A DNA stretch of 64,000 nucleotides from an uncultured Chloroflexota bacterium (lineage in GTDB: Bacteria; Chloroflexota; Chloroflexia; Chloroflexales; Chloroflexaceae), in assembly GCA_937120965.1 (NCBI GenBank), contig CAKZKA010000035.1, positions 1 to 64,000 on the forward strand, in the 5' to 3' direction. Positions 1-64,000 of the stretch are shown here, one piece after another. The first letter of the stretch is position 1. Each line of letters opens with the position of its first letter. A model generated the notes under the pieces. That model was not told the origin of the DNA. It worked only from the letters and a program-made list of their open reading frames with translations, and searched no databases. The position numbers were made by a program, and so were the translations under genes.

Positions 1-375
1 GTTCTGGAATGGGCTTCCCGGGACGCGGGGGAACATGGGCCAACGAATGGGAAACGAATAAACGAATGCCCAAGGTGTGCCTGACTCTGAGGTGAACATC
101 GCCCGCCCGCAGGAGGGTTTGGGCGTAGGGGCGCGGCGCCGCCGCGCCCCTACCCCCTCCCAGGAAACACCCGCCAGCAGGGAGGATTTGGGAGGGCTGC
201 GCCCTCCCAAGAACAAATATGTTCATTCTGGCGTTGTGCGGCGCAGCCGCATGGATGTCTGAGGTGAACATAGCCCGCCCGTGGGGAGGGTTTGGGGGTA
301 GGGGTGCGGCGCCGCCGCGCCCCTACCCCCTCCCAGGAACCAACCTGCCAGCGGGGAGGGTTTGGGAGGGAGACA
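1..375. repeat. Composite palindromic mosaic (P5-P2-P3-P5)
   Basis: No gene is supported before 449. The stretch carries P5 at 124-152, P2 at 190-208, P3 at 237-251 and a second P5 at about 298-326. They are separated by GGAGGGTTTGGG and GAGGTGAACAT linkers. The first ~255 bases recur, with small differences, at about 14015-14270, including the non-palindromic lead-in around AACGAATGGGAAACGAATAA. Confidence 0.85.
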
Positions 376-405
376 TTGACGGGCAGGTCGGGCGACACGT
401 ACAAT
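376..405 (+). promoter_or_regulatory. Sigma-70-type promoter of the hydroxyacid dehydrogenase gene
   Basis: TTGACG at 376-381 and TACAAT at 400-405 are 18 bp apart. They lie at the edge of the repeat mosaic and about 45 bp before the start at 449. The same hexamer pair with the same spacing precedes alaS, which supports both. Confidence 0.7.
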
Positions 406-448
406 AGCGGCATTCCGCAGCGGAGCTCAACAGCATGGAGAAACTCCT

Positions 449-1345
449 ATGACCGAGCGGGTCGGATTCATTGGCCTGGGCATCATGGGCAGCGGTATGG
501 CCGCCAATTTGCTCAAGGCCGGCTTTGATCTCACCGTCTGGAACCGGACGCCCGAACGCGCCGACGCGCTGGTAGCCGCCGGGGCGAAGCGCGCCGGTAG
601 CCCGGCTGAACTGGGGGCGCAGTGCTCGATGATTTTTTCCTGCGTCAGTGACACCTCCGACGTGATCGAGGTGATCCTGGGTGAGCAGGGCGTGGTTGAG
701 GGCGCCGCGCCAGGCGCTCTGGTGGTGGATATGAGCACGATCAGTCCCCAGGGCGCCCAGACCATCGCTGCCGCTCTGGCCGAGCGGGGCGTGCACTTCC
801 TCGACGCGCCGGTGAGCGGCGGCAGCGAAGGCGCGGCGCGCGGCACCCTGAGCATCATGGTCGGTGGCCCTGCCGACCAGGTGGCCCGCGCTATGCCCTG
901 CTTCCAGGCTATGGGCGCCACCATCACTCACGTTGGCGGTCACGGCGATGGGCAGACGGTCAAACTGGTCAACCAGATCCTGGTCGTCGGCACCATGCTG
1001 GCGATCAGCGAGGCGCTGGTCTTTGCCCAGGCCAGCGGGGTAGACCTGGAGAAGACATTGCAGGCGGTGAGCGGAGGCGCCGCAGGGAGCTGGATGCTCA
1101 CCAATCGCGCGCCGCAGTGCATCCGCCGCGACTGGCGCCCCGGGTTTACCATTGACCTGCAACAGAAGGACCTGCGACTGGTGTTGCAGGCCGCCGACGA
1201 GGTCGGCGCGCCGATGCTCGCCACGGCCCAGATCTTCCAGCTCTACCGCACGTTGCAGGCGGCTGGCCTTGGCCAGGAAGGCAACCATGCGCTGATCAAG
1301 GCCCTCGAACGCCTGGCGGGCGTGGAGGTAGGCGCGCCGCGCTGA
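449..1345 (+). CDS. NAD(P)-dependent beta-hydroxyacid dehydrogenase (3-hydroxyisobutyrate dehydrogenase family)
   Basis: This 298-residue protein is a full-length member of the HIBADH/GLYR1 superfamily, cytosolic enzymes that oxidise a beta-hydroxyacid or reduce the matching semialdehyde. The N-terminal Rossmann fold has GLGIMGSGMA. The substrate-binding signature DAPVSGG is present, and the catalytic lysine lies in GQTVKLVNQ. The C-terminal half is the usual helical dimerisation domain. The start is preceded by GGAGA about ten bases upstream and by a good promoter at 376-405. The gene stands alone between two repeat blocks, so the substrate (3-hydroxyisobutyrate, tartronate semialdehyde, glyoxylate or other) cannot be decided from context. 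Confidence 0.9.
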   Translation: MTERVGFIGLGIMGSGMAANLLKAGFDLTVWNRTPERADALVAAGAKRAGSPAELGAQCSMIFSCVSDTSDVIEVILGEQGVVEGAAPGALVVDMSTISPQGAQTIAAALAERGVHFLDAPVSGGSEGAARGTLSIMVGGPADQVARAMPCFQAMGATITHVGGHGDGQTVKLVNQILVVGTMLAISEALVFAQASGVDLEKTLQAVSGGAAGSWMLTNRAPQCIRRDWRPGFTIDLQQKDLRLVLQAADEVGAPMLATAQIFQLYRTLQAAGLGQEGNHALIKALERLAGVEVGAPR

Positions 1346-1441
1346 GCGGCGCCCGAGGCGTCACGTAACATAGGGGAGACCGGGTTTCCCTATCTTGCCC
1401 CGACGGTGTTACTCAAGCCCTGGTAAAGATCGAGATATATA

Positions 1442-1471
1442 TTGACAAAGAACAATTGCATATCATATACT
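1442..1471 (+). promoter_or_regulatory. Strong promoter in an AT-rich island
   Basis: TTGACA at 1442-1447 and TATACT at 1466-1471 are 18 bp apart. They sit in an AT-rich patch (about 1430-1500) that contrasts with the surrounding GC-rich DNA. The next gene begins at 1846, beyond a 92-bp tandem repeat, so the transcript would start with the repeat or be a small RNA. Confidence 0.6.
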
Positions 1472-1543
1472 GAAAAGCGCTTGATTAGTGATTAGGAAGA
1501 TCAGGGAACAGGAAACCGCTCGAACCCATCTAATTGGGAGGGG

Positions 1544-1749
1544 GATGGGGAAACCCGGTTGCCCCATCTCCCAACCGCGGTTGGGAGGGGCTGGCGCCGC
1601 CACAGGCAGGGGTGCGGTTCGACAGGCTCACCGCAGATGGGGAAACCCGGTTGCCCCATCTCCCAACCGCGGTTGGGAGGGGCTGGCGCCGCCACAGGCA
1701 GGGGTGCGGTTCGACAGGCTCACCGCAGGTGGGGAACCCCGGTTTCCCC
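1544..1749. repeat. 92-bp tandem repeat of P1-P4-P6 modules
   Basis: Two nearly identical 92-bp units lie at 1544-1635 and 1636-1727, followed by a partial third with P1 at 1731-1749. Each unit holds a P1 variant (GGGGAAACCCGGTTGCCCC), the perfect palindrome CTCCCAACCGCGGTTGGGAG, and P6. The rest of the gap 1346-1845 holds a worn P1 at about 1373-1392 and the promoter at 1442-1471. Confidence 0.9.
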
Positions 1750-1845
1750 GTATGTTCACATCACCACAGGTGACATCGATTTGAAGACGCGAGAGTTCTG
1801 TCGGTCTGACGGGGTGATGCCGCGTGATGGGAAAGGGAGGAGTGC

Positions 1846-2367
1846 ATGCTCATCAACCGCGTGATCCTGGCAATCGTGGCCGTGGCGCTGCTCGTTGGCG
1901 CTCCCTCACTCGTGTTCGCGCAGACTTCGGGGAACATCACTGTCGAAGTGAAGCTGCCAATCGCCGATGCGCCACATCCGCAGACGGTGGTGTTTGTGGC
2001 GATCTACGATGTTGCGACGGGGCGCGCGGTAGGGGTTGCTGAGCAGACCTTTACCACTCGACCCCCCTATACCTTGAATGTCGCAATTGCTGCGCCAAAC
2101 TTCAACCCTAACGGGCGCTACTACGCTCAGGCGCAGGTTGGCACGCCGGCTGGCGTGCGGAGCTATGAAGGTAATTCGGCGCAGTTCGTTGGCTCACAGG
2201 CTCGGTCCGAGGTGCAAACAACGGTTGCTGTCCCTGGAGCGCGGATCATCCGTGTCAGCGCCGGGACGCTCGTGCTGCTGATCGGCGCGCTCCTGGCCGT
2301 CGGCGCTGCTGCGTTGTTCGTCTGGCGCAGGATGCGCCTGCAGCGCCTGGCGCCGCGTGTGGCCTGA
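1846..2367 (+). CDS. Hypothetical surface protein with signal peptide and C-terminal membrane anchor
   Basis: The family was not recognised. The 173-residue product begins with a clear secretion signal (hydrophobic residues about 5-22, then FAQ). An exported domain of about 115 residues, rich in beta-prone segments, follows. The protein ends with a membrane helix (about 142-163) and a short basic cytoplasmic tail (WRRMRLQRLAPRVA). This resembles a wall- or membrane-anchored beta-sandwich protein. No LPxTG-like motif precedes the helix, although a sortase gene is next to it in convergent orientation. The start follows GGGAGGAG with good spacing. Confidence 0.75.
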   Translation: MLINRVILAIVAVALLVGAPSLVFAQTSGNITVEVKLPIADAPHPQTVVFVAIYDVATGRAVGVAEQTFTTRPPYTLNVAIAAPNFNPNGRYYAQAQVGTPAGVRSYEGNSAQFVGSQARSEVQTTVAVPGARIIRVSAGTLVLLIGALLAVGAAALFVWRRMRLQRLAPRVA

Positions 2368-2413
2368 GTGAACATTCGGGGAAGCCGGGTTTCCCCATGC
2401 CCCTGCTCTGGAA

Positions 2414-2448
2414 GAGGGTGTGGAAGGGCGTAGCTCTCCCACACCCTC
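2414..2448. terminator. Hairpin between convergent genes
   Basis: GAGGGTGTGG at 2414-2423 pairs with CCACACCCTC at 2439-2448 around a P2-like inner stem, followed by TCCTCTTTCC. It lies between the end of the surface-protein gene (+) and the sortase gene (-), so it could end transcription from both sides. Confidence 0.5.
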
Positions 2449-2517
2449 TCCTCTTTCCACCTCGAACGGGAGCGAGCGGGTTTCACCTCCCCTGTGTTCG
2501 CATCTCACGCCAGCGCG

Positions 2518-3513
2518 CTATGCCCCCCCTGCCTGATGCCGGCTTGCCCCGATCAGATCGGCGATAACCACGAGCCGCTGAGTGTCCCAGTTGGTGCAGG
2601 TGATCAGGGTAAGCGTTGCGTTCGCATTGGCGCCGAGGACGTGAACATCGGTCGGCCACACCACCTTGATCGCGCCGACCCGGTAGTGGAAGCGGTAGCT
2701 GGCGGTGTCCACGAAGATGTCGTCGCCGATCTTCACCGAAGGTAACGGCATAAAGACCCCGCCGCGCAAGCCGGCGTGTCCGGCAATAACCACGTTCCCC
2801 GCCTCGCCTGGATCGCCGGTTCCGTACAGGTAGCCCGCCGCGTAATCCGCCTCTTGCCAATCCAGACCGTCGGCGTAGACCGTGATCACGGGGGTGTCAA
2901 TTCCCACCGCGGGCACCTGGATCCACTCGGGCGCCTCCGAGTTCTCGCGGTACGCGAACGCTGGCTCTAGAACCGGATCGGGGACCGGGGCTGCGGATGC
3001 GACCCCGGCACTCCGATAGGGAAGCACGTGCAGCGCCGGTTGCAGCGGCGTTGCCCGCAAGCCCGATGGGTGTGCCCTGGCCGGGGAAGGCGCCGGCTCG
3101 CTCTCTACCGGACGGGCTGTTGCCGGTTGTGGCAGGAAGGCCTGGCTCGGAGCAGATACCGGAACCGCCCCCGCGGGCCGCTCGCGTACCGGCGCGGGTG
3201 GCGCGAACAGGCGATCGTAGACCGGGCCGTTGAGCAGCCAGATGGCGAAACAGAGCAGTGCGCCCAGGCCCAGTGCCTGCGCGCCGCGGAGCAACAGCCG
3301 GTCAAAAGGCGTTTCTCCAGCGACGCTCGCGCGCTCTTGCTGACCCTGGCGGCGCAGCCGGGGCGGCGAGGCCCAGGAAGGCCGTCCGTTGCCGGCCCGC
3401 GGCGTCGCCTCGATTGACGATGGCTCCGCTCCGGTCGCCTCAAGCAGCGACCGCAGCAGCTCGTGTGGAACACCCGAAGCGGGATGTCCCTCGGGGGCCG
3501 GAAGGTGTGACAT
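2518..3513 (-). CDS. Sortase family transpeptidase (paralogue 1)
   Basis: This 331-residue membrane-anchored cysteine transpeptidase joins surface proteins to the envelope. A cytoplasmic N-terminus of about 75 residues leads to a membrane helix (about 78-95). A Pro/Ala-rich linker (about 103-180) follows, then the sortase barrel. The catalytic triad can be read as H246 (GHAG), C306 (TLITC) and R313 (TQR). The start is the ATG at 3513 with a modest AAGG upstream. It is closely similar in layout and motifs to the second sortase at 30137-31039, but no adjacent protein has an evident sorting signal. The class is uncertain; the TLITC motif with a short C-terminus fits class D/E-like enzymes. Confidence 0.88.
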   Translation of the reverse strand: MSHLPAPEGHPASGVPHELLRSLLEATGAEPSSIEATPRAGNGRPSWASPPRLRRQGQQERASVAGETPFDRLLLRGAQALGLGALLCFAIWLLNGPVYDRLFAPPAPVRERPAGAVPVSAPSQAFLPQPATARPVESEPAPSPARAHPSGLRATPLQPALHVLPYRSAGVASAAPVPDPVLEPAFAYRENSEAPEWIQVPAVGIDTPVITVYADGLDWQEADYAAGYLYGTGDPGEAGNVVIAGHAGLRGGVFMPLPSVKIGDDIFVDTASYRFHYRVGAIKVVWPTDVHVLGANANATLTLITCTNWDTQRLVVIADLIGASRHQAGGA

Positions 3514-3559
3514 ACCTTGCTCGCGTAGCTGAGGCGAACGCGCGCCACGAAGACACGAA

Positions 3560-3971
3560 GATCACGCCAGGCCCCATGCGCATGGCGCACAACGCCAGAA
3601 TGAAAATATGTGTTCTTGGGAGGGCGTAGCCCTCCCAAACCCTCCCCGCTGGCAGGTTGTTTCCCGGGAGGGGGTGGGAGCGCGGCGGCGCCGCGCCCCT
3701 ACGCCCGAACCCTCCCGGCGCGGGGGGCGTGCCACCCTGGCAGGCAGAGGGTTGGGGAAACCGGGTTTCCCCGTGTTCATAACTCGTGCTCACGTGGCCA
3801 TAAACATTATATGCCAGAAGCAGGTGACTTTGCAATTGGCAGTCCATGCGTATGCAGGGCTGATGCAACGTTGCTCGAGCCCTGTATGCGTATGGGTTCA
3901 CCCTTTTTCTGGGAGCGCGGGCGTCCCGCCCGCAACGGCCCTGGATGCTTCCCGGGAGCGCGGGCGTCCCG
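3560..3971. repeat. Repeat mosaic upstream of alaS
   Basis: The gene-free stretch 3514-4152 holds a P3 variant (about 3577), P2 at 3618-3636, P5 near 3683-3711 and P1 at 3754-3772. An imperfect 18-bp inverted repeat follows (3844-3861 with 3878-3895; 15 of 18 pair). Two direct copies of GGGAGCGCGGGCGTCCCG lie at 3911-3928 and 3954-3971. No coding signal was found. Confidence 0.8.
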
Positions 3972-4046
3972 TCCGCAAGGTCCCGGATGCGGGCAAGGTG
4001 CCCGCGCACCCGGGAGAAGGGTGAACAGATACCTGTTTTTGCCGAT

Positions 4047-4076
4047 TTGACGCCTCCCAATGCCATGCGCTACAAT
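4047..4076 (+). promoter_or_regulatory. alaS promoter
   Basis: TTGACG at 4047-4052 and TACAAT at 4071-4076 are separated by 18 bp. The expected transcript start near 4083 lies downstream of an in-frame ATG at 4060, so that ATG cannot be the real start and 4153 is favoured. No T-box leader is visible. Confidence 0.75.
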
Positions 4077-4152
4077 GTTCGACTGTACGCGCCCGGCGCG
4101 CCGTCAACGGATCATCGCGCAACCTCCCCGGTTGCGTCATTGTGAGAAGCGT

Positions 4153-6837
4153 ATGCAACACCTCTCCTCGGCGCAGATCCGCGAGAAGTACCTGACGTTC
4201 TTTGAGCGTCGCGGCCATACTATTGTGCCCAGTTCGCCGCTCGTGGTGGCCGATGATCCCACGCTGCTCTTCGCGAACTCGGGCATGGTCCAGTTTAAGG
4301 ATGTATTTCTTGGCCTCGACAAGCGCCCGTACACTCGCGCCGTAACTGCCCAGAAGTGTCTGCGCGTCAGCGGGAAGCATAACGATCTTGAGGAGGTTGG
4401 TCCCTCGCCGCGCCATCATACCTTCTTCGAGATGCTGGGGAACTTCTCGTTCGGCGACTATTTCAAGGCCGAGGCCATTCGCTTCGCCTGGGAACTGCTG
4501 ACTCGGGAGTTCGGCCTGCCGGTGGAGCGGCTCTGGTTCACGGTCTTTGAGGGCGACGCGGAGATCCCCGCCGATGATGAGGCTGCGCGGCTGTGGGAGG
4601 CGGTGGGCGCCGATCCGGCGCGCATCCTGCGCTTCGGGCGCAAGGATAATTTCTGGGTTATGGGCGACACCGGCCCCTGCGGTCCCAATTCTGAGATTAC
4701 CTGCTACATCGGCGATGATCTGTCGCGGATGCGCGCCGAGGGCGTCAATTCCGACGATCCCGACTACGTCGAGGTCTGGAACCTGGTGTTCATGCAGTAC
4801 GACCGGGCGACTATGCGGCGCCTGGCCGCGCAGTCGGTGGATACGGGCATGGGGCTGGAGCGTATGGCCATGGTGCTCCAGGGCGTCCATTCGACCTACG
4901 AGACCGATCTGCTGACGACGATCATCCACCGGGTGATTGCCGCCCGTGGAAGCGATGAGGCCCACTATCGGGCCAATCTGGCGCCCTATCGGGCGATTGC
5001 CGACCATAGTCGCGCCACGGCCTTTCTGATCGCCGATGGCGTCTTGCCCGGCAACAGCGGGCGCTCCTATGTGTTGCGCCGCATCCTGCGCCGCGCTGTG
5101 TACCAGGGGCGCACCATCGGCTTCGAGCACCCCTTCTTCGCCGATGTGGTTGATGCGGTGATCGAAGAGATGGGCGCGGCGTACCCCGAACTGCGCGCCC
5201 GCCGCCAGTTCATTCTGGAGGCCACTGACAGCGAGGAGCGGCAGTTCCTGCGCACGCTGAACGGCGGCATTACGCGCCTCAATGCGGTGATTGAGCAGGT
5301 GCGCGCCGCTGGCGGCACGGTGATCCCCGGCGTCGACGCCTTTGTGCTGAAGGATACCTTTGGCTTTCCGCTGGACCTGACGCAGAAGATCGCCGCCGAG
5401 CAGGGGCTGGTGGTAGATGAAGCAGGTTATGAGCTGGCGATGGACGAGCAGCGCCAGCGCTCCCGCGCTGCGGCGCAGTTCAAACGCGGCGCTGAGGCCG
5501 AGGTCTGGGCCGAGGCCAACCTGCCCTCTACCGAGTTCCTGGGCTACACCGACCTCAGCGCCGAGGCCCGGGTGCTGGCGATTGTTTCGGCTGGCGATGC
5601 CCTGCGCGAGGCTGGCCCGGGCCGTCAGGTGCAGATCGTTCTCGACCGTACACCGTTCTACGCCGAGAGCGGCGGGCAAGTGGGCGATACGGGGTTGATC
5701 AGCGGCCCCGCGGGTGTCGTGCGCGTGGATGATACGCTGCGCCCCGTGCCGGGCCTGATCGTCCACTACGGTGTGGTCAGAGAAGGGACGCTCAGCGTTG
5801 GTGAGGTGGTGCGCGCAGCGGTTGATGCCACCCGTCGCGCCGATATTCAGCGCAACCATACAGCCACCCATATGCTCCACCGCGCCCTGCGCGATGTGGT
5901 CGGCGAACACGCGGCGCAGGCCGGCTCTCTGGTCGCGCCTGACCGGCTGCGCTTCGATTTTACCCATACCCGGCCGCTCGAACACGAGCAGTTGCGCGAG
6001 ATCGAGGCCCGCCTCAATGCCTGGGTGCGCGCCGATGGCGCGGTGCATTGGGAGATCACCGACTACCAGACGGCGATTGAGCAGGGCGCCATCGCCCTCT
6101 TTGGCGAGAAGTACGGCGACCAGGTGCGCGTGGTGACCATCGAGCGCGGGGCGAACGGCGTCGAGCGTATCGCCACCCGCGACAGCCGCGAACTCTGCGG
6201 CGGCACCCACGTCAGCCGCACCGGCGAGATTGGTTTCATCCGCATCGTCGGCGAGGGCAGCGTCGGCAGCGGTCTGCGGCGCATCGAGGCCCTCACCGGG
6301 CGCGGCGCTGAAGCCTGGGTCGAACAGCAGGTCCAGCTCCTGCGTGATCTGGCTGCGCGGCTCGGCGTGCCCCCGGCCCAGGTGGCCGATCGGGTGGACC
6401 AGTTGATGGCCGAGGGCAGGCAGCGCCAGCAGGAACTGGCCGGCCTGCGCGCGCGTATTGCTCGCGCCTCGCTCGATAGCCTGCTCCCCCAGGTGCGCCA
6501 GGTGAACGGGGTGCCGGTCCTGGCGGCCCAGGTGGAGGCTGATGATCCGGCGCGCCTGCGCGAGATGGGCGACTGGCTGCGAGACAAGCTCGGGAGCGTG
6601 GTGCTTGTGCTTGGCGCGGTGGTGGGCGAACGCCCGCAGATTCTGGCTATGGTGACCCCCGATCTGGTGCAGCAGGGCTACCATGCGGGCAATCTGGTGA
6701 AGGCCCTGGCACAGATCGTCGGCGGCGGCGGGGGCGGGCGCCCCGATATGGCTCAGGCCGGGGGCAAGGACGCTACCCGCCTCCCCGATGCAATTGCCCG
6801 CGCCCCCGAACTGGTGGCCTCCCAGGGGCGAAAGTGA
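4153..6837 (+). CDS. alaS: Alanyl-tRNA synthetase
   Basis: This cytosolic enzyme charges tRNA-Ala and edits mischarged seryl- or glycyl-tRNA. The 894-residue length fits the bacterial family. The class II core shows HTFFEMLGNFSFGDYFK. The editing domain has the metal site H569 and H573 (HTATH) with C682 and H686 (CGGTH). The C-Ala domain ends with the glycine-rich GGGGGGRPDMAQAGG stretch. The frame is open from an ATG at 4060, but the family N-terminus (SSAQIREKYLTFF) begins right after 4153, and the promoter overlaps 4060. Seven bases separate its stop from the next gene, so the two are probably co-transcribed. Confidence 0.97.
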   Translation: MQHLSSAQIREKYLTFFERRGHTIVPSSPLVVADDPTLLFANSGMVQFKDVFLGLDKRPYTRAVTAQKCLRVSGKHNDLEEVGPSPRHHTFFEMLGNFSFGDYFKAEAIRFAWELLTREFGLPVERLWFTVFEGDAEIPADDEAARLWEAVGADPARILRFGRKDNFWVMGDTGPCGPNSEITCYIGDDLSRMRAEGVNSDDPDYVEVWNLVFMQYDRATMRRLAAQSVDTGMGLERMAMVLQGVHSTYETDLLTTIIHRVIAARGSDEAHYRANLAPYRAIADHSRATAFLIADGVLPGNSGRSYVLRRILRRAVYQGRTIGFEHPFFADVVDAVIEEMGAAYPELRARRQFILEATDSEERQFLRTLNGGITRLNAVIEQVRAAGGTVIPGVDAFVLKDTFGFPLDLTQKIAAEQGLVVDEAGYELAMDEQRQRSRAAAQFKRGAEAEVWAEANLPSTEFLGYTDLSAEARVLAIVSAGDALREAGPGRQVQIVLDRTPFYAESGGQVGDTGLISGPAGVVRVDDTLRPVPGLIVHYGVVREGTLSVGEVVRAAVDATRRADIQRNHTATHMLHRALRDVVGEHAAQAGSLVAPDRLRFDFTHTRPLEHEQLREIEARLNAWVRADGAVHWEITDYQTAIEQGAIALFGEKYGDQVRVVTIERGANGVERIATRDSRELCGGTHVSRTGEIGFIRIVGEGSVGSGLRRIEALTGRGAEAWVEQQVQLLRDLAARLGVPPAQVADRVDQLMAEGRQRQQELAGLRARIARASLDSLLPQVRQVNGVPVLAAQVEADDPARLREMGDWLRDKLGSVVLVLGAVVGERPQILAMVTPDLVQQGYHAGNLVKALAQIVGGGGGGRPDMAQAGGKDATRLPDAIARAPELVASQGRK

Positions 6838-6844
6838 GCGCGGC

Positions 6845-8620
6845 ATGACGACAGAATCTGCGGCCGTGGTACCGGTGCTCCCCGAGGAAAACGCCGCCGA
6901 TGTGCTGGAGAAGCTGCGCGGCGTTGAGACCAGGCAGGTGCAACTGCTGGTCACCGAGGGCGCCGTGGCTATGCGGCGCGTCGAAGTTGCCGAAAAGATC
7001 CGCGCCTTCGCGCTCAAGGCCGGTATCGCCCTGACGGTGATCAGCTCCGATCCCCGGGTTATCGATGCCGCCCGCCAGGCCGGCCTGGAGACCCTGACCG
7101 TGCAGCATGCCCGCGTCTTGCCGCCCGGCCCCGATAACCGCCCGCCGCGCTCCGCCAGCCCCTATGCGACCCGACCCGTGGCCGTGCCGCCCCGTCCCGA
7201 CGCCAGTGACGATGAGGTGCTGCGCGCTGCTCTGGAGGGCGACGTTGCCGTTCCTCCCCCGGCTGGCCCCGCCGCGCCGCCCCGTCCCGAGGCCGCGCCG
7301 CGCCGCCCCGAGGCCGCGCCGCGCCGCCCCGAGGCCGCGCCGCGCCGCCCCGAGGCGGCGTCCCAACCACGTCGGCGCGCCTGGCCGATCTACGCCCTCA
7401 GCGCGCTCCTGGTGCTGCTACTGGCGGCGATTGGCGCAGTGCTCTTTCTCAGTGGCCGGGTGACGGTAGCAGTGTCGCCACCCGCCCGCGCTACCACCTC
7501 GGCGCCGTTCACCGGTCTGCCGGTGCCGTTGCTGGCTCCCGGGGCGAGCGTAACCGGCACGGCAGTGATCGCCGAGCCGATCGTCAGCACAGTTGCCGTT
7601 ACCAGCACCGGCACGGTGGCAGAGGGTACACTCACTCCTGCCGGTAGCGCCGAGGGGCCGGTGACCATTCTGAACTCCGGCGGCCAGGCTATCTTGCTGC
7701 CCGCCGGCACCGAGTTTGTCGCCATCCAGCCCGATGGTCAGGAGGTGCCGTTCATCAGCGTCGCTGATGTGCTGGTTCCCTCTGCCACTACCTCCGACCA
7801 GGGCGCGCAGATTGTGACCACCCGTGGGCAGGCTCAGGTGAGCGTGACCGCCCGCTCGCCGGGGAGCGCGTCCAACGTAGAGGCCAACACTATCCGCCGT
7901 ATCACGCCGCCCGGAGGCGCCACCTTCAATGTGTCCGCGGGCAGCTTGCTGGTGCAGCACCCGCCGCTGACCGGGGGGAGTGAAGAGCTGGTCTACATTG
8001 TTAAAGAGAGCGATGTGCAACCGCTGCTCGCCCCGGCCCTTGAGCAATTGGATGCCGAGGCGCGTCGCCAGCTCAGCGGCCTCGCCCGCGCCCGCGGCCT
8101 GTCGCTCGACCCCAGCGCGATCAATCCCCGCCGCAGCGACCTGGAACAACTCCAGGGCTTCACCCAGTTCGTCGATCCACCCCTGGGCGCCCCGGTTGAC
8201 ACACTCAATCCACGCTTCACCCTTACCCTGCAGGCCAGCTACAGCGCCCTTGCCACCCCCGAAGAACAACCCCTGAATGCCCAGCTTGGTCCGGTGGTGA
8301 CCGAGCAACTGCGCCAGGCAGGCCTGATCCAGCCGGGCGAGTGCCGCGCGCCGGTCATTACCGATTGGCGCTGGGATGGGCAGACCCTCTTCGTGGACGG
8401 CAGTATTGACCCCGATACGGTTAGCCCGCGCTGCCAGGGAGGGATCGAACCTGCCGTCCTGGAGATCGTGCGTGAGGCGGTGCGCGGCAAGCCCTACACC
8501 GAGGCCGACGCTGCCCTCCGCGACCTGGTAGCGCAGGGGCTGATCGGCGACTACAGCCTGCCCGATGTGGCGCGTATGCCCGGCTTCGGCTGGCAAATCG
8601 CGGTGGAGATTGTTAAGTAG
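6845..8620 (+). CDS. Baseplate J/gp47-like membrane protein
   Basis: This 591-residue protein has three parts. Residues 1-95 form an alpha/beta domain of the kind found before baseplate-J-like regions in cyanobacterial and Chloroflexi proteins. A Pro/Ala/Arg-rich linker follows, with three exact 21-bp tandem repeats encoding EAAPRRP (7289-7351). Then comes one membrane helix (about 180-202) and a large exported region rich in Val, Thr and Gly. The baseplate-J assignment is from recalled family resemblance, not a computed match. Such host proteins are not phage genes and their role is unknown. Translation starts 7 bp after alaS. An open frame extends further upstream within alaS, but ATG 6845 is the natural start. 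Confidence 0.6.
   Translation: MTTESAAVVPVLPEENAADVLEKLRGVETRQVQLLVTEGAVAMRRVEVAEKIRAFALKAGIALTVISSDPRVIDAARQAGLETLTVQHARVLPPGPDNRPPRSASPYATRPVAVPPRPDASDDEVLRAALEGDVAVPPPAGPAAPPRPEAAPRRPEAAPRRPEAAPRRPEAASQPRRRAWPIYALSALLVLLLAAIGAVLFLSGRVTVAVSPPARATTSAPFTGLPVPLLAPGASVTGTAVIAEPIVSTVAVTSTGTVAEGTLTPAGSAEGPVTILNSGGQAILLPAGTEFVAIQPDGQEVPFISVADVLVPSATTSDQGAQIVTTRGQAQVSVTARSPGSASNVEANTIRRITPPGGATFNVSAGSLLVQHPPLTGGSEELVYIVKESDVQPLLAPALEQLDAEARRQLSGLARARGLSLDPSAINPRRSDLEQLQGFTQFVDPPLGAPVDTLNPRFTLTLQASYSALATPEEQPLNAQLGPVVTEQLRQAGLIQPGECRAPVITDWRWDGQTLFVDGSIDPDTVSPRCQGGIEPAVLEIVREAVRGKPYTEADAALRDLVAQGLIGDYSLPDVARMPGFGWQIAVEIVK
7289..7351 (+). repeat. Three 21-bp in-frame tandem repeats
   Basis: Three identical units at 7289-7309, 7310-7330 and 7331-7351 encode EAAPRRP, followed by a partial unit. 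They lie in the linker before the membrane helix. Exact identity at the base level points to recent slippage, so repeat number may vary between strains. Confidence 0.9.
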
Positions 8621-8635
8621 TGTTTGCCGTGAACA

Positions 8636-8722
8636 TATGAGGAAACCGGGTTTCCCCGGGTCTCTGCCTGTAGGGAGGGTTTGCTATCTCGCAGGCAGGG
8701 GAATGAGGAACCCCGGGTTCCC
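8636..8722. repeat. Two worn P1 modules before ruvX
   Basis: P1-like sequences lie at 8638-8657 (GAGGAAACCGGGTTTCCCC) and at about 8704-8722 (GAGGAACCCCGGGTTCCC). The second ends about 20 bp before the ruvX start, so it would lie in the promoter or leader. Confidence 0.75.
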
Positions 8723-8742
8723 GATTGTACCAGGACGGCTCC

Positions 8743-9177
8743 ATGGCCCGAGACGAACGGCGCATTATGGGGCTTGACGTCGGCGAGCGACGCATCGGCG
8801 TGGCCCTGAGCGATGCCGAGGGCCGCCTGGCTTCTGCGCTGACGACCATTGCCGCGCGGCCTGTCGAACAGGCGCTGCAACGCATCGCCCGGCTGGTCGA
8901 GATCCACGCGGTAAGCGAAGTGGTAGTCGGCCTGCCACTTACTATGCGCGGCGAGATCGGCCCCCAGGCTGAGGCCGTGCAACACTTCGCCCGACACCTC
9001 CAGGAACGCCTGGGACTGCCGGTCCACCTCTTCGATGAACGCCTGACTACCGCCGCCGCAGAACAGTTGCTCCGCGACATGGGCCTCAAACCCGAGAAGC
9101 GCAAACAGCAGATCGACCAGGTCGCTGCCGCGATCATTCTCCAGGATTTCCTCGATCAGCGGCGCGGAGGGGGGTAG
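8743..9177 (+). CDS. ruvX: RuvX/YqgF pre-16S rRNA processing nuclease (putative Holliday junction resolvase)
   Basis: The 144-residue protein belongs to the RNase H-like YqgF family, which matures the 5' end of 16S rRNA and was once named a Holliday junction resolvase. The conserved start GLDVGERRIGVALSD carries the first catalytic Asp. VVGLPL and FDERLTT follow, and the last acidic region is near DQVAAAIIL. The frame opens upstream at a TTG (8725), but ATG 8743 gives the family N-terminus. It is set between repeat blocks and is monocistronic. The length is typical. Confidence 0.93.
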   Translation: MARDERRIMGLDVGERRIGVALSDAEGRLASALTTIAARPVEQALQRIARLVEIHAVSEVVVGLPLTMRGEIGPQAEAVQHFARHLQERLGLPVHLFDERLTTAAAEQLLRDMGLKPEKRKQQIDQVAAAIILQDFLDQRRGGG

Positions 9178-9186
9178 GCGCCGCAC

Positions 9187-9720
9187 CGGCCGGGGAAGCC
9201 CGGGTCTCCCCGCGCCCCTGAGGTGAACATACGGGGAAACCGGGTTTCCCCACCTGCGGTGAGCCTGTCGAACCGCACCCCTGCCGGTGGTGGCGCCAGC
9301 CGCCCCTAAGGGCGGTTGGGAAATGGGGAAACCGGGTTTTCCCAACCCCCTCCCTGAGGGGAGGGTGTGGGAGGGCGCAGCCCTCCCAGGAAACAACCCG
9401 CCAGCGGGGAGGGTGTAGGAGGGCGCAGCCCTCCCGGGAAACAACCCGCCAGCGGGGAGGGTGTGGGAGGGCGCAGCCCTCCCGGGAGACAACTCGCCAG
9501 CGGGGAGGGTGTGGGAGGGCGCAGCCCTCCCGGGAGACAACTCGCCAGCGGGGAGGGTGTGGGAGGGCTGCGCCCTCCCAGGAAAAACCCATGTTCATCT
9601 CGTCGTTGTGCGGCGCAGCCGCATGGACGGCTGATGTGAAAATATGGGGAAACCAGGTTTCCCCATACCCCTGCCTGTGGGGGCGGCAAGCCCTCCCAAA
9701 CATACACCTGTTTTCATCGC
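9187..9720. repeat. Large repeat block with five 48-bp tandem units
   Basis: The gap 9178-9823 has no gene. P1 copies lie at 9191-9211 (worn), 9233-9251, 9325-9343 and 9646-9664, and P6 near 9256-9282. Five contiguous 48-bp units start at 9360, 9408, 9456, 9504 and 9552. Each carries P2 plus ACAACYCGCCAGCGG. P3 lies near 9608-9625. The units touch each other without unique spacers, so this is not a CRISPR. Confidence 0.92.
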
Positions 9721-9823
9721 GGCGTTGTGCGCCCCGCGCATGGGGCCTGCCGGAGGGACACCGCAGCACCGCGGGGTTCCCCGAGCAACGAAAGCAGGTC
9801 GGACAGAACCAAGAGGACTGGCA

Positions 9824-11287
9824 ATGGATCCTGAGGAACTTGAGCGCCTGCTGGCCGCGGGCGAGGGTCCGCGGGTGGCCTTTGCCCGCGAGCGCGCCCG
9901 GCCCGAGGAGCTTGCTGAAACCCTCGCGGCATTCGCCAACGGCCGTGGCGGAACGCTGCTGCTCGGCGTGAGCGGGCGGGCGCGCGGCAGGGTGGAGGGG
10001 ATCGGCGATCTCGCTGCCGCGCGCGACCTGGTGCTGGAGGCGGCCCTTTCCTGCACCCCGCCGCTGATCCTGCCCCTGCCCCGACCGGTGACCTGCGAGC
10101 AGGCCACCCTGCTGATCGTCAGCGTGCCGGCCGGGCTTTCCCAGGTCTACGCCGTGCGGGGCAAGTACCTGCGGCGCGAAGGGAGCACCAACCAGCCCCT
10201 GCCTCCTGAGGCCCTGCGGCGCCTGCTGCGCGAGCGGGGCGAGGTGAGCTGGGAACGTGAGACGCCCCCCGACGCCACCCTCGACGAACTCGATCCGCTC
10301 AAGGTGAGCGCCTACGCGCGCCGCGTCGGCCCGGAGGCCGAGGTCGAGCCACTGAGCCTGCTCCAGCGCCGGGGCTGCATCGTCCGACGCGGTGATGCGC
10401 TGGCCACCGTGGCCGCGCCGCCCGGCAGCGAGGGGGGCGCCGCTTCTGTGCCTGCGTCAGATGCCCGGGCGCCCTTCGTGCCCACCAACGCCGGCCTGCT
10501 CCTCTTCGCCCGTCAGGTGGAGGTCCGTTACCCCCAGGCCGAGATTACCCTGGTGCGCTACCGTGGCCGCGATATGGCCGATGCCTTTGAACGTGAGGAC
10601 GTGCGTGACACCCTGGTCGAGGCGGTGCGCCGGGCCGAACGCTGGCTGATGGAACATATGCGCAAAGGCAGCCGCATGGTCGGCCTCGAACGCCAGGACT
10701 GGACGCAGTTTCCCCCCGGCGCGGTGCGCGAGGCTCTGGTCAACGCCGTGGCCCATCGCGACTACAGTGTGCGCGGCGAGGGCATCCGCGTCTCGCTCTT
10801 CAGCGACCGCCTGGAGGTCTACTCGCCCGGACGTCTGCCCGGCCACGTGACCGTCGAGAACATTGTGGAGGAGCGCTTCTCGCGCAACGAAACGCTAGTT
10901 CAGGTGCTGGCCGATTATGGCCTGATCGAACGTCTCGGCTACGGCATCGATCGCATGCTGCGCCAGATGGCCGAGGCCGGCCTGCCCCCGCCCGCCTTCC
11001 GCGAAACTGCTGCCGGCTTCCTGGTAACATTGATCGGCCAGTCTGTGGACGAGACTGGCCCTGAGGGGCTTGATACCCGCGAGTGGGTGCGCATGGGCCT
11101 CAACGAGCGCCAGATCGCCGCCCTGCTGTTTGTGATTGACCAGCGCCGCATCACGAATCGCGATCTTCAGGAACAGTTCGCCGAGGTAAGTCCCGAGACC
11201 ATCCGCCGCGACCTGGCCGACCTGGTGGAGCGCGGCCTGCTCCTGAAGATCGGCGACAAACGCGCGACGTACTATATTTTGAAGTAA
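9824..11287 (+). CDS. AlbA_2 (Schlafen-type) and HATPase_c_4 domain putative transcriptional regulator
   Basis: The 487-residue protein matches the COG2865 layout. An N-terminal AlbA_2 domain contains FANGRGGTLLLGVSG. A central divergent ATPase-like domain has REALVNAVAHRDY and RLGYGIDRM. A C-terminal winged helix (about 430-487) follows, with ETIRRDLADLVERGLL as recognition helix. Such proteins act as DNA-binding regulators or conflict-system components; the target is not known. The open frame extends 180 bases upstream through repeat sequence. ATG 9824 is chosen for AAGAGGA in front and the loss of repeat-encoded residues. A good terminator follows at 11323. Confidence 0.82.
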   Translation: MDPEELERLLAAGEGPRVAFARERARPEELAETLAAFANGRGGTLLLGVSGRARGRVEGIGDLAAARDLVLEAALSCTPPLILPLPRPVTCEQATLLIVSVPAGLSQVYAVRGKYLRREGSTNQPLPPEALRRLLRERGEVSWERETPPDATLDELDPLKVSAYARRVGPEAEVEPLSLLQRRGCIVRRGDALATVAAPPGSEGGAASVPASDARAPFVPTNAGLLLFARQVEVRYPQAEITLVRYRGRDMADAFEREDVRDTLVEAVRRAERWLMEHMRKGSRMVGLERQDWTQFPPGAVREALVNAVAHRDYSVRGEGIRVSLFSDRLEVYSPGRLPGHVTVENIVEERFSRNETLVQVLADYGLIERLGYGIDRMLRQMAEAGLPPPAFRETAAGFLVTLIGQSVDETGPEGLDTREWVRMGLNERQIAALLFVIDQRRITNRDLQEQFAEVSPETIRRDLADLVERGLLLKIGDKRATYYILK

Positions 11288-11322
11288 GCGCGGATCCTGT
11301 TGGCCAGGACCCGGGGTATGAT

Positions 11323-11361
11323 GCCGATTCCGGTCAAGCCGGGATCGGCCTTTTGTGTTTC
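11323..11361 (+). terminator. Rho-independent terminator
   Basis: GCCGATTCCGG (11323-11333) pairs with CCGGGATCGGC (11339-11349), with one G-T wobble and a five-base loop. CTTTTGTGTTT follows. It lies 36 bp after the AlbA_2 gene stop. Confidence 0.8.
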
Positions 11362-11372
11362 AGCCATTCCAT

Positions 11373-11560
11373 GCAGCTGCGCCGCACAACGACAAGATGA
11401 CCATGGGTTTTTCTTGCGAGGGCGTAGAGGCGCGGCGTCGCCGCGCCTCTACGCCCAGATCCTCCCACCAGGGAGGGGGTGGGGAAACCCGGTTTCCCCA
11501 CCCCCCAACCGCCGTTGGGGGCGCCTGGCATCCCCCTGAACAGAGCGGAGGGAACCCCCC
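11373..11560. repeat. Mosaic block P3-P5-P1-P4
   Basis: A reverse P3 relic (GCAGCTGCGCCGCACAAC) lies at about 11371-11388. A P5 variant with matching changes in both arms (GTAGAGGCGCGGC and GCCGCGCCTCTAC) spans 11424-11452. P1 is at 11482-11500, with a P4-like AACCGCCGTTGGGGG next to it. Paired changes in the P5 arms suggest the hairpin is maintained. Confidence 0.85.
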
Positions 11561-11625
11561 GGGTTCACGTCAGGCCCCGTTCGCGAGGCGCACAACGCCA
11601 GGAGGGTCATATTGTCACTGCACGC

Positions 11626-11654
11626 TTGACGGCTCCGAACGTGTCATGTATATT
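11626..11654 (+). promoter_or_regulatory. mazEF promoter
   Basis: TTGACG at 11626-11631 and TATATT at 11649-11654 are 17 bp apart and 37 bp upstream of the antitoxin start. TA operons of this type are usually autorepressed by the MazE-MazF complex at such a site; that is inferred here. Confidence 0.7.
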
Positions 11655-11691
11655 CTTTGTAGCTACACCGTGGCGCGCGAAAGGAGCAGCT

Positions 11692-11934
11692 ATGCAGAGT
11701 CGGGTGCAAAAGTGGGGCAACAGCCTGGCCTTACGCATTCCCAAGGCATTTGCCACGGAAATGGGGCTGGTTGATGACACCCCGGTTGAGATCACGCTGG
11801 AGGACGGGCGGCTTGTCATCGTGCCGCTCACCACGCCACGCTATTCCCTGGACGAGTTGCTCGCCGGGGTTACCGCTGACAATCTGCATACCGAGCACGA
11901 TATGGGCGTACCGGAAGGGAATGAGCTGTGGTGA
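11692..11934 (+). CDS. mazE: MazE-like antitoxin (AbrB/SpoVT fold)
   Basis: The 80-residue antitoxin starts with the swapped-hairpin AbrB DNA-binding domain typical of MazE: VQKWGNSLALRIPKA, then VEITLEDGRLVI (about residues 4-45). An acidic disordered tail (about 50-80) should wrap the toxin. AAGGAGC precedes ATG 11692. The stop TGA overlaps the toxin ATG by one base, giving coupled translation and excess antitoxin. A dedicated promoter lies at 11626-11654. Confidence 0.92.
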   Translation: MQSRVQKWGNSLALRIPKAFATEMGLVDDTPVEITLEDGRLVIVPLTTPRYSLDELLAGVTADNLHTEHDMGVPEGNELW

Positions 11935-12278
11935 TGCCTTACGTGCCGGAGTGTGGTGATATTGTCTGGTTGAGCTTCACGCCACAAGCTGGATCCGAAC
12001 AAGCGGGGCGGCGCCCGGCCATCGTGCTGTCTCCGGCCCGCTATAACGGAAAGGTAGGCCTGGCCATTTTCTGCCCGATTACGAACCAGATCAAAGGGTA
12101 CCCCTTCGAGGTGCGCTTGCCGCCCGATCTGCCGGTCACCGGGGTGATTCTTGCGGATCAAGTCAAAAGTCTGGATTGGCGGAGCCGCAAGGCGCAATTT
12201 GCCTGTGCCGCGCCCGCCGCAGTGATCACGGAGGTCTTGCACAAGCTCGCAACGCTGCTAACGCCGCCTCCGGCGTAG
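11934..12278 (+). CDS. mazF: MazF/PemK-family endoribonuclease toxin
   Basis: This 114-residue toxin of the PemK/MazF family cuts mRNA at short motifs and stops growth when freed from its antitoxin. The family signatures are PECGDIVWLSFTPQAGSEQAGRRPAIVLS (cut here: GDIVW, GSEQAGRRPAIVLS), FCPITNQIKGYPFEV and GVILADQVKSLDW. These carry the catalytic Arg near residue 28 and the conserved Thr/Asn pocket. GTG codons lie at 11928 and 11931, but ATG 11934, overlapping the antitoxin stop, is preferred. The cleavage motif cannot be predicted from sequence. Confidence 0.93.
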   Translation: MPYVPECGDIVWLSFTPQAGSEQAGRRPAIVLSPARYNGKVGLAIFCPITNQIKGYPFEVRLPPDLPVTGVILADQVKSLDWRSRKAQFACAAPAAVITEVLHKLATLLTPPPA

Positions 12279-12365
12279 GACCGTTGCGCAGAGCGTTCCA
12301 GCGGCGTTCAGCGAAACACTGATGCGCGCCCCGGAGCAGCACTCGCGCCATTGCCGTGTAACGCC

Positions 12366-13085
12366 ATGGACCAGGTCATCACCGTGCTCCACCGCCCCCG
12401 CGATGTGCGCAACATCGGGGCAGTGGTGCGGGCGCTGAAGAACATGGGCTTCCGGCGGCTGCGCCTGGTTGAACCGCCGCCCTTCGACCCGGCGGACCTC
12501 ACCGGCATCGCCCACCGCAGCGAGGATCTGGTCGCGGCGATCGAGCTGTACGCCGATCTCGACGCGGCCCTGGCCGATGCGCGCTACGTGGTGGGCACCA
12601 GTGAGCGGGCGCACCCTGATCGCCCCATGCGCGCCGATGTGCGTCCGTTTGCCGCCGAACTCGTCGCCCGCGCCACCAGCGCCGGCCCGGTGGCGCTGCT
12701 CTTCGGCCCCGAAGACCACGGCCTCGACAACGCCGCCCTCGACCGCTGCCACGCCCTGCTGACCCTGCCTGCCGATCCCGCCTACCCGTCGCTGAACCTG
12801 GCCCAGGCCGTCCTGCTCACGCTCTACGAGCTGCGAATGGCCGCGGCAGGCCCCCCGCCCGCGGCGCCGCCGCGCCGCCTGGCCACCGCCGCCGAACTCG
12901 AAGCCAGCTTCGCCGCCCTCGCCGCCGCCATCGAGGCTGTCGGCTTCGTCAAATCCGGCGATGGCGCCACGGTGGTGCGGCGCCTGCGCGGGCTGATCAC
13001 GCGCGCCGAACCCGATAGCCGCGAAGCCGCCCTGCTCGCCGCCTTTGCCCGCGAGATTGTCTACGCTCTCCGTCGCCGGGTGTAG
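12366..13085 (+). CDS. SPOUT-family RNA methyltransferase, TrmJ/LasT-like
   Basis: The 239-residue protein belongs to COG0565. It is a trefoil-knot SAM-dependent 2'-O-methyltransferase acting on tRNA position 32 in characterised TrmJ. Motif 1 is [19 protein letters not shown], motif 2 is [11 protein letters not shown] and motif 3 is PSLNLAQAV. The C-terminal extension (about 160-239) is the usual dimer region. ATG 12366 gives the family start ([10 protein letters not shown]); an upstream in-frame start at 12351 adds only five residues. No strong Shine-Dalgarno is seen. It follows mazF by 87 bp with no terminator between them. Confidence 0.87.
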
Positions 13086-13193
13086 AGCCTGCCCTGGTAG
13101 CACCCGTATGGATCTGCACCCTCCAATCGGGCAACATGCGCTAGAATAGAACCCATCGAAACCGCAATCGCCTGACGACAAGGAGTGTCAACG

Positions 13194-13952
13194 ATGACCG
13201 AGCGAGTCGCCATTGTCACCGGTGGCGCCAGTGGGATCGGCCGCGCGGTGGCCGAGAAGCTGGCCGGCGCCGGCTATCGGGTTGCCGTGGTTGATCTGCC
13301 GAACAGTGAAGGGCAGCAAGTAGCCGAGAGCATTGGCGGGCTGTTCATCGGCGCTGACCTCTCGCGTCGCGAGGATTGCCGCCGCGTGGTTGATCAGACC
13401 CTGGCCCACTTCGGGCGGGTGGATGTGCTGGTCAACAACGCCGGCTATCAACACATCGCCCCTATCGAGGAGTTTCCTGAGGACCGCTGGGACAACATGC
13501 TGGCCGTGATGCTCACGGCGCCCTTTCTGCTCACCCGCTATGTCTGGCCGGGGATGAAGGAGCGGGGCTGGGGCCGCATCATCAACATCGGCTCGCTCCA
13601 CAGTCTGTTTGCCTCACCGTTCAAGAGCGCCTATATCTCGGCCAAGCACGGCCTCCTTGGTCTCACCCGCACCGCGGCCCTCGAGGGCGGGCCGTATGGC
13701 ATCACCGTTAACCTGATCGCCCCCGCCTACGTGCGCACGCCCCTGGTCGAAAAGCAGATCGCCGACCAGGCGCGCACTCGTGGCATTCCTGAGGACCAGG
13801 TCATTGAGAAGGTGATGCTGGCCCCCACTGCCATCAAACGCTTGATCGAACCGGAGGAAGTGGCTGAACTGACGCTCTATCTCTGCTCTGATGCCGCGTC
13901 GGCGATGACCGGCTCGGTCTATGAGATCGCCCTGGGATGGACCGCTTCCTGA
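13194..13952 (+). CDS. D-3-hydroxybutyrate dehydrogenase (SDR family)
   Basis: This 252-residue classical short-chain dehydrogenase interconverts 3-hydroxybutyrate and acetoacetate with NAD, in polyhydroxybutyrate or ketone-body use. The cofactor motif TGGASGIG (residues 9-16), NNAG (81-84) and the triad S134, Y147, K151 are all present. The segments [18 protein letters not shown] and [13 protein letters not shown] closely resemble characterised BDH enzymes. AAGGAG ends at 13184, so ATG 13194 has ideal spacing, while GTG 13185 does not. No PHB synthase or depolymerase is in the window. Confidence 0.9.
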
Positions 13953-14480
13953 GGTGAACATCGCCCGCCCGCGGGAGGGTTTGGGAGGGCGCAGCCCTGC
14001 AACGGGTTTCACCTGCTCTGGAATGGGCTTCCTGGGACGCCGAGGGGAAAGGGGCCAACGAATGGGAAACGAATAAACGAATGCGCAAGGTGTGCCTGCC
14101 TCTGAGGTGAACATCGCCCGCCCGCGGGAGGGTTTGGGCGTAGGGGCGCGGCGGCGCCGCGCCCCTGCCCCCTCCCAGGAAACAACCCGCCAGCGGGGAG
14201 GGTTTGGGAGGGCTGCGCCCTCCCAAGAACAATACTATGTTCATTCTGGTGTTGTGCGCCCCGCGAATGGGTGTCTAACGTGAACACAGGGAACCCGGGG
14301 TTCCCTCCGCTCCTGTTCACCGGGATGCCAGCCGCTCCCAACAGTGGTTGGGGGCTGGGGAACCGGGTTTCCCCAACCCCCTGCCGGTGGGGAGGATGCG
14401 GCAGGGGTGCGCCCTCCCAGGAGAATCTGTGGTATGAAGATGGGGAAACCGGGTTTCCCCATACCCCGCCGGTAGTGGAA
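13953..14480. repeat. Repeat block before the CHAT gene
   Basis: The gap 13953-14556 holds partial P2 (about 13983-14000) and a ~255-bp near copy of window positions 1-255 (about 14015-14270). It also holds P5 at about 14138-14166, P2 at 14206-14224, P1 relatives at 14286-14305 and 14357-14374, and P1 at 14442-14460. No promoter-like pair was recognised between the last P1 and the CHAT start. Confidence 0.88.
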
Positions 14481-14556
14481 GCGCCCGGTTCACTTCTCCG
14501 GGGGAGAGCGAGCAGATAGCAGTAAACTCCGCACTACTCAGGGCATCACCCACACT

Positions 14557-17500
14557 ATGACCGACTACGACGATCTGCTGGTTCTGGTGGAACGTGCGGG
14601 TGGCGCGGGTCTATACAGCGTGGAGCTGGAACTCCAGGGCGGGCGCCGGGTCAGCGCTGGGGAACCGGTGGCGCTCCCCGCCACGTTGCAACCCGCGGAT
14701 AACTCACCCCCGGAGCTGGCCGCTTTCGGTCTTGACCTCTTCAACCGTCTCTTCGCGGGCCGGCTCGCGCTGGAGTTTCAGAAAGCCTGGTCGGCCGTCA
14801 GGGCCCGCGGTCGCGCGTTGCGGCTGCGCCTGGCTCTCGACCCTGATACCCCTGAGCTGCATGCCATCCCCTGGGAGTTGCTGTACTTTGACGATAGCGG
14901 AGATACCGTCGCCCCTCGCCCGATCGCCCTCGATCCCCACATCGTCTTTTCGCGCTACATCAAGAGTCCCGCCTTCGACGAGGGGCGCCCGATTGCCGAG
15001 CGCCCCATCCGTATGCTCCTTGTCATCTCTGCTCCCGGAGATCTGGAGCGCTGGAACCTGGCCCCGATTGATCGAGACGCCGAGGAGCGGGACTTCAACA
15101 CCCGCTTCAGCGCCGCGACGGCGAGCGGGCAGTTCCGCTGTGATGTGCTCCCGCGCGCGACTGAGGAGGATCTGCGCGACGCGCTCACCCGCGGCGCGCT
15201 GCCGCCGACGCTGCGGAGCGGCAGCGGGCACACCGGTCTGGAGGCGCCGCCGGCCCGCGGCTACGATGTGCTGCTCTACTACGGCCATGCTCTGCATCAT
15301 CGCCAGGAAGGCACGCGCCTGGTGCTTGAGCGCGCTGGCGATCGCCGCGTCCAGTTGTTTCCCGAAGAGACCTTCATTGCGCTCCTGCGGCAACTCCCCC
15401 CGTCGCACCGGCCTGCCATGGTGGTGCTGGTGGCCTGCAATAGTGCGGTCAGTGGCCAGATCAACAGCCTGGCGGCGCGGCTGATTATCGAGAGCGGGAT
15501 TCCGGCCGTGCTGGCGATGCAACGTCTGGTGGAAATTGCCCTGGCGCGGAGCTTTACCTTCCATCTCAGCGAGCATCTGCTGCGGAACGGCATCATTGAC
15601 GAGGCAGTCAACCTGGCCCGTCAGCGCGTCTTTCGCCCCGATCAGGTGGGCTGGACTACCCCTGTCCTCTACATGCGCAACCCCCAGGGCCGCCTGTTCA
15701 GCCCCAATGCGCAACTCGAGTACGCCGCGCAGGTGTTGCGTGATGAGCATGTTACCCGCTGGAGCGGAGCCGAGTTCATCGAAAGCAGCGTGGTCAGCTT
15801 TGCGCCAGGGCAGGACTGGACCCTGGCGCGTCTGCGCCCCGAGGACGCGCCAACAGCCCTGGCCGCGCTCGATGCGCTCGACCAGAGTTTTGCCCTCGGC
15901 CTGCGCGGTCGGCGCCGCCAGCGCCTGGCCGAAGCGCCCGACACCAACCTCGTGGCGGTGATCGGGCCGCCCCACTCCGGACAGACGACCCTGCTCCGGC
16001 GTCTGACCTTCGAGCTGGCAGAGGCCGTCACGCGCGACCCGACCCTGCCCCTCGGCATATACGTCACGCTGGAAGGTTATGACCAGACTCGCGGCCTGGG
16101 GCGGTTGGAGCGCTACATTATCGAGCAGGCCCGCGCCGTTACACCGCATCTCGGCGACGCCCTCGCCACCGTGCTGGGCCCGGCGCCTGTGTCTGCTCCC
16201 CGGGGGCGCTTCATCTTCCTGCTCGACAATCTTGATGCCCTTTCCGACCGGGCCCGCGCCGATCTGGCGCGCGAGCTGGCGGCGCTGGCGCAGCGCCGCC
16301 CCGACCAGGGCTTCGTAGTGACCTCAAACATCGATCTGTACCCCGGCTCGTGGCTGCCCAGGGCGCGGGTGCTGATCCTGCAACTCCTGACGGAGCGGCA
16401 GGTGCTGCGCTACTGCCGCGAACGCGACCCGAAGCGCGCCTCCCACCTGTTTCAACGCATGCGCGACAACCGCCTGCTCGGCCTGGCGAGCGAGCCGAGT
16501 CTGCTGGCGCTGATCTACGAGCGGCTGACCGCCGACGCGCAGGCCCGTGTTACCCGCAACCAGATTGTGCAGGAGTACCTGGATCATGCCCTGGCCGGCC
16601 TGGCCGCCACCTTTCGCGTCGGCGGCGCCGCGCGCGAGAGCCTCACCGAGCTGGCCTGGTATGGACGCTGGAACCACTGCGAGCACCTGCCGCTGGCGGA
16701 AGTGTTCCGTATCTTCCAGCGCGTGCGGCGCGAGCGCGATTACAGCCTTGAGGAGTTGTACGCGCTGCTGCGCGAGGCCCGGTTGCTCAGCAGCGTGGGC
16801 CAGAGCCATGCGCGTTTCTCCAATCCCGTTCTCGAGGCCTACCTGGCGGCGCAGGCTCTCATCACCCACGGCGACCTGCTCGAGCGCCTCGCCGACATCG
16901 TTACGCTCTGCTCCAGCCCCGAACGATTAGCGTGGTGGGAGGATGTGATGTATGCCCTGGCGGGGTTGCTCCCTGACCCAACGCCGCTCTTCGAGCAGCT
17001 CGCCAGGGCCATTCGTGCCGGGAGCGGCACCCACGCCTTGCTCGCGGCGCGCTGCCTCGAGGCGATCACCCGGGAACAGGAGGCCCGTCTGGCGCCCGCG
17101 TTGTATACCGAGGTGCTCGATGCCTGCGTGATTCGACTGAGAAACGAGCGTGAGCCTGTGGCTGAGCGGCGCGAGCAGCTCGTTGCCGCCCTGGGGCGGC
17201 TGAATGACCCGCAGTTGATCCCGGAGCTGTGCCGCATTCTCACCGAGAAGGTGCGCCTGACCGCCAGCGGTCCGCGCTATGAGTACACCAATGTGCGCAT
17301 TGCGGCTGCCCGCGCCCTGCGCAACCTCGCGCCCCTCTGGCTGGCCCCGGAGCGCGCTTCTGGCGCGCCACGACAGGGACCCATCCTGATGACCCGCTAC
17401 CGCGACGAGGCCTCGCTAGCGTCGCCGACGGGAACCCGGACGTCGCCAGCATCGCTCCAGCAGCAGCGTGATGAGGGTATGCTCCGACGCGTGCTGGACC

Positions 17501-18285
17501 TGTGGGGTCGGGAGGCGCAGGGGCGTGACGAACTGCGGGCCATCATCCAGGAGTCGCCCTCGCCGCCGGAACGGGCCCTGGCCATCTTCGCCCTGGCCGA
17601 TCTGGGCGACCAGGAGGAGAACAAGGTTCTCGATGCGCGCTTCCTGTTACGCGTGATCCTCGGCCCGACCGACGACGCGCATACGCCGATCAGCGACGAG
17701 TGGGCTGATACCATGTGGGCCGCAGCCGATGCGCTGACCCTCTTTGAGCCGGATCAGGTGGCCCCCCTGCTGGCGGTACTGGTGCGGGCCAATACCAGCC
17801 TTCCCGACCGGGCCGCCCAGCAACTGGCATACCTGGCGGGCCGGGTTCGCGCCACCGACCCCGAGGTCATTGACTGGCTGCTCCAGGTGCTGATCACCAA
17901 CCAGAACCAGTCGGTCAAAGCCAGAGCCTTACAGTCGCTGTCCTGGATCGGCATGGGCGTGCCTGACCGCGCGCTAGAATTGCCCGATGGCCGCGCCGGG
18001 CCTACGGTCAGGCAAATTATCCAGGACATCGCGGCCTGGCGGACGGTGCGGGAGCTGCGGATCGGCGCCTTTGCGGTACACCTGCGCCCCGAGGATGGCG
18101 CAGCCGGCCCGCTCTACCTGCGCCGCAAGGCGGTGGAGGCCCTGGCCTGGATCGGCGACGCGGCAACGCTTACCGATCTGGGAGCGCTCGCCCGCTCCTG
18201 GCCGCTGGAGCTGCGCGAGCAGTGGTACCTGACCGCAGCGACCATCGCCAGTCGCGCGCGGGGTCCTCGCGCGCACCGTTGGTAG
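14557..18285 (+). CDS. CHAT protease - STAND-like NTPase - HEAT-like repeat protein
   Basis: One 1242-residue polypeptide joins three parts. Residues about 90-385 form a CHAT (caspase-HetF) peptidase with candidate catalytic H244 (YYGHA) and C294 (LVACNSA). Residues about 455-700 form a NACHT/STAND-like NTPase with Walker A GPPHSGQTT, where Q476 stands in place of the usual Lys. Its Walker B is FLLDNLD (D557, D560). Residues about 790-1242 are helical repeats resembling HEAT/ARM (RIAAARALRNL, RRKAVEALAWIG). Proteins of this build are predicted effectors or sensors in NTP-dependent conflict and cell-death systems of multicellular bacteria; that is family knowledge plus inference. There is no signal peptide, membrane helix or partner gene. 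The start has no clear Shine-Dalgarno. Base composition matches the neighbours, so there is no sign of recent transfer. Confidence 0.85.
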   Translation: MTDYDDLLVLVERAGGAGLYSVELELQGGRRVSAGEPVALPATLQPADNSPPELAAFGLDLFNRLFAGRLALEFQKAWSAVRARGRALRLRLALDPDTPELHAIPWELLYFDDSGDTVAPRPIALDPHIVFSRYIKSPAFDEGRPIAERPIRMLLVISAPGDLERWNLAPIDRDAEERDFNTRFSAATASGQFRCDVLPRATEEDLRDALTRGALPPTLRSGSGHTGLEAPPARGYDVLLYYGHALHHRQEGTRLVLERAGDRRVQLFPEETFIALLRQLPPSHRPAMVVLVACNSAVSGQINSLAARLIIESGIPAVLAMQRLVEIALARSFTFHLSEHLLRNGIIDEAVNLARQRVFRPDQVGWTTPVLYMRNPQGRLFSPNAQLEYAAQVLRDEHVTRWSGAEFIESSVVSFAPGQDWTLARLRPEDAPTALAALDALDQSFALGLRGRRRQRLAEAPDTNLVAVIGPPHSGQTTLLRRLTFELAEAVTRDPTLPLGIYVTLEGYDQTRGLGRLERYIIEQARAVTPHLGDALATVLGPAPVSAPRGRFIFLLDNLDALSDRARADLARELAALAQRRPDQGFVVTSNIDLYPGSWLPRARVLILQLLTERQVLRYCRERDPKRASHLFQRMRDNRLLGLASEPSLLALIYERLTADAQARVTRNQIVQEYLDHALAGLAATFRVGGAARESLTELAWYGRWNHCEHLPLAEVFRIFQRVRRERDYSLEELYALLREARLLSSVGQSHARFSNPVLEAYLAAQALITHGDLLERLADIVTLCSSPERLAWWEDVMYALAGLLPDPTPLFEQLARAIRAGSGTHALLAARCLEAITREQEARLAPALYTEVLDACVIRLRNEREPVAERREQLVAALGRLNDPQLIPELCRILTEKVRLTASGPRYEYTNVRIAAARALRNLAPLWLAPERASGAPRQGPILMTRYRDEASLASPTGTRTSPASLQQQRDEGMLRRVLDLWGREAQGRDELRAIIQESPSPPERALAIFALADLGDQEENKVLDARFLLRVILGPTDDAHTPISDEWADTMWAAADALTLFEPDQVAPLLAVLVRANTSLPDRAAQQLAYLAGRVRATDPEVIDWLLQVLITNQNQSVKARALQSLSWIGMGVPDRALELPDGRAGPTVRQIIQDIAAWRTVRELRIGAFAVHLRPEDGAAGPLYLRRKAVEALAWIGDAATLTDLGALARSWPLELREQWYLTAATIASRARGPRAHRW

Positions 18286-18510
18286 GGCTGCACCCTCCCA
18301 GACCTTCCCCCACAGGGGGTCTGGGGGAAACCCGGTTTCCCCATGTCCCAACCGCTGGTGAGAGCGGCTGGCGCCCCTCCAGGCAGGGGTCTGGGGGAAA
18401 CCCGGTTTCCCCATGTCCCAACCGCTGGTGAGAGCGGCTGGCGCCCCCACCGGCAGGGGTCTGGAGAAACCCGGTTTCCCCGTATTTTGCCCAATGCGGC
18501 GCAGCCGCAT
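18286..18510. repeat. 70-bp tandem repeat array after the CHAT gene
   Basis: Three P1 copies at 18324-18342, 18394-18412 and 18463-18481 are 69-70 bp apart. Each unit also carries CCCAACCGCTGGTGAGAGCGG and a GGCGCC stretch. P3 follows at about 18495-18509. The array separates the convergent CHAT (+) and aldehyde dehydrogenase (-) genes. Confidence 0.92.
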
Positions 18511-18516
18511 GACCGT

Positions 18517-20061
18517 CTACCGCGTTTCCGGCAAAAGCGTATAATCAAGAAAATTGCCGTATAACCGCTCCCCGGGCGGCCCCTGAGTAACCGCCTGGAC
18601 GAGGTACTTCCCGCCTACAAAGCAACCCTTCCACGACGCGCCCATGCCGCCAAAGACCTCCTCGCGATCACCGCGGGAGCGCATGGTGTTGATGCCCACC
18701 TTGAACGAGCGCAGTTCACTTGCCACCATGCGCGCGATCTGCGGATCATCGGTGGCGATTGAGGAGACGAGGTTCCCGTTGGAGATGTTCATCTCGCTGA
18801 TCAGTTCCTCGATCCGGTCCACCACCACAATCGTATCCACGGGGCCGAAGGGTTCGTTGTGGTGCAGGCGAGCGTTACGTGGCACATTGAGCAGGGCAAT
18901 TGGCGCCAGGTAGGCCGAGATGTCCTGACCCGGCAGGAAGCGCTCCTCATCGAGATCGCCTTCGTAGAGGCTGATCGCCCCGAGGCCCACCGCCTCCGAG
19001 TACAGCACACGCAGTTCCTCCACCTTGCGACTGTTGATCAGCGGGCCATAATCCAGCTCGGGCAGCGGATCGCCGGGGTTGTCCACCACCAGCGGATTGC
19101 CGACCTGGACCGACTTGACCGCGGGCAGGTAGGTGTCGAGGAAGCGGGGAAACAGGCTGCGCTGCACGACGAATCGAATGTAGGCGGTACAGCGCTGCTT
19201 GCCGTAGACGTACCCCTTCTTAATCTGGGCGCCAAGGCGCGGCCAGTCGGAGAAGTCCCAGATCCCGTAGCAGTTAATGCCCTCCATCTCGAGCATGTAG
19301 CGCTTCGCGCGGTCGTAGAGACTGGCGGCAATGTCGCGTCCGTTAGTCTTACCGCCCACAAAGGCCAGGCAGGCAATGTCGGGGTTGCGCACCAGGGCAT
19401 CGGAGAGGGCGCCGCCGGAGCCGGAGACCAGCGAGACTGGCAGGCCGGCGCGGCGGGCCAGGGCAAAGCCGAGGGTGAGGGCAAACAGCCCGCCGTCGGT
19501 GGGCGTCTTGGCGATCACCGCGTTGCCGGCGAGGGCCTGCACCAGCACGGCGTGTACCAGCACAGAGTAGGGGTAGTTCCAGGAGGCGATGTTCGAGATC
19601 AGCCCCAGCGGCGCGCGCCCTTCGAGCATGCCGTCAATCTGTTCGAGGTACCAGGCTACCCCGGAGATGCAGCGATCCACGTCGTCCTGGGCGAGCTTGA
19701 GGGGCTTGCCAATCTCCCACATCAGCAAGGAGGCGATCAGGTCGCGATGGGTGCGCAGTTGCTCCAGACAATCGGCGACGCGCGCCTTGCGCGTATCGAG
19801 GCTAACCTTCGACCATTGCTGGTGTTCCTGGGCGGCGAAGCGCACGGCGCGCTTGGCCGTATCCAGATCGAGCATAGGAATGCGGCCCAGTTCGCTTCCG
19901 TCAACGGCGGTATAGTAGTGCTTGCCGTGGCCGGGGTGGCCCCATGCGCCTTCGATCAGGTTCAGCGGGTCACCGTTGGCAGCGAAGGCTTCGGGTATGG
20001 CCGCCTTCAACTGGCTGAGCAGGTTGGGCCAGTCAAGACCGGGAGCGATCATCTTTGCCAT
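18517..20061 (-). CDS. Aldehyde dehydrogenase family protein
   Basis: This 514-residue NAD(P)-dependent aldehyde dehydrogenase oxidises an aldehyde to acid (or acyl-CoA). The oxyanion Asn is in ASWNYP (N162), the cofactor lysine in AKTP (K185), the general base is E260 (LEMEG) and the nucleophile is C291 (GKQRCTAY). The C-terminal oligomerisation part ends with the usual FLDY-like strand. The ATG at 20061 encodes a sensible N-terminus. The gene stands alone and convergent to the CHAT gene. The QRC context differs from the common GQRC/GQVC motif only slightly; the substrate is unknown. Confidence 0.9.
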   Translation of the reverse strand: MAKMIAPGLDWPNLLSQLKAAIPEAFAANGDPLNLIEGAWGHPGHGKHYYTAVDGSELGRIPMLDLDTAKRAVRFAAQEHQQWSKVSLDTRKARVADCLEQLRTHRDLIASLLMWEIGKPLKLAQDDVDRCISGVAWYLEQIDGMLEGRAPLGLISNIASWNYPYSVLVHAVLVQALAGNAVIAKTPTDGGLFALTLGFALARRAGLPVSLVSGSGGALSDALVRNPDIACLAFVGGKTNGRDIAASLYDRAKRYMLEMEGINCYGIWDFSDWPRLGAQIKKGYVYGKQRCTAYIRFVVQRSLFPRFLDTYLPAVKSVQVGNPLVVDNPGDPLPELDYGPLINSRKVEELRVLYSEAVGLGAISLYEGDLDEERFLPGQDISAYLAPIALLNVPRNARLHHNEPFGPVDTIVVVDRIEELISEMNISNGNLVSSIATDDPQIARMVASELRSFKVGINTMRSRGDREEVFGGMGASWKGCFVGGKYLVQAVTQGPPGERLYGNFLDYTLLPETR

Positions 20062-20149
20062 GGGGTTGCCTTCCCGGAACAGATCAGGATGTGCATTGCT
20101 CGACGCCCTTTGCGACAGCGCCGCACCCTGACAGGATGAAAACAGGTCT

Positions 20150-20240
20150 ATGTTTGGAAGGGTATAGCCCTCCCAGCCCCTCCCGGTGCGGAGGGCGTGT
20201 CACCCACAGGCAGGGATATGGGGAAACCGGGTTTCCCCGA
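20150..20240. repeat. P2-like hairpin and P1 between divergent genes
   Basis: A P2 relative (GGAAGGGTATAGCCCTCCC) lies at about 20157-20175 and P1 at 20220-20238, upstream of both the aldehyde dehydrogenase (-) and gmhA (+). The rest of 20062-20376 has only the gmhA promoter element. Confidence 0.8.
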
Positions 20241-20328
20241 TGTTTGTACCAGTATAGCACCTTCAGGAGGGGAAACGGGTGTGGGGCGCGTGCCAGGCTG
20301 TTCATGACCCGCAGCGCAACGGGTCGAG

Positions 20329-20334
20329 TATAAT
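20329..20334 (+). promoter_or_regulatory. Candidate -10 element of gmhA
   Basis: A perfect TATAAT lies 43 bp before the GTG start at 20377. No good -35 hexamer is placed 16-18 bp upstream, so confidence is limited. Confidence 0.45.
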
Positions 20335-20376
20335 GGCCTCCGCGGTTCATTCGGTATCGTTGCGAAGGGAAACGGC

Positions 20377-20946
20377 GTGCCAGCATTTCGCGACCAGTCT
20401 GAAGAGCTATCCGCTGTGCTGAAGGCCTTTGCGCCCCAGGCGGCCAGCGTGGATACTGTAGCCGGGATCGTGACCAGGGCCCTGCTGGCAGGGCACACCC
20501 TGTTTACCTGCGGCAACGGTGGCAGCGCCGCCGATGCGCTACACCTGGCCGAGGAGCTGGTAGGGCGCTACCGCTCCGATCGCCGCCCGCTCGCCGCGGT
20601 GTGCCTGAACGCCGATGTGGGCGCGCTGACCTGTATCGCTAACGATTTCGGGTATGGGGCCATCTTTGCCCGTCAGTTTATCGCCCTGGCGCGCCCGGGC
20701 GATGTGTTGGTCGTGTTCAGCACCTCTGGCAACTCCGAGAATATCCTGAACGTGTTGCGCGCTGCTCGCGAGCGTAGCGTAACCAGCATCGCCCTGCTTG
20801 GCAAAGGTGGCGGTCCCGCTGGCGCTCTGGCCGATCACCCCATCATCGTGCCAAGCGCCAACAGCGCCCGTATCCAGGAGGTCCACGGACTGATCCTCCA
20901 CGCCATTTGCGAGGAGGTCGAAGCGCACACCGGCGTGGGCGCTTAA
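20377..20946 (+). CDS. gmhA: Phosphoheptose isomerase (SIS domain)
   Basis: The 189-residue SIS-domain protein matches GmhA, which converts sedoheptulose 7-phosphate to D-glycero-D-manno-heptose 7-phosphate for heptose-containing glycans. TCGNGGSAADALHLAEEL (near residues 47-64) and VFSTSGNSENIL form the phosphate-binding site. A C-terminal helix with HxxC-like spacing (HGLILHAICEEVE) is typical. The start is GTG 20377 preceded by AAGGGA. Other heptose genes (gmhB, hldE) are not in the window, so a related SIS isomerase role cannot be excluded. Confidence 0.88.
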   Translation: MPAFRDQSEELSAVLKAFAPQAASVDTVAGIVTRALLAGHTLFTCGNGGSAADALHLAEELVGRYRSDRRPLAAVCLNADVGALTCIANDFGYGAIFARQFIALARPGDVLVVFSTSGNSENILNVLRAARERSVTSIALLGKGGGPAGALADHPIIVPSANSARIQEVHGLILHAICEEVEAHTGVGA

Positions 20947-21059
20947 GGCGAACAGCGAGCCGACCCTTGAGTGTATCGCGCGGGCGTAGAATAGGATGGC
21001 GTGAGGCGCCAGCGGGTACGGCGCCCCGCCGCAGGCGCTCCGTGCGGGTGGGCGCTTCC

Positions 21060-21320
21060 ACCCTCTCTAGGGGGAGAGGCGTGGGGAAACCCGGTTTCCC
21101 CGTATGCGCATCAGCCGTCCATGCGGCTGCGCCGCACAACGACACGATGAACATAGGTTTTTCTTGGGAGGTCGTAGAGGCGCGGCGCCGCCGCGCCTCT
21201 ACGACCAAACCCTCCCTTCAGGGAGGGGGTTGGGGAAACCCGGTTTCCCCATGTCCCAACCGCTGTTGGGAGCGGCCGGCACCCCCCACAGGCAGGAGGT
21301 TGGGGAAACCCGGTTTCCCC
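21060..21320. repeat. Mosaic block P1-P3-P5-P1-P1 upstream of serA
   Basis: P1 lies at 21083-21101, 21232-21250 and 21302-21320, the last two as a 70-bp tandem pair. Reverse P3 is at about 21120-21136 and a P5 variant with compensating arm changes at 21174-21202. The final P1 ends 28 bp before the serA start, so any serA promoter lies in or before repeat DNA. Confidence 0.9.
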
Positions 21321-21348
21321 ATATGCATATCAGACACAGGGAGAGATC

Positions 21349-22926
21349 ATGGATCGCATCCTCGTAACCGAAAAGATCGCCGCAGAGGGTCTGGAGGTGC
21401 TGCGGCAGGCCGCCGAGGTGGACGTGCGCCTGGATCTCGATAAGGCCGCCCTTCTGGAGATCGTCGGCGGTTATGACGCCCTGGTGGTACGCTCGGCAAC
21501 CAGAGTGACCGCCGAGGTCATTGATGCCGGCACGCGCCTGCGCGTTATCGGCCGCGCTGGCACCGGTGTGGACAACATTGATGTCAATGCCGCCACGCGC
21601 CGGGGCATCGTCGTGGTCAATGCGCCCGCCTCCAACAATGTGGCCGTAGCCGAACTGACGATTGGCTTGTTGATTGGCCTGGCCCGATCCATCCCCCAGG
21701 CCCACGTGTCATTGCAGAGTGGTAAGTGGGAGCGCAACCGGTTCGTGGGCTGGGAAGTGCGCGGCAAAACCCTCGGCCTGGTGGGCCTGGGGCGCATTGG
21801 CTCCGAGGTGGCGGTGCGCGCCCGCGCCATGGCTATGCACGTGCTGGCCTACGACCCGGTGGTCTCGCTCGACCGCGCCACGCAACTTGGCGTCGAACTG
21901 GTGACTATGGAAGAGCTGCTCCAGCGCAGCGATGTGGTCTCGCTCCACGTACCTCTGGTCGAGAGCACCCGGCAACTCATTGACACCGCTCGCCTGGCCC
22001 AGATGAAGCGTGGGGCCTATCTGATCAACGCCAGCCGCGGCGGGGTGGTGGACGAGCAGGCCCTCCTCGCCGCCATCGACTCCGGTCACCTCGCCGGCGC
22101 GGCCCTCGATGTCTATAGCCAGGAGCCACCCCCCGCCGACGCGCCGATCATCCACCATCCGAAGATCATCACCGTGCCGCATATCGGCGCCAGCACTGCC
22201 GAGGCGCAAACCTCAGCCGGCACCGAAATGGCCGAAGGGGTGGTGACAGCCCTTAGCGGCGCCACGCCACGCTACGCGGTCAACGCGCCCTTCGTCGCCC
22301 CCGAGGCCTGGAGTGTGCTGCAACCCTATCTGAGCCTCGCTCGCCAGATGGGCCGGCTGATCAACCAGTTGATCCATAGCCCGGTGCGTGGCTACGATCT
22401 GGAGCTGCGCGGCGAACTGGCCGACGTGGATACGCAGCCAGTTCGGCTGGCCGTTATCCAGGGTCTGCTGGAAGCGGTCAGCGTTGAACGGGTTACCCCG
22501 GTCAATGCGCCGCTGATCGCCCGCGAACGGGGCATGCGCGTCACCGAACGCACCGACCCCGACGCCGAGAGCTACACCGGTCTGCTGGTGGTGCGGGTCG
22601 AGGCTACCGATGGCGAGCACCTCTTCTGGGGCACCGTGCTGCGGGGCGAACCGCACATCGTCCGCGCCGATGGCTACTTCGTTGACTTCATCCCCCAGGG
22701 GTCGCTGCTCTTCACCTACCACCGCGACCGTCCGGGCATGATCGGGCGCGTCGGCACGATCCTCGGCGGCGCCGATGTCAACATTTCGGGTATGTACGTC
22801 GGGCGCCTTGCGCCGCGAGAGCACGCGATGATGGTCCTGACCCTCGACGAGCCTGCCTCCGACGAGGTGCTGGCGCAGATTCGCGCTCTGGAGGGCATCG
22901 AGCAGGCCTACAGCGTCAATCTGTGA
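21349..22926 (+). CDS. serA: D-3-phosphoglycerate dehydrogenase
   Basis: This 525-residue enzyme starts serine synthesis by oxidising 3-phosphoglycerate to 3-phosphohydroxypyruvate with NAD. The layout is the long type: split substrate domain, Rossmann domain with GLGRIG (146-151), and catalytic R230, E259 and H278 (PHIG). The intervening ASB domain follows, then a C-terminal ACT domain (about 452-525, YHRDRPGMIGRVG), the usual seat of serine feedback. AGGGAGAG precedes ATG 21349. No serB or serC is nearby. Confidence 0.96.
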   Translation: MDRILVTEKIAAEGLEVLRQAAEVDVRLDLDKAALLEIVGGYDALVVRSATRVTAEVIDAGTRLRVIGRAGTGVDNIDVNAATRRGIVVVNAPASNNVAVAELTIGLLIGLARSIPQAHVSLQSGKWERNRFVGWEVRGKTLGLVGLGRIGSEVAVRARAMAMHVLAYDPVVSLDRATQLGVELVTMEELLQRSDVVSLHVPLVESTRQLIDTARLAQMKRGAYLINASRGGVVDEQALLAAIDSGHLAGAALDVYSQEPPPADAPIIHHPKIITVPHIGASTAEAQTSAGTEMAEGVVTALSGATPRYAVNAPFVAPEAWSVLQPYLSLARQMGRLINQLIHSPVRGYDLELRGELADVDTQPVRLAVIQGLLEAVSVERVTPVNAPLIARERGMRVTERTDPDAESYTGLLVVRVEATDGEHLFWGTVLRGEPHIVRADGYFVDFIPQGSLLFTYHRDRPGMIGRVGTILGGADVNISGMYVGRLAPREHAMMVLTLDEPASDEVLAQIRALEGIEQAYSVNL

Positions 22927-22974
22927 ACCCAGGCCTGTTCAGCGTCGGGGCGCCCTCGCCCACGCATGCGTGAA

Positions 22975-23164
22975 GGGCGGACAGAACATCCGCGCCAACG
23001 TGGCTTGGACCGCATTGGAACGCCCCGGCGCGCGGTTCTGGTCTCCCCGCTTCGACAGGCTCAGCGCAGGCTCTCCAGCGAAGCTGGAGCGGGGGAGGGG
23101 CGGGAGCCAACCAGCGCATCCCAACGCCATCACGCCCGTCAGCGCTCATACGTTCTGTCCGCCC
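22975..23164. mobile_element. MITE-like 190-bp element, copy 1
   Basis: GGGCGGACAGAAC at 22975-22987 is exactly inverted at 23152-23164 (GTTCTGTCCGCCC). The interior matches the element at 33080-33263 through most of its length, including CCGCTTCGACAGGCTCAGCGC and an inner CTCCAGC/GCTGGAG hairpin. There is no coding capacity. A right-hand fragment with the same end lies at about 23205-23266. These two fill the gene-free stretch 22927-23329. Confidence 0.75.
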
Positions 23165-23204
23165 CTGAACGCTCAGGGAGAGGCCTGCCCTGAGCGGAGC
23201 TGAA

Positions 23205-23266
23205 GGGGGGCAGGGGGGTGAGGACCAGCAGCGCATCACGACGCCATCCGTGTGTTCTGTCCGCCC
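23205..23266. mobile_element. Right-end fragment of the MITE-like element
   Basis: The segment repeats AGCGCATC..ACGCCAT and ends with GTTCTGTCCGCCC at 23254-23266, matching the right half of the full copy just upstream. A P2-like hairpin (GAGGAGGGCGCAGCCCTCCTC) follows at about 23291-23310, before the lipoprotein gene end. Confidence 0.65.
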
Positions 23267-23329
23267 CTGAACCTCCACGCGGGAGGGTCGAGGAGGGCGC
23301 AGCCCTCCTCAGTCTGTTGATGCCCATCC

Positions 23330-24121
23330 TCAGGGCAGTTCCCAGATCACGAAATTGTCCAGCCAGATCTCCACTCCCCCGTCCGGGGCGTAAGAGTCGG
23401 TCGCCAGGCCGACCTTGCCACCGGTGAGGGCCGTGTCGTCCATCTGGGCGAGGGGCGCGTCGTTCAGCGCGAGGTAAATGGCGGCCCCCTGGCGCAACAC
23501 CTGAAGCCGGTTCATAGCGTTGGGGCGCATGTCTCCCGTGGGGTCGCCTTCGACCAGTAGCAGTGGCTCGCCGACGGGGGGGACGCGGTAGAGGCGGTAG
23601 TAGTTCTTGAAGAGTTCGAACTTGTAGAAGCCGGCATCGCGCCTCTGCGCGAACACCAGGCCGCAACTGCCATCGAGGTCGCCCTGGTAAATCTGGCAAT
23701 CAACCGCGGCGATAAAGTTCGTCACTTCACGTAGTTCGTAGAGTTCATACGACGAGCCTTTACCGGCCCAGCGCACCTTGAAGACCCCATCTTCGATAGT
23801 ATCGGTCTCGATCTCCCGGAAGACGCCGGTGAACCAGGCGTTGCGGTTGTCGTCAAACGGCTCGCGGAAAACTTCGCCCGCGCCGCCGCTCAGCGTCGCC
23901 ATCTCGGCTGCGGTCACCGCCCGGGCCGTTGCGGTGACCGCGCGCTCTACGTCGCCCGGCGCTACAACTGCCGATGGTGTTGTGCCGCGCGATGGCGGGG
24001 GCGCAGTGGGCGTCGGAATGAGCGGAGGCGTGGGTGTGCCCGGGCCGGACGCGGCGGCGCAGCCGGCAATGAGCAGCGCCGCCGCCAGCAGGACGAGGAT
24101 CGTTTGAAGCTTCGCTCGCAT
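23330..24121 (-). CDS. Lipoprotein with LamG/DUF1080-like beta-sandwich domain
   Basis: The family was not firmly identified. The 263-residue protein has a lipoprotein signal (hydrophobic stretch, then LIAGC with the lipid Cys near residue 21). A Pro/Thr linker follows, then a domain of about 170 residues beginning FREPFDDNRNAWF and ending VEIWLDNFVIWEL. The start (FxDNRNxW) and end (WLDNFVIWE) patterns are typical of concanavalin-like beta-sandwiches in extracytoplasmic proteins. Its ATG at 24121 overlaps the stop of the upstream META-domain gene by one base, so the two are translationally coupled. Confidence 0.75.
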   Translation of the reverse strand: MRAKLQTILVLLAAALLIAGCAAASGPGTPTPPLIPTPTAPPPSRGTTPSAVVAPGDVERAVTATARAVTAAEMATLSGGAGEVFREPFDDNRNAWFTGVFREIETDTIEDGVFKVRWAGKGSSYELYELREVTNFIAAVDCQIYQGDLDGSCGLVFAQRRDAGFYKFELFKNYYRLYRVPPVGEPLLLVEGDPTGDMRPNAMNRLQVLRQGAAIYLALNDAPLAQMDDTALTGGKVGLATDSYAPDGGVEIWLDNFVIWELP

Positions 24122-24942
24122 CACCCCGAGTCGCGCCCACTGGCCGTTCCGGCTGCGGGCGCGCCGCGGACGGCCGTAACCGCCAGGGCGCCATCACTGG
24201 TGCGAAGCTCCAGCCGTTCGCCTTCAATGGTGTACGTCGTCACCGTGGCCAGCGCCTCCAGGAAGCGGGCCTCCTGCTCCATCACGCCGGCCGGCTCGGC
24301 GCAGAGCTTTCGAGTGCTGGCTATCTGGCCAATACGCAGGCTCTGGTCGGAGACCTCGTATGACGTCATGTAGTTATTGCATCCGGCGGAGCCGCTGAGC
24401 TGGCCATCATCGCCGAAGATAGCCGTCAGCGTCGTTCCGTCCAGTACACCAACAACAGCCTGTTTCCCGTTGTTGTAGCTGGTCACCGTCCAGGTGGTAC
24501 CGCTCAGCGCGCGGTTCTGCTCGGCGAAGATCGCCAGAACGGCCCCGTTGCTATCCAGCAGCGTAAGCTGCTGGTCGGCGATCTTGAAACTGGCCGCCTG
24601 CTTCAGCGCTTCGATGTAGGCAGCCGCCTGCTGCATAATCGGCTCAGGGCAGGCCATCATCGTGCTGGCGATTGGATCCTTGAAGCTGATGCGTTCACCG
24701 TTAACCTCGTATGGCCCGCGGTACCGGTTGCACCCGTCGGTGCCGTAAAACGCATCCACGTCGAAGTTCAAGGTTACTTGAGTGCCCGGCGCCGGCGGCG
24801 CGCCGTTCAGGCTTTTTAACGACCAGCCAGTGCCACCGAGCGGAGAGTCTGTTCCCTGTGTTGCCATTGTTCCCACCGCGCATGCAGCCAGGGCGATGGT
24901 TGTTACCATCGCCAGGACGACCGAAACGATCCGTGATCTCAT
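24121..24942 (-). CDS. Double META-domain (HslJ-like) lipoprotein
   Basis: The 273-residue exported protein has a signal peptide with a lipobox-like LAAC (about residues 17-20) and two META domains in tandem. The first (about 36-140) has GTGWSLKSLNG, GTDGCNRYRGPYEV and STMMACPEP. The second (about 145-255) has GTTWTVTSYNNG, GSAGCNNYMTSYEV and STRKLCAEP. META domains occur in HslJ-type envelope proteins linked to heat or antibiotic stress; the exact role is unknown. GAAGGGAGC precedes ATG 24942. The frame extends upstream through repeat sequence, which is rejected as coding. It is the first gene of a two-gene operon. Confidence 0.88.
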   Translation of the reverse strand: MRSRIVSVVLAMVTTIALAACAVGTMATQGTDSPLGGTGWSLKSLNGAPPAPGTQVTLNFDVDAFYGTDGCNRYRGPYEVNGERISFKDPIASTMMACPEPIMQQAAAYIEALKQAASFKIADQQLTLLDSNGAVLAIFAEQNRALSGTTWTVTSYNNGKQAVVGVLDGTTLTAIFGDDGQLSGSAGCNNYMTSYEVSDQSLRIGQIASTRKLCAEPAGVMEQEARFLEALATVTTYTIEGERLELRTSDGALAVTAVRGAPAAGTASGRDSG

Positions 24943-25056
24943 GACCTTGCTCCCTTCAAGCCGGCCCGCTGACCGGCTCGAAGCGTATACGTAGAATACA
25001 CCATACAGACGCCCCGAGAACGCCAGAAGTTCCACTGTGTTCGCCTCAGTCATCCA

Positions 25057-25186
25057 TGCGGCTGCGCCGCACAACACCAGAATGAAAATATTATTGTTCT
25101 TGGGAGGGCGCAGCCCTCCCAAACCCTCCCGGTAGGGAGGACTTGCCGCCCCCACAGGCAGGGGGATGGGGCAACCCGGGTTCCCC
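25057..25186. repeat. Mosaic P3-P2-P1 between divergent genes
   Basis: Reverse P3 lies near 25058-25075, P2 at 25102-25120 and a P1 variant (GGGGCAACCCGGGTTCCCC) at 25168-25186. The block sits between the META lipoprotein (-) and nurA (+). Confidence 0.88.
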
Positions 25187-25215
25187 GTATGTTCACCTCA
25201 GCCTCACCCCCACAA

Positions 25216-25244
25216 TTGACAAGCCAAAACAAATGTCCTATCCT
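25216..25244 (+). promoter_or_regulatory. nurA promoter
   Basis: TTGACA at 25216-25221 and TATCCT at 25239-25244 are 17 bp apart and 34 bp upstream of the nurA ATG. It starts just after the P1 module at 25168-25186. Confidence 0.65.
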
Positions 25245-25278
25245 TCCCCCAGAGCACGATCCAGGAAAGGAGACCGAG

Positions 25279-26487
25279 ATGGGACTGGATCTGGCGGCCC
25301 TGAGCAAGCAGGTCCGCGAGTTGAGCGGCGCGGCGGTACAGAGCGCCGCTGGCGCTGCGGAACGGGCGGCGCTGGCTCTGGGACGCTATCTGGAGGCCGC
25401 GGGTGAGGAACGCCACTGGGCGCAGGCGGTTGACCTGAGTCGCGAGACGGCGAGCTGGCTGCTCGCCCGACCGGTCGAGCGTCTCGACACCACGCGCGAT
25501 CTGCCCGCCTGCCCACCGGCCTATGCCGTGGTGGCCACCGATGGCTCCCAGATCGATCTGGACCGCCATGGCAGCGTGGCCTGCTATCTGATCAATATCG
25601 GTCACGTCTTCATCCGCTACGGCCAGCGCCCGACGGCGCGCCTCGGTTCGCGGCCCGCGCTTTACTACCGTGAGGAGGACCTCTACGTGAGCGATGGCGC
25701 CCGCCGCGTGCCCATCGAGGGCAACTACCTGAGCGCCCGTCGCGATGTCGAAGAGGGTCTGGCGCTGGCCGAACTCGCCGCGACCTCCCTGGACGGCACG
25801 CTGCCCGCCCTGGCGCTGCAAGACGGCACCCTCGTGCGCTGGACGCTCGCCGGTGCGGAGCGCTTTGTGCAGGAACGCTTTCTGGGGCAGTATCTGAGCT
25901 ATCTGGAGCGCATGCGGGCGCTCGGCGTCCCGACCGCGTCGTACATCAGCCGGCCTCGCTCGCCTGAAGTGATTGGAACCATCCGGCTTATGTTCTGCCC
26001 GGATGTGGATGTGGCTGCCGGTCGCGGCGCCCGCTGCAGCGAGTGTAGCGATGCGCGCGCCGGGCGCGAGCCGTCGTGCGCCCTCTGCCAGGGGCTGGTT
26101 GATGCCGATGTGGTTGGCTCCCGCCTCGCCGAGGGCCAGCGTGGGCCGTTGTTCGTCTCCATGAGCACCATCAACATCGAACGCTATGGCCCGCACTGCA
26201 TCCACTTCTTTCACCTGCGTGTCGGGCGCGAGGTGTGTCGGGTTGAAATCCCCTGGTGGGTGGCATCGGCGCCCGAACAGGTTGATCTGGTGCACAGCCT
26301 GGTGTACGATCAGTGCCTGCGCGGCGGAGGCTACCCCGTGGCTCTGGCGCGCGCTCACGAGCAGGCGGTGATCCGCGCCGCCGACCGGCGGGCCTTCGAG
26401 CGTATGCTGGCCGGCAGCCTCGCCCGCGCCGAAGCCGGTGGTTCCGTTTCCGCCAAGCGGGAGAGTAAGGAGTTTAGCCGGCTATGA
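25279..26487 (+). CDS. nurA: NurA-domain DNA repair nuclease with Cys4 insertion
   Basis: The 402-residue protein carries a NurA domain, the RNase H-fold 5'-3' nuclease that works with the HerA translocase in end resection. Acidic metal ligands are D88 (VATDGSQ) and D182 (LALQDGT). The family C-terminal motif GGYPVALARAHEQAVI is present. Between them, C253, C256, C267 and C270 form two CxxC pairs, a likely zinc knuckle that many NurA proteins lack. AAAGGAGA precedes ATG 25279; an upstream in-frame start at 25189 is in repeat sequence. A probable HAS-barrel partner gene follows, but herA itself is absent from the window. Confidence 0.88.
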   Translation: MGLDLAALSKQVRELSGAAVQSAAGAAERAALALGRYLEAAGEERHWAQAVDLSRETASWLLARPVERLDTTRDLPACPPAYAVVATDGSQIDLDRHGSVACYLINIGHVFIRYGQRPTARLGSRPALYYREEDLYVSDGARRVPIEGNYLSARRDVEEGLALAELAATSLDGTLPALALQDGTLVRWTLAGAERFVQERFLGQYLSYLERMRALGVPTASYISRPRSPEVIGTIRLMFCPDVDVAAGRGARCSECSDARAGREPSCALCQGLVDADVVGSRLAEGQRGPLFVSMSTINIERYGPHCIHFFHLRVGREVCRVEIPWWVASAPEQVDLVHSLVYDQCLRGGGYPVALARAHEQAVIRAADRRAFERMLAGSLARAEAGGSVSAKRESKEFSRL

Positions 26488-26575
26488 GGTGAACCCGGGA
26501 GGGCCGCGCCCTCCCAAACCCTCCCCGTAGGCAGGGGCGTGGGGAAACCTGGTTTCCCCATATGTTCACCTCAGC
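26485..26575. repeat. P2 and P1 between nurA and the next gene
   Basis: A P2 variant (GGGAGGGCCGCGCCCTCCC) lies at 26498-26516 and P1 (GGGGAAACCTGGTTTCCCC) at 26541-26559. GAGGTGAAC and GTTCACCTC stand in inverted orientation at the two ends, giving a compact 90-bp unit bounded by inverted linkers. Confidence 0.88.
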
Positions 26576-26617
26576 GGTACCGCAAGGGCGCCGGGAGCGC
26601 CCCCGAAATGAGAAGCG

Positions 26618-27223
26618 ATGACCACCCAGCGTATCGGCGAGATCATCGAGTCGTCAACAACCCGCTTTACGGCAGGCGCCTATGAGTTGCTGGCCGCCCC
26701 GTCCTTCGGCGCGCTGGTGCGGGCAGTCACGCGGAGCGAGGGCCTGGCAGTCTACGGCCTGGTCTACGAGATCCGCACCGGCAGCCGCGAGCCGGGCGGA
26801 CGCGCCGTGGTCCGTGGCCGTACCTACAGCGGGCGCGAGTTGTACGACGAAGAGATCTACACTGAGAACCCCGACCTGGCCGAGGTGCTGCAGACCGAGT
26901 TCTCGGCGCTCACTGTCGGTTTTGCCGAGCGTGACGCGATCCACCAGTACCTCCCCCCGCAGCCGCCGCCGGTGCACTACTCGGTCTACGCCTGCGACGC
27001 GGCCGAACTGGTGCGCTTCACCGCGCACAACGACTTCTTCCGCGCTGTGCTCTTTGCCACCCCCATCCCCGGCGACGAACTGCTCGCCGCCGCCATCCGC
27101 GCGGCTGCCCAGGCCCGCCCCGATCGTCGCGAGTATCTGGTGCGCGCCGGACGCGACCTCGCCACTCTGCTCAAAGACGATTACGACCGCCTTGCGGCGC
27201 TGCTGCGCCGCATCCGGCCCTGA
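26618..27223 (+). CDS. Probable HAS-barrel protein (HerA/NurA partner)
   Basis: The 201-residue cytosolic protein is tentatively a HAS-barrel family member. That small beta-barrel is found at the N-terminus of HerA and of F/V-ATPase subunits, and as a stand-alone gene next to nurA in some Cyanobacteria and Chloroflexi. The start (IGEIIESSTTRFTAGAYEL, cut to IGEIIESSTTRF) and FGALVRAV, GLVYEI and TENPDLAEVL fit such a barrel. The assignment leans on the neighbour and recalled family context. ATG 26618 follows GAGAAG. It may help NurA bind its ATPase. Confidence 0.55.
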   Translation: MTTQRIGEIIESSTTRFTAGAYELLAAPSFGALVRAVTRSEGLAVYGLVYEIRTGSREPGGRAVVRGRTYSGRELYDEEIYTENPDLAEVLQTEFSALTVGFAERDAIHQYLPPQPPPVHYSVYACDAAELVRFTAHNDFFRAVLFATPIPGDELLAAAIRAAAQARPDRREYLVRAGRDLATLLKDDYDRLAALLRRIRP

Positions 27224-27284
27224 GCCTCCTTCGCGGTTTTGCGCTACAATGGCGCCAGCCGCTTACCGGCGCATCCGGCATCCC

Positions 27285-27440
27285 GGTGGGGAGGGCTTGC
27301 CACCTCACAGGCAGGGGGTGGGGGAAACCCGGTTTCCCCTTTTTTTCATATCGGTTGTCCATGCGGCTGCGCCGCACAACGCCAGGACGAACATCGTTTG
27401 TTCCTGGGAGGGCGCAGCCCTCCCGAACCCTCCCGCACAC
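27285..27440. repeat. Mosaic P1-P3-P2 before the LLM gene
   Basis: P1 lies at 27321-27339, reverse P3 at about 27360-27376 and P2 at 27406-27424. The P2 end is 45 bp from the LLM start. A TACAAT at 27245-27250 lacks a convincing -35. Confidence 0.88.
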
Positions 27441-27469
27441 GGGCTGTATTCACGTTACAAGGAGGCCCC

Positions 27470-28492
27470 ATGCTGCTCGATGTTGCGTTCATGGTGGATG
27501 CCAACCCTCTGCCCGTTGCTGCCGAGGTGGCTCGCTCAGCCGAGGCGCTGGGTTTCGCCGCCCTCTGGGCCCCCGAAACCGCCCACAACCCCTTTCTGCC
27601 CCTGACCATCGCCGCCGAACATACGCGTAGCATCGGCCTCGGCACCGCCGTCGCGATCGCCTTCCCCCGCAGCCCTATGGTGACCGCTCAGATCGCCTGG
27701 GACCTGGCCGCCTTCTCCAATGGGCGCTTTATGCTGGGTCTGGGCACCCAGGTTCGCGCCCACATCGAGCGTCGCTTCAGCGCCAGCTTCGATCAGCCGG
27801 TCGAGCGGCTGCGCGACTACATCCTCGCCCTGCGGGCGATCTGGCAGAGTTTCCAGGGCAATGGCCGCCTGAACTACCGTGGCCAGTTCTACCAGCATAC
27901 GCTGATGCTGCCCTTCTTCAATCCCGGCAAGATTGCCCACCCCGATATCCCCATTTATATTGCCGGGGTCAATGAGCGCCTGGCGCAACTGGCCGGCGAA
28001 CTCTGCCAGGGTTTCCACGCCCACCCGCTCAACAGCGCGAAGTACCTGCGTGAGCATCTCCGCCCGCAGATTGCCGCAGGCGCGCACAAGGCCGGGCGCG
28101 ACCCCGCGGCGTGCGTGCTGGCCGGTAGCCCCCTTGTTGTCACCGGCCTCGACCGTGAGAGCACCGAGCGGATGCGCGCCTTTGCCCGCCAGCAGATCGC
28201 CTTCTACGCTTCCACCCCCACCTACCGGCCCGTGCTGGAGTGCCACGGCTGGGGCGAGATTGGCGAGCGCCTTTCGCAACTGGCCGCCCAGCAGCGCTGG
28301 GCCGATATGCCCGGTCTGATCAGCGACGAGATGGTGGCTACCTTTGCCGTCGAGGCCGGTCCCGGCGAGCTGGGCGCCGCTCTGCGCCAGCGCTACGATG
28401 GCCTGCTCGACCGTATCAGCCTGTATATGCCCTTCGTGCCTGGCCAGATGGACGAGTTCTGGCGTCGCCTGGCGCGTGATATTAACGGGTAG
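27470..28492 (+). CDS. LLM-class flavin/F420-dependent oxidoreductase (TIGR03617-like)
   Basis: The 340-residue protein is a luciferase-like monooxygenase-fold enzyme (TIM barrel) using F420 or FMN. SAEALGFAALWAPETAHNPFLP, cut to EALGFAALWAPE, plus GTAVAIAFPRSP, FMLGLGTQVRAHIERRF and IPIYIAGVN are the strands that shape the cofactor pocket. The order and spacing resemble the MSMEG_2256/TIGR03617 family. AAGGAGG precedes ATG 27470; the open frame upstream is repeat. The substrate is unknown. Confidence 0.87.
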   Translation: MLLDVAFMVDANPLPVAAEVARSAEALGFAALWAPETAHNPFLPLTIAAEHTRSIGLGTAVAIAFPRSPMVTAQIAWDLAAFSNGRFMLGLGTQVRAHIERRFSASFDQPVERLRDYILALRAIWQSFQGNGRLNYRGQFYQHTLMLPFFNPGKIAHPDIPIYIAGVNERLAQLAGELCQGFHAHPLNSAKYLREHLRPQIAAGAHKAGRDPAACVLAGSPLVVTGLDRESTERMRAFARQQIAFYASTPTYRPVLECHGWGEIGERLSQLAAQQRWADMPGLISDEMVATFAVEAGPGELGAALRQRYDGLLDRISLYMPFVPGQMDEFWRRLARDING

Positions 28493-28504
28493 GGGCGAAT
28501 CCTC

Positions 28505-28640
28505 CCGGCAGCGCGGGGCGCGGTGCGACAGGCTCACCGTCTGGTATCCTTCGCGGCTGCGCCTCTCTGCCCAGACCCTGCCGGTGCTGCGGGCGCGCCG
28601 CGCTGCCAGGCAGGTGGGTGGGGAAACCCGGTTTCCCTCA
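28505..28640. repeat. Worn mosaic block with P1
   Basis: A P6 fragment (GGTGCGACAGGCTCACCG) lies near 28521-28539 and P1 at 28620-28638. P1 ends 15 bp before the aminotransferase ATG, leaving no room for a normal ribosome-binding site outside the repeat. Confidence 0.7.
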
Positions 28641-28653
28641 GTTCATAACAGCT

Positions 28654-29793
28654 ATGCCTGGTGTTTTCAGCGACCTGGATCTCAGCCCGAACCCCCTCGA
28701 GCTGGCCCGCCAGCGGCGCCTCGCCGCCGGCGGCTACCTCGACCTGACCAGCAGCAACCCGACCTTGCAGGGGCTGCTCTTTCCCCCAGCGATCCTGCGC
28801 GCCGCCGCCGAGAGCTTCTGGGACGCTCGACGCTACCAGCCCGACCCGCGTGGCAGCGAATCGGCCCGCGCCGCCGTCCTGGCGTACTATGGCGGGCGAA
28901 CGCCGCCACTGAGCCTGACGCTTGCCGATGTCTTCCTCACCGCCAGCACCAGCGAAGCCTACACCCTGCTCTTCGCGCTGCTGGCCGACCCGGGCGACAA
29001 CCTGCTGGCGCCCAGTGTGACCTACCCCCTCTTCGAGTACCTGGCCGCGCTCCGCGGGCTGGAGCTGCGCCCCTATCCGTTGCGCGAGGAAGCCGGCTGG
29101 GCGATTGACGAGCGCGCTCTGCACGCCGCCGCCGACGCGCGCACCCGCGGCGTCCTGATCGTCTCGCCCCATAACCCCACCGGCGCCGTCGTGTCATCGC
29201 CCCTTGCGGCGCTCAGCCGGCTGGGGTTGCCGGTGATCTGCGACGAGGTCTTTGCCGCCTTCACCTACGCCGTGCCCGCCGTGCCGCCCCTCGGCGCTCT
29301 GCATCCCGATCTGCCCGTCTTTACCCTCAACGGCATCTCCAAGCTCTTCGCCCTGCCCGACCTGAAGCTGGGATGGATCGCGCTCAATGCCCCTGCCCGC
29401 TCCTTCGGCCCGCGGCTCGAGTTGCTCAACGACACGTTTCTGGGCGCCAATAGCCTGAGCCAGCACCTCCTGCCCAGCCTCTTCGCCCGGGGCATGCCCT
29501 TTGTAGCGCAGATGACCGCCCGTGTGCGCGCCAACCTCGACCTGGCCCTGGAACGTCTGGACAGCCATCCCCGCCTGCGCCTCCACCCGCCTGATGGCGG
29601 CTATTATCTCTTCCCGCGCGTGACCGGCTGGGAGGACGAAGAGACCCTCGTGCTACACCTCCTGGAGCGCGGCCTTCTGACGCATCCCGGCTACTTCTAC
29701 GGCGATGTGCCCGGCGTCCACCTGATGCTCTCCGCGCTTACCGAGCCGGCGACCTTCGCCGCCGGCCTCGATCGGCTCGTTGAGTCTCTCTGA
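28654..29793 (+). CDS. PLP-dependent aminotransferase, class I/II
   Basis: The 379-residue fold-type I aminotransferase carries SPHNPTGAV, the cofactor Asp in CDEVFAAF, and the Schiff-base lysine in NGISKLFALPDLKLGW. A C-terminal Arg-type carboxylate site lies in the small domain. TSSNPT near residue 30 and the short length resemble the AspC/HisC-like family; the substrate is not decided. ATG 28654 gives the expected start, but there is no Shine-Dalgarno between it and the P1 repeat at 28620-28638. Confidence 0.9.
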   Translation: MPGVFSDLDLSPNPLELARQRRLAAGGYLDLTSSNPTLQGLLFPPAILRAAAESFWDARRYQPDPRGSESARAAVLAYYGGRTPPLSLTLADVFLTASTSEAYTLLFALLADPGDNLLAPSVTYPLFEYLAALRGLELRPYPLREEAGWAIDERALHAAADARTRGVLIVSPHNPTGAVVSSPLAALSRLGLPVICDEVFAAFTYAVPAVPPLGALHPDLPVFTLNGISKLFALPDLKLGWIALNAPARSFGPRLELLNDTFLGANSLSQHLLPSLFARGMPFVAQMTARVRANLDLALERLDSHPRLRLHPPDGGYYLFPRVTGWEDEETLVLHLLERGLLTHPGYFYGDVPGVHLMLSALTEPATFAAGLDRLVESL

Positions 29794-29904
29794 TGGGGTC
29801 CGGCAGTGCTTCGCCCCTGCTGATCCACACATGATCTTTCCACATGACTTTACACTTCGCACCGGAATTGAAGGCGAATCGCTCATTCTGTAGGCATGAG
29901 ACTA

Positions 29905-29933
29905 TTGCAATGGTGCAGACCGGGTTGTATAAT
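29905..29933 (+). promoter_or_regulatory. Promoter of the sortase-substrate operon
   Basis: TTGCAA at 29905-29910 and a perfect TATAAT at 29928-29933 are 17 bp apart. It is the best promoter between the aminotransferase and the sortase, and implies an untranslated leader of almost 200 bases. Confidence 0.7.
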
Positions 29934-30095
29934 GATCTCTGATTATCCGGGAGATCTGCTGCCAATGAGGAGGAGCCGGGGGGTGAGGCGGAGAGGCCGT
30001 GGCCCGGAAAACCTACCCGTGAAAGTCCCGGCAGTGAGGGGTCATAAAGGCGTAGCCCTCCCAGGAACCTCCTCGTTTTATCCTGTCACTGTGCG
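29934..30095 (+). other. Structured 5' leader, no known riboswitch class
   Basis: The transcript would start near a hairpin (GATCTC 29934-29939 with GAGATC 29951-29956). CTGCC at about 29960 can pair with GGCAG at about 30031. Inner stems GGCC/GGCC and CCGGG-type pairs lie between. A truncated P2 (AGGCGTAGCCCTCCCAGGAA) is near 30049-30068. I could not match it to a known riboswitch. Structure is suggested by eye only. Confidence 0.3.
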
Positions 30096-30136
30096 GTGGA
30101 CCGCATAGCTATCCGAAGTGGCAATCGAGCCGCCTG

Positions 30137-31039
30137 ATGATACGCACACCGCGCCCGCCCGGTGAGCATGCTGGGCTTGATGATGATGATCTGCTGTGCG
30201 AACTGCTCGCGAGCGAACTCCCGGGCCGTGATGGTCAGATCCGTCCGGCGCGACTGCGGTCAGCCACCCAGCAGCAGCGCATAGCTCTCAGCGGCTTCCG
30301 CCTGCGCAACTGGGTGGATCGCAGCCTGGCAGTGCTGGAGCGGGTGCTGGTAGCGGCAGCGGTGCTTGCCTTTAGCTACTGGCTGCTCGATGGCCCGGTG
30401 CGCGATTTCTTGTATACGCGGAGCAATCCGTCTACCTCCCGAGCGCAGGCAATGGCTCCACCCCCCACACCGCCGTTGATGGTGCCCACGGCTGCCGGTC
30501 AGGTCGTCAGTGCGCCCCTGCCGTTCACCCGGCCCGAAGACGCGGCCCTTAACCCTGCCGCGCCGCGGGCGCCCCGCGAAGCTTTTCTGGCGCCCCAGGC
30601 CGTTCCGCCCGTGGCGCCCCTCAGCGAAGATCCGCGCCCCCAACGGCTGACCATGCCCAGCATCGGCGCCGATATGTCGGTCTACGAAGTCTTCGTTGTT
30701 GATGGGGAGTGGGAAGTGGCCGAATATGCCGCGGGCTACCATAACGGGAGCGCCCTGCCCGGCACCATCGGAAACACGGTCTTCTCGGGGCATGCCGGTT
30801 TGCGCGGCGCGGTGTTTAAGGATATCGGCCGGCTCAGACCCGGAGATGAAGTCATTGTTGAAACCGGGAGCTGGCGCTATGTCTATCGCGTGCGCGAGAC
30901 GCTGAATGTCTGGCCTACCCAGGTCGAGGTCATGGATCCGACCATGACGCCGGTGCTTACCCTGATCACCTGCACAAACTGGGACACGCAGCGTCTGGTG
31001 GTCGTTGCCGACCTTGCGGACGCGCGCCCGCGCTCCTGA
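30137..31039 (+). CDS. Sortase family transpeptidase (paralogue 2)
   Basis: This 300-residue membrane sortase has a cytoplasmic N-terminus (1-60), one helix (about 66-84), a Pro/Ala linker (about 95-165) and the catalytic barrel with H219 (SGHAG), C279 (TLITC) and R286 (TQR). It should cleave a sorting signal in the protein encoded immediately downstream and attach it to the envelope. Only 14 bases separate it from that gene. ATG 30137 lacks a strong Shine-Dalgarno. It closely resembles the sortase at 2518-3513, including the TLITCTNWDTQRLVV block. Confidence 0.9.
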   Translation: MIRTPRPPGEHAGLDDDDLLCELLASELPGRDGQIRPARLRSATQQQRIALSGFRLRNWVDRSLAVLERVLVAAAVLAFSYWLLDGPVRDFLYTRSNPSTSRAQAMAPPPTPPLMVPTAAGQVVSAPLPFTRPEDAALNPAAPRAPREAFLAPQAVPPVAPLSEDPRPQRLTMPSIGADMSVYEVFVVDGEWEVAEYAAGYHNGSALPGTIGNTVFSGHAGLRGAVFKDIGRLRPGDEVIVETGSWRYVYRVRETLNVWPTQVEVMDPTMTPVLTLITCTNWDTQRLVVVADLADARPRS

Positions 31040-31053
31040 AACGAGGAGTTGGT

Positions 31054-33027
31054 ATGCAGCCGCCTTCACGAGGTCGTCCATCATCGCCTGGCCGTGGCCG
31101 CACACCCGCCCGCTGGACGAAGCTGGAGCTTGCGCTGATTGTTCTCAGCATCGTGATGATCGCCTTTCCGCTCTATGCGGGAGCGATGCGCTTCGTCTTT
31201 CCACCCCTGGCGCCCGCCCAGGAAAGCACGCCTGAGCCGCCCACGGTTGACCCCGCCCTCCCGACGACGGTCGTTCCGACCAGCACGCCGCTTCCCACCA
31301 GTACCCTGGCCCCTCTGCCTACCGATACCCAGGCGCCAACGCCAACCGACACCGGCAGCCCGCAGCAGATCGTCACGGCGACCAGTATTCCAACGCCGCC
31401 TACCAATACGCCCGAACCGCCAACCCCCACCAGTACCGTAGGAGTGGCTACGCCGACGAATACGGTCGCACCCGGCACCCCCACCAACACGGTCGCACCT
31501 GGCACCCCCACCAACACGGTCGCGCCGACGCCGCCGACGAGTACTCCTCCCCCCGTGACCGGGGTTCGGGTCTTCAAGGTTGCTTCGGTCTCCGAGGCGG
31601 CGCCCGGGCAGCAGTTCAGTTACAGCGTGGCCGTGGTTACCGATAGTACTGCCAATCAGCAGGTGACCATGGAGGACGCCATCAGCCCCGAGTTGGAGGT
31701 GCTGAGCGCCAGTTCGAGTTCCGGCAACTGTACAACCGGTCAGACGGTGCAGTGTACGCTGACGATTAACGACACTAATCCAGCCACGGTGACGATACAG
31801 GTGCGGGTGCGCACCACAGTCGCCGCGGGTACCAGCATTGCCAACAGCGCCACCGCGGGCGGGCAACGCTCGGGCACGGTTGTGGTGCGGGTCAGCGGCG
31901 CGCCGGTCGCCTCTCCGACGCCTGTCGGCCCGACGGTAACCCCGGGCGGCCCGACGGTAACCCCGGGTGGTCCAACGGCAACCCCGGGTGGTCCAACGGT
32001 AACCCCGGTCGTCCCGACGCCGACCGTTCCAGGGGTGATCCCTCCGACCAGCCCCCCCGGCCCGGAGCCGCCTCCGCCACCTTCCGGCGAACAGGAGCCA
32101 GAACCGCCCGCGGCTACCGAGGCGCCACCCGCGCCACCCGCGCCGCCGCCACCAGTGGTGATACCCGAACTGCCCACTGAGCCGCCTACGGTGGTGGTTG
32201 CTCCCACCTCTCGTCCGGTGGTGCGTCCGACCGCGGCCGTTCGCCCGACCCGGGCGCCGCTCGGCCCAACCAATACCCCGGCGCCGCTCGTGCCCCTCGG
32301 CACCAGCACGGCAGCCCCACCCGCTACTCCCGGCATTACGACCGATGTCTTCTTCCGCCTGGCGAGCGACTGGGGCAGCGCCTACCCTGGTCAGCAGGTC
32401 AATTTCACCCTGGTTGTTCGCAATACCCGGCCGCCTGCCGCCGATGGGGCGAGTACGCTGCGCAACATCACGGTGCGTAGCGCCATGCCCGCCAACCTGG
32501 AGGTGCTGGGGGCGCGCGCCGATCGCGGCGTTGACCCGACCATAAGCGGCAATGATGTGAACTACACCCTCGACCAGCTCCAGTCCGGCGAAGGGGTCGA
32601 GATTACCGTTGCCACCCGCATCAGGCCCGACGTTACGGCAGGCACCCTGATCGTTGTTCAGGGCCAGTTGTTCTACGATGGTCTCAGTCCGGCCCCGCTC
32701 TTCTCAAATATCGTCTCGGTGCAGGTTGTGGGGGCCGCCCAGCCTCCGACGGCGCCCATCGTTCAACAAGTGACACCCACCACGGCGCCGTACCCGCCGC
32801 CGCGCAGCCCGACGGTGGCCCGCACAGCTACCGGCGCGCCGACGGCGACCAGTGTCCCGACCGCTACACCGTTGCCGACCATTGCTGCGGTTGCGCCGCC
32901 CTCCGCGCCACCGCCGGCGCCGCTGCCCGAAACCAGCGCCGGGGTGCCGCTCCTTGGCATCATGCTCCTGGGTGGCACATTGCTGACCCGCACCATTCGT
33001 CTGCATCGGGCCAGGAGTCGGTTGTAA
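31054..33027 (+). CDS. LPxTG-like, DUF11-repeat surface protein (probable sortase substrate)
   Basis: The 657-residue exported protein has an N-terminal signal or anchor helix (about 27-46). A long Pro/Thr-rich stalk follows, with repeats such as PGTPTNTVA and GPTVTPG. Two DUF11-type beta domains lie at about 168-280 (SVSEAAPGQQFSYSVAV) and about 430-560 (ASDWGSAYPGQQVNFTLVV). A C-terminal sorting signal follows: LPETS at 624-628, a hydrophobic stretch and an Arg-rich tail (RTIRLHRARSRL). The sortase gene sits directly upstream. GAGGAG precedes ATG 31054. The DNA of the stalk has short tandem repeats, so length may vary between strains. The role in adhesion or sheath building is inference. 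Confidence 0.85.
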   Translation: MQPPSRGRPSSPGRGRTPARWTKLELALIVLSIVMIAFPLYAGAMRFVFPPLAPAQESTPEPPTVDPALPTTVVPTSTPLPTSTLAPLPTDTQAPTPTDTGSPQQIVTATSIPTPPTNTPEPPTPTSTVGVATPTNTVAPGTPTNTVAPGTPTNTVAPTPPTSTPPPVTGVRVFKVASVSEAAPGQQFSYSVAVVTDSTANQQVTMEDAISPELEVLSASSSSGNCTTGQTVQCTLTINDTNPATVTIQVRVRTTVAAGTSIANSATAGGQRSGTVVVRVSGAPVASPTPVGPTVTPGGPTVTPGGPTATPGGPTVTPVVPTPTVPGVIPPTSPPGPEPPPPPSGEQEPEPPAATEAPPAPPAPPPPVVIPELPTEPPTVVVAPTSRPVVRPTAAVRPTRAPLGPTNTPAPLVPLGTSTAAPPATPGITTDVFFRLASDWGSAYPGQQVNFTLVVRNTRPPAADGASTLRNITVRSAMPANLEVLGARADRGVDPTISGNDVNYTLDQLQSGEGVEITVATRIRPDVTAGTLIVVQGQLFYDGLSPAPLFSNIVSVQVVGAAQPPTAPIVQQVTPTTAPYPPPRSPTVARTATGAPTATSVPTATPLPTIAAVAPPSAPPPAPLPETSAGVPLLGIMLLGGTLLTRTIRLHRARSRL

Positions 33028-33079
33028 CCACACACAGGGGCGTGGAGGAACCCGCTTCCCCCACGCTCTCCGACTTTAC

Positions 33080-33263
33080 GGGCGGACCGAACATCCGAGC
33101 CACCGTGGCGTGTACCGCATTGGAACGCCCCCGCGCGCGGCTCTGGTCTCCCCGCTTCGACAGGCTCAGCGCAGGCTCGCCAGCTTCGCTGGAGCGGGGC
33201 CGGGGTGAGGACCAACCAGCGCATCCCAACGCCATAGTCGGCGCCCACACGTTCTGCCCGCCC
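33080..33263. mobile_element. MITE-like element, copy 2
   Basis: GGGCGGACCGAAC at 33080-33092 and GTTCTGCCCGCCC at 33251-33263 are imperfect inverted ends. The 184-bp element matches the copy at 22975-23164 along most of its length. The flanks differ between the copies, consistent with separate insertions. It lies in the gene-free stretch 33028-33386. Confidence 0.75.
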
Positions 33264-33308
33264 TTAAACGCCCTCCGACAGCGGGGTGTGGGGCTGGCCC
33301 CAACGACA

Positions 33309-33347
33309 GGGAGGGTCGGGAAGGACTATGCCCTTCCCGACCCTCCC
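33309..33347. terminator. Long perfect hairpin between convergent genes
   Basis: GGGAGGGTCGGGAAGG (33309-33324) and CCTTCCCGACCCTCCC (33332-33347) form a 16-bp perfect stem with a 7-base loop, followed on the plus strand by TCTCGCGTTTCTTT. It lies between the surface-protein gene (+) and the membrane-protein gene (-). Confidence 0.65.
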
Positions 33348-33386
33348 TCTCGCGTTTCTTTAAGCCTTTGTGGACGGACAGGACGG

Positions 33387-33860
33387 CTAGGGCGTCTGGC
33401 GTGTGGAGAGGCGCCGGGGCTGCCAGCCATCGAGGGCCAGCCAGAGCATAATCGCAAGCAAGAGCCAGTGGAGCTGCTCGCGCACGATTACCAGCACGGC
33501 GACGACCTGGCGTGAGGCTGGTAGCGCCTCGTACAACCGCTGGAGGCCGATTGCAGGCGCGGCGCGGAGTTGCTCCAGAATGGCAACAATCCCCAGTTCG
33601 GCGCCGAGCGAGCCAAGCACCTGCCAGGCTACCGCCAGCGACAGGCCCACCGCCACGGCAGTCAGGATCAGTACGAGTGTGCTATACCAGGGTTGCGGGC
33701 GCGGGCGACGCGCTGTCTCGGCCCACACCACACTGCTCGAAATCAGCCCCAGCAGACATGCGGTAACTTCGGCTGGAGCTTCCCAGCGCAATTCCTGACG
33801 CAGGACCCGATCGAGGGCATCTTCCGGGTCGCGTGTGGAGGCTTCTGAAGGATCGTGCAT
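33387..33860 (-). CDS. Small membrane protein downstream of ECF sigma gene
   Basis: The family was not recognised. The 157-residue protein has a charged N-terminal region of about 30 residues, then a helix near 31-46, one near 60-85 and one near 118-145. It has no zinc-finger (HxxxCxxC) anti-sigma motif. It is the next gene after the sigma factor on the same strand, 136 bp away, the position where membrane anti-sigma factors are commonly found. That role is only a positional inference. ATG 33860 is the first start in frame. Confidence 0.6.
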   Translation of the reverse strand: MHDPSEASTRDPEDALDRVLRQELRWEAPAEVTACLLGLISSSVVWAETARRPRPQPWYSTLVLILTAVAVGLSLAVAWQVLGSLGAELGIVAILEQLRAAPAIGLQRLYEALPASRQVVAVLVIVREQLHWLLLAIMLWLALDGWQPRRLSTRQTP

Positions 33861-33996
33861 AGTGGTGTACCAACCGGGTCAAGGGCTGAGGAAACCAGGC
33901 TTCTCCAGCCTCCCTTGCAGGTGCTGGGAGCGCGCTCCGTTCTCCCCAACTCTCCCCATCTTCGAGATGTGCGTGCCTTTGTGCTCGGTGTTCACC

Positions 33997-34674
33997 TCAC
34001 CTCCCGGCTGCGCCGGCCATCAGGCGCAACGGGGCGGCCCCGGGAAACGTGTCGCGGCGGTCCTCGCGACGCGGCTGCGCCACCGCGCGCGCCGCAGGCG
34101 GGTGCTCCTGGGTCTCCAGAATGGTCGCCAGACGTTCCTTCCCGCGCCGAATGTGGCTCTTTACCGTGTTCAGCGGAATATCAAGGATTTCCGCGATGTC
34201 GGTGTACTTCAAATCCTCGAAGTAATGCAGGGTTAACACCAGCCGGTAGTGCTCCTCGAGCTGCCCGAGGGCCAGGCGCACCTGATCGCGCAGTTCGCGC
34301 GCATCGAGCGCCGCGGCAGGATCGGTCCAGCGGTCCTCGTCGGCGATACTCCCAAGCTGGTCGGCCTCCTCGTCTTCGGAGGTTGGGGGCGCGATGGGCA
34401 CCTGGCGTCCGCGGCGGCGCAACTCGTCACGGCACAGGTTGACCACCAGCCGGTACAGCCAGGTGGTAAACCGGCTCTCGCCGTTGTACTGCGGCAAGGT
34501 GCGAAACAACCGGATGAACACCTCCTGCGTCAGATCGGCGGCGTCTTCGGGGTTCTTCAGCACGCTCATCGCAATGCTATACACATAATGCTGCTGGCCC
34601 AGGACGATCTGGGTCAACGCCTGGGGGTCACCCTCCTGCGCCCGGGCGATCAACTCACGCGTCGGTTCTGCCAC
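33997..34674 (-). CDS. ECF-type RNA polymerase sigma factor
   Basis: This 225-residue sigma-70-family factor has region 2 (about 25-90: YSIAMSVLKNPEDAADLTQEVF, cut to NPEDAADLTQEVF, and RFTTWLYRLVVN) and region 4 (about 140-195: DIAEILDIPLNTVKSHIRRG). There is no region 1.1 or 3 of a primary sigma. The chosen start is GTG 34674, because AGGAAGG lies six bases before it; an upstream TTG at 34710 is less likely. The C-terminal 30 residues are Arg/Pro-rich. The following membrane protein may be its regulator. Confidence 0.9.
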   Translation of the reverse strand: MAEPTRELIARAQEGDPQALTQIVLGQQHYVYSIAMSVLKNPEDAADLTQEVFIRLFRTLPQYNGESRFTTWLYRLVVNLCRDELRRRGRQVPIAPPTSEDEEADQLGSIADEDRWTDPAAALDARELRDQVRLALGQLEEHYRLVLTLHYFEDLKYTDIAEILDIPLNTVKSHIRRGKERLATILETQEHPPAARAVAQPRREDRRDTFPGAAPLRLMAGAAGR

Positions 34675-34919
34675 CGTTGACCTTCCTGGCGCTGCGACCT
34701 GCCGTGGCAATCGCGATCATCCGGCCAGGGGGCTGGCCCGGTGGAGCGATGGACCCGGCGGACGCCGCTGCGCCGTCATTACTGCTGCACTGCGCCCAGT
34801 ATGGCACAGATCGGGCCTCCCAGCATCACTCCACGGGCGGAGAGTCACCCCGGACTTTCGTCAGAAGGAACCCTACTCAAGGACTATGACGAACAACCGG
34901 CGGCAGGGGTTGCAGGGCT

Positions 34920-35132
34920 TCAGGGGACGGGATCGTAACCGCCGCGACCCCAGGGGGCGCAGCGCAGCAGGCGTTTGAGGGTCAACCAGCCACCCTTGAA
35001 GACGCCGTACTTGCTGATCGCCTCGATGCCATACTGGGAACAGGTCGGCGTGTAGATGCAACTGGGCGGCAACCAGGGGGAGATTGCCAGTTGGTAGAAG
35101 CGGATGAGCTTGATGGCCAGCCAGCGGAGCAT
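34920..35132 (-). CDS. yidD: Membrane protein insertion efficiency factor
   Basis: The 70-residue YidD family protein is a short amphipathic protein that assists YidC-dependent membrane insertion. It shows the family core [30 protein letters not shown] and [19 protein letters not shown]. All three conserved Cys are present (C25, C31, C58 region). It usually lies between rnpA and yidC; here neither is near, so the gene has been relocated. ATG 35132 is the only plausible start. Confidence 0.95.
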
Positions 35133-35262
35133 AGGATTGATATGGGCGATGGGTAAACTCGCCCCGACGTGGGTAACTGGTTCCTTAACAACCCGACAGC
35201 CTCATCGCCCGGCATACGGCCTGCTGGCGGGGTATGGGCTTGTCGGGTTGCGAAAGCGACAC

Positions 35263-35898
35263 TTATTCCAGAGGTTCCTTGCCGATCGTAAAACTGCACG
35301 ATGCAGCGCCCTGGCCGATGCACGAGCACTGCTCCACAGCGAAGCGGCGCCCACCGGAGACCCAGGCCGTTGCCTCTTCGATGATCCCGCGCGCCATGTA
35401 GAACACCGGGCCAGGCTCGGGGCGCGTAATGCAGTTCGAGCAACGGGTGATATGATAGATGAACTGCCCGCGCTCCTCCTCGACGTGACTGGACTGATCG
35501 CTGAAGCGGTCGAACGTCTGCGCCGTAGCGTTGAGCACGATCTTCAGCTTCATCGTGATCGGCATCAGCTTGAGCGCCAGGTCAGCCATCCCCAGGAGGG
35601 GACCGAACTCCTTCAGCCCGAGGGTAAACGCCACGCGCCCCATCCGCAACTCGAGGCCGCGCGCCCCGCGGGGGCCATACATCGTCCCCAGGGCTACCGA
35701 AGTGGCGGAGATAGCCTCGAACGGAAACTCGCGCTTCAGATCGTTCGGCGGATAGGCTTCGAGGTACTGGGGGAGATCAGCCAGGCGGAGCAGCGCCTTC
35801 ACTCCATTCTGGCCCATAACCTCTTCAAGCGAAAGGAACGTGAGCCGTCCGATTTTATTTGGGTAATGCAGGCCACGGAATTCTTCTACTGACGTCAT
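35263..35898 (-). CDS. V4R (4-vinyl reductase) domain protein, BchJ-like
   Basis: The 211-residue protein ends in a V4R domain: HITRCSNCITRP, then VEQCSCIGQGAASCSFTI (cut to CSCIGQGAASCSF). This is the Cys-rich ligand pocket shared by BchJ, XylR-type sensors and TRAPP-like proteins. The size fits BchJ-type proteins tied to bacteriochlorophyll synthesis in phototrophs, but no other pigment gene is nearby, so a general small-molecule-binding role is equally possible. AAGGAG lies about 11 bp before ATG 35898, and an extended -10 lies at 35962-35970. Confidence 0.75.
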   Translation of the reverse strand: MTSVEEFRGLHYPNKIGRLTFLSLEEVMGQNGVKALLRLADLPQYLEAYPPNDLKREFPFEAISATSVALGTMYGPRGARGLELRMGRVAFTLGLKEFGPLLGMADLALKLMPITMKLKIVLNATAQTFDRFSDQSSHVEEERGQFIYHITRCSNCITRPEPGPVFYMARGIIEEATAWVSGGRRFAVEQCSCIGQGAASCSFTIGKEPLE

Positions 35899-35961
35899 GG
35901 GCTCTCTGGCTCCTTACACAGCTATGCAGAGAACGGCAGTATTGACGCTGCGACGCAGCAC

Positions 35962-35970
35962 AGTATACCA
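35962..35970 (-). promoter_or_regulatory. Extended -10 promoter of the V4R gene
   Basis: Read on the minus strand, TGGTATACT gives a TGn-TATACT extended -10 about 64 bp before the ATG. No clear -35 is seen. Confidence 0.4.
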
Positions 35971-35992
35971 GACGACTGCTACCACTGCGGCA

Positions 35993-36502
35993 CTAGCGCA
36001 CCGTTTCCCAGACCAGATGGGCCAGTTGAGGCAGAATAAGCCGTTCCATCGCCAGGCGCACAGCATTGGTGGAGCCGGGCAGACAGAAGATCAGCGCCTC
36101 TCGATAGACGCCAGCCGTGGCCCGCGAGAGCATCGCGGCCGGGCCGATCTCGCCGTAGGAAAGCATGCGGAACAACTCGCCAAACCCCGGCAGTCGTTTT
36201 TCCAGCAGGCCGTCAATCGCCTCGAAGGTGCTGTCGCGGCGGGCGATACCCGTGCCGCCGTTGGTGATGATCAGTTTGCACCCTTCCGCCGCATAGGCGC
36301 GCACCAGACCGGCGATCTCCTCCGGTTCGTCGCGCGCTACCGCGTATCTTACCACATCATGCCCGCCCTGTGTGAGCAGTGAGCGAATGATGGCCCCGCT
36401 CTCGTCGGTTTCGGGGGTCCGGGTATCACTGATCGTCAGCACGCCGCAGCGGATGGCCGTGGCGGCCTCCCGGGCACGCTGTTCGTGTTCCTGATGTCCC
36501 AT
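35993..36502 (-). CDS. moaB: Molybdenum cofactor biosynthesis protein MoaB/Mog
   Basis: The 169-residue MoCF-fold protein adenylates molybdopterin or aids molybdate insertion. Motifs: GVLTISDTRTPETDESG near residues 19-35, KLIITNGGTGIARRDSTFEAI (cut to ITNGGTGIARRD) as the nucleotide-binding loop, and FCLPGSTNAVRLAME. ATG 36502 follows AGGAGA at good spacing; upstream in-frame sequence is repeat. No other moa or mob gene is in the window. Confidence 0.92.
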   Translation of the reverse strand: MGHQEHEQRAREAATAIRCGVLTISDTRTPETDESGAIIRSLLTQGGHDVVRYAVARDEPEEIAGLVRAYAAEGCKLIITNGGTGIARRDSTFEAIDGLLEKRLPGFGELFRMLSYGEIGPAAMLSRATAGVYREALIFCLPGSTNAVRLAMERLILPQLAHLVWETVR

Positions 36503-36520
36503 AGGTCGTTCTCCTGATGT

Positions 36521-36850
36521 GAACATACGGGGAAACCGGGTTTCCCCAGGCCCCTGCCAGTGGGAGCGCCAGCCGCCCTCAACCGCGGTTGGGGGTCTGG
36601 GGAAACCGGGTTTCCCCAGACCCCTGCCTGTGGGGGCGCCAGCCGCCCCCAACCGCGGTTGGGGAACGGGGAAAGCGGGTTTCCCCAGGCCCCCGCCCAT
36701 CGGGGCGCCAGGCGTCCCCGACACCGTTGGGGAACGGGGAAACCGGGTTTCCTCAGGCCCCCTGCCGGCTGGGGCGCCAGCCGCCCTCAACCGCGGTTGG
36801 AGAAAGGGGAAAGCGGGTTTCCCCAGGCCCCTCCCTGAGGGGAGGGGAAT
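36521..36850. repeat. Five-unit 70-bp tandem array of P1-P4 modules
   Basis: P1 copies start at 36529, 36599, 36668, 36736 and 36806. Each 68-70-bp unit carries P1, CCCCTGCC, a GGGGCGCCAGCCGCC stretch and P4 (CCTCAACCGCGGTTGGGG and variants). Units differ by scattered changes, several of which keep the palindromes. The array fills the whole gap between murT and moaB. Confidence 0.93.
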
Positions 36851-36851
36851 G

Positions 36852-38294
36852 TTACGCTTCCCAGAATTGACGCGCCCATCCGCGCCGGGCAAGGATGTCG
36901 CGCAGGTCGAGCATGGCGGTGTAGGTAGGCAGCACGAAGAGCGTGGCGCTGGCGGGCAGAGCGTCCAGGGCTGCGTCCACGGCGCGCTCCAGGTCGGGTT
37001 CGAGGCGCATGTGCGCCTCGGGTACGCCGGCGTATTTGAGCCGCACGGCCATATCTTCGGCCCGCGTGCCGCTCAGTGTCGCCAGCGCCAGCCGCCCCGC
37101 CAGCGGCTCGAACTCAGCATCCCACAACCACGAGACGTCGGTGCCATCGGCGAAGCGATCGTTGATGGCGATGAGCACGTGCAGCCCGGCGTCAGCGGTC
37201 CGGCCGTTGGCGTTCGGGTCGGTGTGGGCTGCAGGCGCGCCTGCGTCCACGAGCATGCGCACGGTCTCACTGGCGCCGACGGGGTTCTTGATCAGGGCAA
37301 TCAGCATGGGCGCGCCGCCCGGGCCGGCGGTGAGGCGCTCGATGCGTCCGAAGGCGGCGCGGAAGCCTTCAAGGGCCGCGCGGGCCTCTGCCGGCGCTGC
37401 GCCCAGGGCCAGCGCAGCGGCAAAGGCTGCCGTGGCGTTGATGGCGTTGTACAGACCCGGCAGGGGCAATTCGGCCTCCAGCGCGCCGCCGGGGTAGAGC
37501 AGGTAGAGCTGGCTTCCCCGGGTGCCGTGCAGGTGGAGCCGAACGAGCCGCACCTGGGCCTCGGGGCGGCAGTGGCCGCAACGCGGGCAGTGGTAGTGGC
37601 CGATGTGGGCGTAGAAGGCCAGATCGTACACGTACCGCTCGCCGCAGCGACGGCAGAACTGCGAGTCGGCGATGTGCGCCCCCGCTCCCAGGGCGTGCTG
37701 CGCATCCTCGAGGCCGTAGTAGACGACCCGCGCCCGAAGGCCGGCGCCCAGGTCGGCCACGGCGGGATCATCGGCATTCAACGTTACTGTGGCCTCGGCG
37801 GGCAGTTCCGCCAGGGCCGCGCGCCAGGCCGCCGCCACCGTGTCCACCTCCCCGTAGCGGTCGAGCTGATCGCGAAAGAGGTTGTGGATCAGCACCAGTC
37901 GCGGGCGGGTCTCCGCAATTGCCTGGGGCAGCGCGGCCTCGTCGGTCTCGAACAGGCCGATGGTGGCGCGGGGGCGCCCGCGCCAGTCGGTGTTGGCGAT
38001 GGCTGTGGCGGTGAGGCCGGCAATGAGGTTGGCGCCAGCGCGGTTGTGCAGCACACGCTCGCCACTGGCGCCCAGCATGTCGGCCAGCATGCGACTGGTG
38101 GTGGTTTTGCCATTGGTGCCGGAGAGCAGCACGACGCCGTGGGGCAGCGCTGCCGCGAGGACGCCCAGCACGCCCGGGGCCAACCGGCGCGCCAGGCTGC
38201 CCGGCAGGGTGGTGCCTCCCCCGAGGCGCAACTGCCGCGAGAGTGTGCCGGCGACTTTGCCCGTTACAATGGCCAGGGGTATACGGAAGAACAT
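36852..38294 (-). CDS. murT: Mur ligase family protein MurT (lipid II isoglutaminyl synthase subunit)
   Basis: The 480-residue protein matches MurT, the ATP-using subunit that with GatD amidates the D-Glu of lipid II. The Mur ligase P-loop is SGTNGKTTT (58-66). A four-Cys ribbon is inserted (C214, C217, C236, C239), which is typical of MurT. The C-terminal DUF1727 region ends with LPTYTAMLDLRDIL. ATG 38294 gives the family start; upstream frame is repeat. The glutaminase partner gatD, nearly always adjacent, is not found here. Confidence 0.92.
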   Translation of the reverse strand: MFFRIPLAIVTGKVAGTLSRQLRLGGGTTLPGSLARRLAPGVLGVLAAALPHGVVLLSGTNGKTTTSRMLADMLGASGERVLHNRAGANLIAGLTATAIANTDWRGRPRATIGLFETDEAALPQAIAETRPRLVLIHNLFRDQLDRYGEVDTVAAAWRAALAELPAEATVTLNADDPAVADLGAGLRARVVYYGLEDAQHALGAGAHIADSQFCRRCGERYVYDLAFYAHIGHYHCPRCGHCRPEAQVRLVRLHLHGTRGSQLYLLYPGGALEAELPLPGLYNAINATAAFAAALALGAAPAEARAALEGFRAAFGRIERLTAGPGGAPMLIALIKNPVGASETVRMLVDAGAPAAHTDPNANGRTADAGLHVLIAINDRFADGTDVSWLWDAEFEPLAGRLALATLSGTRAEDMAVRLKYAGVPEAHMRLEPDLERAVDAALDALPASATLFVLPTYTAMLDLRDILARRGWARQFWEA

Positions 38295-38319
38295 CGCTGC
38301 TGTCTGCGCCACGCAGGCA

Positions 38320-38415
38320 TAAAGGCTGGGAGGGCTGGGCCCTCCCAGGCCCTCCCGGCGCGGAGAGCTTGCCAACCCGGCAGGCAGGAGGGTGGGGAAA
38401 CCCGGTTTCCCCACG
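38320..38415. repeat. P2 and P1 upstream of murT
   Basis: A P2 relative (GGGAGGGCTGGGCCCTCCC) lies at 38328-38346 and P1 at 38394-38412, followed by GCTCACCTCA. It separates murT from the nuclease-like gene upstream. Confidence 0.85.
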
Positions 38416-38450
38416 CTCACCTCAGGATCGCGCGACGCGCGGCCCGGCGC

Positions 38451-39224
38451 TCAACGCAGCCCGGCCTTGCGCAGCGCCGCGGCAAGCGGATTATCGTCGT
38501 CGTCCTGATCACCCTCGTCGCTGGTGGCGTAGAGCGAGGAGGTCGGGCGGGCCTCCTCCGCTTCCTCAGGCTCCTCATCGTCGGCTTCCCAATCCAGCGA
38601 GAGATTCTCGGCGCCGGCTATGGTGATGATATCCTCCACGCCGAAGCGCAGCACGTCGATCCGCTCGTTGTCGGGTTCGACCTCGAGGCGCTCGATCAGC
38701 CGCAGTTCGGGCACGGCGAGCGTAACTTCGCTGAGCAACTCCGGGCGCCGCGGCGGTGGCCGGTCGGAGGCCATTAGCGCCTCGACCTCCTCGGTGCTGG
38801 TCGGAATGCCCGTATCCACCAGCAGGACAGTCACCCGAACATTGGGGTAGAGCAGTTTCAGGATAGCGCGGGTCTCCTGGAGTTGCCCGACCGCCCGGCG
38901 CAGGGCGCTGGCGGTGCGACTGGCCTTGATCTCGAAGACCCAGGCGCTGCGATCGGCGATGTGCAAGGCGTCAAGCTCGCGGTACTTGATCACCCCGCGC
39001 TTGTTGCGGCGCTCTTCGTAGGCCAGGATGCGGCGTTCGTCGAGTTCAAGGCGCTCGCCGAGCCAGGCGCGCAGCGCGGCTTCGGCCTCGGCGCCGAAGA
39101 GGTCGCGCTGGCGCGGGGGGCGCATAGCTTTCTGGTTCTTGCGCTGCAGCTTGAAGCTCTCAACGTAGGCGCGGTAGTATTTGTCGTCTTCGGTGATCAG
39201 CCGTGGGCGGCCATACGTGATCAT
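38451..39224 (-). CDS. Putative PD-(D/E)XK nuclease-fold protein
   Basis: The family was not named. The 257-residue protein has a core consistent with the PD-(D/E)XK restriction-like fold: an upstream Glu in LRAWLGERL, then YRELDALH with D near residue 85, and WVFEIKAS with the ExK pair near residues 96-99. A helix with Gln (VGQLQETRA) follows in the position of the QxxxY motif. The last 60 residues are very acidic (DDEEPEEAEEARP, DEGDQDDDDNP), perhaps a DNA-mimic or interaction tail. It lies between proC and murT with no partner visible. Confidence 0.6.
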   Translation of the reverse strand: MITYGRPRLITEDDKYYRAYVESFKLQRKNQKAMRPPRQRDLFGAEAEAALRAWLGERLELDERRILAYEERRNKRGVIKYRELDALHIADRSAWVFEIKASRTASALRRAVGQLQETRAILKLLYPNVRVTVLLVDTGIPTSTEEVEALMASDRPPPRRPELLSEVTLAVPELRLIERLEVEPDNERIDVLRFGVEDIITIAGAENLSLDWEADDEEPEEAEEARPTSSLYATSDEGDQDDDDNPLAAALRKAGLR

Positions 39225-39343
39225 GGGTGTGCTCGAGTGCTTGTCAATATATCGCTGCGCGGCCGTATACCACCTCTGCCCGGTTGGTGCGCCCGCGCGG
39301 GGAGATGTGGGGGGCGCGCACGCCCTCCAATGAAGACCATGGG

Positions 39344-40165
39344 CTATCCGTTCGGCTTCCCCAGCTCAACCGAGCGCCGGTAGGCGGCCCAGATAGCGTC
39401 GGCGAGGACGGTGCGCATCCCCCCCCGCTCGAGTTCGGCGAGGGCCGCCGCGCTGGTGCCGCCCGGTGAGGTGACGGCGTTGCGCAACTGGGCCGGATGC
39501 GCGCCGCTCTGGATGGCATAACGCACCGAGCCAAGCATGGTCTGGAGCACCAGTTCTTCGGCGATGCGCCGCGAGAGGCCCAGGTGCACGCCCGCGTCAA
39601 TCATAGCCTCCATCATCAAGAAGAAATAGGCCGGACCGGTGCCGTTGATCGCCGTTGCCATATCCAGGTAGGCTTCGGTGTCAACGAACAGCTCGTGGCC
39701 CAGGGCGCCCAGCACCGTGCGCGCCCAGCCGCGCTGGCTCTCGCTCACCTCGGGCCCCGCCGTCCAGACGGTCATCCCTTCGCCGATGATCGCTGGCGTG
39801 TTGGGCATGCTCCGCACCACCGCGGGATGTTCGAGCGCCTGGGCGAAGGTGGCGATGGTTGCCCCGGCGACCACTGAGATGGCCAGATCCTCGTCGCGCA
39901 GGGTGCCGCGCAGGGGTGGAAGCACGCGCTTGAGTTGCTGGGGTTTCACGGCGAAGATCACGACCCGGCCCCACTCCGCGGCGGCGACGTTGTCGTGGCT
40001 GGTGTGGACACCGTAGCGGGTCGCCAGGTCGCGCCGGCGATCCTCGCGGGGATGGCTCACCAGGATCTGCTCCGGTCCCACCAGTTCCTGGCGCAGCAAC
40101 CCGCCGATGATCGCCTCGCCCATCGCACCAGGGCCAATAATGCCAATTCGAAGGTCTTTTATCAT
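39344..40165 (-). CDS. proC: Pyrroline-5-carboxylate reductase
   Basis: This 273-residue last enzyme of proline synthesis reduces pyrroline-5-carboxylate with NAD(P)H. The Rossmann motif is IGIIGPGAMGEAI (cut within the first 20 residues). VRSMPNTPAIIGEG and the C-terminal signature AVTSPGGTSAAALAELE follow. ATG 40165 gives the usual start; ATG 40192 lies upstream but adds a basic non-family segment. The gene stands alone; proA and proB are not in the window. Confidence 0.95.
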   Translation of the reverse strand: MIKDLRIGIIGPGAMGEAIIGGLLRQELVGPEQILVSHPREDRRRDLATRYGVHTSHDNVAAAEWGRVVIFAVKPQQLKRVLPPLRGTLRDEDLAISVVAGATIATFAQALEHPAVVRSMPNTPAIIGEGMTVWTAGPEVSESQRGWARTVLGALGHELFVDTEAYLDMATAINGTGPAYFFLMMEAMIDAGVHLGLSRRIAEELVLQTMLGSVRYAIQSGAHPAQLRNAVTSPGGTSAAALAELERGGMRTVLADAIWAAYRRSVELGKPNG

Positions 40166-40479
40166 TCGCTTGCTCGTATGGCTGCGTCGCACAGTCCAGG
40201 GCTACGACCGGGTTCCCGGTGTCGGCGTTGCCACCCTTTGCGCGAGAGATGGGAGGGCCAGCATCTCCCAAACCTTCCCCCGGGCAGGGTCGTGGAGACA
40301 GCGGGCTTCCCGTATTTTTTTCATCGCCTGCGACGATAGCACGGATAGGAGGTGTCTGTCAACCCGGACACGGCGAAAACCGGTGTTGCCCATACAGGTG
40401 GGCAACCGGCGACATTTCGATACGGCCTGCGGCCTCCTCAGGGCGCGTGACGGCGGGCCGCGAGCTTGCTCCGCCGGCG

Positions 40480-40618
40480 GGGAGGGTTTGGAAGGGCGCA
40501 GCCCTTCCAAGAACAACTACTTATACCAATTACCGTTGATGATACCGCATTGCTTGAAGCGGTTTTAGGCGTTATGCTGCCCAGCGTGGCAATCCACAAT
40601 CCAAAATCCAAAATCTAA
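40480..40618. repeat. P2-like hairpin and short ATCCAAAAT repeats
   Basis: In the gap 40166-40625 there is a worn P1 (about 40290-40310). A P2 relative with compensated arms (GGAAGGGCGCAGCCCTTCC) lies at 40490-40508. A run of ATCCACA/ATCCAAA/ATCTAAA units spans about 40590-40618, just after the stop of the addB-like gene. Confidence 0.75.
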
Positions 40619-40625
40619 AATGGTA

Positions 40626-43600
40626 TTAGAGAGACCTCTTGGTACGATTCACGCGGCAAATCGCGGCGAAGGCGCACGCTGCGGGGCACTCGTCGGTGGG
40701 TTTCACCGGGAACATGCCTGCGCGACTGCCGGTGACCGCGGCAGAGAGCCGTTCGCGCAGGGCCGCCTCGGCCTCGGGGCGCTCGGCGGGCGTCAGGGGC
40801 CGGCTGCGCCGCCCGCTGCCGATCATCAGAAATGCGGCTCGGGTCACCTCCTGCCCCGGCGCGGCCAGTCGCTCGGCTGCCAGGACGTAGAGGGTCAGTT
40901 GCACGTCCTGGCCCTTGAGGATTCGGTCGAGCGAGCCAGGATCGCTCCCGCTCTTGTAGTCAATCAATGCCAGGCGCCCCTGGTCGTCCTGGTCAATACG
41001 GTCAATCCGTCCCGCGACCAGCACGGTTCCCGCCGGGGTCTCCAGACGCAGGGGCGGCAGGCCCCGGCCCGTCCCGAAGCCTGCTTCGACACCTGCGGGC
41101 CGGAAGCTCTCCCCATCGCTCGCCTCGCGCAGCCAGCGGCGCACGGTTCGCTCGAGCGCGGCCTGCGCTTCCTGGCGCTCCCAGTTCCAGAAGGGACCCG
41201 GCTCGAAGCCGTAGGTCTGCGGCGCGGCGTCGAGCACTTCGCTGGCGGCCGCGCTGAGGGCGGCCAGGATCTGCGCTTCGTTGGCGGCGTCGAAGGGCTG
41301 GCCGGAACGCGCCCAGTGCGCTCCGGCGCGGGCGAGGATGGCGTGGTAGATGCGGCCGCGCCCGGCCCGGGCCAGGCCTTCCTCCGGGTCGTCGCGCGGC
41401 GCGAGCTGCAACACGTGGGCGGCGGCGAAGCGGTAGGGGCAGAGGGTGTAGTCGTTGATCTGGGTGGCGCTCCAGCGGTACCCTGGTCCAAAACGCTGCT
41501 GAAGCGCCGCCAGCGCCGCCGGGTGTTGCACCAGGCCCTCATAGGGGCCATGCGGCGCCAGGCTGGCGCGCTGCCGCTCGACCGCTATGGCCCGGCGCAC
41601 GTGGTCGGTCAGGCCGACCGGCGCTCCGGGCGGGGCCTGGGCCAGGTCGCTCCCCCGGGCGACGTGGGCGATCAGGGCCTCCTGGGGCGAGGCGGCTTCG
41701 GTTGGGTCGGGCGGGCTGCCAGCGCGGATCTCGCGCGTTTCGACCCCGGCGGCAAAGAGGTCAACCAGCGCGCGCAGGTAGGGCGAGGGGCGAATCTCGT
41801 TGCCGCGTTCGTCCAGGCGCGTGTAGGTCAGGGTCAGCCCGGCGCGCGCCCGCGTGACCGCTTCGTAGAAGAGGGAGCGTTCGTCGCCGGGGTCGGCGGG
41901 GGGCGGCGCGGCGCCGCGCATAGCGAGCAGCAGCCGCTCGCGGCGGGTGTAGAAGGGCGGCTCCACCGCGGGCGCCGGGATCTCGCCTTCGGCGACGCCC
42001 AGCACCACCACGTGGGCGAAGGCGCTTCCCCGCGCGGCGAGCATCGGCAGCACGGCGACCTTGCCGGCCTGTGGCGTTTCGCCGCCGTCGCGCAGCCCGT
42101 CGAGCAACCCTCTGAACTCGGCCACAAAGGCGGCCAGCGTGAGGGGCGGTTCGTCCAGCGCGCTGGCGACCTGCGCCCGCTCGTCCAGGAGGCGTTGCAG
42201 CGCCACACGCTGCGTCTCGCTGAAGGGGAAGCGCGCCAGCTCCGCGCCCGCCTCGGGGGTGGCGCGCGGCTGCCAGCCGAGGAGCCGGCGCACCCAGGCC
42301 ACATACGTTCCCGGCGCAGCCAGGGGCGGCGCGGCGAGCCAGGCGGCAAAGGCGTCGAGCAGGGCCAGCACGTTCGCGGCCTCCTCCGCGGTGACGGGGG
42401 GCTGATCTTCATCGTCGGGTAGCGGCGGCGCGGCGCCGGCAAGCGCCGTCAACGCACCGCGGAGGCGCTGCAAGCCGCGGGCGGCTCCGCCCCCGCGGGT
42501 CGCGCGGTCGAGCAGCGCGGCGGCGGTGGCGAAGCTGGGGATGGGCGGCGCGCTGGCGCCGAGCAGCGCCGCCGGATCCAGCGCGTCGAAGGCGCGCCAG
42601 CACTCCACCAGCGCGCGGCGGGGGTAGTCGGCGAGGGGTAGTTCGAGCAGCGCGCACAGCGCCGCGACGGGCGGGGCCGCGCTCAGGGGCCGACCCTCGA
42701 ACACCGCCACCGGCAGTGCATACTCGCTGGCCACCTCACGCACCAGCGCCGGATAGTGGTCGCCGCCCCGGTAGAGCAGCGCCACCTCCTCGGGTAGGAC
42801 GCCGGAGGCGAGCAGAGCGCGGACGCGACGCAGCGCCGCCCGCACTTCCCGTTCCCGATCCGGCGCGCCGATGATCGTCACCGCGCCGTCGGCGGCTGCC
42901 GATGGCGCAGGCTCAAGGTTGAAGAGGTGGCGTTCGATGTGCGCCAGGGCAGGAGCGAACGTGGCGCGGCGCGGTACATGCACGCTGCGCACCTCGGGCA
43001 GCGTGGCGCACAGCGCCTCCAGGGCGCGCACGAAACGCTGGTGCGCCGGACGCTCGCTCGTATCGCCGGTGAGCGTGATCAGTGCGCGCCCCGCGCGTCG
43101 CGCCAGCGCCTGCACCAGGCTCAACTGCACCGGCGTCATCTGGTCGAAGCCATCCACCACCAGCAGGTCGAGGTCGTGCGTCAAACGCGGATTGGTCGTC
43201 ACCAGCTCGCGAGCGTGGGCGATCAGCCCCTCCTCATCGGTCATCCCCAGCCGGTCGAGGGCCGTCAGGTAGGCGCGGTAGATCGCCGCCAGTTCGGCGT
43301 CGTAGGGCGTTACCCCGGCGGTTGCCAGCCGCTCCGGGGCAATCGCGCCGGCGCGCAGCTCGCCGATCAGGCGCAGCGCCTCTTCCACCAGCCCGTGTCT
43401 GGCCGCCACCGCGGCGAATTGGGGCAACGTGCCCGCCGCGACCTCGGCGCGCAGCGCGGCGCGCAGCGCCGTGGCGCGGGCGGCCCGGCTCGCCAGCCGG
43501 ATGCGCGCCCCGCCAGCGCGCGCCAGCACGCCGCCCACGTGCGTGAACGTCCCGGCGATGAGGCCGGGCCGCGGGAGCCGCGGCTTCAGGCGCTGGTGGT

Positions 43601-43718
43601 GCAGGTTGCTTGGCAGCAGCAACACAGCGCGGCCCCGTCGCGGGGCTTCCAGTTCGCGCAGCACCGCTTCAGTCTTGCCCGCTGCCGCCGGGCCAAGCAA
43701 CAACGTAATGTCAGACAT
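40626..43718 (-). CDS. AddB-like helicase/nuclease with Fe-S cluster motif
   Basis: The 1030-residue protein matches the AddB/RexB side of double-strand break resection complexes. Walker A is LLLGPAAAGKTEAVL (K15). The C-terminal RecB-type nuclease has GRIDRID, then D920 and K922 in LIDYKSG, and QLTLYVLA. Four Cys, C760 (TLCPYRFAA) and C1011, C1015, C1021 (ECPAACAFAAIC), match the Fe-S staple of AddB. ATG 43718 is chosen; upstream in-frame sequence is repeat. The AddA partner is not adjacent, so it is either elsewhere or this acts with another helicase. Confidence 0.87.
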   Translation of the reverse strand: MSDITLLLGPAAAGKTEAVLRELEAPRRGRAVLLLPSNLHHQRLKPRLPRPGLIAGTFTHVGGVLARAGGARIRLASRAARATALRAALRAEVAAGTLPQFAAVAARHGLVEEALRLIGELRAGAIAPERLATAGVTPYDAELAAIYRAYLTALDRLGMTDEEGLIAHARELVTTNPRLTHDLDLLVVDGFDQMTPVQLSLVQALARRAGRALITLTGDTSERPAHQRFVRALEALCATLPEVRSVHVPRRATFAPALAHIERHLFNLEPAPSAAADGAVTIIGAPDREREVRAALRRVRALLASGVLPEEVALLYRGGDHYPALVREVASEYALPVAVFEGRPLSAAPPVAALCALLELPLADYPRRALVECWRAFDALDPAALLGASAPPIPSFATAAALLDRATRGGGAARGLQRLRGALTALAGAAPPLPDDEDQPPVTAEEAANVLALLDAFAAWLAAPPLAAPGTYVAWVRRLLGWQPRATPEAGAELARFPFSETQRVALQRLLDERAQVASALDEPPLTLAAFVAEFRGLLDGLRDGGETPQAGKVAVLPMLAARGSAFAHVVVLGVAEGEIPAPAVEPPFYTRRERLLLAMRGAAPPPADPGDERSLFYEAVTRARAGLTLTYTRLDERGNEIRPSPYLRALVDLFAAGVETREIRAGSPPDPTEAASPQEALIAHVARGSDLAQAPPGAPVGLTDHVRRAIAVERQRASLAPHGPYEGLVQHPAALAALQQRFGPGYRWSATQINDYTLCPYRFAAAHVLQLAPRDDPEEGLARAGRGRIYHAILARAGAHWARSGQPFDAANEAQILAALSAAASEVLDAAPQTYGFEPGPFWNWERQEAQAALERTVRRWLREASDGESFRPAGVEAGFGTGRGLPPLRLETPAGTVLVAGRIDRIDQDDQGRLALIDYKSGSDPGSLDRILKGQDVQLTLYVLAAERLAAPGQEVTRAAFLMIGSGRRSRPLTPAERPEAEAALRERLSAAVTGSRAGMFPVKPTDECPAACAFAAICRVNRTKRSL

Positions 43719-43735
43719 AGGCGCCGAAACTTCTG

Positions 43736-43985
43736 ATGTGAAAATAGCCCGCCCGCGGGAGGGTTTGGGAGGGCTGCGCCCTCCCAAGAATAATAATTTT
43801 CATTCCGGCGTTGTGCGCCATGCGCATGACCGTCTAACGTGGGCAGATGGGGAAACCGGGTTTCCCTATGCCCCTCCCTGAGGGGAGGGTTTGGGAGGGC
43901 TACGCCCTCCCAAGAACAAGTATGTTCATCCCGTCATTGTGCGGCGCAGCCGCATAGACGGCTGGCCCGGAGCGTCCGGCAGGGC
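43736..43985. repeat. Full mosaic P2-P3-P1-P2-P3
   Basis: P2 at 43768-43786, a P3 variant near 43811-43828, P1 at 43849-43867, P2 at 43893-43911 and P3 near 43945-43961 run in the same order twice. This makes it one of the clearest examples of the repeat cycle. It fills the gap 43719-44017. Confidence 0.92.
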
Positions 43986-44017
43986 GCGGCCCCGCCAGAA
44001 CCCCGCCGGGCGAAGAA

Positions 44018-44857
44018 CTACGTCACACCATCAACCAGGGCGCGCAGGTCGGCCAGTAAGAGACGCGGGCTGCGCGCGCGCATACCCACAATGGCGTGAT
44101 CGACACCCGGGTAGACGCGCAGGCTGATGGCGGGGTTGCGCTCGTTGAGCAAATAGGCGTTACGCACCGGCACCGTCGTATCGCGGTCCCCGTGGATCAC
44201 CAGGAGCGGCAGGCGAATATGCTCCACCACCTCGAGCGGCGTGGGCGGTTGCACCTCCCCCAGGCGGAACCCCAGCAGAGGCGCTACGGGACGCAGCCAG
44301 GAGACAGGCGCCACGTGCCGGACGAGGTGTGGTCGCAGGCCGCCGGTATGCTCGTAGGCAGCGGGCGCGCTGACAGTGGCTACGGCGTCGGGCAGAGGGT
44401 AATCCACGGCGCCGCCGCCGCCCGCGCCGAGCGATGCCAGGGTGATCAGCCCGCCCATACTTTCGGCCACCACCACCACGCGCTGGTAGCCCCACTCGCG
44501 GGCGGCGGTGAGTACCGCAGCCAGGTCCAGGGCCTCAGCCCCGCCAAAAGTGGCCAGCCCCTCACTCTGCCCGTAGCCCCGCCAGTCGAAGGTCAGCACA
44601 TCGTAGGGGCCGGCCAGGTGCTCGGCGAGCCAGACAATCGAGGCTGCTCGCTGCGAGGCCGCAAAGCCGTGACAGATGATCACCAGCCGGCTGGCGCCCC
44701 GTCGTAACAGCGTGGCCGCGATACTCACCCCGTCGGCCGTGACGATGCGTCGCTGTTCAGCCGGGCCACTGTAGGGCGCCCGTTGCAGATGGGTGATGGG
44801 GGTCAACTCAGCCGCGACGCGGTGCACGGCGTAGGGGTACTTGCGCTGATGAGCCAT
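44018..44857 (-). CDS. Alpha/beta hydrolase
   Basis: The 279-residue alpha/beta-hydrolase has its nucleophile S133 in AESMGG (the first position is Ala instead of the usual Gly). The Asp is in HGDRDTTVP and the His in GVDHAIVG. The oxyanion-hole segment CHGFAASQ and DWRGYGQSEG are typical of BAAT/lysophospholipase-like enzymes. No signal peptide is present. The substrate is unknown. ATG 44857 lies 20 bp from the repeat block; the long open frame upstream is repeat-derived. Confidence 0.88.
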   Translation of the reverse strand: MAHQRKYPYAVHRVAAELTPITHLQRAPYSGPAEQRRIVTADGVSIAATLLRRGASRLVIICHGFAASQRAASIVWLAEHLAGPYDVLTFDWRGYGQSEGLATFGGAEALDLAAVLTAAREWGYQRVVVVAESMGGLITLASLGAGGGGAVDYPLPDAVATVSAPAAYEHTGGLRPHLVRHVAPVSWLRPVAPLLGFRLGEVQPPTPLEVVEHIRLPLLVIHGDRDTTVPVRNAYLLNERNPAISLRVYPGVDHAIVGMRARSPRLLLADLRALVDGVT

Positions 44858-44877
44858 AGTGTAAATGAAGTTTTCTG

Positions 44878-45160
44878 AGGTGAAAATAGCCCGCCCGCGG
44901 GAGGGTTTGGGAGGGCGCAGCCCTCCCAAGAAAAACCTATGTTCATCGTGTCGTTGTGCGGCGCAGCCGCATGGATGACTGAGGTGAACATACGGGGAAA
45001 CCGGGTTTCCCCACCTGCGGTGAGCCTGTCGAACCGCACCCCTGCCTGTGGGGGGTGCCAGCCACTTCCAACAGCGGTTGAGAAATGGGGAAACCGGGTT
45101 TCCCCAACCCCCTCCCTGGCGGGAGGGTTTGGAGAGCGCGGGCCAAACGCGCCTCCTTTG
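44878..45160. repeat. Full mosaic P2-P3-P1-P6-P4-P1
   Basis: P2 lies at 44909-44927, P3 near 44956-44971, P1 at 44994-45012, inverted P6 near 45016-45040, P4-like CCAACAGCGGTTG near 45068-45080 and P1 at 45087-45105. This is the longest intact run of distinct modules. With the promoter at 45189-45218 it accounts for the gap 44858-45422. Confidence 0.92.
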
Positions 45161-45188
45161 CACCGGCCCTGCCGGTATTTCCGGTAGC

Positions 45189-45218
45189 TTGTTCATCAAG
45201 AGCGAATCTGGCTATACT
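45189..45218 (+). promoter_or_regulatory. Candidate promoter of the PIG-L gene
   Basis: TTGTTC at 45189-45194 and TATACT at 45213-45218 are 18 bp apart, about 205 bp before the ATG at 45423. It is the best match in the gap. Confidence 0.5.
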
Positions 45219-45422
45219 ACATTCAGGGCCTGGCGGACTCTGCCTCGCGGCGAATCCGGCGGAGCCTGCTCCTTCCAGAAACTCAAACTGTGGGCGTCGA
45301 AAGGCCCTGCACGCGCAGCCCGACCTGCTGATCCCGCTGGGAGCGTGGAAGGGCGCAGTTCCCCGCGACTATCACAGCCAGGCTGTCGGGCCGTGAGCGC
45401 TCACACGGGGCATTATACAACT

Positions 45423-46325
45423 ATGAATATCAGTGAACAGCTTTCCAGAACTATGAGCGGCCCGCATATAGCGGAAGATAATCTCTGGCCGACGCTCGTG
45501 GCGATCTTTGCGCACCCCGATGATGAAAGCTTCGGGTGCGGGGGCACCCTGGCCCGGTACGCCTGGAGCGGCGCCCGCGTACATCTGATCTGCGCCACCG
45601 GCGGCGAAGAAGGTTCGACCGACCCCGAGCACCTCGAGGGCTACACCTCGCTTGCCGAGCGGCGCCGCGCTGAGTTGCACTGCGCCGCGCAGGCCCTGGG
45701 GCTGAGCAGTGTGACCATGCTCGGCTACCGCGACTCGGGAATGCCCGGTTCGCCCGCCAACCGACACCCTGAGGCCCTGGCGGCTCAGCCGCTTGATGCC
45801 GTGACCGCCCGCGTCACCCACGAGATCCGCCGGCTGCGCCCGCAGGTGGTGATCACCTTCGATCCTATCGGGGGCTACCGCCATCCCGACCATATCGCCA
45901 TCCAGCAGGCCACCGTGGCCGCCTTTCATGCCGCTGGCGACCCGGCCCGCTACTCCGATGGCCTGCCGGCCCACCAGCCGCAGAAACTCTACTTCCTCAC
46001 CTTCTCGCGTCGTCTGTTGCGCGTCCTGGTCCGGCTCATGCCGCTGTTCGGGCGCGATCCGCGACGGTTTGGACGCAACCAGGACATAGATCTTGCTGCC
46101 CTGGCCGACGTCGAGTTTCCCGTGCATGCGCGCATTGATGTTCTGCCGATGCTGGAGGCGCGTGAGGCGGCCGGGGCCTGCCACATCAGCCAGGGCGGCG
46201 GCCGGGTACGCCTCCTGTCGCGGCTCCTCAGCCTGGTCGGCGGCTACGAGACCTTTATGCGCGCCCATCCTGAGGCGCCGCCTGGCCTGCGCGAGCGCGA
46301 TCTGTTTGAGGGTGTGACGTTCTAG
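45423..46325 (+). CDS. PIG-L/LmbE family deacetylase
   Basis: This 300-residue zinc-dependent N-acetyl-glucosamine deacetylase-like enzyme has its metal site in AHPDDE (H31, D33, D34) and YRHPDH further on. Members remove acetyl groups from GlcNAc conjugates (mycothiol, bacillithiol, GPI). The C-terminal 80 residues (FETFM-type end) are usual for bacterial LmbE. ATG 45423 is preferred; an internal ATG at 45453 would still keep the catalytic core. It is a lone gene. Confidence 0.9.
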   Translation: MNISEQLSRTMSGPHIAEDNLWPTLVAIFAHPDDESFGCGGTLARYAWSGARVHLICATGGEEGSTDPEHLEGYTSLAERRRAELHCAAQALGLSSVTMLGYRDSGMPGSPANRHPEALAAQPLDAVTARVTHEIRRLRPQVVITFDPIGGYRHPDHIAIQQATVAAFHAAGDPARYSDGLPAHQPQKLYFLTFSRRLLRVLVRLMPLFGRDPRRFGRNQDIDLAALADVEFPVHARIDVLPMLEAREAAGACHISQGGGRVRLLSRLLSLVGGYETFMRAHPEAPPGLRERDLFEGVTF

Positions 46326-46399
46326 CAGTATGTGAACTGTACCCTTCCACAGCAAAAGGGTTCGGAGCGTTCCGCACTCCTGCCTGCGGGCTGGCACGC

Positions 46400-46440
46400 C
46401 CCCGCAGCGGGAGGGTTTGGGAGGGCGCAGCCCTCCCAAA
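46400..46440. repeat. P2 module between convergent genes
   Basis: GGAGGGTTTGG followed by P2 at 46419-46437. It lies between the PIG-L gene (+) and the HAD gene (-), where it could act as a bidirectional terminator. Confidence 0.85.
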
Positions 46441-46449
46441 CGAAATTCT

Positions 46450-47214
46450 TTACACCTCGATCTCCGCCACCGACCCCAGCACCCGCGTCGGACGATAAGG
46501 GAAGCGTTCCACGTCTTCGCGACGGGTCACGCCGGTGAGCACCAGGATGGTCTCCATACCGCTCTCGGTACCACCGATGATATCGGTATCCATCCGGTCG
46601 CCAACCATCACCGACTCTTCGGAGTGAGCGCCGAGGGTGCGCAGGGCAGTGCGCATCATCAGCGGATTGGGCTTGCCCACGAAGTACGGCTTCACACCAC
46701 TGGCGGTGGCAATCAGCGCCGCGATCGCGCCACAGGCCGGCACAATCCCCCCATCACCGGGGCCGCTCACGTCGGGGTTGGTGGCGACGAAGCGCGCGCC
46801 CGCCGCGACGAAGCGCACCGCCCGCGTGAGCCGCTCATAGCTCAAGGCAGTGGTCTCGCCGACGACGACATAATCGGGGTCATGGTCGGTCATGGTATAG
46901 CCAGTATCGTGCAGGGCAGTGGTGAGGCCCGCTTCGCCGATCACATAGGCTGTGCCGTTGGGATGCTGACTCTGCAAAAAGCGGGCGGTAGCCATGGCCG
47001 AGGTGTAGATCGCCTCCGGCGGCACCTCCAGCCCGATGCGTTCCAGGCGCGCCGACAGGTCGCGCGGGGTATAGATCGGGTTGTTGGTGAGCACCAGGAA
47101 CGGCGCGCCAGCGGCGCGCAGGCGTTTGATAAACTCGTTGGCGCCGGGGATGGGCTGCGACCCGTGTACCAGCACCCCGTCCATGTCGATCAGGTAGTTC
47201 TTTGGGCCGGGCAT
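46450..47214 (-). CDS. HAD-superfamily IIA phosphatase (NagD-like)
   Basis: The 254-residue HAD hydrolase of subfamily IIA has nucleophile D10 and D12 (LIDMDGVL), Thr in VLTNNP, Lys in [11 protein letters not shown], and Asp pair in [11 protein letters not shown]. The IIA cap lies between. Family members dephosphorylate small phosphates (NMP, p-nitrophenyl phosphate, 2-phosphoglycolate). GAGGAGCAGGA precedes ATG 47214. A phosphoglycolate role would fit the glcE gene found later, but this is speculation. Confidence 0.92.
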
Positions 47215-47232
47215 TCCTGCTCCTCTCACGGA

Positions 47233-47345
47233 GATGAAACCGGGTTTTCCCACCTGCGGTTCGACAGGTTCACCGCCTGCGGTGAACCTGTCGAACCGCG
47301 CCCCTCCCCTCAGGGAGGGTTGAGGAGGGCTGCGCCCTCTCAGAA
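47233..47345. repeat. Head-to-head P6 palindrome with P1 and P2 remnants
   Basis: Two P6 copies face each other: a 21-bp arm at 47256-47276 and its exact inverse at 47279-47299, with only CT between them. A half P1 (GAAACCGGGTTTTCCC) lies at about 47236-47251 and a worn P2 near 47325-47342. The 44-bp near-perfect palindrome could extrude a cruciform. Confidence 0.9.
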
Positions 47346-47399
47346 ATAAACCTGTTGCATTAGCCCTGTATGGCCCCGCAGAGGGACGGGGCTGCGGCT

Positions 47400-48428
47400 C
47401 TACCGGCCCCGGCGCGCCAGCGCCGCCACGACGCCATAGCCGGCGACCAGCACTGCCAGGGCCGCGAACCAGTTTCCCAGGGCTTGCAGAGCGATCAGTG
47501 CCAGCACCAGCGGCAGTGCCGCATTGAGCAGCCCGCCCAGGTCGCCGCCGAGGGGCGCGGCGGGCAGTGGGGCGACCTGGCGGGTGATCAACTCGCCGCC
47601 CCGGCCCTCATCGCGCGCTGCGTCGCCCTGGCCCTCGAAGGCCTCGGGCGGGAGCGGCGCGCCGGGCACGGGCCGCTCGCGGGCCTCGGCCAGGTAGGCC
47701 GCGCGCCAGTCATAGTCGGGTCGGCCATGGGCCTCGAACAGGTGGAACATGGCCCGTTGCAGATAGGCCGGATGACCAGCGCTGATCGCGGCCAGCTCAC
47801 GCAGTTCCGCGGCGCTGAACACCACACCCGTCTCGTCCAGGTACGCCTCGGCAAAAAGTCGCACCTCGGCAGGGGCGAACGCGCCCAGGCGCACCTGGGC
47901 GAACGGCTCGCTCAGTTCGGGGGGCGTGGCGCCCCCCGCGGCAACCAGCAGCAGATCGAAGACCCCATCGCCGCGAGGCGCCAGACCGCCCGGCTCCCCC
48001 GGGATGCTGCGGCGCGCCAGCCGGGCCATACGTTCCAGCATATCGGCGCCCCACCCGGCCGCCACCGCCGCCTCGGCATGATCCAGGCACACCAGCACCG
48101 TGCGCCCCGCGCGACACAGGGCCGTCTCCACCGCCTCCAGACCTTCGCCGCGGCCCCCCAGCGCCCGGACGATCAGCCGGTAGACCGTTGCCGCGTCGGG
48201 CAGCAGGGCCAGGTCGAGGTAGAGTGCCTCCAGGGTCGGATCTTCCAGCACTGCGCCCGCCGACTGCCCCACGTGGGTCAGTAACGATGACTTGCCCGTA
48301 CCACGCGCTCCGGTCAGCAGCACCGGGCGGCGGGCTTCGATGCGCTCAAACACCATACCGACCTCGCGCCAGCGCCCGGCAAAGCGTTCCGGGTCGGTGA
48401 TGCGTTCGCGTTGGGTAAACGGGTTCAT
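47400..48428 (-). CDS. AAA-type ATPase with C-terminal membrane helices
   Basis: The 342-residue protein starts with a P-loop ATPase domain: [14 protein letters not shown] (K46, residues 37-50), an acidic Walker B-like strand [10 protein letters not shown] near residue 115, and a helical lid. The C-terminal 60 residues form two close hydrophobic helices ([15 protein letters not shown] and [14 protein letters not shown]), anchoring it in the membrane. Its ATG overlaps the stop of the upstream solute-binding protein as ATGA, so translation is coupled. It is not an ABC ATPase: no LSGGQ. The function is unknown. Confidence 0.75.
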
Positions 48429-50155
48429 GGCATCAGGTACCAGCGTTCGATGTTCCAGAGGTACAGGGGCGACGCCAGCGTCACCGGGCCGTCCAGGGTG
48501 GTCACGCGCCCGTTGAGGGCCACGGGCAGGCGATCGACCCACAGGAAGAGGTAAGGCAGCTCGTCGGCGATGCGCGCCTGGGCCTGGGCAATAGCGGCGC
48601 TGCGCTCCTCCAGGCTGTAGAGCTGGCGGGCGGCCTGGGCCTGGTTGTCGTAGGCCGGGTCGCTAAAGCCCACGAAGTTGCGAGTCGAACGTTCATCGCT
48701 CTGACCCTGGTTGAGTTGACTGGAGTGAAACAGGGCGAAATCATCGGGGTCGTAGAACAGCACGTCGGCAAAAGCGGGATCGCCAGCGCCATTGCTCCAG
48801 CTTCCCAGGAGCAGATCGAAGTCAAAAGGCGGCGCATAGCGAGCCAGTATCACCGAGGCGAAATCGGCGGGCTGCACGTCAATCTGTATCCCGATCGCTG
48901 CGGCGATCTCGGCGATGCGCGCGGCGGCGGCAACGCGGCGCTGGTCGTCGCCGCGCACGTAGAGCGTGGCCCGCAGCGGCTGGCCCTCGCGCTCGCGAAT
49001 GGTCGCCCCTGCGGGGAGCGTCCACCCTGCTTCGTCGAGCAGCGCCCGCGCCGCATCGAGATCGGCGCCTCGCTCAGGTGGAGGGGTGAGATCGGCCCAG
49101 GACCCGGGGAGGGCCGTCGAGTTGATCGGCATGCCCTGGCCATTGGTCACCGCCTCAACCAGCCGCGGCACATCCACCGCCAGCGCCAGAGCGCGGCGCA
49201 GACGCAGGTCGGCGAAGGGGCGTCCTTCGCGCACATTGAAGCCGAGGAAGTAAAACCCGTTCTCCGGGTACGCGCTCAGATAGGCGCCAGGCAGACGCGC
49301 GGCCAGTGAGGTCGGATCGCTCCAGGGCAATTCCGCCAGCAACAGCCGCCCATCGGTCAGGGCCTGGCGGGCTATCTCGGGATCGGGGGCAACCACGAAG
49401 GCCACCCGGTCGAGCAACGGCGCCCCACGGTGAAAGTCCTCGAACCGTTCAAGCACGATGGCGCGGCCAGGATCGCGCTCAGCCAGCCGGAAGGGACCAC
49501 TGCCGACCGGCGCCTCCCAGAAGTTGAAACTGGCGATGTCGCGGTTCTCCAGAACGTGGGCGGGCAGAACCGGCACAGCCAGCGCGGCCAGCAGAGGGGC
49601 AAAGCGGCTGGTGAGCGTCAGGACCACCGTGGTGCTGGTTGGAGCCGTGGCGGCGCCGATATAGCGCAGATCGGCCAGCAGCGCCGTCGAGGTCATCGGC
49701 AGCCCCCGCAGCCGCTCCAGGGTAAACAGCACGTCCGCAGCGTCGAGCGGCTCTCCATCGTGCCAGGTCAGACCACTCCGCAGCGTGAAGGTCAGCGTGC
49801 GCCCGTCGGGGGTCGTTTCCCAGCGTTCGGCCAGGTCGGGCACCGGGCGTAGTTGGGCATCGAGCCGCATCAGCCCCCCGTAGAGCAGGCTGATCACCTG
49901 CTCTTCGCCCCGCGTGCGCGGCTGCCAGGGCCGCAGATCAGGAATATCCGCCTCCAGGCGCACCGTCAGGTTGCCGCCGCGGGGCAACACCGTTGGCGTC
50001 GGGGGCGCGACGGTAGCCGCGGGTGGTGTGGGAGCAGCGTCAGGGGTAGAAGCGAAGGGACCGCCGGCAGGATCGCAGCCGGTCAGCACAGCCAGGAACA
50101 CCAGAGCCGCAACCAGGCTGGCCCAGAACAGGCGATGGGTGGGAAGGTAGCTCAT
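48425..50155 (-). CDS. ABC transporter substrate-binding lipoprotein, family 5 (peptide/nickel type)
   Basis: The 576-residue exported lipoprotein has a signal helix and lipobox LTGC (Cys near residue 27). A Pro/Thr linker leads to an SBP_bac_5 domain with RWETTPDGRTLTFTLRSGLTWHDGEPLDAADVLFTLER, cut to GRTLTFTLRSGLTWHDG, and later FNVREGRPFADLRLRRALALAVD (cut to RLRRALALAVD). These bind peptides, nickel or other solutes. No permease genes (DppB/C type) are near. Instead it is followed, with overlap, by a membrane AAA ATPase. A TATAAT (minus strand, 50162-50167) lies only six bases from the ATG, suggesting a leaderless mRNA. Confidence 0.9.
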   Translation of the reverse strand: MSYLPTHRLFWASLVAALVFLAVLTGCDPAGGPFASTPDAAPTPPAATVAPPTPTVLPRGGNLTVRLEADIPDLRPWQPRTRGEEQVISLLYGGLMRLDAQLRPVPDLAERWETTPDGRTLTFTLRSGLTWHDGEPLDAADVLFTLERLRGLPMTSTALLADLRYIGAATAPTSTTVVLTLTSRFAPLLAALAVPVLPAHVLENRDIASFNFWEAPVGSGPFRLAERDPGRAIVLERFEDFHRGAPLLDRVAFVVAPDPEIARQALTDGRLLLAELPWSDPTSLAARLPGAYLSAYPENGFYFLGFNVREGRPFADLRLRRALALAVDVPRLVEAVTNGQGMPINSTALPGSWADLTPPPERGADLDAARALLDEAGWTLPAGATIREREGQPLRATLYVRGDDQRRVAAAARIAEIAAAIGIQIDVQPADFASVILARYAPPFDFDLLLGSWSNGAGDPAFADVLFYDPDDFALFHSSQLNQGQSDERSTRNFVGFSDPAYDNQAQAARQLYSLEERSAAIAQAQARIADELPYLFLWVDRLPVALNGRVTTLDGPVTLASPLYLWNIERWYLMP

Positions 50156-50209
50156 ACACCCATTATAGCAGTTGCCGCGTGACCGCTTTAGCTCAGGGCA
50201 CAGGGTGAA

Positions 50210-50280
50210 AATATGGGGAAACCAGGTTTCCCCACGCCCCTGCCTGAGGGGAGTGTCCGGCGCAGCCGCCGCGCCACCCC
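50210..50280. repeat. P1 and worn P3 upstream of the SBP gene
   Basis: P1 (GGGGAAACCAGGTTTCCCC) lies at 50215-50233 and a GGCGCAGCCGCCGC relic near 50259-50273. The rest of the gap 50156-50647 holds the CRP-gene promoter and a P2-like hairpin near 50511-50530. Confidence 0.8.
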
Positions 50281-50347
50281 GCCATAGGCGAACGTTGCAA
50301 CAGCCCTGGTACCTCCCCAAACGTGTTCGGACGGAGTAATGCAAGTG

Positions 50348-50356
50348 TGATACAAT
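50348..50356 (+). promoter_or_regulatory. Extended -10 promoter of the CRP-family gene
   Basis: TGATACAAT gives TGn-TACAAT at 50348-50356, with TTCGGA 19 bp upstream as a weak -35. It would give a leader of almost 290 bases before ATG 50648. Confidence 0.4.
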
Positions 50357-50647
50357 ACAACAATCTGAGACACGTATCCGGCACAACCGGGCAGCCCGTG
50401 CCCGGCCCGTCGGAAGGGAGACGGGGCGACACATTGTTCACCCCTGCTGGCTTCCCCCGGAAGGGAGCAGGTAGACCCGCTTTCCCCACCAGTCCTTTGC
50501 AGGAGACGTGGAAGGGCGTAGCTCTCCCGATCCCTCCCCCCGGGGCAGGGGCGCAGGGCAACCGGCCTGCCCTCTTGACACCTCAGCAAGGTTCGGCTGC
50601 GCCGCACTGGCGACAGTCGTGAGTATCTGCGGCACCTGGAGGAACGC

Positions 50648-51313
50648 ATGACAACTGCACATCGCGGCGACGAGTCGGTACAGCAGCGGCTGTGGTCCGT
50701 GCTCGAGCCCCTTGGCTCGAATCAGGCCTTCCGGCGCCACAGTTCCATCTATACCCCTGGCCAGCCGGCCCAGACCCTCTACCTGCTCCAGGCGGGCCAG
50801 GTGAGCCTCCAGATGGTCTCCAGCGAGGGGCGGGTGCTCACGGTCAAGGTGGTCGAGCCAGGGCAGATCTTCGGTCACAGCGCCCTCGATGGCGGCGAGC
50901 GCTACGATACCTTCGCCGTGGCGCTACAGCCGGTGCGCGTGAGCGCCGTTCCACGGGTCGCCGTGCTCCAGGCGTTGCACAGCCAGCCTGACCTGGGGGC
51001 TGTGCTGATCGAGGTGGTTGGTCAGCATCGTCTCACCGTCAGCCGGCGGCTCGATGAGGTGGCCTTCAAATCCGTGCCGGCGCGCCTGGCCTCGGTGCTC
51101 CTCGAGATGTCCGAGCATCACCCGGCGGGGCCGAAGCCGCAGCAGCGCGTGCCGCGGCGCACCCACCAGCAACTCGCCGAGATGATTAACGCCTACCGCG
51201 AGACGGTTACCAAAGTCATCAACCAGTTCCGCGACGCCCGACTGCTCGATGTGGATCGCTCGGGGATTACGCTGCTGAACCCCTCGCGGCTGCGAGAACT
51301 GGCGCAAAATTGA
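50648..51313 (+). CDS. Crp/Fnr-family transcriptional regulator
   Basis: The 221-residue regulator has an N-terminal cyclic-nucleotide-like sensor domain (TPGQPAQTLYLLQAGQVSL near 35-55, PGQIFGHSAL near 75) and a C-terminal winged helix (about 165-215: THQQLAEMINAYRETVTKVINQF, cut to LAEMINAYRETVTKVI). It has no cysteine, so it cannot bind an FNR-type Fe-S cluster. GGAGG lies six bases before ATG 50648. The signal and target genes are unknown. Confidence 0.92.
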   Translation: MTTAHRGDESVQQRLWSVLEPLGSNQAFRRHSSIYTPGQPAQTLYLLQAGQVSLQMVSSEGRVLTVKVVEPGQIFGHSALDGGERYDTFAVALQPVRVSAVPRVAVLQALHSQPDLGAVLIEVVGQHRLTVSRRLDEVAFKSVPARLASVLLEMSEHHPAGPKPQQRVPRRTHQQLAEMINAYRETVTKVINQFRDARLLDVDRSGITLLNPSRLRELAQN

Positions 51314-51325
51314 CGATAGACGGTC

Positions 51326-51600
51326 ATGCGCATGGCGCACAACGCCAGAATGAAAATATTATTGTTCTTGGGAGGGCGCAGCCCTCCCAAACCCTCCCGG
51401 TGGGGAGGGCTTGCCGCCCCCACAGGCAGGGGTGCGGTTCGACAGGCTCACCGCAGGTGGGGAAACCCGGTTTCCCCGTATTTTCACATCAGCGGGATCC
51501 GTTACCTCCCTGGAAGACTCTGGGAGGGCATAGCCCTCCCAGGAAACAACCCGACAGCGGGTGAAGGTATGGGAGGGCGCAGCCCTCGCAGAAACCCCTC
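51326..51600. repeat. Mosaic P3-P2-P6-P1-P2-P2
   Basis: A P3 variant lies near 51327-51342, P2 at 51370-51388, P6 near 51433-51453, P1 at 51459-51477, a P2 variant (GGGAGGGCATAGCCCTCCC) at 51522-51540 and another near 51570-51588. It fills the gap between the CRP-family gene (+) and the PspC gene (-). Confidence 0.9.
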
Positions 51601-51624
51601 TTTCACGCCCACCGGAGTGCCGCC

Positions 51625-52116
51625 CTACCCTGCGCGGCGCAGCAGATAGATGCCGCCAGCAATCAGTAACGCCGGGAAGAGCAGCGACCCGATCCCGGGC
51701 CAGACCATCTGCAGGACCAGGTAGACACCCAGGCCCAGTAATATGTAACCCAGGAGCCGCCCGCGTCCGTTGCTGCGGCCAGGGGTCGAACCCGTCCCCA
51801 GATTAGAGATCGGGATCTCCTCTGGCTCGTTCGGGGCCCCGGTCATCGGGTCGATCCGCAGGCGCTGCGTCTCGCCCGTGGCAACGAACACCTGCCCGGG
51901 TGACGCTGCTGGCGTCCCGGGGTTAGCCGGGCGCTCGCGAGGCATCACCAGCCAGAGCAGCGGATAGATCAACAGCGCCGGGCCGCTGAAGGCCAGCAGC
52001 ACAAACACCAGGCGCACAATCGTCGAGTCGACATTCAAATAACGGGCCAGGCCGCCGCAGACACCGGCGATCATGGTGTCGGAACGGCTGCGCTCAAGCC
52101 GGGGGGCTGGATACAT
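51625..52116 (-). CDS. PspC domain membrane protein
   Basis: The 163-residue protein opens with a PspC domain: RLERSRSDTMIAGVCGGLARYLNVDSTIVRLVFVLL (cut to MIAGVCGGLARYLNVD), followed by one membrane helix. A central linker leads to two further helices (about 118-160). PspC proteins sense envelope stress in phage-shock systems; no pspA is near. ATG 52116 follows GGAGTGCAACT-type spacing. A clear family match; pathway membership is inferred. Confidence 0.9.
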   Translation of the reverse strand: MYPAPRLERSRSDTMIAGVCGGLARYLNVDSTIVRLVFVLLAFSGPALLIYPLLWLVMPRERPANPGTPAASPGQVFVATGETQRLRIDPMTGAPNEPEEIPISNLGTGSTPGRSNGRGRLLGYILLGLGVYLVLQMVWPGIGSLLFPALLIAGGIYLLRRAG

Positions 52117-52188
52117 AGTTGCACTCCTTCCGTCATCAGCCAGGCGGCTTCTGGGTATCAGACGGCTGGCAGTGCGGCTTTGTTGCAG

Positions 52189-53193
52189 CTACCAGTAGTG
52201 CTCGCGGCGCTCGCGGTAGAACGCCAGGGTGCGCGCCAACCCCTCGCGCAGACGCACCCGCGGCGACCAGCCCAGACGCCCCTGGATGAGCCGGTAATCG
52301 CCGTAGTAGTCTCCAATGTCGATCGGCTTGCGGTCGGCAGGGAAGGGGATGATCTCGTAGGAACCCGCGCCGTTGATCTCGATCAGCAGCGCCGCCAGGT
52401 CACGCAAGTTGATCGTCTCATCGCTGCCCAGGTTGAACACCTGGCCGTGAGCGCCCGGCTCCTTCGCCGCCAGCAGCAACGCTTCCACACAATCGTCCAC
52501 GTAGGTAAAATCGCGGATCTGCAAACCGTCTCCCCAGACCTGGATAGGCTCGCCGTCAATGACCCGTTTGAGCCAGATGCCCAGGAAGGTCTGCCGGGCG
52601 TCTTTGACGCGCATGCGCGGGCCGTAGGTGTTGGTCAGGCGCAGGGCGCAGGCGGGAATGCCGTAGACATTGTTGTAGAGAATGTGGTACCACTCCCCCG
52701 CCATCTTGTTGATCCCGTTGACATCGGTGGGATGCAGGAGGTGCCGCTCGTCTACCGGTAGGTAGTCGGGTTTGCCGTAGATCTGGCGGGTTGAGGCGTA
52801 CACCACCTTGATCTTAGGATTGTGTTTGCGACACGATTCGAGAATAGAAAGTTGAGAGCGGCAGTTGATCTCCAGATCGGTATACGGATCGCGCATCGAG
52901 TCAAGGTGGCTGGTCTGGCCGGCGAGATTGAACAGGTAATCCTGGCCCTGCACCAGGTAGTTCATCGAGTGCTCATCGCGCACATCGGCGATGTTCAGGC
53001 GCACCCGGTCGCGAATGGCGAAGAGATTGTGCAGGTTACCGCCGTATTCGGGAATGAGCGAGTCGACGATGGTGATCTCGGCCCCCAGCTCGCACAGGGC
53101 ATGGGCCAGGTTCGACCCGATGAACCCGGCCCCGCCGGTGATCAGGACCCGGCTGCCCTCGAAGGCTGCGCGCAGTTCAGTGACTCGGTCCAT
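52189..53193 (-). CDS. NAD-dependent nucleotide-sugar epimerase/dehydratase with atypical active site
   Basis: This 334-residue extended SDR protein acts on a nucleotide sugar. The NAD motif is ITGGAGFIG (18-26). The position that normally holds the catalytic Tyr of YxxxK is N159, with K163 retained (VNGINKMAGE). The rest is well kept (ALRLTNTYGPRMR, VWGDGLQIRDFTYVDD). The same NGINK pattern is known to me from related Chloroflexi and actinobacterial sequences, so it is likely a subfamily trait. It precedes a glycosyltransferase on the same strand's far side; both may serve an envelope glycan. Confidence 0.88.
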   Translation of the reverse strand: MDRVTELRAAFEGSRVLITGGAGFIGSNLAHALCELGAEITIVDSLIPEYGGNLHNLFAIRDRVRLNIADVRDEHSMNYLVQGQDYLFNLAGQTSHLDSMRDPYTDLEINCRSQLSILESCRKHNPKIKVVYASTRQIYGKPDYLPVDERHLLHPTDVNGINKMAGEWYHILYNNVYGIPACALRLTNTYGPRMRVKDARQTFLGIWLKRVIDGEPIQVWGDGLQIRDFTYVDDCVEALLLAAKEPGAHGQVFNLGSDETINLRDLAALLIEINGAGSYEIIPFPADRKPIDIGDYYGDYRLIQGRLGWSPRVRLREGLARTLAFYRERREHYW

Positions 53194-53321
53194 ATTTCTG
53201 TTTCGCTACTGGAGAAAGGGGCGGGAGTGTAGCTCCTCCCCCAACGGGGGGAGATTGGGAGGGAGGTTGAAGCGCCGCGTTCACTTAACGTATTGCCTCT
53301 CCACCATCCCCGGCGGGATCG

Positions 53322-54092
53322 CTACGTTACATCGCTCATCATCTGCGCGGCCTCAGCGCGACGCCGCGCGATCTGCGCCATATGTTCACGCCGGACGACG
53401 AGTTTCCACCAGAGCTGGATCAGTTGCACCCCGGTGCGCCAGAGCCGCGGAAAATTGAAGAACTGGCTCTGGCCGTAAGTGCGGTGGTAGTGGTGCACCG
53501 GCACTTCGGCGAAGCGATAGCCAGCGTCCTGGAGCTTTTTCACCAGCTCCAGGCAGATAGTGCCACTATCTGACTCCAGCTCGATCACATCGAAGACCTG
53601 GCGCCGGATGAGCCGGAAGTCGCAGTCCACATCGCGTAACTGGAAACCGAACAGGAACTTGACGGTGTGGTGGTAGACCCGCCCGATGATCTTGCGGTGC
53701 AGGGGGTCGCCCCGGTCGATCTTCCAGCCGTTGACAATATCAACATCATCCCGCAGGGCGGGCAGGAGCACTCTGAGTTCGCGCGGATCGTACTGCGCAT
53801 CGCCATCGGTATAGAAGATCAGGTCCTTGGTGGCGCTGGCGAAGCCAACCCGCAGGGCCCCGCCGTAGCCCAGCGGCTGAGGGTGCGTGAATACACGCAG
53901 CCGGGGGTAGTGTCGGGCCAGTTCCTCGAGCACCTGCACGGTGTAGTCGGTGCTGCCGTTTTCGACGACGATCACTTCGTAATCGTCGGTCAGTTCCTCG
54001 AGGGTTCGGATCACCGCAACCACCATGCTTCCGATCGTGCCTGCATCGTTGAACGCCGGAAAGAAGGCCGTGATACTCGGACGATCGTTCAT
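53322..54092 (-). CDS. Glycosyltransferase family 2 (polyprenol-phosphate sugar transferase-like)
   Basis: The 256-residue GT-A enzyme has the GT2 core FFPAFNDAGTIGSMV near residues 9-23, VVENGSTDYTV and the DxD-type TDGDAQYDP. The C-terminal part (FRLIRRQVF, then PVHHYHRTYGQSQFF) resembles Dpm1/ArnC-like transferases that load a sugar onto a lipid carrier; no membrane helices follow. ATG 54092 with GAGGGTG is chosen over an upstream start at 54161. It lies upstream of the epimerase on the minus strand and may be transcribed with it (128-bp gap). Confidence 0.9.
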   Translation of the reverse strand: MNDRPSITAFFPAFNDAGTIGSMVVAVIRTLEELTDDYEVIVVENGSTDYTVQVLEELARHYPRLRVFTHPQPLGYGGALRVGFASATKDLIFYTDGDAQYDPRELRVLLPALRDDVDIVNGWKIDRGDPLHRKIIGRVYHHTVKFLFGFQLRDVDCDFRLIRRQVFDVIELESDSGTICLELVKKLQDAGYRFAEVPVHHYHRTYGQSQFFNFPRLWRTGVQLIQLWWKLVVRREHMAQIARRRAEAAQMMSDVT

Positions 54093-54137
54093 AGTGGCAC
54101 CCTCGATGCACTGGATCGCTACTGCAACCAGATGGCG

Positions 54138-54143
54138 ATTATA
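54138..54143 (-). promoter_or_regulatory. -10 element in the divergent promoter region
   Basis: Read on the minus strand, TATAAT lies 45 bp before the glycosyltransferase ATG. Overlapping plus-strand candidates (TATGCT at 54173-54178, TATGAT at 54178-54183, with TTGCGT at 54151) would serve the next gene. The spacing is not ideal on either strand. Confidence 0.4.
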
Positions 54144-54218
54144 GCACAGGTTGCGTACCAAAACGGGCAGGGTATGCTATGATACGACCAACAGCATCGC
54201 GCATACCAGGAGCATACT

Positions 54219-54572
54219 GTGTGGCTCTGGGCTTTCTTCCTCGTCGTGACAGTCATCGAGGTGTGGTACGCCTTTGCGTTCGTCTACGCCTACGTGCAAC
54301 TGCGTGAGCGAATGTTGCTGCTGCCGGCCTTGCAGGCATTGCTGATGCTGGGCGTGTTTGGCTACCTGGCCTACAGCTTGAACAGCGGCCAGCCGGCCAG
54401 TCTCTTTGTGGTGATGCCGCTGCTGCTGGGGGTACTGGCGATTTCGATCTTCTGGCGCCGGAGCCCGGCCGGTCTGGCGCAGTTCACGAAGAGCTATCCA
54501 CGGGGAACGCTGGATGTGCTCTCGTTCCGCAAGCCAGCCGCGGATCTGAAGCGCCGCGTGCGTACCAAGTAA
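54219..54572 (+). CDS. Small membrane protein of unknown function
   Basis: The 117-residue protein has three membrane helices (about 2-25, 35-55, 62-78) and a basic cytoplasmic tail (RKPAADLKRRVRTK). The family was not recognised. GTG 54219 is the start, preceded by CCAGGAGC. It is divergent to the glycosyltransferase and 69 bp before glcE, with no terminator between. Confidence 0.75.
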   Translation: MWLWAFFLVVTVIEVWYAFAFVYAYVQLRERMLLLPALQALLMLGVFGYLAYSLNSGQPASLFVVMPLLLGVLAISIFWRRSPAGLAQFTKSYPRGTLDVLSFRKPAADLKRRVRTK

Positions 54573-54641
54573 TCGCCAGGCTTCCGTTGCGCCGGCTCGC
54601 GGGTTGCATGCTTCCGGTGTTCTTCCTCAAAGTGGTGGAAG

Positions 54642-55907
54642 ATGCACGATTACGCGCTGCACGGCCTCAGACCCCATAGTGTTGTCGAACCGGCCAGCGC
54701 CGCCGAACTGGCAGAGACGTTGCGTCAGGCGCACGAGCGCGGTCTGGCCCTGGTGCCCTGGGGCGGGGGGACGCGCCAGCACGTGGGGCGCCGGCCTGCG
54801 CGCTACGATCTGGCGCTCGCTACCCGGCGCCTCAACCGTATTGTCGCCTACCACCCCGAGGATCTGGTCGTCACGGCTGAGTCTGGTGTAACGCTAGAGA
54901 CGCTGCAGGCGTGCCTGGCTCGCCACGGCCAGTGGCTTCCCTGGGACCCCGCTCACCCCGAGCGCGCCACCATCGGGGGCCTGCTTGCCAGCGGCGCCAC
55001 CGGCGCTCTGCGCTGCGGTCATACCACGCTCCGTGACTGGACGCTGGGCATGCGCGTTGCGCTCGGCGATGGGCGCCTGGTGAAGAGCGGCAGCCAGGTG
55101 GCGAAGAACGTGGCCGGCTGCGACGCTCATAAACTGCATATCGGCGCCTTCGGCACCCTCGGCGTCATTGCCGAGGCCACTTTTAAGGTTGCCCCGCTAC
55201 CCGAACACTTTCGCTCCCTGATTGCCGTATTCACCGACCCGCGCTTGCCGGTGCGCGCGGTTGACCATCTCCGCGCCGCGCCGCTGCAACCTGTGGCGCT
55301 GGTGGCGCTCAATCGCCCCGCCGCCGACCGCATCCCCGCGCTTCGGACTCTGCTGGAGGGCCAGCCCGACCATATCTCGGTCATCGCGCGCTTTGCCGGC
55401 ACTGACCTGGCTGTGTCCCGCCAGGTCCACGAGGCCGAGCGCCGGTGTGTCAGTCTCGGCGCGCGAATTGTCGCCGTGCCCCTTAAGGATGATGCGCTGT
55501 TGTGGCATGCCATTTCTAACACTATGGCCCCCACAGGCGATGGCTCACTTCTGCTCCGCGCTGGCGCCCCCTCCAGCGCCCTGGGGGCAGTGGCCGGCTT
55601 GCTGGAGCGCGTGGCCCGCCGCAATGGCTGGGTCCCTGCGCAGATCGGCATTGCCCCGGCGGGTCTTATTTTCAGCCGCTGGTTCACCGGTCTGGCTGGC
55701 CCCGAGGCGGTGAATCAGGCCCTGCTTGAGGCGCGGATTGAACTCGGTGTGCTCGGCGGTTACGTGGTGGTCGAGGAAGCGCCCCCATCTCTCGTCGGCG
55801 CCCTCGATCTCTGGGGGCCGCTCCCCGAAGGGATCGATGTGATGCGCGCCCTGCGCGCCCGCTGGGACCCGGCGGGGATTCTGAACCCCGGTCGCTTCGT
55901 GGTGTAG
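54642..55907 (+). CDS. glcE: FAD-binding oxidoreductase, GlcE-like glycolate oxidase subunit
   Basis: The 421-residue protein matches GlcE, the FAD-binding subunit of the GlcDEF glycolate dehydrogenase. The PCMH-type FAD domain (about 10-190) has VPWGGGTRQHVG, ATIGGLLASGATG and KNVAGCDAHKLHIGAFGTLGVI (cut to VAGCDAHKLHIGAFGTLG). The short C-terminal domain ends with ILNPGRF. GlcD and GlcF are not in the window. It is followed 13 bp later by a glucokinase gene, so the two form an unusual operon. Confidence 0.85.
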   Translation: MHDYALHGLRPHSVVEPASAAELAETLRQAHERGLALVPWGGGTRQHVGRRPARYDLALATRRLNRIVAYHPEDLVVTAESGVTLETLQACLARHGQWLPWDPAHPERATIGGLLASGATGALRCGHTTLRDWTLGMRVALGDGRLVKSGSQVAKNVAGCDAHKLHIGAFGTLGVIAEATFKVAPLPEHFRSLIAVFTDPRLPVRAVDHLRAAPLQPVALVALNRPAADRIPALRTLLEGQPDHISVIARFAGTDLAVSRQVHEAERRCVSLGARIVAVPLKDDALLWHAISNTMAPTGDGSLLLRAGAPSSALGAVAGLLERVARRNGWVPAQIGIAPAGLIFSRWFTGLAGPEAVNQALLEARIELGVLGGYVVVEEAPPSLVGALDLWGPLPEGIDVMRALRARWDPAGILNPGRFVV

Positions 55908-55920
55908 ATTGAGAACCGGT

Positions 55921-56676
55921 ATGCACCTCCTGGGCGTAGATATCGGCGGCACAGGGATCAAAGCAGCGGTGGTTGATGTTGCCACGGGCGCCCTGATCAC
56001 GCCTCGACAACGTGTCCCGACCCCCCAACCGGCGACTCCCAGGGCGATTGGCATTGCCGTGGCCCGGCTGGCGCAATCCCTCGATTGGCACGGGCCGATC
56101 GGCTGCGGTCTGCCCGCCGTGGTCAAGCATGGGATCGTGTGCACGGCGTCGAATATCGCCCCGGAGTGGATCGGCGTTGATGGCCGGCAGCACCTCCAGG
56201 AGGCGCTGGGGCAACCCGTGGCGCTGCTGAACGACGCCGATGCCGCCGGGATCGCCGAAATGCGCTTTGGCGCCGGACGCGGGCGCGACGGCGTGGTGCT
56301 GATGCTGACCGTGGGTACCGGCATCGGGACCGCCCTGTTCATCAATGGCTCGCTGATCCCCAATACCGAATTGGGGCACATTGAGATCCGCGGCAAGGAC
56401 GCCGAACGCCGTGCCTCTGACGCCGCCCGGAAGCGTAAGGGCTTGAGTTTTGCCGAGTGGGCGCCCCTGTTCGATGAGTACCTTCACCGCGTGGTCGCGC
56501 TGATCTGGCCTGATCTGGTCATTGTTGGCGGCGGCGCCAGCAAAGCTTTCGATGAGTTTGGCCCCCTGTTGTCGGCGCCGGTTGAGATCGTTCCAGCGCA
56601 CTTGCGCAATGAGGCGGGCGTGGTTGGCGCGGCGCTCTACGCTGCCGCGTGTCTGACGCTGCCTCTGTCGGAGTAA
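55921..56676 (+). CDS. ppgK: Polyphosphate glucokinase (ROK family)
   Basis: The 251-residue ROK kinase phosphorylates glucose using polyphosphate (and usually ATP). The phosphate-binding motif is [12 protein letters not shown] (5-16), the catalytic Asp is in LLNDADAAG, and GTGIGTALF plus [20 protein letters not shown] (cut to [13 protein letters not shown]) are typical of PpgK. The ROK zinc cysteine cluster is absent, as in PpgK. ATG 55921 gives the family start; TTG 55909 is less likely. It probably supplies glucose 6-phosphate to glycolysis; gpmI lies 500 bp downstream. Confidence 0.92.
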
Positions 56677-56795
56677 TGCTATGACCGATTGCGAATGTCA
56701 GCGGCGCGCCAGCGAACTCTTGAACGGGAGGGCGAGGCCCGTCCAGACATTCTCTGCTCTGGCTGTCGCGCATCCACAGCTTGTTCAATTGCGGT

Positions 56796-56804
56796 TGGTA
56801 TAAT
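56796..56804 (+). promoter_or_regulatory. Extended -10 promoter
   Basis: TGGTATAAT (TGn-TATAAT) lies 20 bp before the small membrane protein ATG at 56824, with AAGGAGG between. No -35 of correct spacing is needed for an extended -10. Confidence 0.55.
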
Positions 56805-56823
56805 CGGTAGAAGGAGGAACATC

Positions 56824-57072
56824 ATGTTCGCGCTCGGTGTCATTATCGCGATAGGCTCGGCGATCGCGTTCGCCATCCTCGGCGCTCTGGTCCTCTGGGG
56901 TGGTTGGGTCACCACGTCGCGGGAAATACCCGTGCATTTCGTCAGCGCCGGCGCCTCCTCGGGTGCGCGCATCGCTACCTTCCTGATGGTCGGCTTACCC
57001 GTGCTCATCACCGGGGTTTTTGGCCTGCTCGCCGGCTGGCGCATTCTGATGGTCGCCCTGGGCCTCGGCTGA
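56824..57072 (+). CDS. Small two-helix membrane protein
   Basis: The 82-residue protein has helices at about 3-28 and 50-80, separated by a short polar loop. The family was not recognised. AAGGAGG lies eight bases before ATG 56824, and its own promoter precedes it, which supports a real gene despite its size. Confidence 0.7.
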   Translation: MFALGVIIAIGSAIAFAILGALVLWGGWVTTSREIPVHFVSAGASSGARIATFLMVGLPVLITGVFGLLAGWRILMVALGLG

Positions 57073-57097
57073 GTGTCGGTTCGCCGGCTGACGAGTG

Positions 57098-57106
57098 TGG
57101 TATGAT
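57098..57106 (+). promoter_or_regulatory. Extended -10 promoter of gpmI
   Basis: TGGTATGAT (TGn-TATGAT) lies 71 bp before gpmI; TTCGCC is 15 bp upstream as a weak -35. Confidence 0.4.
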
Positions 57107-57176
57107 TCCGTCCGTATCGGACACGCGCCGGGGTGTGCGCGACGGCGCGCCCCGGCGCGGCATGTGAGGAGGTTCT

Positions 57177-58808
57177 ATGCCCGCCAACGCCCTTCCGCGG
57201 CCCGTCGTCCTGGCGATTATGGACGGTTGGGGCCTCGCCCCCCCTGGACCCGGCAATGCCGTGGATCTGGCGCAGACCCCCAATGTGGATCGCTGGAGCG
57301 CTGAGTGCCCCTTTACGACCCTCTGCGCCTCGGGCCTGGACGTGGGTCTGCCCGAGGGCCAGATCGGCAACTCCGAGGTGGGGCACCTGAACATCGGCGC
57401 CGGTTTTGTGGTCTACCAGGAGTTGACACGCATCAGCAAGGCCATCACCGACGGCGATTTCTTTACCAATCCCGCCTTGCGCGGCGCTATCGCCCACGCC
57501 CGGGCCACGGGGGGCGCCCTGCACCTGATGGGCCTCTTCGGCCCCGGCGGCGTGCATGCCCACGAAGATCACCTCCATGCCCTGCTGGAACTGGCCCGCC
57601 GCGAAGGGCTTGATCGGGTCTATCTGCACCTGTTCCTCGATGGGCGCGATGTGCTGCCCCGCAGCGCCCTTGGCTTCCTCGACGCCCTCGAAGCCGCCAT
57701 CGCGCGCACCGGCGTCGGGGTTGTAGCTACGGTTTCGGGGCGCTACTATGCGATGGACCGCGACAAGCGCTGGGAGCGCACCGGGCGGGCCTATGCAGCG
57801 ATCGTTGAGGGGAAGGGCGAAACCGCGCCCGATGCCCGCACTGCTATTCAGCAGGCCTACGCCGCCGATGTCAGCGATGAGTTTGTTCCGCCCACGGTGA
57901 TTGTTCGCGATGGCGCGCCGGTGGCGACCGTCAAAGACGGTGATGCGGTGATCTTCACCAACTTTCGCCCCGACCGGGGCCGGCAACTCACCCGTGCTCT
58001 GGTGCTGCCCGATATTAACGAGCAGATCCAGCGGCACTACGCCCGGCAAAAGGAAGAGGGCCTCAAGCTGCCCGATACGATCTGGCAGCGCCCCCGCCAG
58101 TTGCAGAACCTCCACATGGTGACCATGACCCAGTACGAGGAGGGCCTGCCGGTGGAGATCGCCTTCCCGCCGCGCCCTGTGGTCGAGCCGATTGCCGCTG
58201 TGGTGAGCGCCGCGGGCAGGCGCCAGTTCCACATCGCCGAGACCGAGAAGTACCCTCACGTGACCTTCTTTCTCAACGGTGGCCGCGAAGAGCCGTTTCC
58301 CGGCGAGGACCGTCTGCTCGTGCCCTCGCCCAAGGTGCCCACCTACGATCTCCAACCCGAAATGAGCGCCCCCGAGGTCACCGAACGCCTGATCGAGGCC
58401 ATTCGCAGCGACCAGTACGATTTTATTGTGGTGAACTACGCCAACCCCGATATGGTCGGCCATACCGGGGTCATCCCGGCGGTGGTTAAGGCCTGCGAGA
58501 CGGTGGACGCCGGGATGGGCGCGGTGGTGCCCGAGGTGCTGGCGCGCGGTGGCGCGCTGCTGATTATCGCCGACCACGGCAACGCGGAGCAAATGATCGA
58601 CCCCGAAACCGGCGGCGCCCATACTGCCCATACCACCAATCCGGTGCCCTGCATCCTCGTGGCCGCCGAGGGGCTGGGCCTTGGCAAGAACGAGGTCTTT
58701 CTGCGCTCCGGCGGGCGTCTCGCCGATGTGGCGCCAACGCTGCTGGAGCTTCTCGGCCTGCCCAGAGCCGCGGATATGACCGGCGAATCGCTGATTGTGC
58801 GCCGGTGA
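57177..58808 (+). CDS. gpmI: 2,3-bisphosphoglycerate-independent phosphoglycerate mutase
   Basis: The 543-residue alkaline-phosphatase-fold enzyme interconverts 3- and 2-phosphoglycerate in glycolysis with a phosphoserine intermediate. The first metal Asp is in LAIMDGWG (D16). The catalytic serine is S66 in GQIGNSEVGH. GRYYAMDRDKRW, NFRPDRGRQ and the second metal cluster (NYANPDMVGHTG, DHGNAEQM, THT-like AHTAHTTN) all are present. Length is typical of iPGM. GAGGAGG precedes ATG 57177. Confidence 0.97.
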   Translation: MPANALPRPVVLAIMDGWGLAPPGPGNAVDLAQTPNVDRWSAECPFTTLCASGLDVGLPEGQIGNSEVGHLNIGAGFVVYQELTRISKAITDGDFFTNPALRGAIAHARATGGALHLMGLFGPGGVHAHEDHLHALLELARREGLDRVYLHLFLDGRDVLPRSALGFLDALEAAIARTGVGVVATVSGRYYAMDRDKRWERTGRAYAAIVEGKGETAPDARTAIQQAYAADVSDEFVPPTVIVRDGAPVATVKDGDAVIFTNFRPDRGRQLTRALVLPDINEQIQRHYARQKEEGLKLPDTIWQRPRQLQNLHMVTMTQYEEGLPVEIAFPPRPVVEPIAAVVSAAGRRQFHIAETEKYPHVTFFLNGGREEPFPGEDRLLVPSPKVPTYDLQPEMSAPEVTERLIEAIRSDQYDFIVVNYANPDMVGHTGVIPAVVKACETVDAGMGAVVPEVLARGGALLIIADHGNAEQMIDPETGGAHTAHTTNPVPCILVAAEGLGLGKNEVFLRSGGRLADVAPTLLELLGLPRAADMTGESLIVRR

Positions 58809-58945
58809 TCGCCAGCGGGGAGGGTGTGGGAGGGCTTGCCGCCCCCGTAGGCGGGGGTGCGGTTCGACAGGCTCACCGCAGGTGGGGAAACCCGGTTTCC
58901 CCCGATGTTCGTATCAGCCGCCCATGCGGCTGCGCCGCACCATGA
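58809..58945. repeat. P6-P1-P3 block after gpmI
   Basis: P6 lies near 58859-58878, P1 (followed by an extra C) at 58884-58902 and reverse P3 near 58924-58940. The rest of the gap to 59074 shows nothing else recognisable. Confidence 0.88.
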
Positions 58946-59074
58946 CAGGGAGAGACGCAGTGCCGCTGCGTCTCTACGCCTGCACTCCACACCTCCCGCC
59001 ATCTGCGTAACCCCGCTGCTCCGCCTCCGGTATACCCATTGCCGTAACCCTGTCAGTGAACTTCGTACCACACT

Positions 59075-60799
59075 ATGACCCAGAGACCCCTCTCCGCTCG
59101 CAACCGCCACTGGAACCTGCTCCCCCCCGCGCCGCCGGAGTTTGTGCGCCAGAGCGGTGTAAGCCCCCTGCTGGCCTCACTGCTGTATCAACGCGACCTG
59201 CGCGACGCCGACGCGACGCGCCTGTTCCTCGACGCTGACTATTCCCGCGACCTGCACGATCCCCTGCGCATGCGCGGCATGGCCGAGGCCAGCGCCCGCA
59301 TCGCCGAGGCCATTGCTCGCGGCGAACCTGTGGCGGTGTACGGCGACTTTGACACCGATGGGGTGACCGCGGTGACGCTGCTGGTGCAAGCCCTGACCGC
59401 GATGGGCGCGAACATCCGCCCCTACATCCCCCATCGGTTGCGCGAGGGCTACGGGCTGAACGTGCAGGCCCTGCACCAGCTAGCCGGTGAAGGGGTGCGC
59501 CTGCTGATCACCGTGGACTGCGGTATCAGCAATGTTGCCGAGGTGGCCGAAGCAACCCGAATCGGCCTGGACGTGATTGTGACCGACCACCACACTCCCC
59601 CGGCGACGCTCCCCGCCGCGCTGGCGGTGGTTAACCCCAAACAGCCCGACTGCGCCTACCCCTACAAACATCTGGTCGGGGTTGGCATCGCCTTCAAGCT
59701 GGTGCAAGCCCTGGTCCGGCGCGGGTTGTCGCTCGGCGCGGTGCGGGGCCGCGACCTGCTCGATGTCGTGGCCCTGGGCACCGTCGCCGACATGGGGCCC
59801 CTCACCGGCGAGAACCGCGTGCTGGTCAAAGCCGGCCTTCAGGCCCTCAACACCACCCGGCGACCGGGCCTGAACGCGCTGATCGAAGTGTCGGGGCTGG
59901 TCCAGGGGCAGATCACCGCCACCGACATCGGCTTCATGCTCGGCCCGCGGCTCAACGCTGCCGGCCGGCTCGATGACGCGGTTCGGGCCTACCAGTTGCT
60001 CCTCGCGTCCGACTACGCCAGCGCGCAGGCCATTGCCGAGGAGTTGAATCGGACCAATCGCGAGCGGCAGGAGTTGACCCGGCAGGTGCAGATGGCCGCT
60101 CGCGCTCAGGCCGAGGCTACGGGGAAGCGCCAGCAACGGATCGTGGTGATCGCCAGCGAGGAGTTTCCGGCTGGCGTGGTGGGCCTGGTGGCGGGGAAAC
60201 TGGTGGAGGAATGGGGGCGCCCGGTGCTCCTGATCGAACGCGGCGTGGAGCTTTCGCGCGGCTCGGCGCGCTCGATCCCTGGCTTCAACATTGTCGAGGC
60301 CCTGGCCAGTCGTAGTGAGCTGTTCGTGCGCTTCGGCGGCCACGCCGCCGCTGCCGGCTTTACCATTGCCAGCGCCAACCTCCCGCTCCTGGAGCAACAT
60401 CTGCTGGCTCTGGCCGACGAACGCCTCACTGACGCTATGCTCCAGCCGTCACTGACCATTGATGCCACCCTTGACCTGAATGCCGTCAGTTACGACCTGC
60501 TCACCGAGTTGCGCCGCCTCGAACCCTTTGGCCAGGCCAACCCCCTCCCCACGCTGATGAGCCCGGCGGTACAGGTGATTGATGCCCGCCCCCGCGGCGG
60601 CGATGGCCAGCACCTGCGGCTGCTCCTGCGGCGTGATGGCGCCACGTATGAGGGGATTGCCTTCCGACTTGGCCACCTCGCCGAGGCCCTGCGCCGGCAT
60701 CCGTTCATTGACGTGGCCTACCAGCTCGAAGCCAACCAGTGGAACGGCGAGACGCGGTTACAGTTGAACATTAAGGATTTTCGTCGTGCCAGGGGGTGA
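59075..60799 (+). CDS. recJ: Single-stranded-DNA-specific exonuclease RecJ
   Basis: The 574-residue DHH-family 5'-3' single-strand exonuclease acts in recombination and mismatch repair. The DHH domain has D91, D93 and D95 (GDFDTDG), D148 (TVDCG) and D171-H172-H173 (TDHH). The DHHA1 domain follows with GGHAAAAGF (cut from FGGHAAAAGF). The C-terminal OB domain (about 460-574) completes the family layout. ATG 59075 has no strong Shine-Dalgarno. Length matches the shorter bacterial RecJ. Confidence 0.94.
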   Translation: MTQRPLSARNRHWNLLPPAPPEFVRQSGVSPLLASLLYQRDLRDADATRLFLDADYSRDLHDPLRMRGMAEASARIAEAIARGEPVAVYGDFDTDGVTAVTLLVQALTAMGANIRPYIPHRLREGYGLNVQALHQLAGEGVRLLITVDCGISNVAEVAEATRIGLDVIVTDHHTPPATLPAALAVVNPKQPDCAYPYKHLVGVGIAFKLVQALVRRGLSLGAVRGRDLLDVVALGTVADMGPLTGENRVLVKAGLQALNTTRRPGLNALIEVSGLVQGQITATDIGFMLGPRLNAAGRLDDAVRAYQLLLASDYASAQAIAEELNRTNRERQELTRQVQMAARAQAEATGKRQQRIVVIASEEFPAGVVGLVAGKLVEEWGRPVLLIERGVELSRGSARSIPGFNIVEALASRSELFVRFGGHAAAAGFTIASANLPLLEQHLLALADERLTDAMLQPSLTIDATLDLNAVSYDLLTELRRLEPFGQANPLPTLMSPAVQVIDARPRGGDGQHLRLLLRRDGATYEGIAFRLGHLAEALRRHPFIDVAYQLEANQWNGETRLQLNIKDFRRARG

Positions 60800-60885
60800 A
60801 ATACGGGGAAATCAGGTTTCACCGCTCCCCTCCCTGTGGGAGGGAGAGCGCAACCCTCCCGGGGAAAAACCCCGGGTTCATCATT
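60800..60885. repeat. Worn P1 and P2 between convergent genes
   Basis: A P1 relative (GGGGAAATCAGGTTTCACC) lies at 60805-60823 and GGGAGGGAGAGCGCAACCCTCCC near 60838-60860. They separate recJ (+) from the HD-GYP gene (-). Confidence 0.75.
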
Positions 60886-60982
60886 GGGCCTGGCGGTCTG
60901 CCCCGGCGATGATGCCGGATCGCGACGCAGGGGCATCCACAAGAGGCGCCCCTGCATCCCCCATGCTCACCCTGGTCAGCCT

Positions 60983-62725
60983 CTAGCCAGCCATTCCGAC
61001 GCTGCGGCGCCGCGTGGGACGTCGGCGCCGCTTCGATAGGCGATCACGCTCGCCACGTTCCTCCTGGGTACGCACCAGGCCCTGCGCCCGGGCGCGGACC
61101 AGCGCCTCGACACAGGCGCTGTCCAGCTCAACCCCGGCCAGGCTGCGCAGAATGGCGATCGCCTCATCCGCCGAGCGGGCCGGCTGGTAGGGGCGGTGGC
61201 TGGTAATCGCGTCGAAGACATCGGCCACGGCGACGATGCGGCCCACCAGCGAGATCTGGTCGCCGCGGAGACCTTTGGGGTACCCGCGCCCATCGAGGCG
61301 TTCGTGATGCTGAGCGAGCGCTGTCCAGCTTTCGCGCAGCACCTCAAGCTCGAGCAGTCCGTTCTCCTTCAGAAACTCCAGCCCATGCTCGGGATGCTGG
61401 CGCATCTGCGCGAACTCGGCATCGGTGAGCTGACGGCGCTTCTTGAGGATGCGGTCGGGCACCCGGATCTTGCCTACATCGTGGAGCTTGCTGGCGATGC
61501 GTACCCGATACACCTCATCGGAACTCAGGCCCAGCTCCTGGGCAATCGCTACCGAGAAATCGCTCACACGCTGGCTGTGACCACGGGTGTAGGGGTCTTT
61601 CAAGTCAATCGCTCCCGTGATGGCGTCAATGATCCGGGTCGAGAGCGCCGACACCTCGGAATACAACTGGGCCAGGCGGATGACCGCAGCGGCCTGACCG
61701 GCCAGTGTTTGAAACAGGGCGATGTCATCCGGGACGAAGCCGCTCCTGTGGCGCGGGTTCAGCGCCTGAGCGCCGCCGATGATCCGCTCCTCGGCGATTC
61801 CACGCACGTCGCCCAGTTGGATGCGGGGCGCTTTGAGCGGCACGCAGAGGATCGAGCGGGTGACGAAACCGCTGCTGGCATCAATGTGTTGGTAGAAGCG
61901 CGGATCACGGCGCACATCGTTGACCGCCACCGTCTCGCCGGTTGCCACCACGTGGCCGATAATACCCTGTCCAGCCGGCACCCTCTGGGCCACGATCCGC
62001 TTGCGGCTCGATCCGGCAGCGATGTGCAGCACCAGGTCATCCTGGGCCGGATCGCGCAGCCAGATTGACGTCGCCTCGACGTTCAGCAATTCGCAGGCGT
62101 GGCTCATAATCCGATAGAGCAGTTCGTCGCGGTCGAGCGTGGTGGTCAGGTTTGAGATGATCTCCAGCAGAGCTCGTTGACGCCGTTCACGGCGTTCAGC
62201 CTCAGCCAGGATCTGCGCTTTCTCCATCTCGTTCACCAGGCGCGAACTGAGCAGGCTGAGCAAGGCCGGTTCGTCACGGTCATCGGCTGGAGGATCAGGC
62301 AGGTTGAACACATGGACGCAACCGAGGGGCTGCCCGTGGCTCATCAGTGGCTGACAGAGGACCGTGCGCACGTGCAGGGAGGCTGCCGCCGCGCCGCATA
62401 TCCAATCCTGGCGCGGATCGCGCCCCGGGTCGGCCACGAACAGCGCTGTTCCCCGGCGCAGCACGGCACCTGCGAGGCCCTGGTTGGCGTCGCCATGAGC
62501 GCTGCGGAAGTCCTTCCCGCGGGGAAGCCCGGCTACCGCTTGAACCACCAGGGTCTGCGAGTCTTTGTCGTAGAGCGAGAGCACACCGGCTTCGGCCTCG
62601 GTTGCGAAGACCATCAGATCGAGCATCTGCTCGAACAGATCGTCGCGAGCACCGGTAGCCACAAGTTGATCGGCGCGCTGCATGGCCTGAACGAATCGCT
62701 GGAAGCGCGTTTCACGAATGAACAT
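60983..62725 (-). CDS. GAF-GAF-HD-GYP domain protein, probable cyclic-di-GMP phosphodiesterase
   Basis: The 580-residue cytosolic protein has two GAF sensor domains (about 25-165 and 185-345), then an HD-GYP domain (about 365-545). The metal motif KLHDVGKIRVPD and the GYP segment HHERLDGRGYPKGL are intact, so it should hydrolyse cyclic-di-GMP in response to a ligand or redox cue. It ends in a very basic tail (RLSKRRRRPTRRRS). GGAGG precedes ATG 62725. No GGDEF partner is in the window. Confidence 0.93.
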   Translation of the reverse strand: MFIRETRFQRFVQAMQRADQLVATGARDDLFEQMLDLMVFATEAEAGVLSLYDKDSQTLVVQAVAGLPRGKDFRSAHGDANQGLAGAVLRRGTALFVADPGRDPRQDWICGAAAASLHVRTVLCQPLMSHGQPLGCVHVFNLPDPPADDRDEPALLSLLSSRLVNEMEKAQILAEAERRERRQRALLEIISNLTTTLDRDELLYRIMSHACELLNVEATSIWLRDPAQDDLVLHIAAGSSRKRIVAQRVPAGQGIIGHVVATGETVAVNDVRRDPRFYQHIDASSGFVTRSILCVPLKAPRIQLGDVRGIAEERIIGGAQALNPRHRSGFVPDDIALFQTLAGQAAAVIRLAQLYSEVSALSTRIIDAITGAIDLKDPYTRGHSQRVSDFSVAIAQELGLSSDEVYRVRIASKLHDVGKIRVPDRILKKRRQLTDAEFAQMRQHPEHGLEFLKENGLLELEVLRESWTALAQHHERLDGRGYPKGLRGDQISLVGRIVAVADVFDAITSHRPYQPARSADEAIAILRSLAGVELDSACVEALVRARAQGLVRTQEERGERDRLSKRRRRPTRRRSVGMAG

Positions 62726-62956
62726 GCTGAACCTCCAGGCGCCTCGAAGCGGACAGGCGCCGAAAGCGTGATACCACTACGAGGCTTACAGCGATAGTTA
62801 CTATGAATAGGTGCAAGGGTCGCAGTAGCAGCGCGTGGTCGGGGGAAGGTGCGCTGCCAGAAACCCGGGCCGTGGATTGTGGGTTCAGCCTTTGTCCGAT
62901 GCGTTCCCTGCGGGAAGGATGGCGGACGACATCGCCGCTGCACCTTCGCAGAAGGG

Positions 62957-64000
62957 TCACGTACAGGTTTCGATGTGTGCCAGGGCACGAACGTAGCGCA
63001 CCAGTTCTTCGGGATCTGCGGCGAGCGCTACCGGCATGCCAGCAGCTTCGGCGATCCGCTGCGGACCCCAATCGTCAATGGTGCGTTCACCCCGGTAATC
63101 GAACATCACCCGCGGAAGCAGCGCGCGGGCGCAGCCGCTTGCCCTGAGCGCGGGCACGACATCCTCGGCGGTAAGCAGGCCGCTCACGGTGACCGTCGGG
63201 CCAAAAAACGTGTTGATCACCGGCACGACCTGCGCCGTCAACCCCTCGATCCGGTTCAGGCGCGCGGCGACGTGATCCATTAACCCGGCAACCAGGGTGC
63301 CGCAGACAATCGCCAGACTGGTTGGCTGGGGCAGGCGCGCCGGCAGGTGGCGGCGCGCCCTCGCCCAGAGGTCGAGGAAATCGCGAACCATTCCAACGCC
63401 GTTGGAATACTGCGGCATCCCATCGTAACGATCGGCAGGAGGGATGGAACGCCCCGACAGGAGGTAGAATTCGTCGCTGGGATAGACGAAGGTCATCCCC
63501 AGCTCATCGCGGCAGCGCGCGCCGAAGGACTCAACCAGATCAATCACCGCGGCGGCTTCGGCGGGGGTGTAGCAGCGCAGGGGGATGTCGCCGGCTGCGG
63601 CGAGCCGCGAGCAGAAGCCCAGCGCAGGGTTATGGAGCGGCGCAGCGGCGTCTGAGGAGGCTGCCGGCGCCAGCGCAAGAAGTTGCTGACCCTCGGTGTG
63701 CTCCCACAACGGCTGGCGTTCCCAGTTGGTATCGATCCACTCTGGGCGTTCGTGTACCTGAATGGCAGCCTTGAGGCTAGCGGGCCGTTTCCCGTCGAAG
63801 CGATACTTCGTCAGCCCTACCGGCACCACGGCAATGGACTGCACCGTGGGATAGAGTGCGATAAGGTCGGCAATGCTCTGCCGCAGCACGTCGCCATCAT
63901 TGGCGCCGGGGCAGGCCACGATCTGGGTGTGCACCTCGATTCCCAGCGTGCCCAGGCGCCGGATCTGCGCGCGCACGTCGGGCACATCCCGCTTGCCAAG
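62957..64000 (-). CDS. DUF512 family Fe-S oxidoreductase-related protein (partial, 5' end outside window)
   Basis: The frame stays open to the window edge, so the start is beyond 64000; GTG 63985 is not trusted. The visible 340-odd residues match the C-terminal part of COG1625/DUF512 proteins (NifB/MoaA-related, usually with an N-terminal PDZ-like and radical SAM region). Evidence: QIVACPGANDGDVLRQSI, VPVGLTKYR, YPSDEFYLLSGRSIP and YSNGVGMVRDF. The radical SAM CxxxCxxC motif would be in the missing part. The role is unknown. Confidence 0.85.
   Translation of the reverse strand, partial: LGKRDVPDVRAQIRRLGTLGIEVHTQIVACPGANDGDVLRQSIADLIALYPTVQSIAVVPVGLTKYRFDGKRPASLKAAIQVHERPEWIDTNWERQPLWEHTEGQQLLALAPAASSDAAAPLHNPALGFCSRLAAAGDIPLRCYTPAEAAAVIDLVESFGARCRDELGMTFVYPSDEFYLLSGRSIPPADRYDGMPQYSNGVGMVRDFLDLWARARRHLPARLPQPTSLAIVCGTLVAGLMDHVAARLNRIEGLTAQVVPVINTFFGPTVTVSGLLTAEDVVPALRASGCARALLPRVMFDYRGERTIDDWGPQRIAEAAGMPVALAADPEELVRYVRALAHIETCT

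Follow-up and report, generated by a model that had tools for sequence, protein, structure and literature searches.

A conserved Chloroflexales gene pair encoding a sortase and its probable dedicated surface-protein target

The window analyzed here is a 64,000-nucleotide stretch of DNA from an uncultured bacterium of the Chloroflexaceae (contig CAKZKA010000035.1, assembly GCA_937120965.1). A sortase gene and a gene for a putative sortase target lie side by side on its forward strand, with the following features (protein residues are numbered within each product):

29836..29858, + strand: upstream box CTTTCCACAT-N3-TTTACACTTC, a possible regulator site (upstream alignment)
29905..29933, + strand: predicted sigma-70-type promoter of the two-gene unit, TTGCAA-17 nt-TATAAT (from the sequence)
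30137..31039, + strand: sortase gene, 300-aa ORF
31054..33027, + strand: putative sortase-target gene, 657-aa ORF; surface protein with a P/T stalk and two DUF11 domains
31054..31221, + strand: conserved secretion signal (alignment of 36 relatives)
31555..31899, + strand: DUF11/CLIPPER domain 1, with K175, D208, and N264 (isopeptide-type triad) and invariant C226/C234
32347..32727, + strand: DUF11-like domain 2, with an SDWGSAYPGQ signature and no Lys
32923..33024, + strand: sorting signal of 34 residues, LPETSAGVPLLGIMLLGGTLLTRTIRLHRARSRL (tail profile and alignment)

The sortase stop codon and the target start are separated by 14 nt, and the gap contains GAGGAG, which reads as the ribosome site of the target gene. 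In the upstream alignment, TATAAT was kept in all eight aligned sequences, and the promoter sequence points to sigma-70-type control of the unit. The upstream box, conserved among genus relatives and partly in the next genus, may be a regulator site. An ECF sigma factor gene and a downstream membrane protein gene, the latter possibly for an anti-sigma factor (33387-33860 and 33997-34710, both - strand), are convergent with the pair and conserved in part of the Chloroflexaceae; the sigma factor need not be involved in the pair's expression. A GC-rich leader insert (29957-30110) that is missing in congeners separates the promoter from the sortase gene. The leader looks structured, yet an Rfam search returned no match, and with its absence in congeners we rejected it as a conserved RNA element.

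The product of the first gene matched the Pfam Sortase family (PF04203; E=1.8e-26; 92.8 bits against a cut-off of 26.6) and belongs to the superfamily defined by TIGR01076 (43.5 bits; cut-off 39.35). The catalytic residues named in the initial annotation, H219, C279, and R286, were found at these positions and were invariant in 31/31 orthologues. The protein has a type II membrane topology, with a conserved cytoplasmic N-terminus and a TM helix at about residues 66-84, followed by a proline-rich linker and the catalytic barrel (about residues 165-298) carrying the three residues. Most blocks of the catalytic domain in the AlphaFold2 model were above 90 pLDDT. All matches listed by Foldseek for this model were sortases, with class E first and classes A, C, and D close behind, the best being 5go6 at 28% identity. 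The nearest named relatives came from Chloroflexaceae/Chloroflexales MAGs (86% and 83% identity), followed by those of Oscillochloris, Chloroploca, Viridilinea, Chloroflexus islandicus, Roseiflexus, and Herpetosiphon. These affinities place the window in a Chloroflexaceae MAG.

The best class-level HMM match of the sortase was the class E model NF033747 (75.5 bits; orthologues, 64-80 bits). Class E membership was nevertheless rejected, as all four orthologues tested scored below the curated cut-off of 160 bits and the target motif has Pro, not Ala, at position 2. The models for classes C, D, F, and GN gave only 23.7-52.5 bits against curated cut-offs of 140-166, and class B was not represented among the sortase models matched. 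Since every class model scored far below its cut-off, we leave the sortase unclassified. Its likeness to class E (Streptomyces coelicolor SrtE1, 5CUW; S. avermitilis, 5GO6) consists of the best HMM and Foldseek matches and of the conserved cytoplasmic N-terminus, which is reported to matter for SrtE1 (PMC5148588). The class E motif is LAXTG, whereas the Chloroflexales target has P at position 2 in 49/49 tails.

Our analysis bears out the initial description of the second product as a secreted Pro/Thr-rich protein with two DUF11 domains, a C-terminal LPETS, a hydrophobic segment, and an Arg tail. It contains three Pro/Thr-rich stretches (28-35% Pro, 16-29% Thr), and DUF11 (CLIPPER; PF01345) matched two stretches (E=3.5e-14; 53.5 bits, cut-off 24.6), while the score with TIGR04226 was 22.3 bits (below 30); the Herpetosiphon target lies above that cut-off. 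In the target model, two confident beta-sandwiches (approximately residues 171-280 and 432-558) flank a linker of low confidence. Across relatives, the tail was highly conserved, the N-terminal signal and the domains moderately so, and the P/T stretches poorly. The secretion signal comprises GRGR-x-PARWT-x-x-E, a hydrophobic segment, and a predicted cleavage site, APA|QE, after residue 55; among the 36 relatives, RWT-x-x-E was conserved, followed by a hydrophobic segment and usually by A/V-P-A|Q. Because the roughly 13 residues between the hydrophobic stretch and APA|QE are long for a signal peptide, the N-terminus could possibly serve as an uncleaved membrane anchor.

The domain 1 triad was kept in nearly all relatives, with the Lys lost in three genomes (G002, G032, and G057), and its two Cys residues were kept in all. 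These residues are consistent with the isopeptide plus disulfide pattern of DUF11 (CLIPPER) domains, for which isopeptide bonds, frequently accompanied by disulfides, are reported (PMC12617251). Domain 2 lacks Lys, so its sequence would not permit a Lys isopeptide bond. The target shares with the stalk domains of fibrillar adhesins (9IFR) a common fold (TM-score 0.75 on 9ifr) and the K/D/N pattern; unlike those adhesins, it could form the bond in domain 1 only and has no recognized adhesive domain. A likeness to integrins was rejected, the Foldseek matches being generic beta-sandwiches (TM 0.2). From the stalk architecture, a fibre or sheath role is plausible. The long stalk, the CnaA-like domains, and the presence of the pilin BcpA among the Foldseek matches of the target would also suit a sortase that polymerizes the target into a pilus-like fibre in class C fashion, leaving wall attachment to another sortase. 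However, the target has just two Lys residues, K23 and K175; the first belongs to the N-terminal signal and the second to the putative isopeptide triad, which leaves no evident pilin-motif Lys. Moreover, no minor pilins are encoded nearby, and the class C model gave 44 bits against a cut-off of 160. With pilin-type polymerization rejected on Lys content and model scores, we consider a pilus-like fibre very unlikely.

LPETS occupies target residues 624-628 and is followed by AGVPLLGIMLLGGTLLTRTIRLHRARSRL; a 15-residue hydropathy maximum of 1.97 and the final RLHRARSRL complete the tripartite layout of a sorting signal. When the organism's own 5.18-Mb genome was searched with a tail profile, the target was the one significant match (E=1.5e-18; runner-up, E=0.75). 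Since the profile picks out exactly this protein, the LPETS tail is not a chance occurrence. The LPXTG anchor model PF00746 did not match the target in Pfam at E<=0.1 or in the own-genome search at E<=10, and neither this tail nor those of relatives matched any Pfam or NCBIfam anchor model. Composition was determined from 49 tails (47 distinct; one unrelated chance pattern match was left out), giving the consensus [LN]PxT-[S,N,E,D,R]-x-G-x-P-x-x-G...R-x-[HR]-R. Position 1 was L in 43 tails and N in 6, and the motif P and T were invariant (49/49). Position 5 was always polar (S in 36, N in 5, E in 3, R in 3, and D in 2), with Gly in none. Positions 7 and 12 (both G) and 9 (P) were invariant, as were T19, R26, and R29 in a 31-row set. 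Loss of the motif or tail in homologues, the outcome that the initial annotation had set against its own reading, was not seen inside the order, where P-x-T-x-x-G-x-P-x-x-G was present in 49/49 tails.

The signal of class B sortases is NPQTN. The Herpetosiphon tail motif is NPATN (NPATS in its relatives) and shows the same N/P/T/N pattern, a resemblance that looks convergent. Outside the order, 158 genomes of the class yielded one clear tail, in genome G087, and weak partial matches were seen in G086 and two genomes of the phylum. Because the G087 tail reads IPYTGTGVPMAG, Gly at position 5 may be ancestral, as judged from this single lineage.

An earlier suggestion that LPETS would need a sortase pocket suited to Ser found no support. 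A Ser-specific pocket is not implied, because position 5 of orthologues can be S, N, E, D, or R, and LPxTS is tolerated by known SrtA enzymes. S. pyogenes SrtA has been crystallized with LPATS (7S4O) and argued to be non-selective at this position, accepting many residues (PMC9520033); S. pneumoniae SrtA takes LPXTS (PMC9126251), and putative LPXTS targets are described in S. uberis (PMC2657157). The likeness to these class A enzymes lies in the acceptance of Ser at P1' (PMC9520033, PMC9126251); the streptococcal enzymes differ in being general-purpose, with LPXTG as the main tag, and their similarity to the Chloroflexales sortase is remote. The only candidates for specificity signals in the tail are that position 5 is never Gly and that G-x-P-x-x-G is conserved after the motif.

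Gene adjacency was kept over four Chloroflexales families (in Chloroflexus, Oscillochloris, Chloroploca, Roseiflexus, and Herpetosiphon). At the family level, 41/41 genomes had a sortase match and 39/41 a target match; in the other two (G010 and G038), a contig edge falls just past the sortase or early in the target. In nearly all relatives with a covered start, the target begins -4 to about +40 nt from the sortase stop, the few larger gaps occurring where start choice or a contig end interferes. Across the 82 genomes of the order, 60 had a single full-length tail match (59 with a narrower first profile), and sortase and tail were concordant in 70, with both present in 55 and neither in 15. 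The 12 mismatches comprised seven genomes with the sortase only and five with the tail only. Eight coincided with a contig edge within or next to the target: five sortase-only genomes (G004, G010, G019, G020, and G038) with the edge inside or before the target, and three tail-only genomes (G048, G053, and G059) starting at one. In the other two sortase-only genomes, G022 and G023, LPETSTG is retained but goes with a hydrophobic segment of a different kind; genus g11 likewise keeps LPETSTG beside an altered hydrophobic segment. The remaining tail-only genomes were G021 and G062. All 11 genomes of genus g34 (G071-G081; small, 1.7-3.6 Mb) lacked both sortase and target, which suggests that the surface system was lost in this lineage.

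The flanking genes (an aminotransferase upstream; the ECF sigma factor, the membrane protein, and a V4R gene downstream) were common to subsets of the Chloroflexaceae only. The pair persists in Roseiflexus and Herpetosiphon without any of the window's tested flanking genes; it is the pair that forms the conserved unit. A mobile origin was rejected, as plasmids gave no full-length match and phages none. The original proposal of a dedicated pair is supported by the conserved adjacency, by the single tail per genome, and by the finding that sortase and tail nearly always occur, or are missing, together throughout the order.

The genome encodes five sortases, that is, four besides the dedicated one, and it is from adjacency that we infer sole use of the dedicated enzyme by its neighbor. 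In a phylogenetic tree, the C257 sortase shared a clade with sortases from Anaerolineae and Thermomicrobia. The window's second sortase (2518-3513, - strand) is a divergent paralogue, 42% identical, that grouped in the dedicated clade on a long branch. No LPxT protein lies beside it; its convergent neighbor (1846-2367, + strand) encodes a small secreted protein with a C-terminal hydrophobic segment and no LPxT. Other tags in the genome were sought by pattern and Pfam. The DNA pattern LPxT-(S/T/C/W/R/stop)-x-G occurred 85 times against 95 in the reversed control, and a genome-wide LPxTS excess was thus rejected; only three matches had a sorting-signal layout. The check for other LPxT(S/G) tails called for by the initial annotation revealed two further LPxTS-tailed proteins, both with hydrophobic and basic segments: a secreted two-domain DUF4397 protein ending in LPATSEG (L210:6449-7237, contig C305) and a small secreted protein ending in LPNTSGG (L308:3176-3724, contig C123). 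LPxTS is therefore evidently not private to the pair, since these two proteins carry it too; the private part, as far as these tails tell, is the G-x-P-x-x-G and R-x-[HR]-R extension.

Three LPxTS-x-G tails in one genome suggest a shared tag type, as would be expected if a broad-specificity sortase merely happened to sit beside one client. We judge this unlikely, given the order-wide adjacency without conserved flanks and the joint presence or absence, and the C257 sortase, with its wider clade, fits a general role better. The two additional proteins could also be the main clients of the sortase, with the tail of its neighbor acting as an ordinary membrane anchor on an uncleaved protein; the conservation of the tail is indeed stronger than cleavage alone needs. 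Yet the motif P and T never vary in the 49 tails, the g11 genomes retain the motif despite the altered hydrophobic segment, and the sortase always adjoins the target while the other two tagged proteins are on other contigs, making a plain membrane anchor quite unlikely.

We favor, with a probability of about 0.82, a two-gene operon for one sortase and a single dedicated target that would be fixed to the wall by the proposed sortase route; the sortase probably cuts and anchors this one surface protein. The genes, motifs, folds, order-wide pairing, and signal conservation are directly supported. Target cleavage, the acceptor, wall location, and a filament-surface role would follow from sortase knowledge and the reported Chloroflexi envelope, which lacks an LPS outer membrane and usually has L-ornithine in its peptidoglycan (PMC3368417). 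In the proposed route, the N-terminal signal would direct export of the target, and the C-terminal hydrophobic segment and Arg tail would keep it in the membrane. C279 would then attack the Thr of LPET, cutting at Thr|Ser, and the target would be transferred through Thr to an outside amine, most likely that of a peptidoglycan stem or precursor (ornithine-type), so that the wall would carry a fibrillar protein with a Pro/Thr stalk. A more speculative extension, which we hold only tentatively and think rather doubtful, is that the sortase reads an extended signal beyond the cut site ([LN]PxT-polar-x-G-x-P-x-x-G plus the R-x-[HR]-R end) and so is limited to one target; such a private sorting channel would derive from an ancestor with Gly at position 5 and build, on ornithine peptidoglycan, a surface layer peculiar to the filamentous cells of this order.

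One-target sortases encoded beside their target are already known from class GN (TIGR03784), which was found by comparative genomics with one sortase and one LPXTG-type target per genome in adjacent genes (PMC3237569). The Chloroflexales pair has in common with it the one sortase and one adjacent target; class GN differs in its Gram-negative hosts and in its tail and target, and its model gave the Chloroflexales sortase 23.7 bits against a cut-off of 158. As far as the literature examined shows, what is new is the lineage, the extended signal without Gly at position 5, and the one-to-one pairing throughout the order. A 2006 paper reported no evidence for the Chloroflexus homologue acting as a sortase (PMC1586193), and our search of mainly freely available papers found no characterized Chloroflexota sortase and no biochemical work on one. 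The pair matches one enzyme to one target throughout the order, and the target's defined signal escapes the anchor models now in use. The pair bears on surface building in the monoderm, filamentous, gliding cells of the Chloroflexales; the conserved residues after the cut site raise the question of what the sortase reads besides LPxT, and culturable species such as those of Chloroflexus and Herpetosiphon make the pair testable.

Two families of dispersed near-palindromic repeats were also seen in the window, both apparently mostly intergenic: GGGGAAACCCGGTTTCCCC-like repeats, with about 21 copies (for example, at 3754, 11484, 18327, and 36529), and GGGAGGGCGCAGCCCTCCC-like repeats, with about 15 copies (for example, at 9371-9515, 14207, and 43768).
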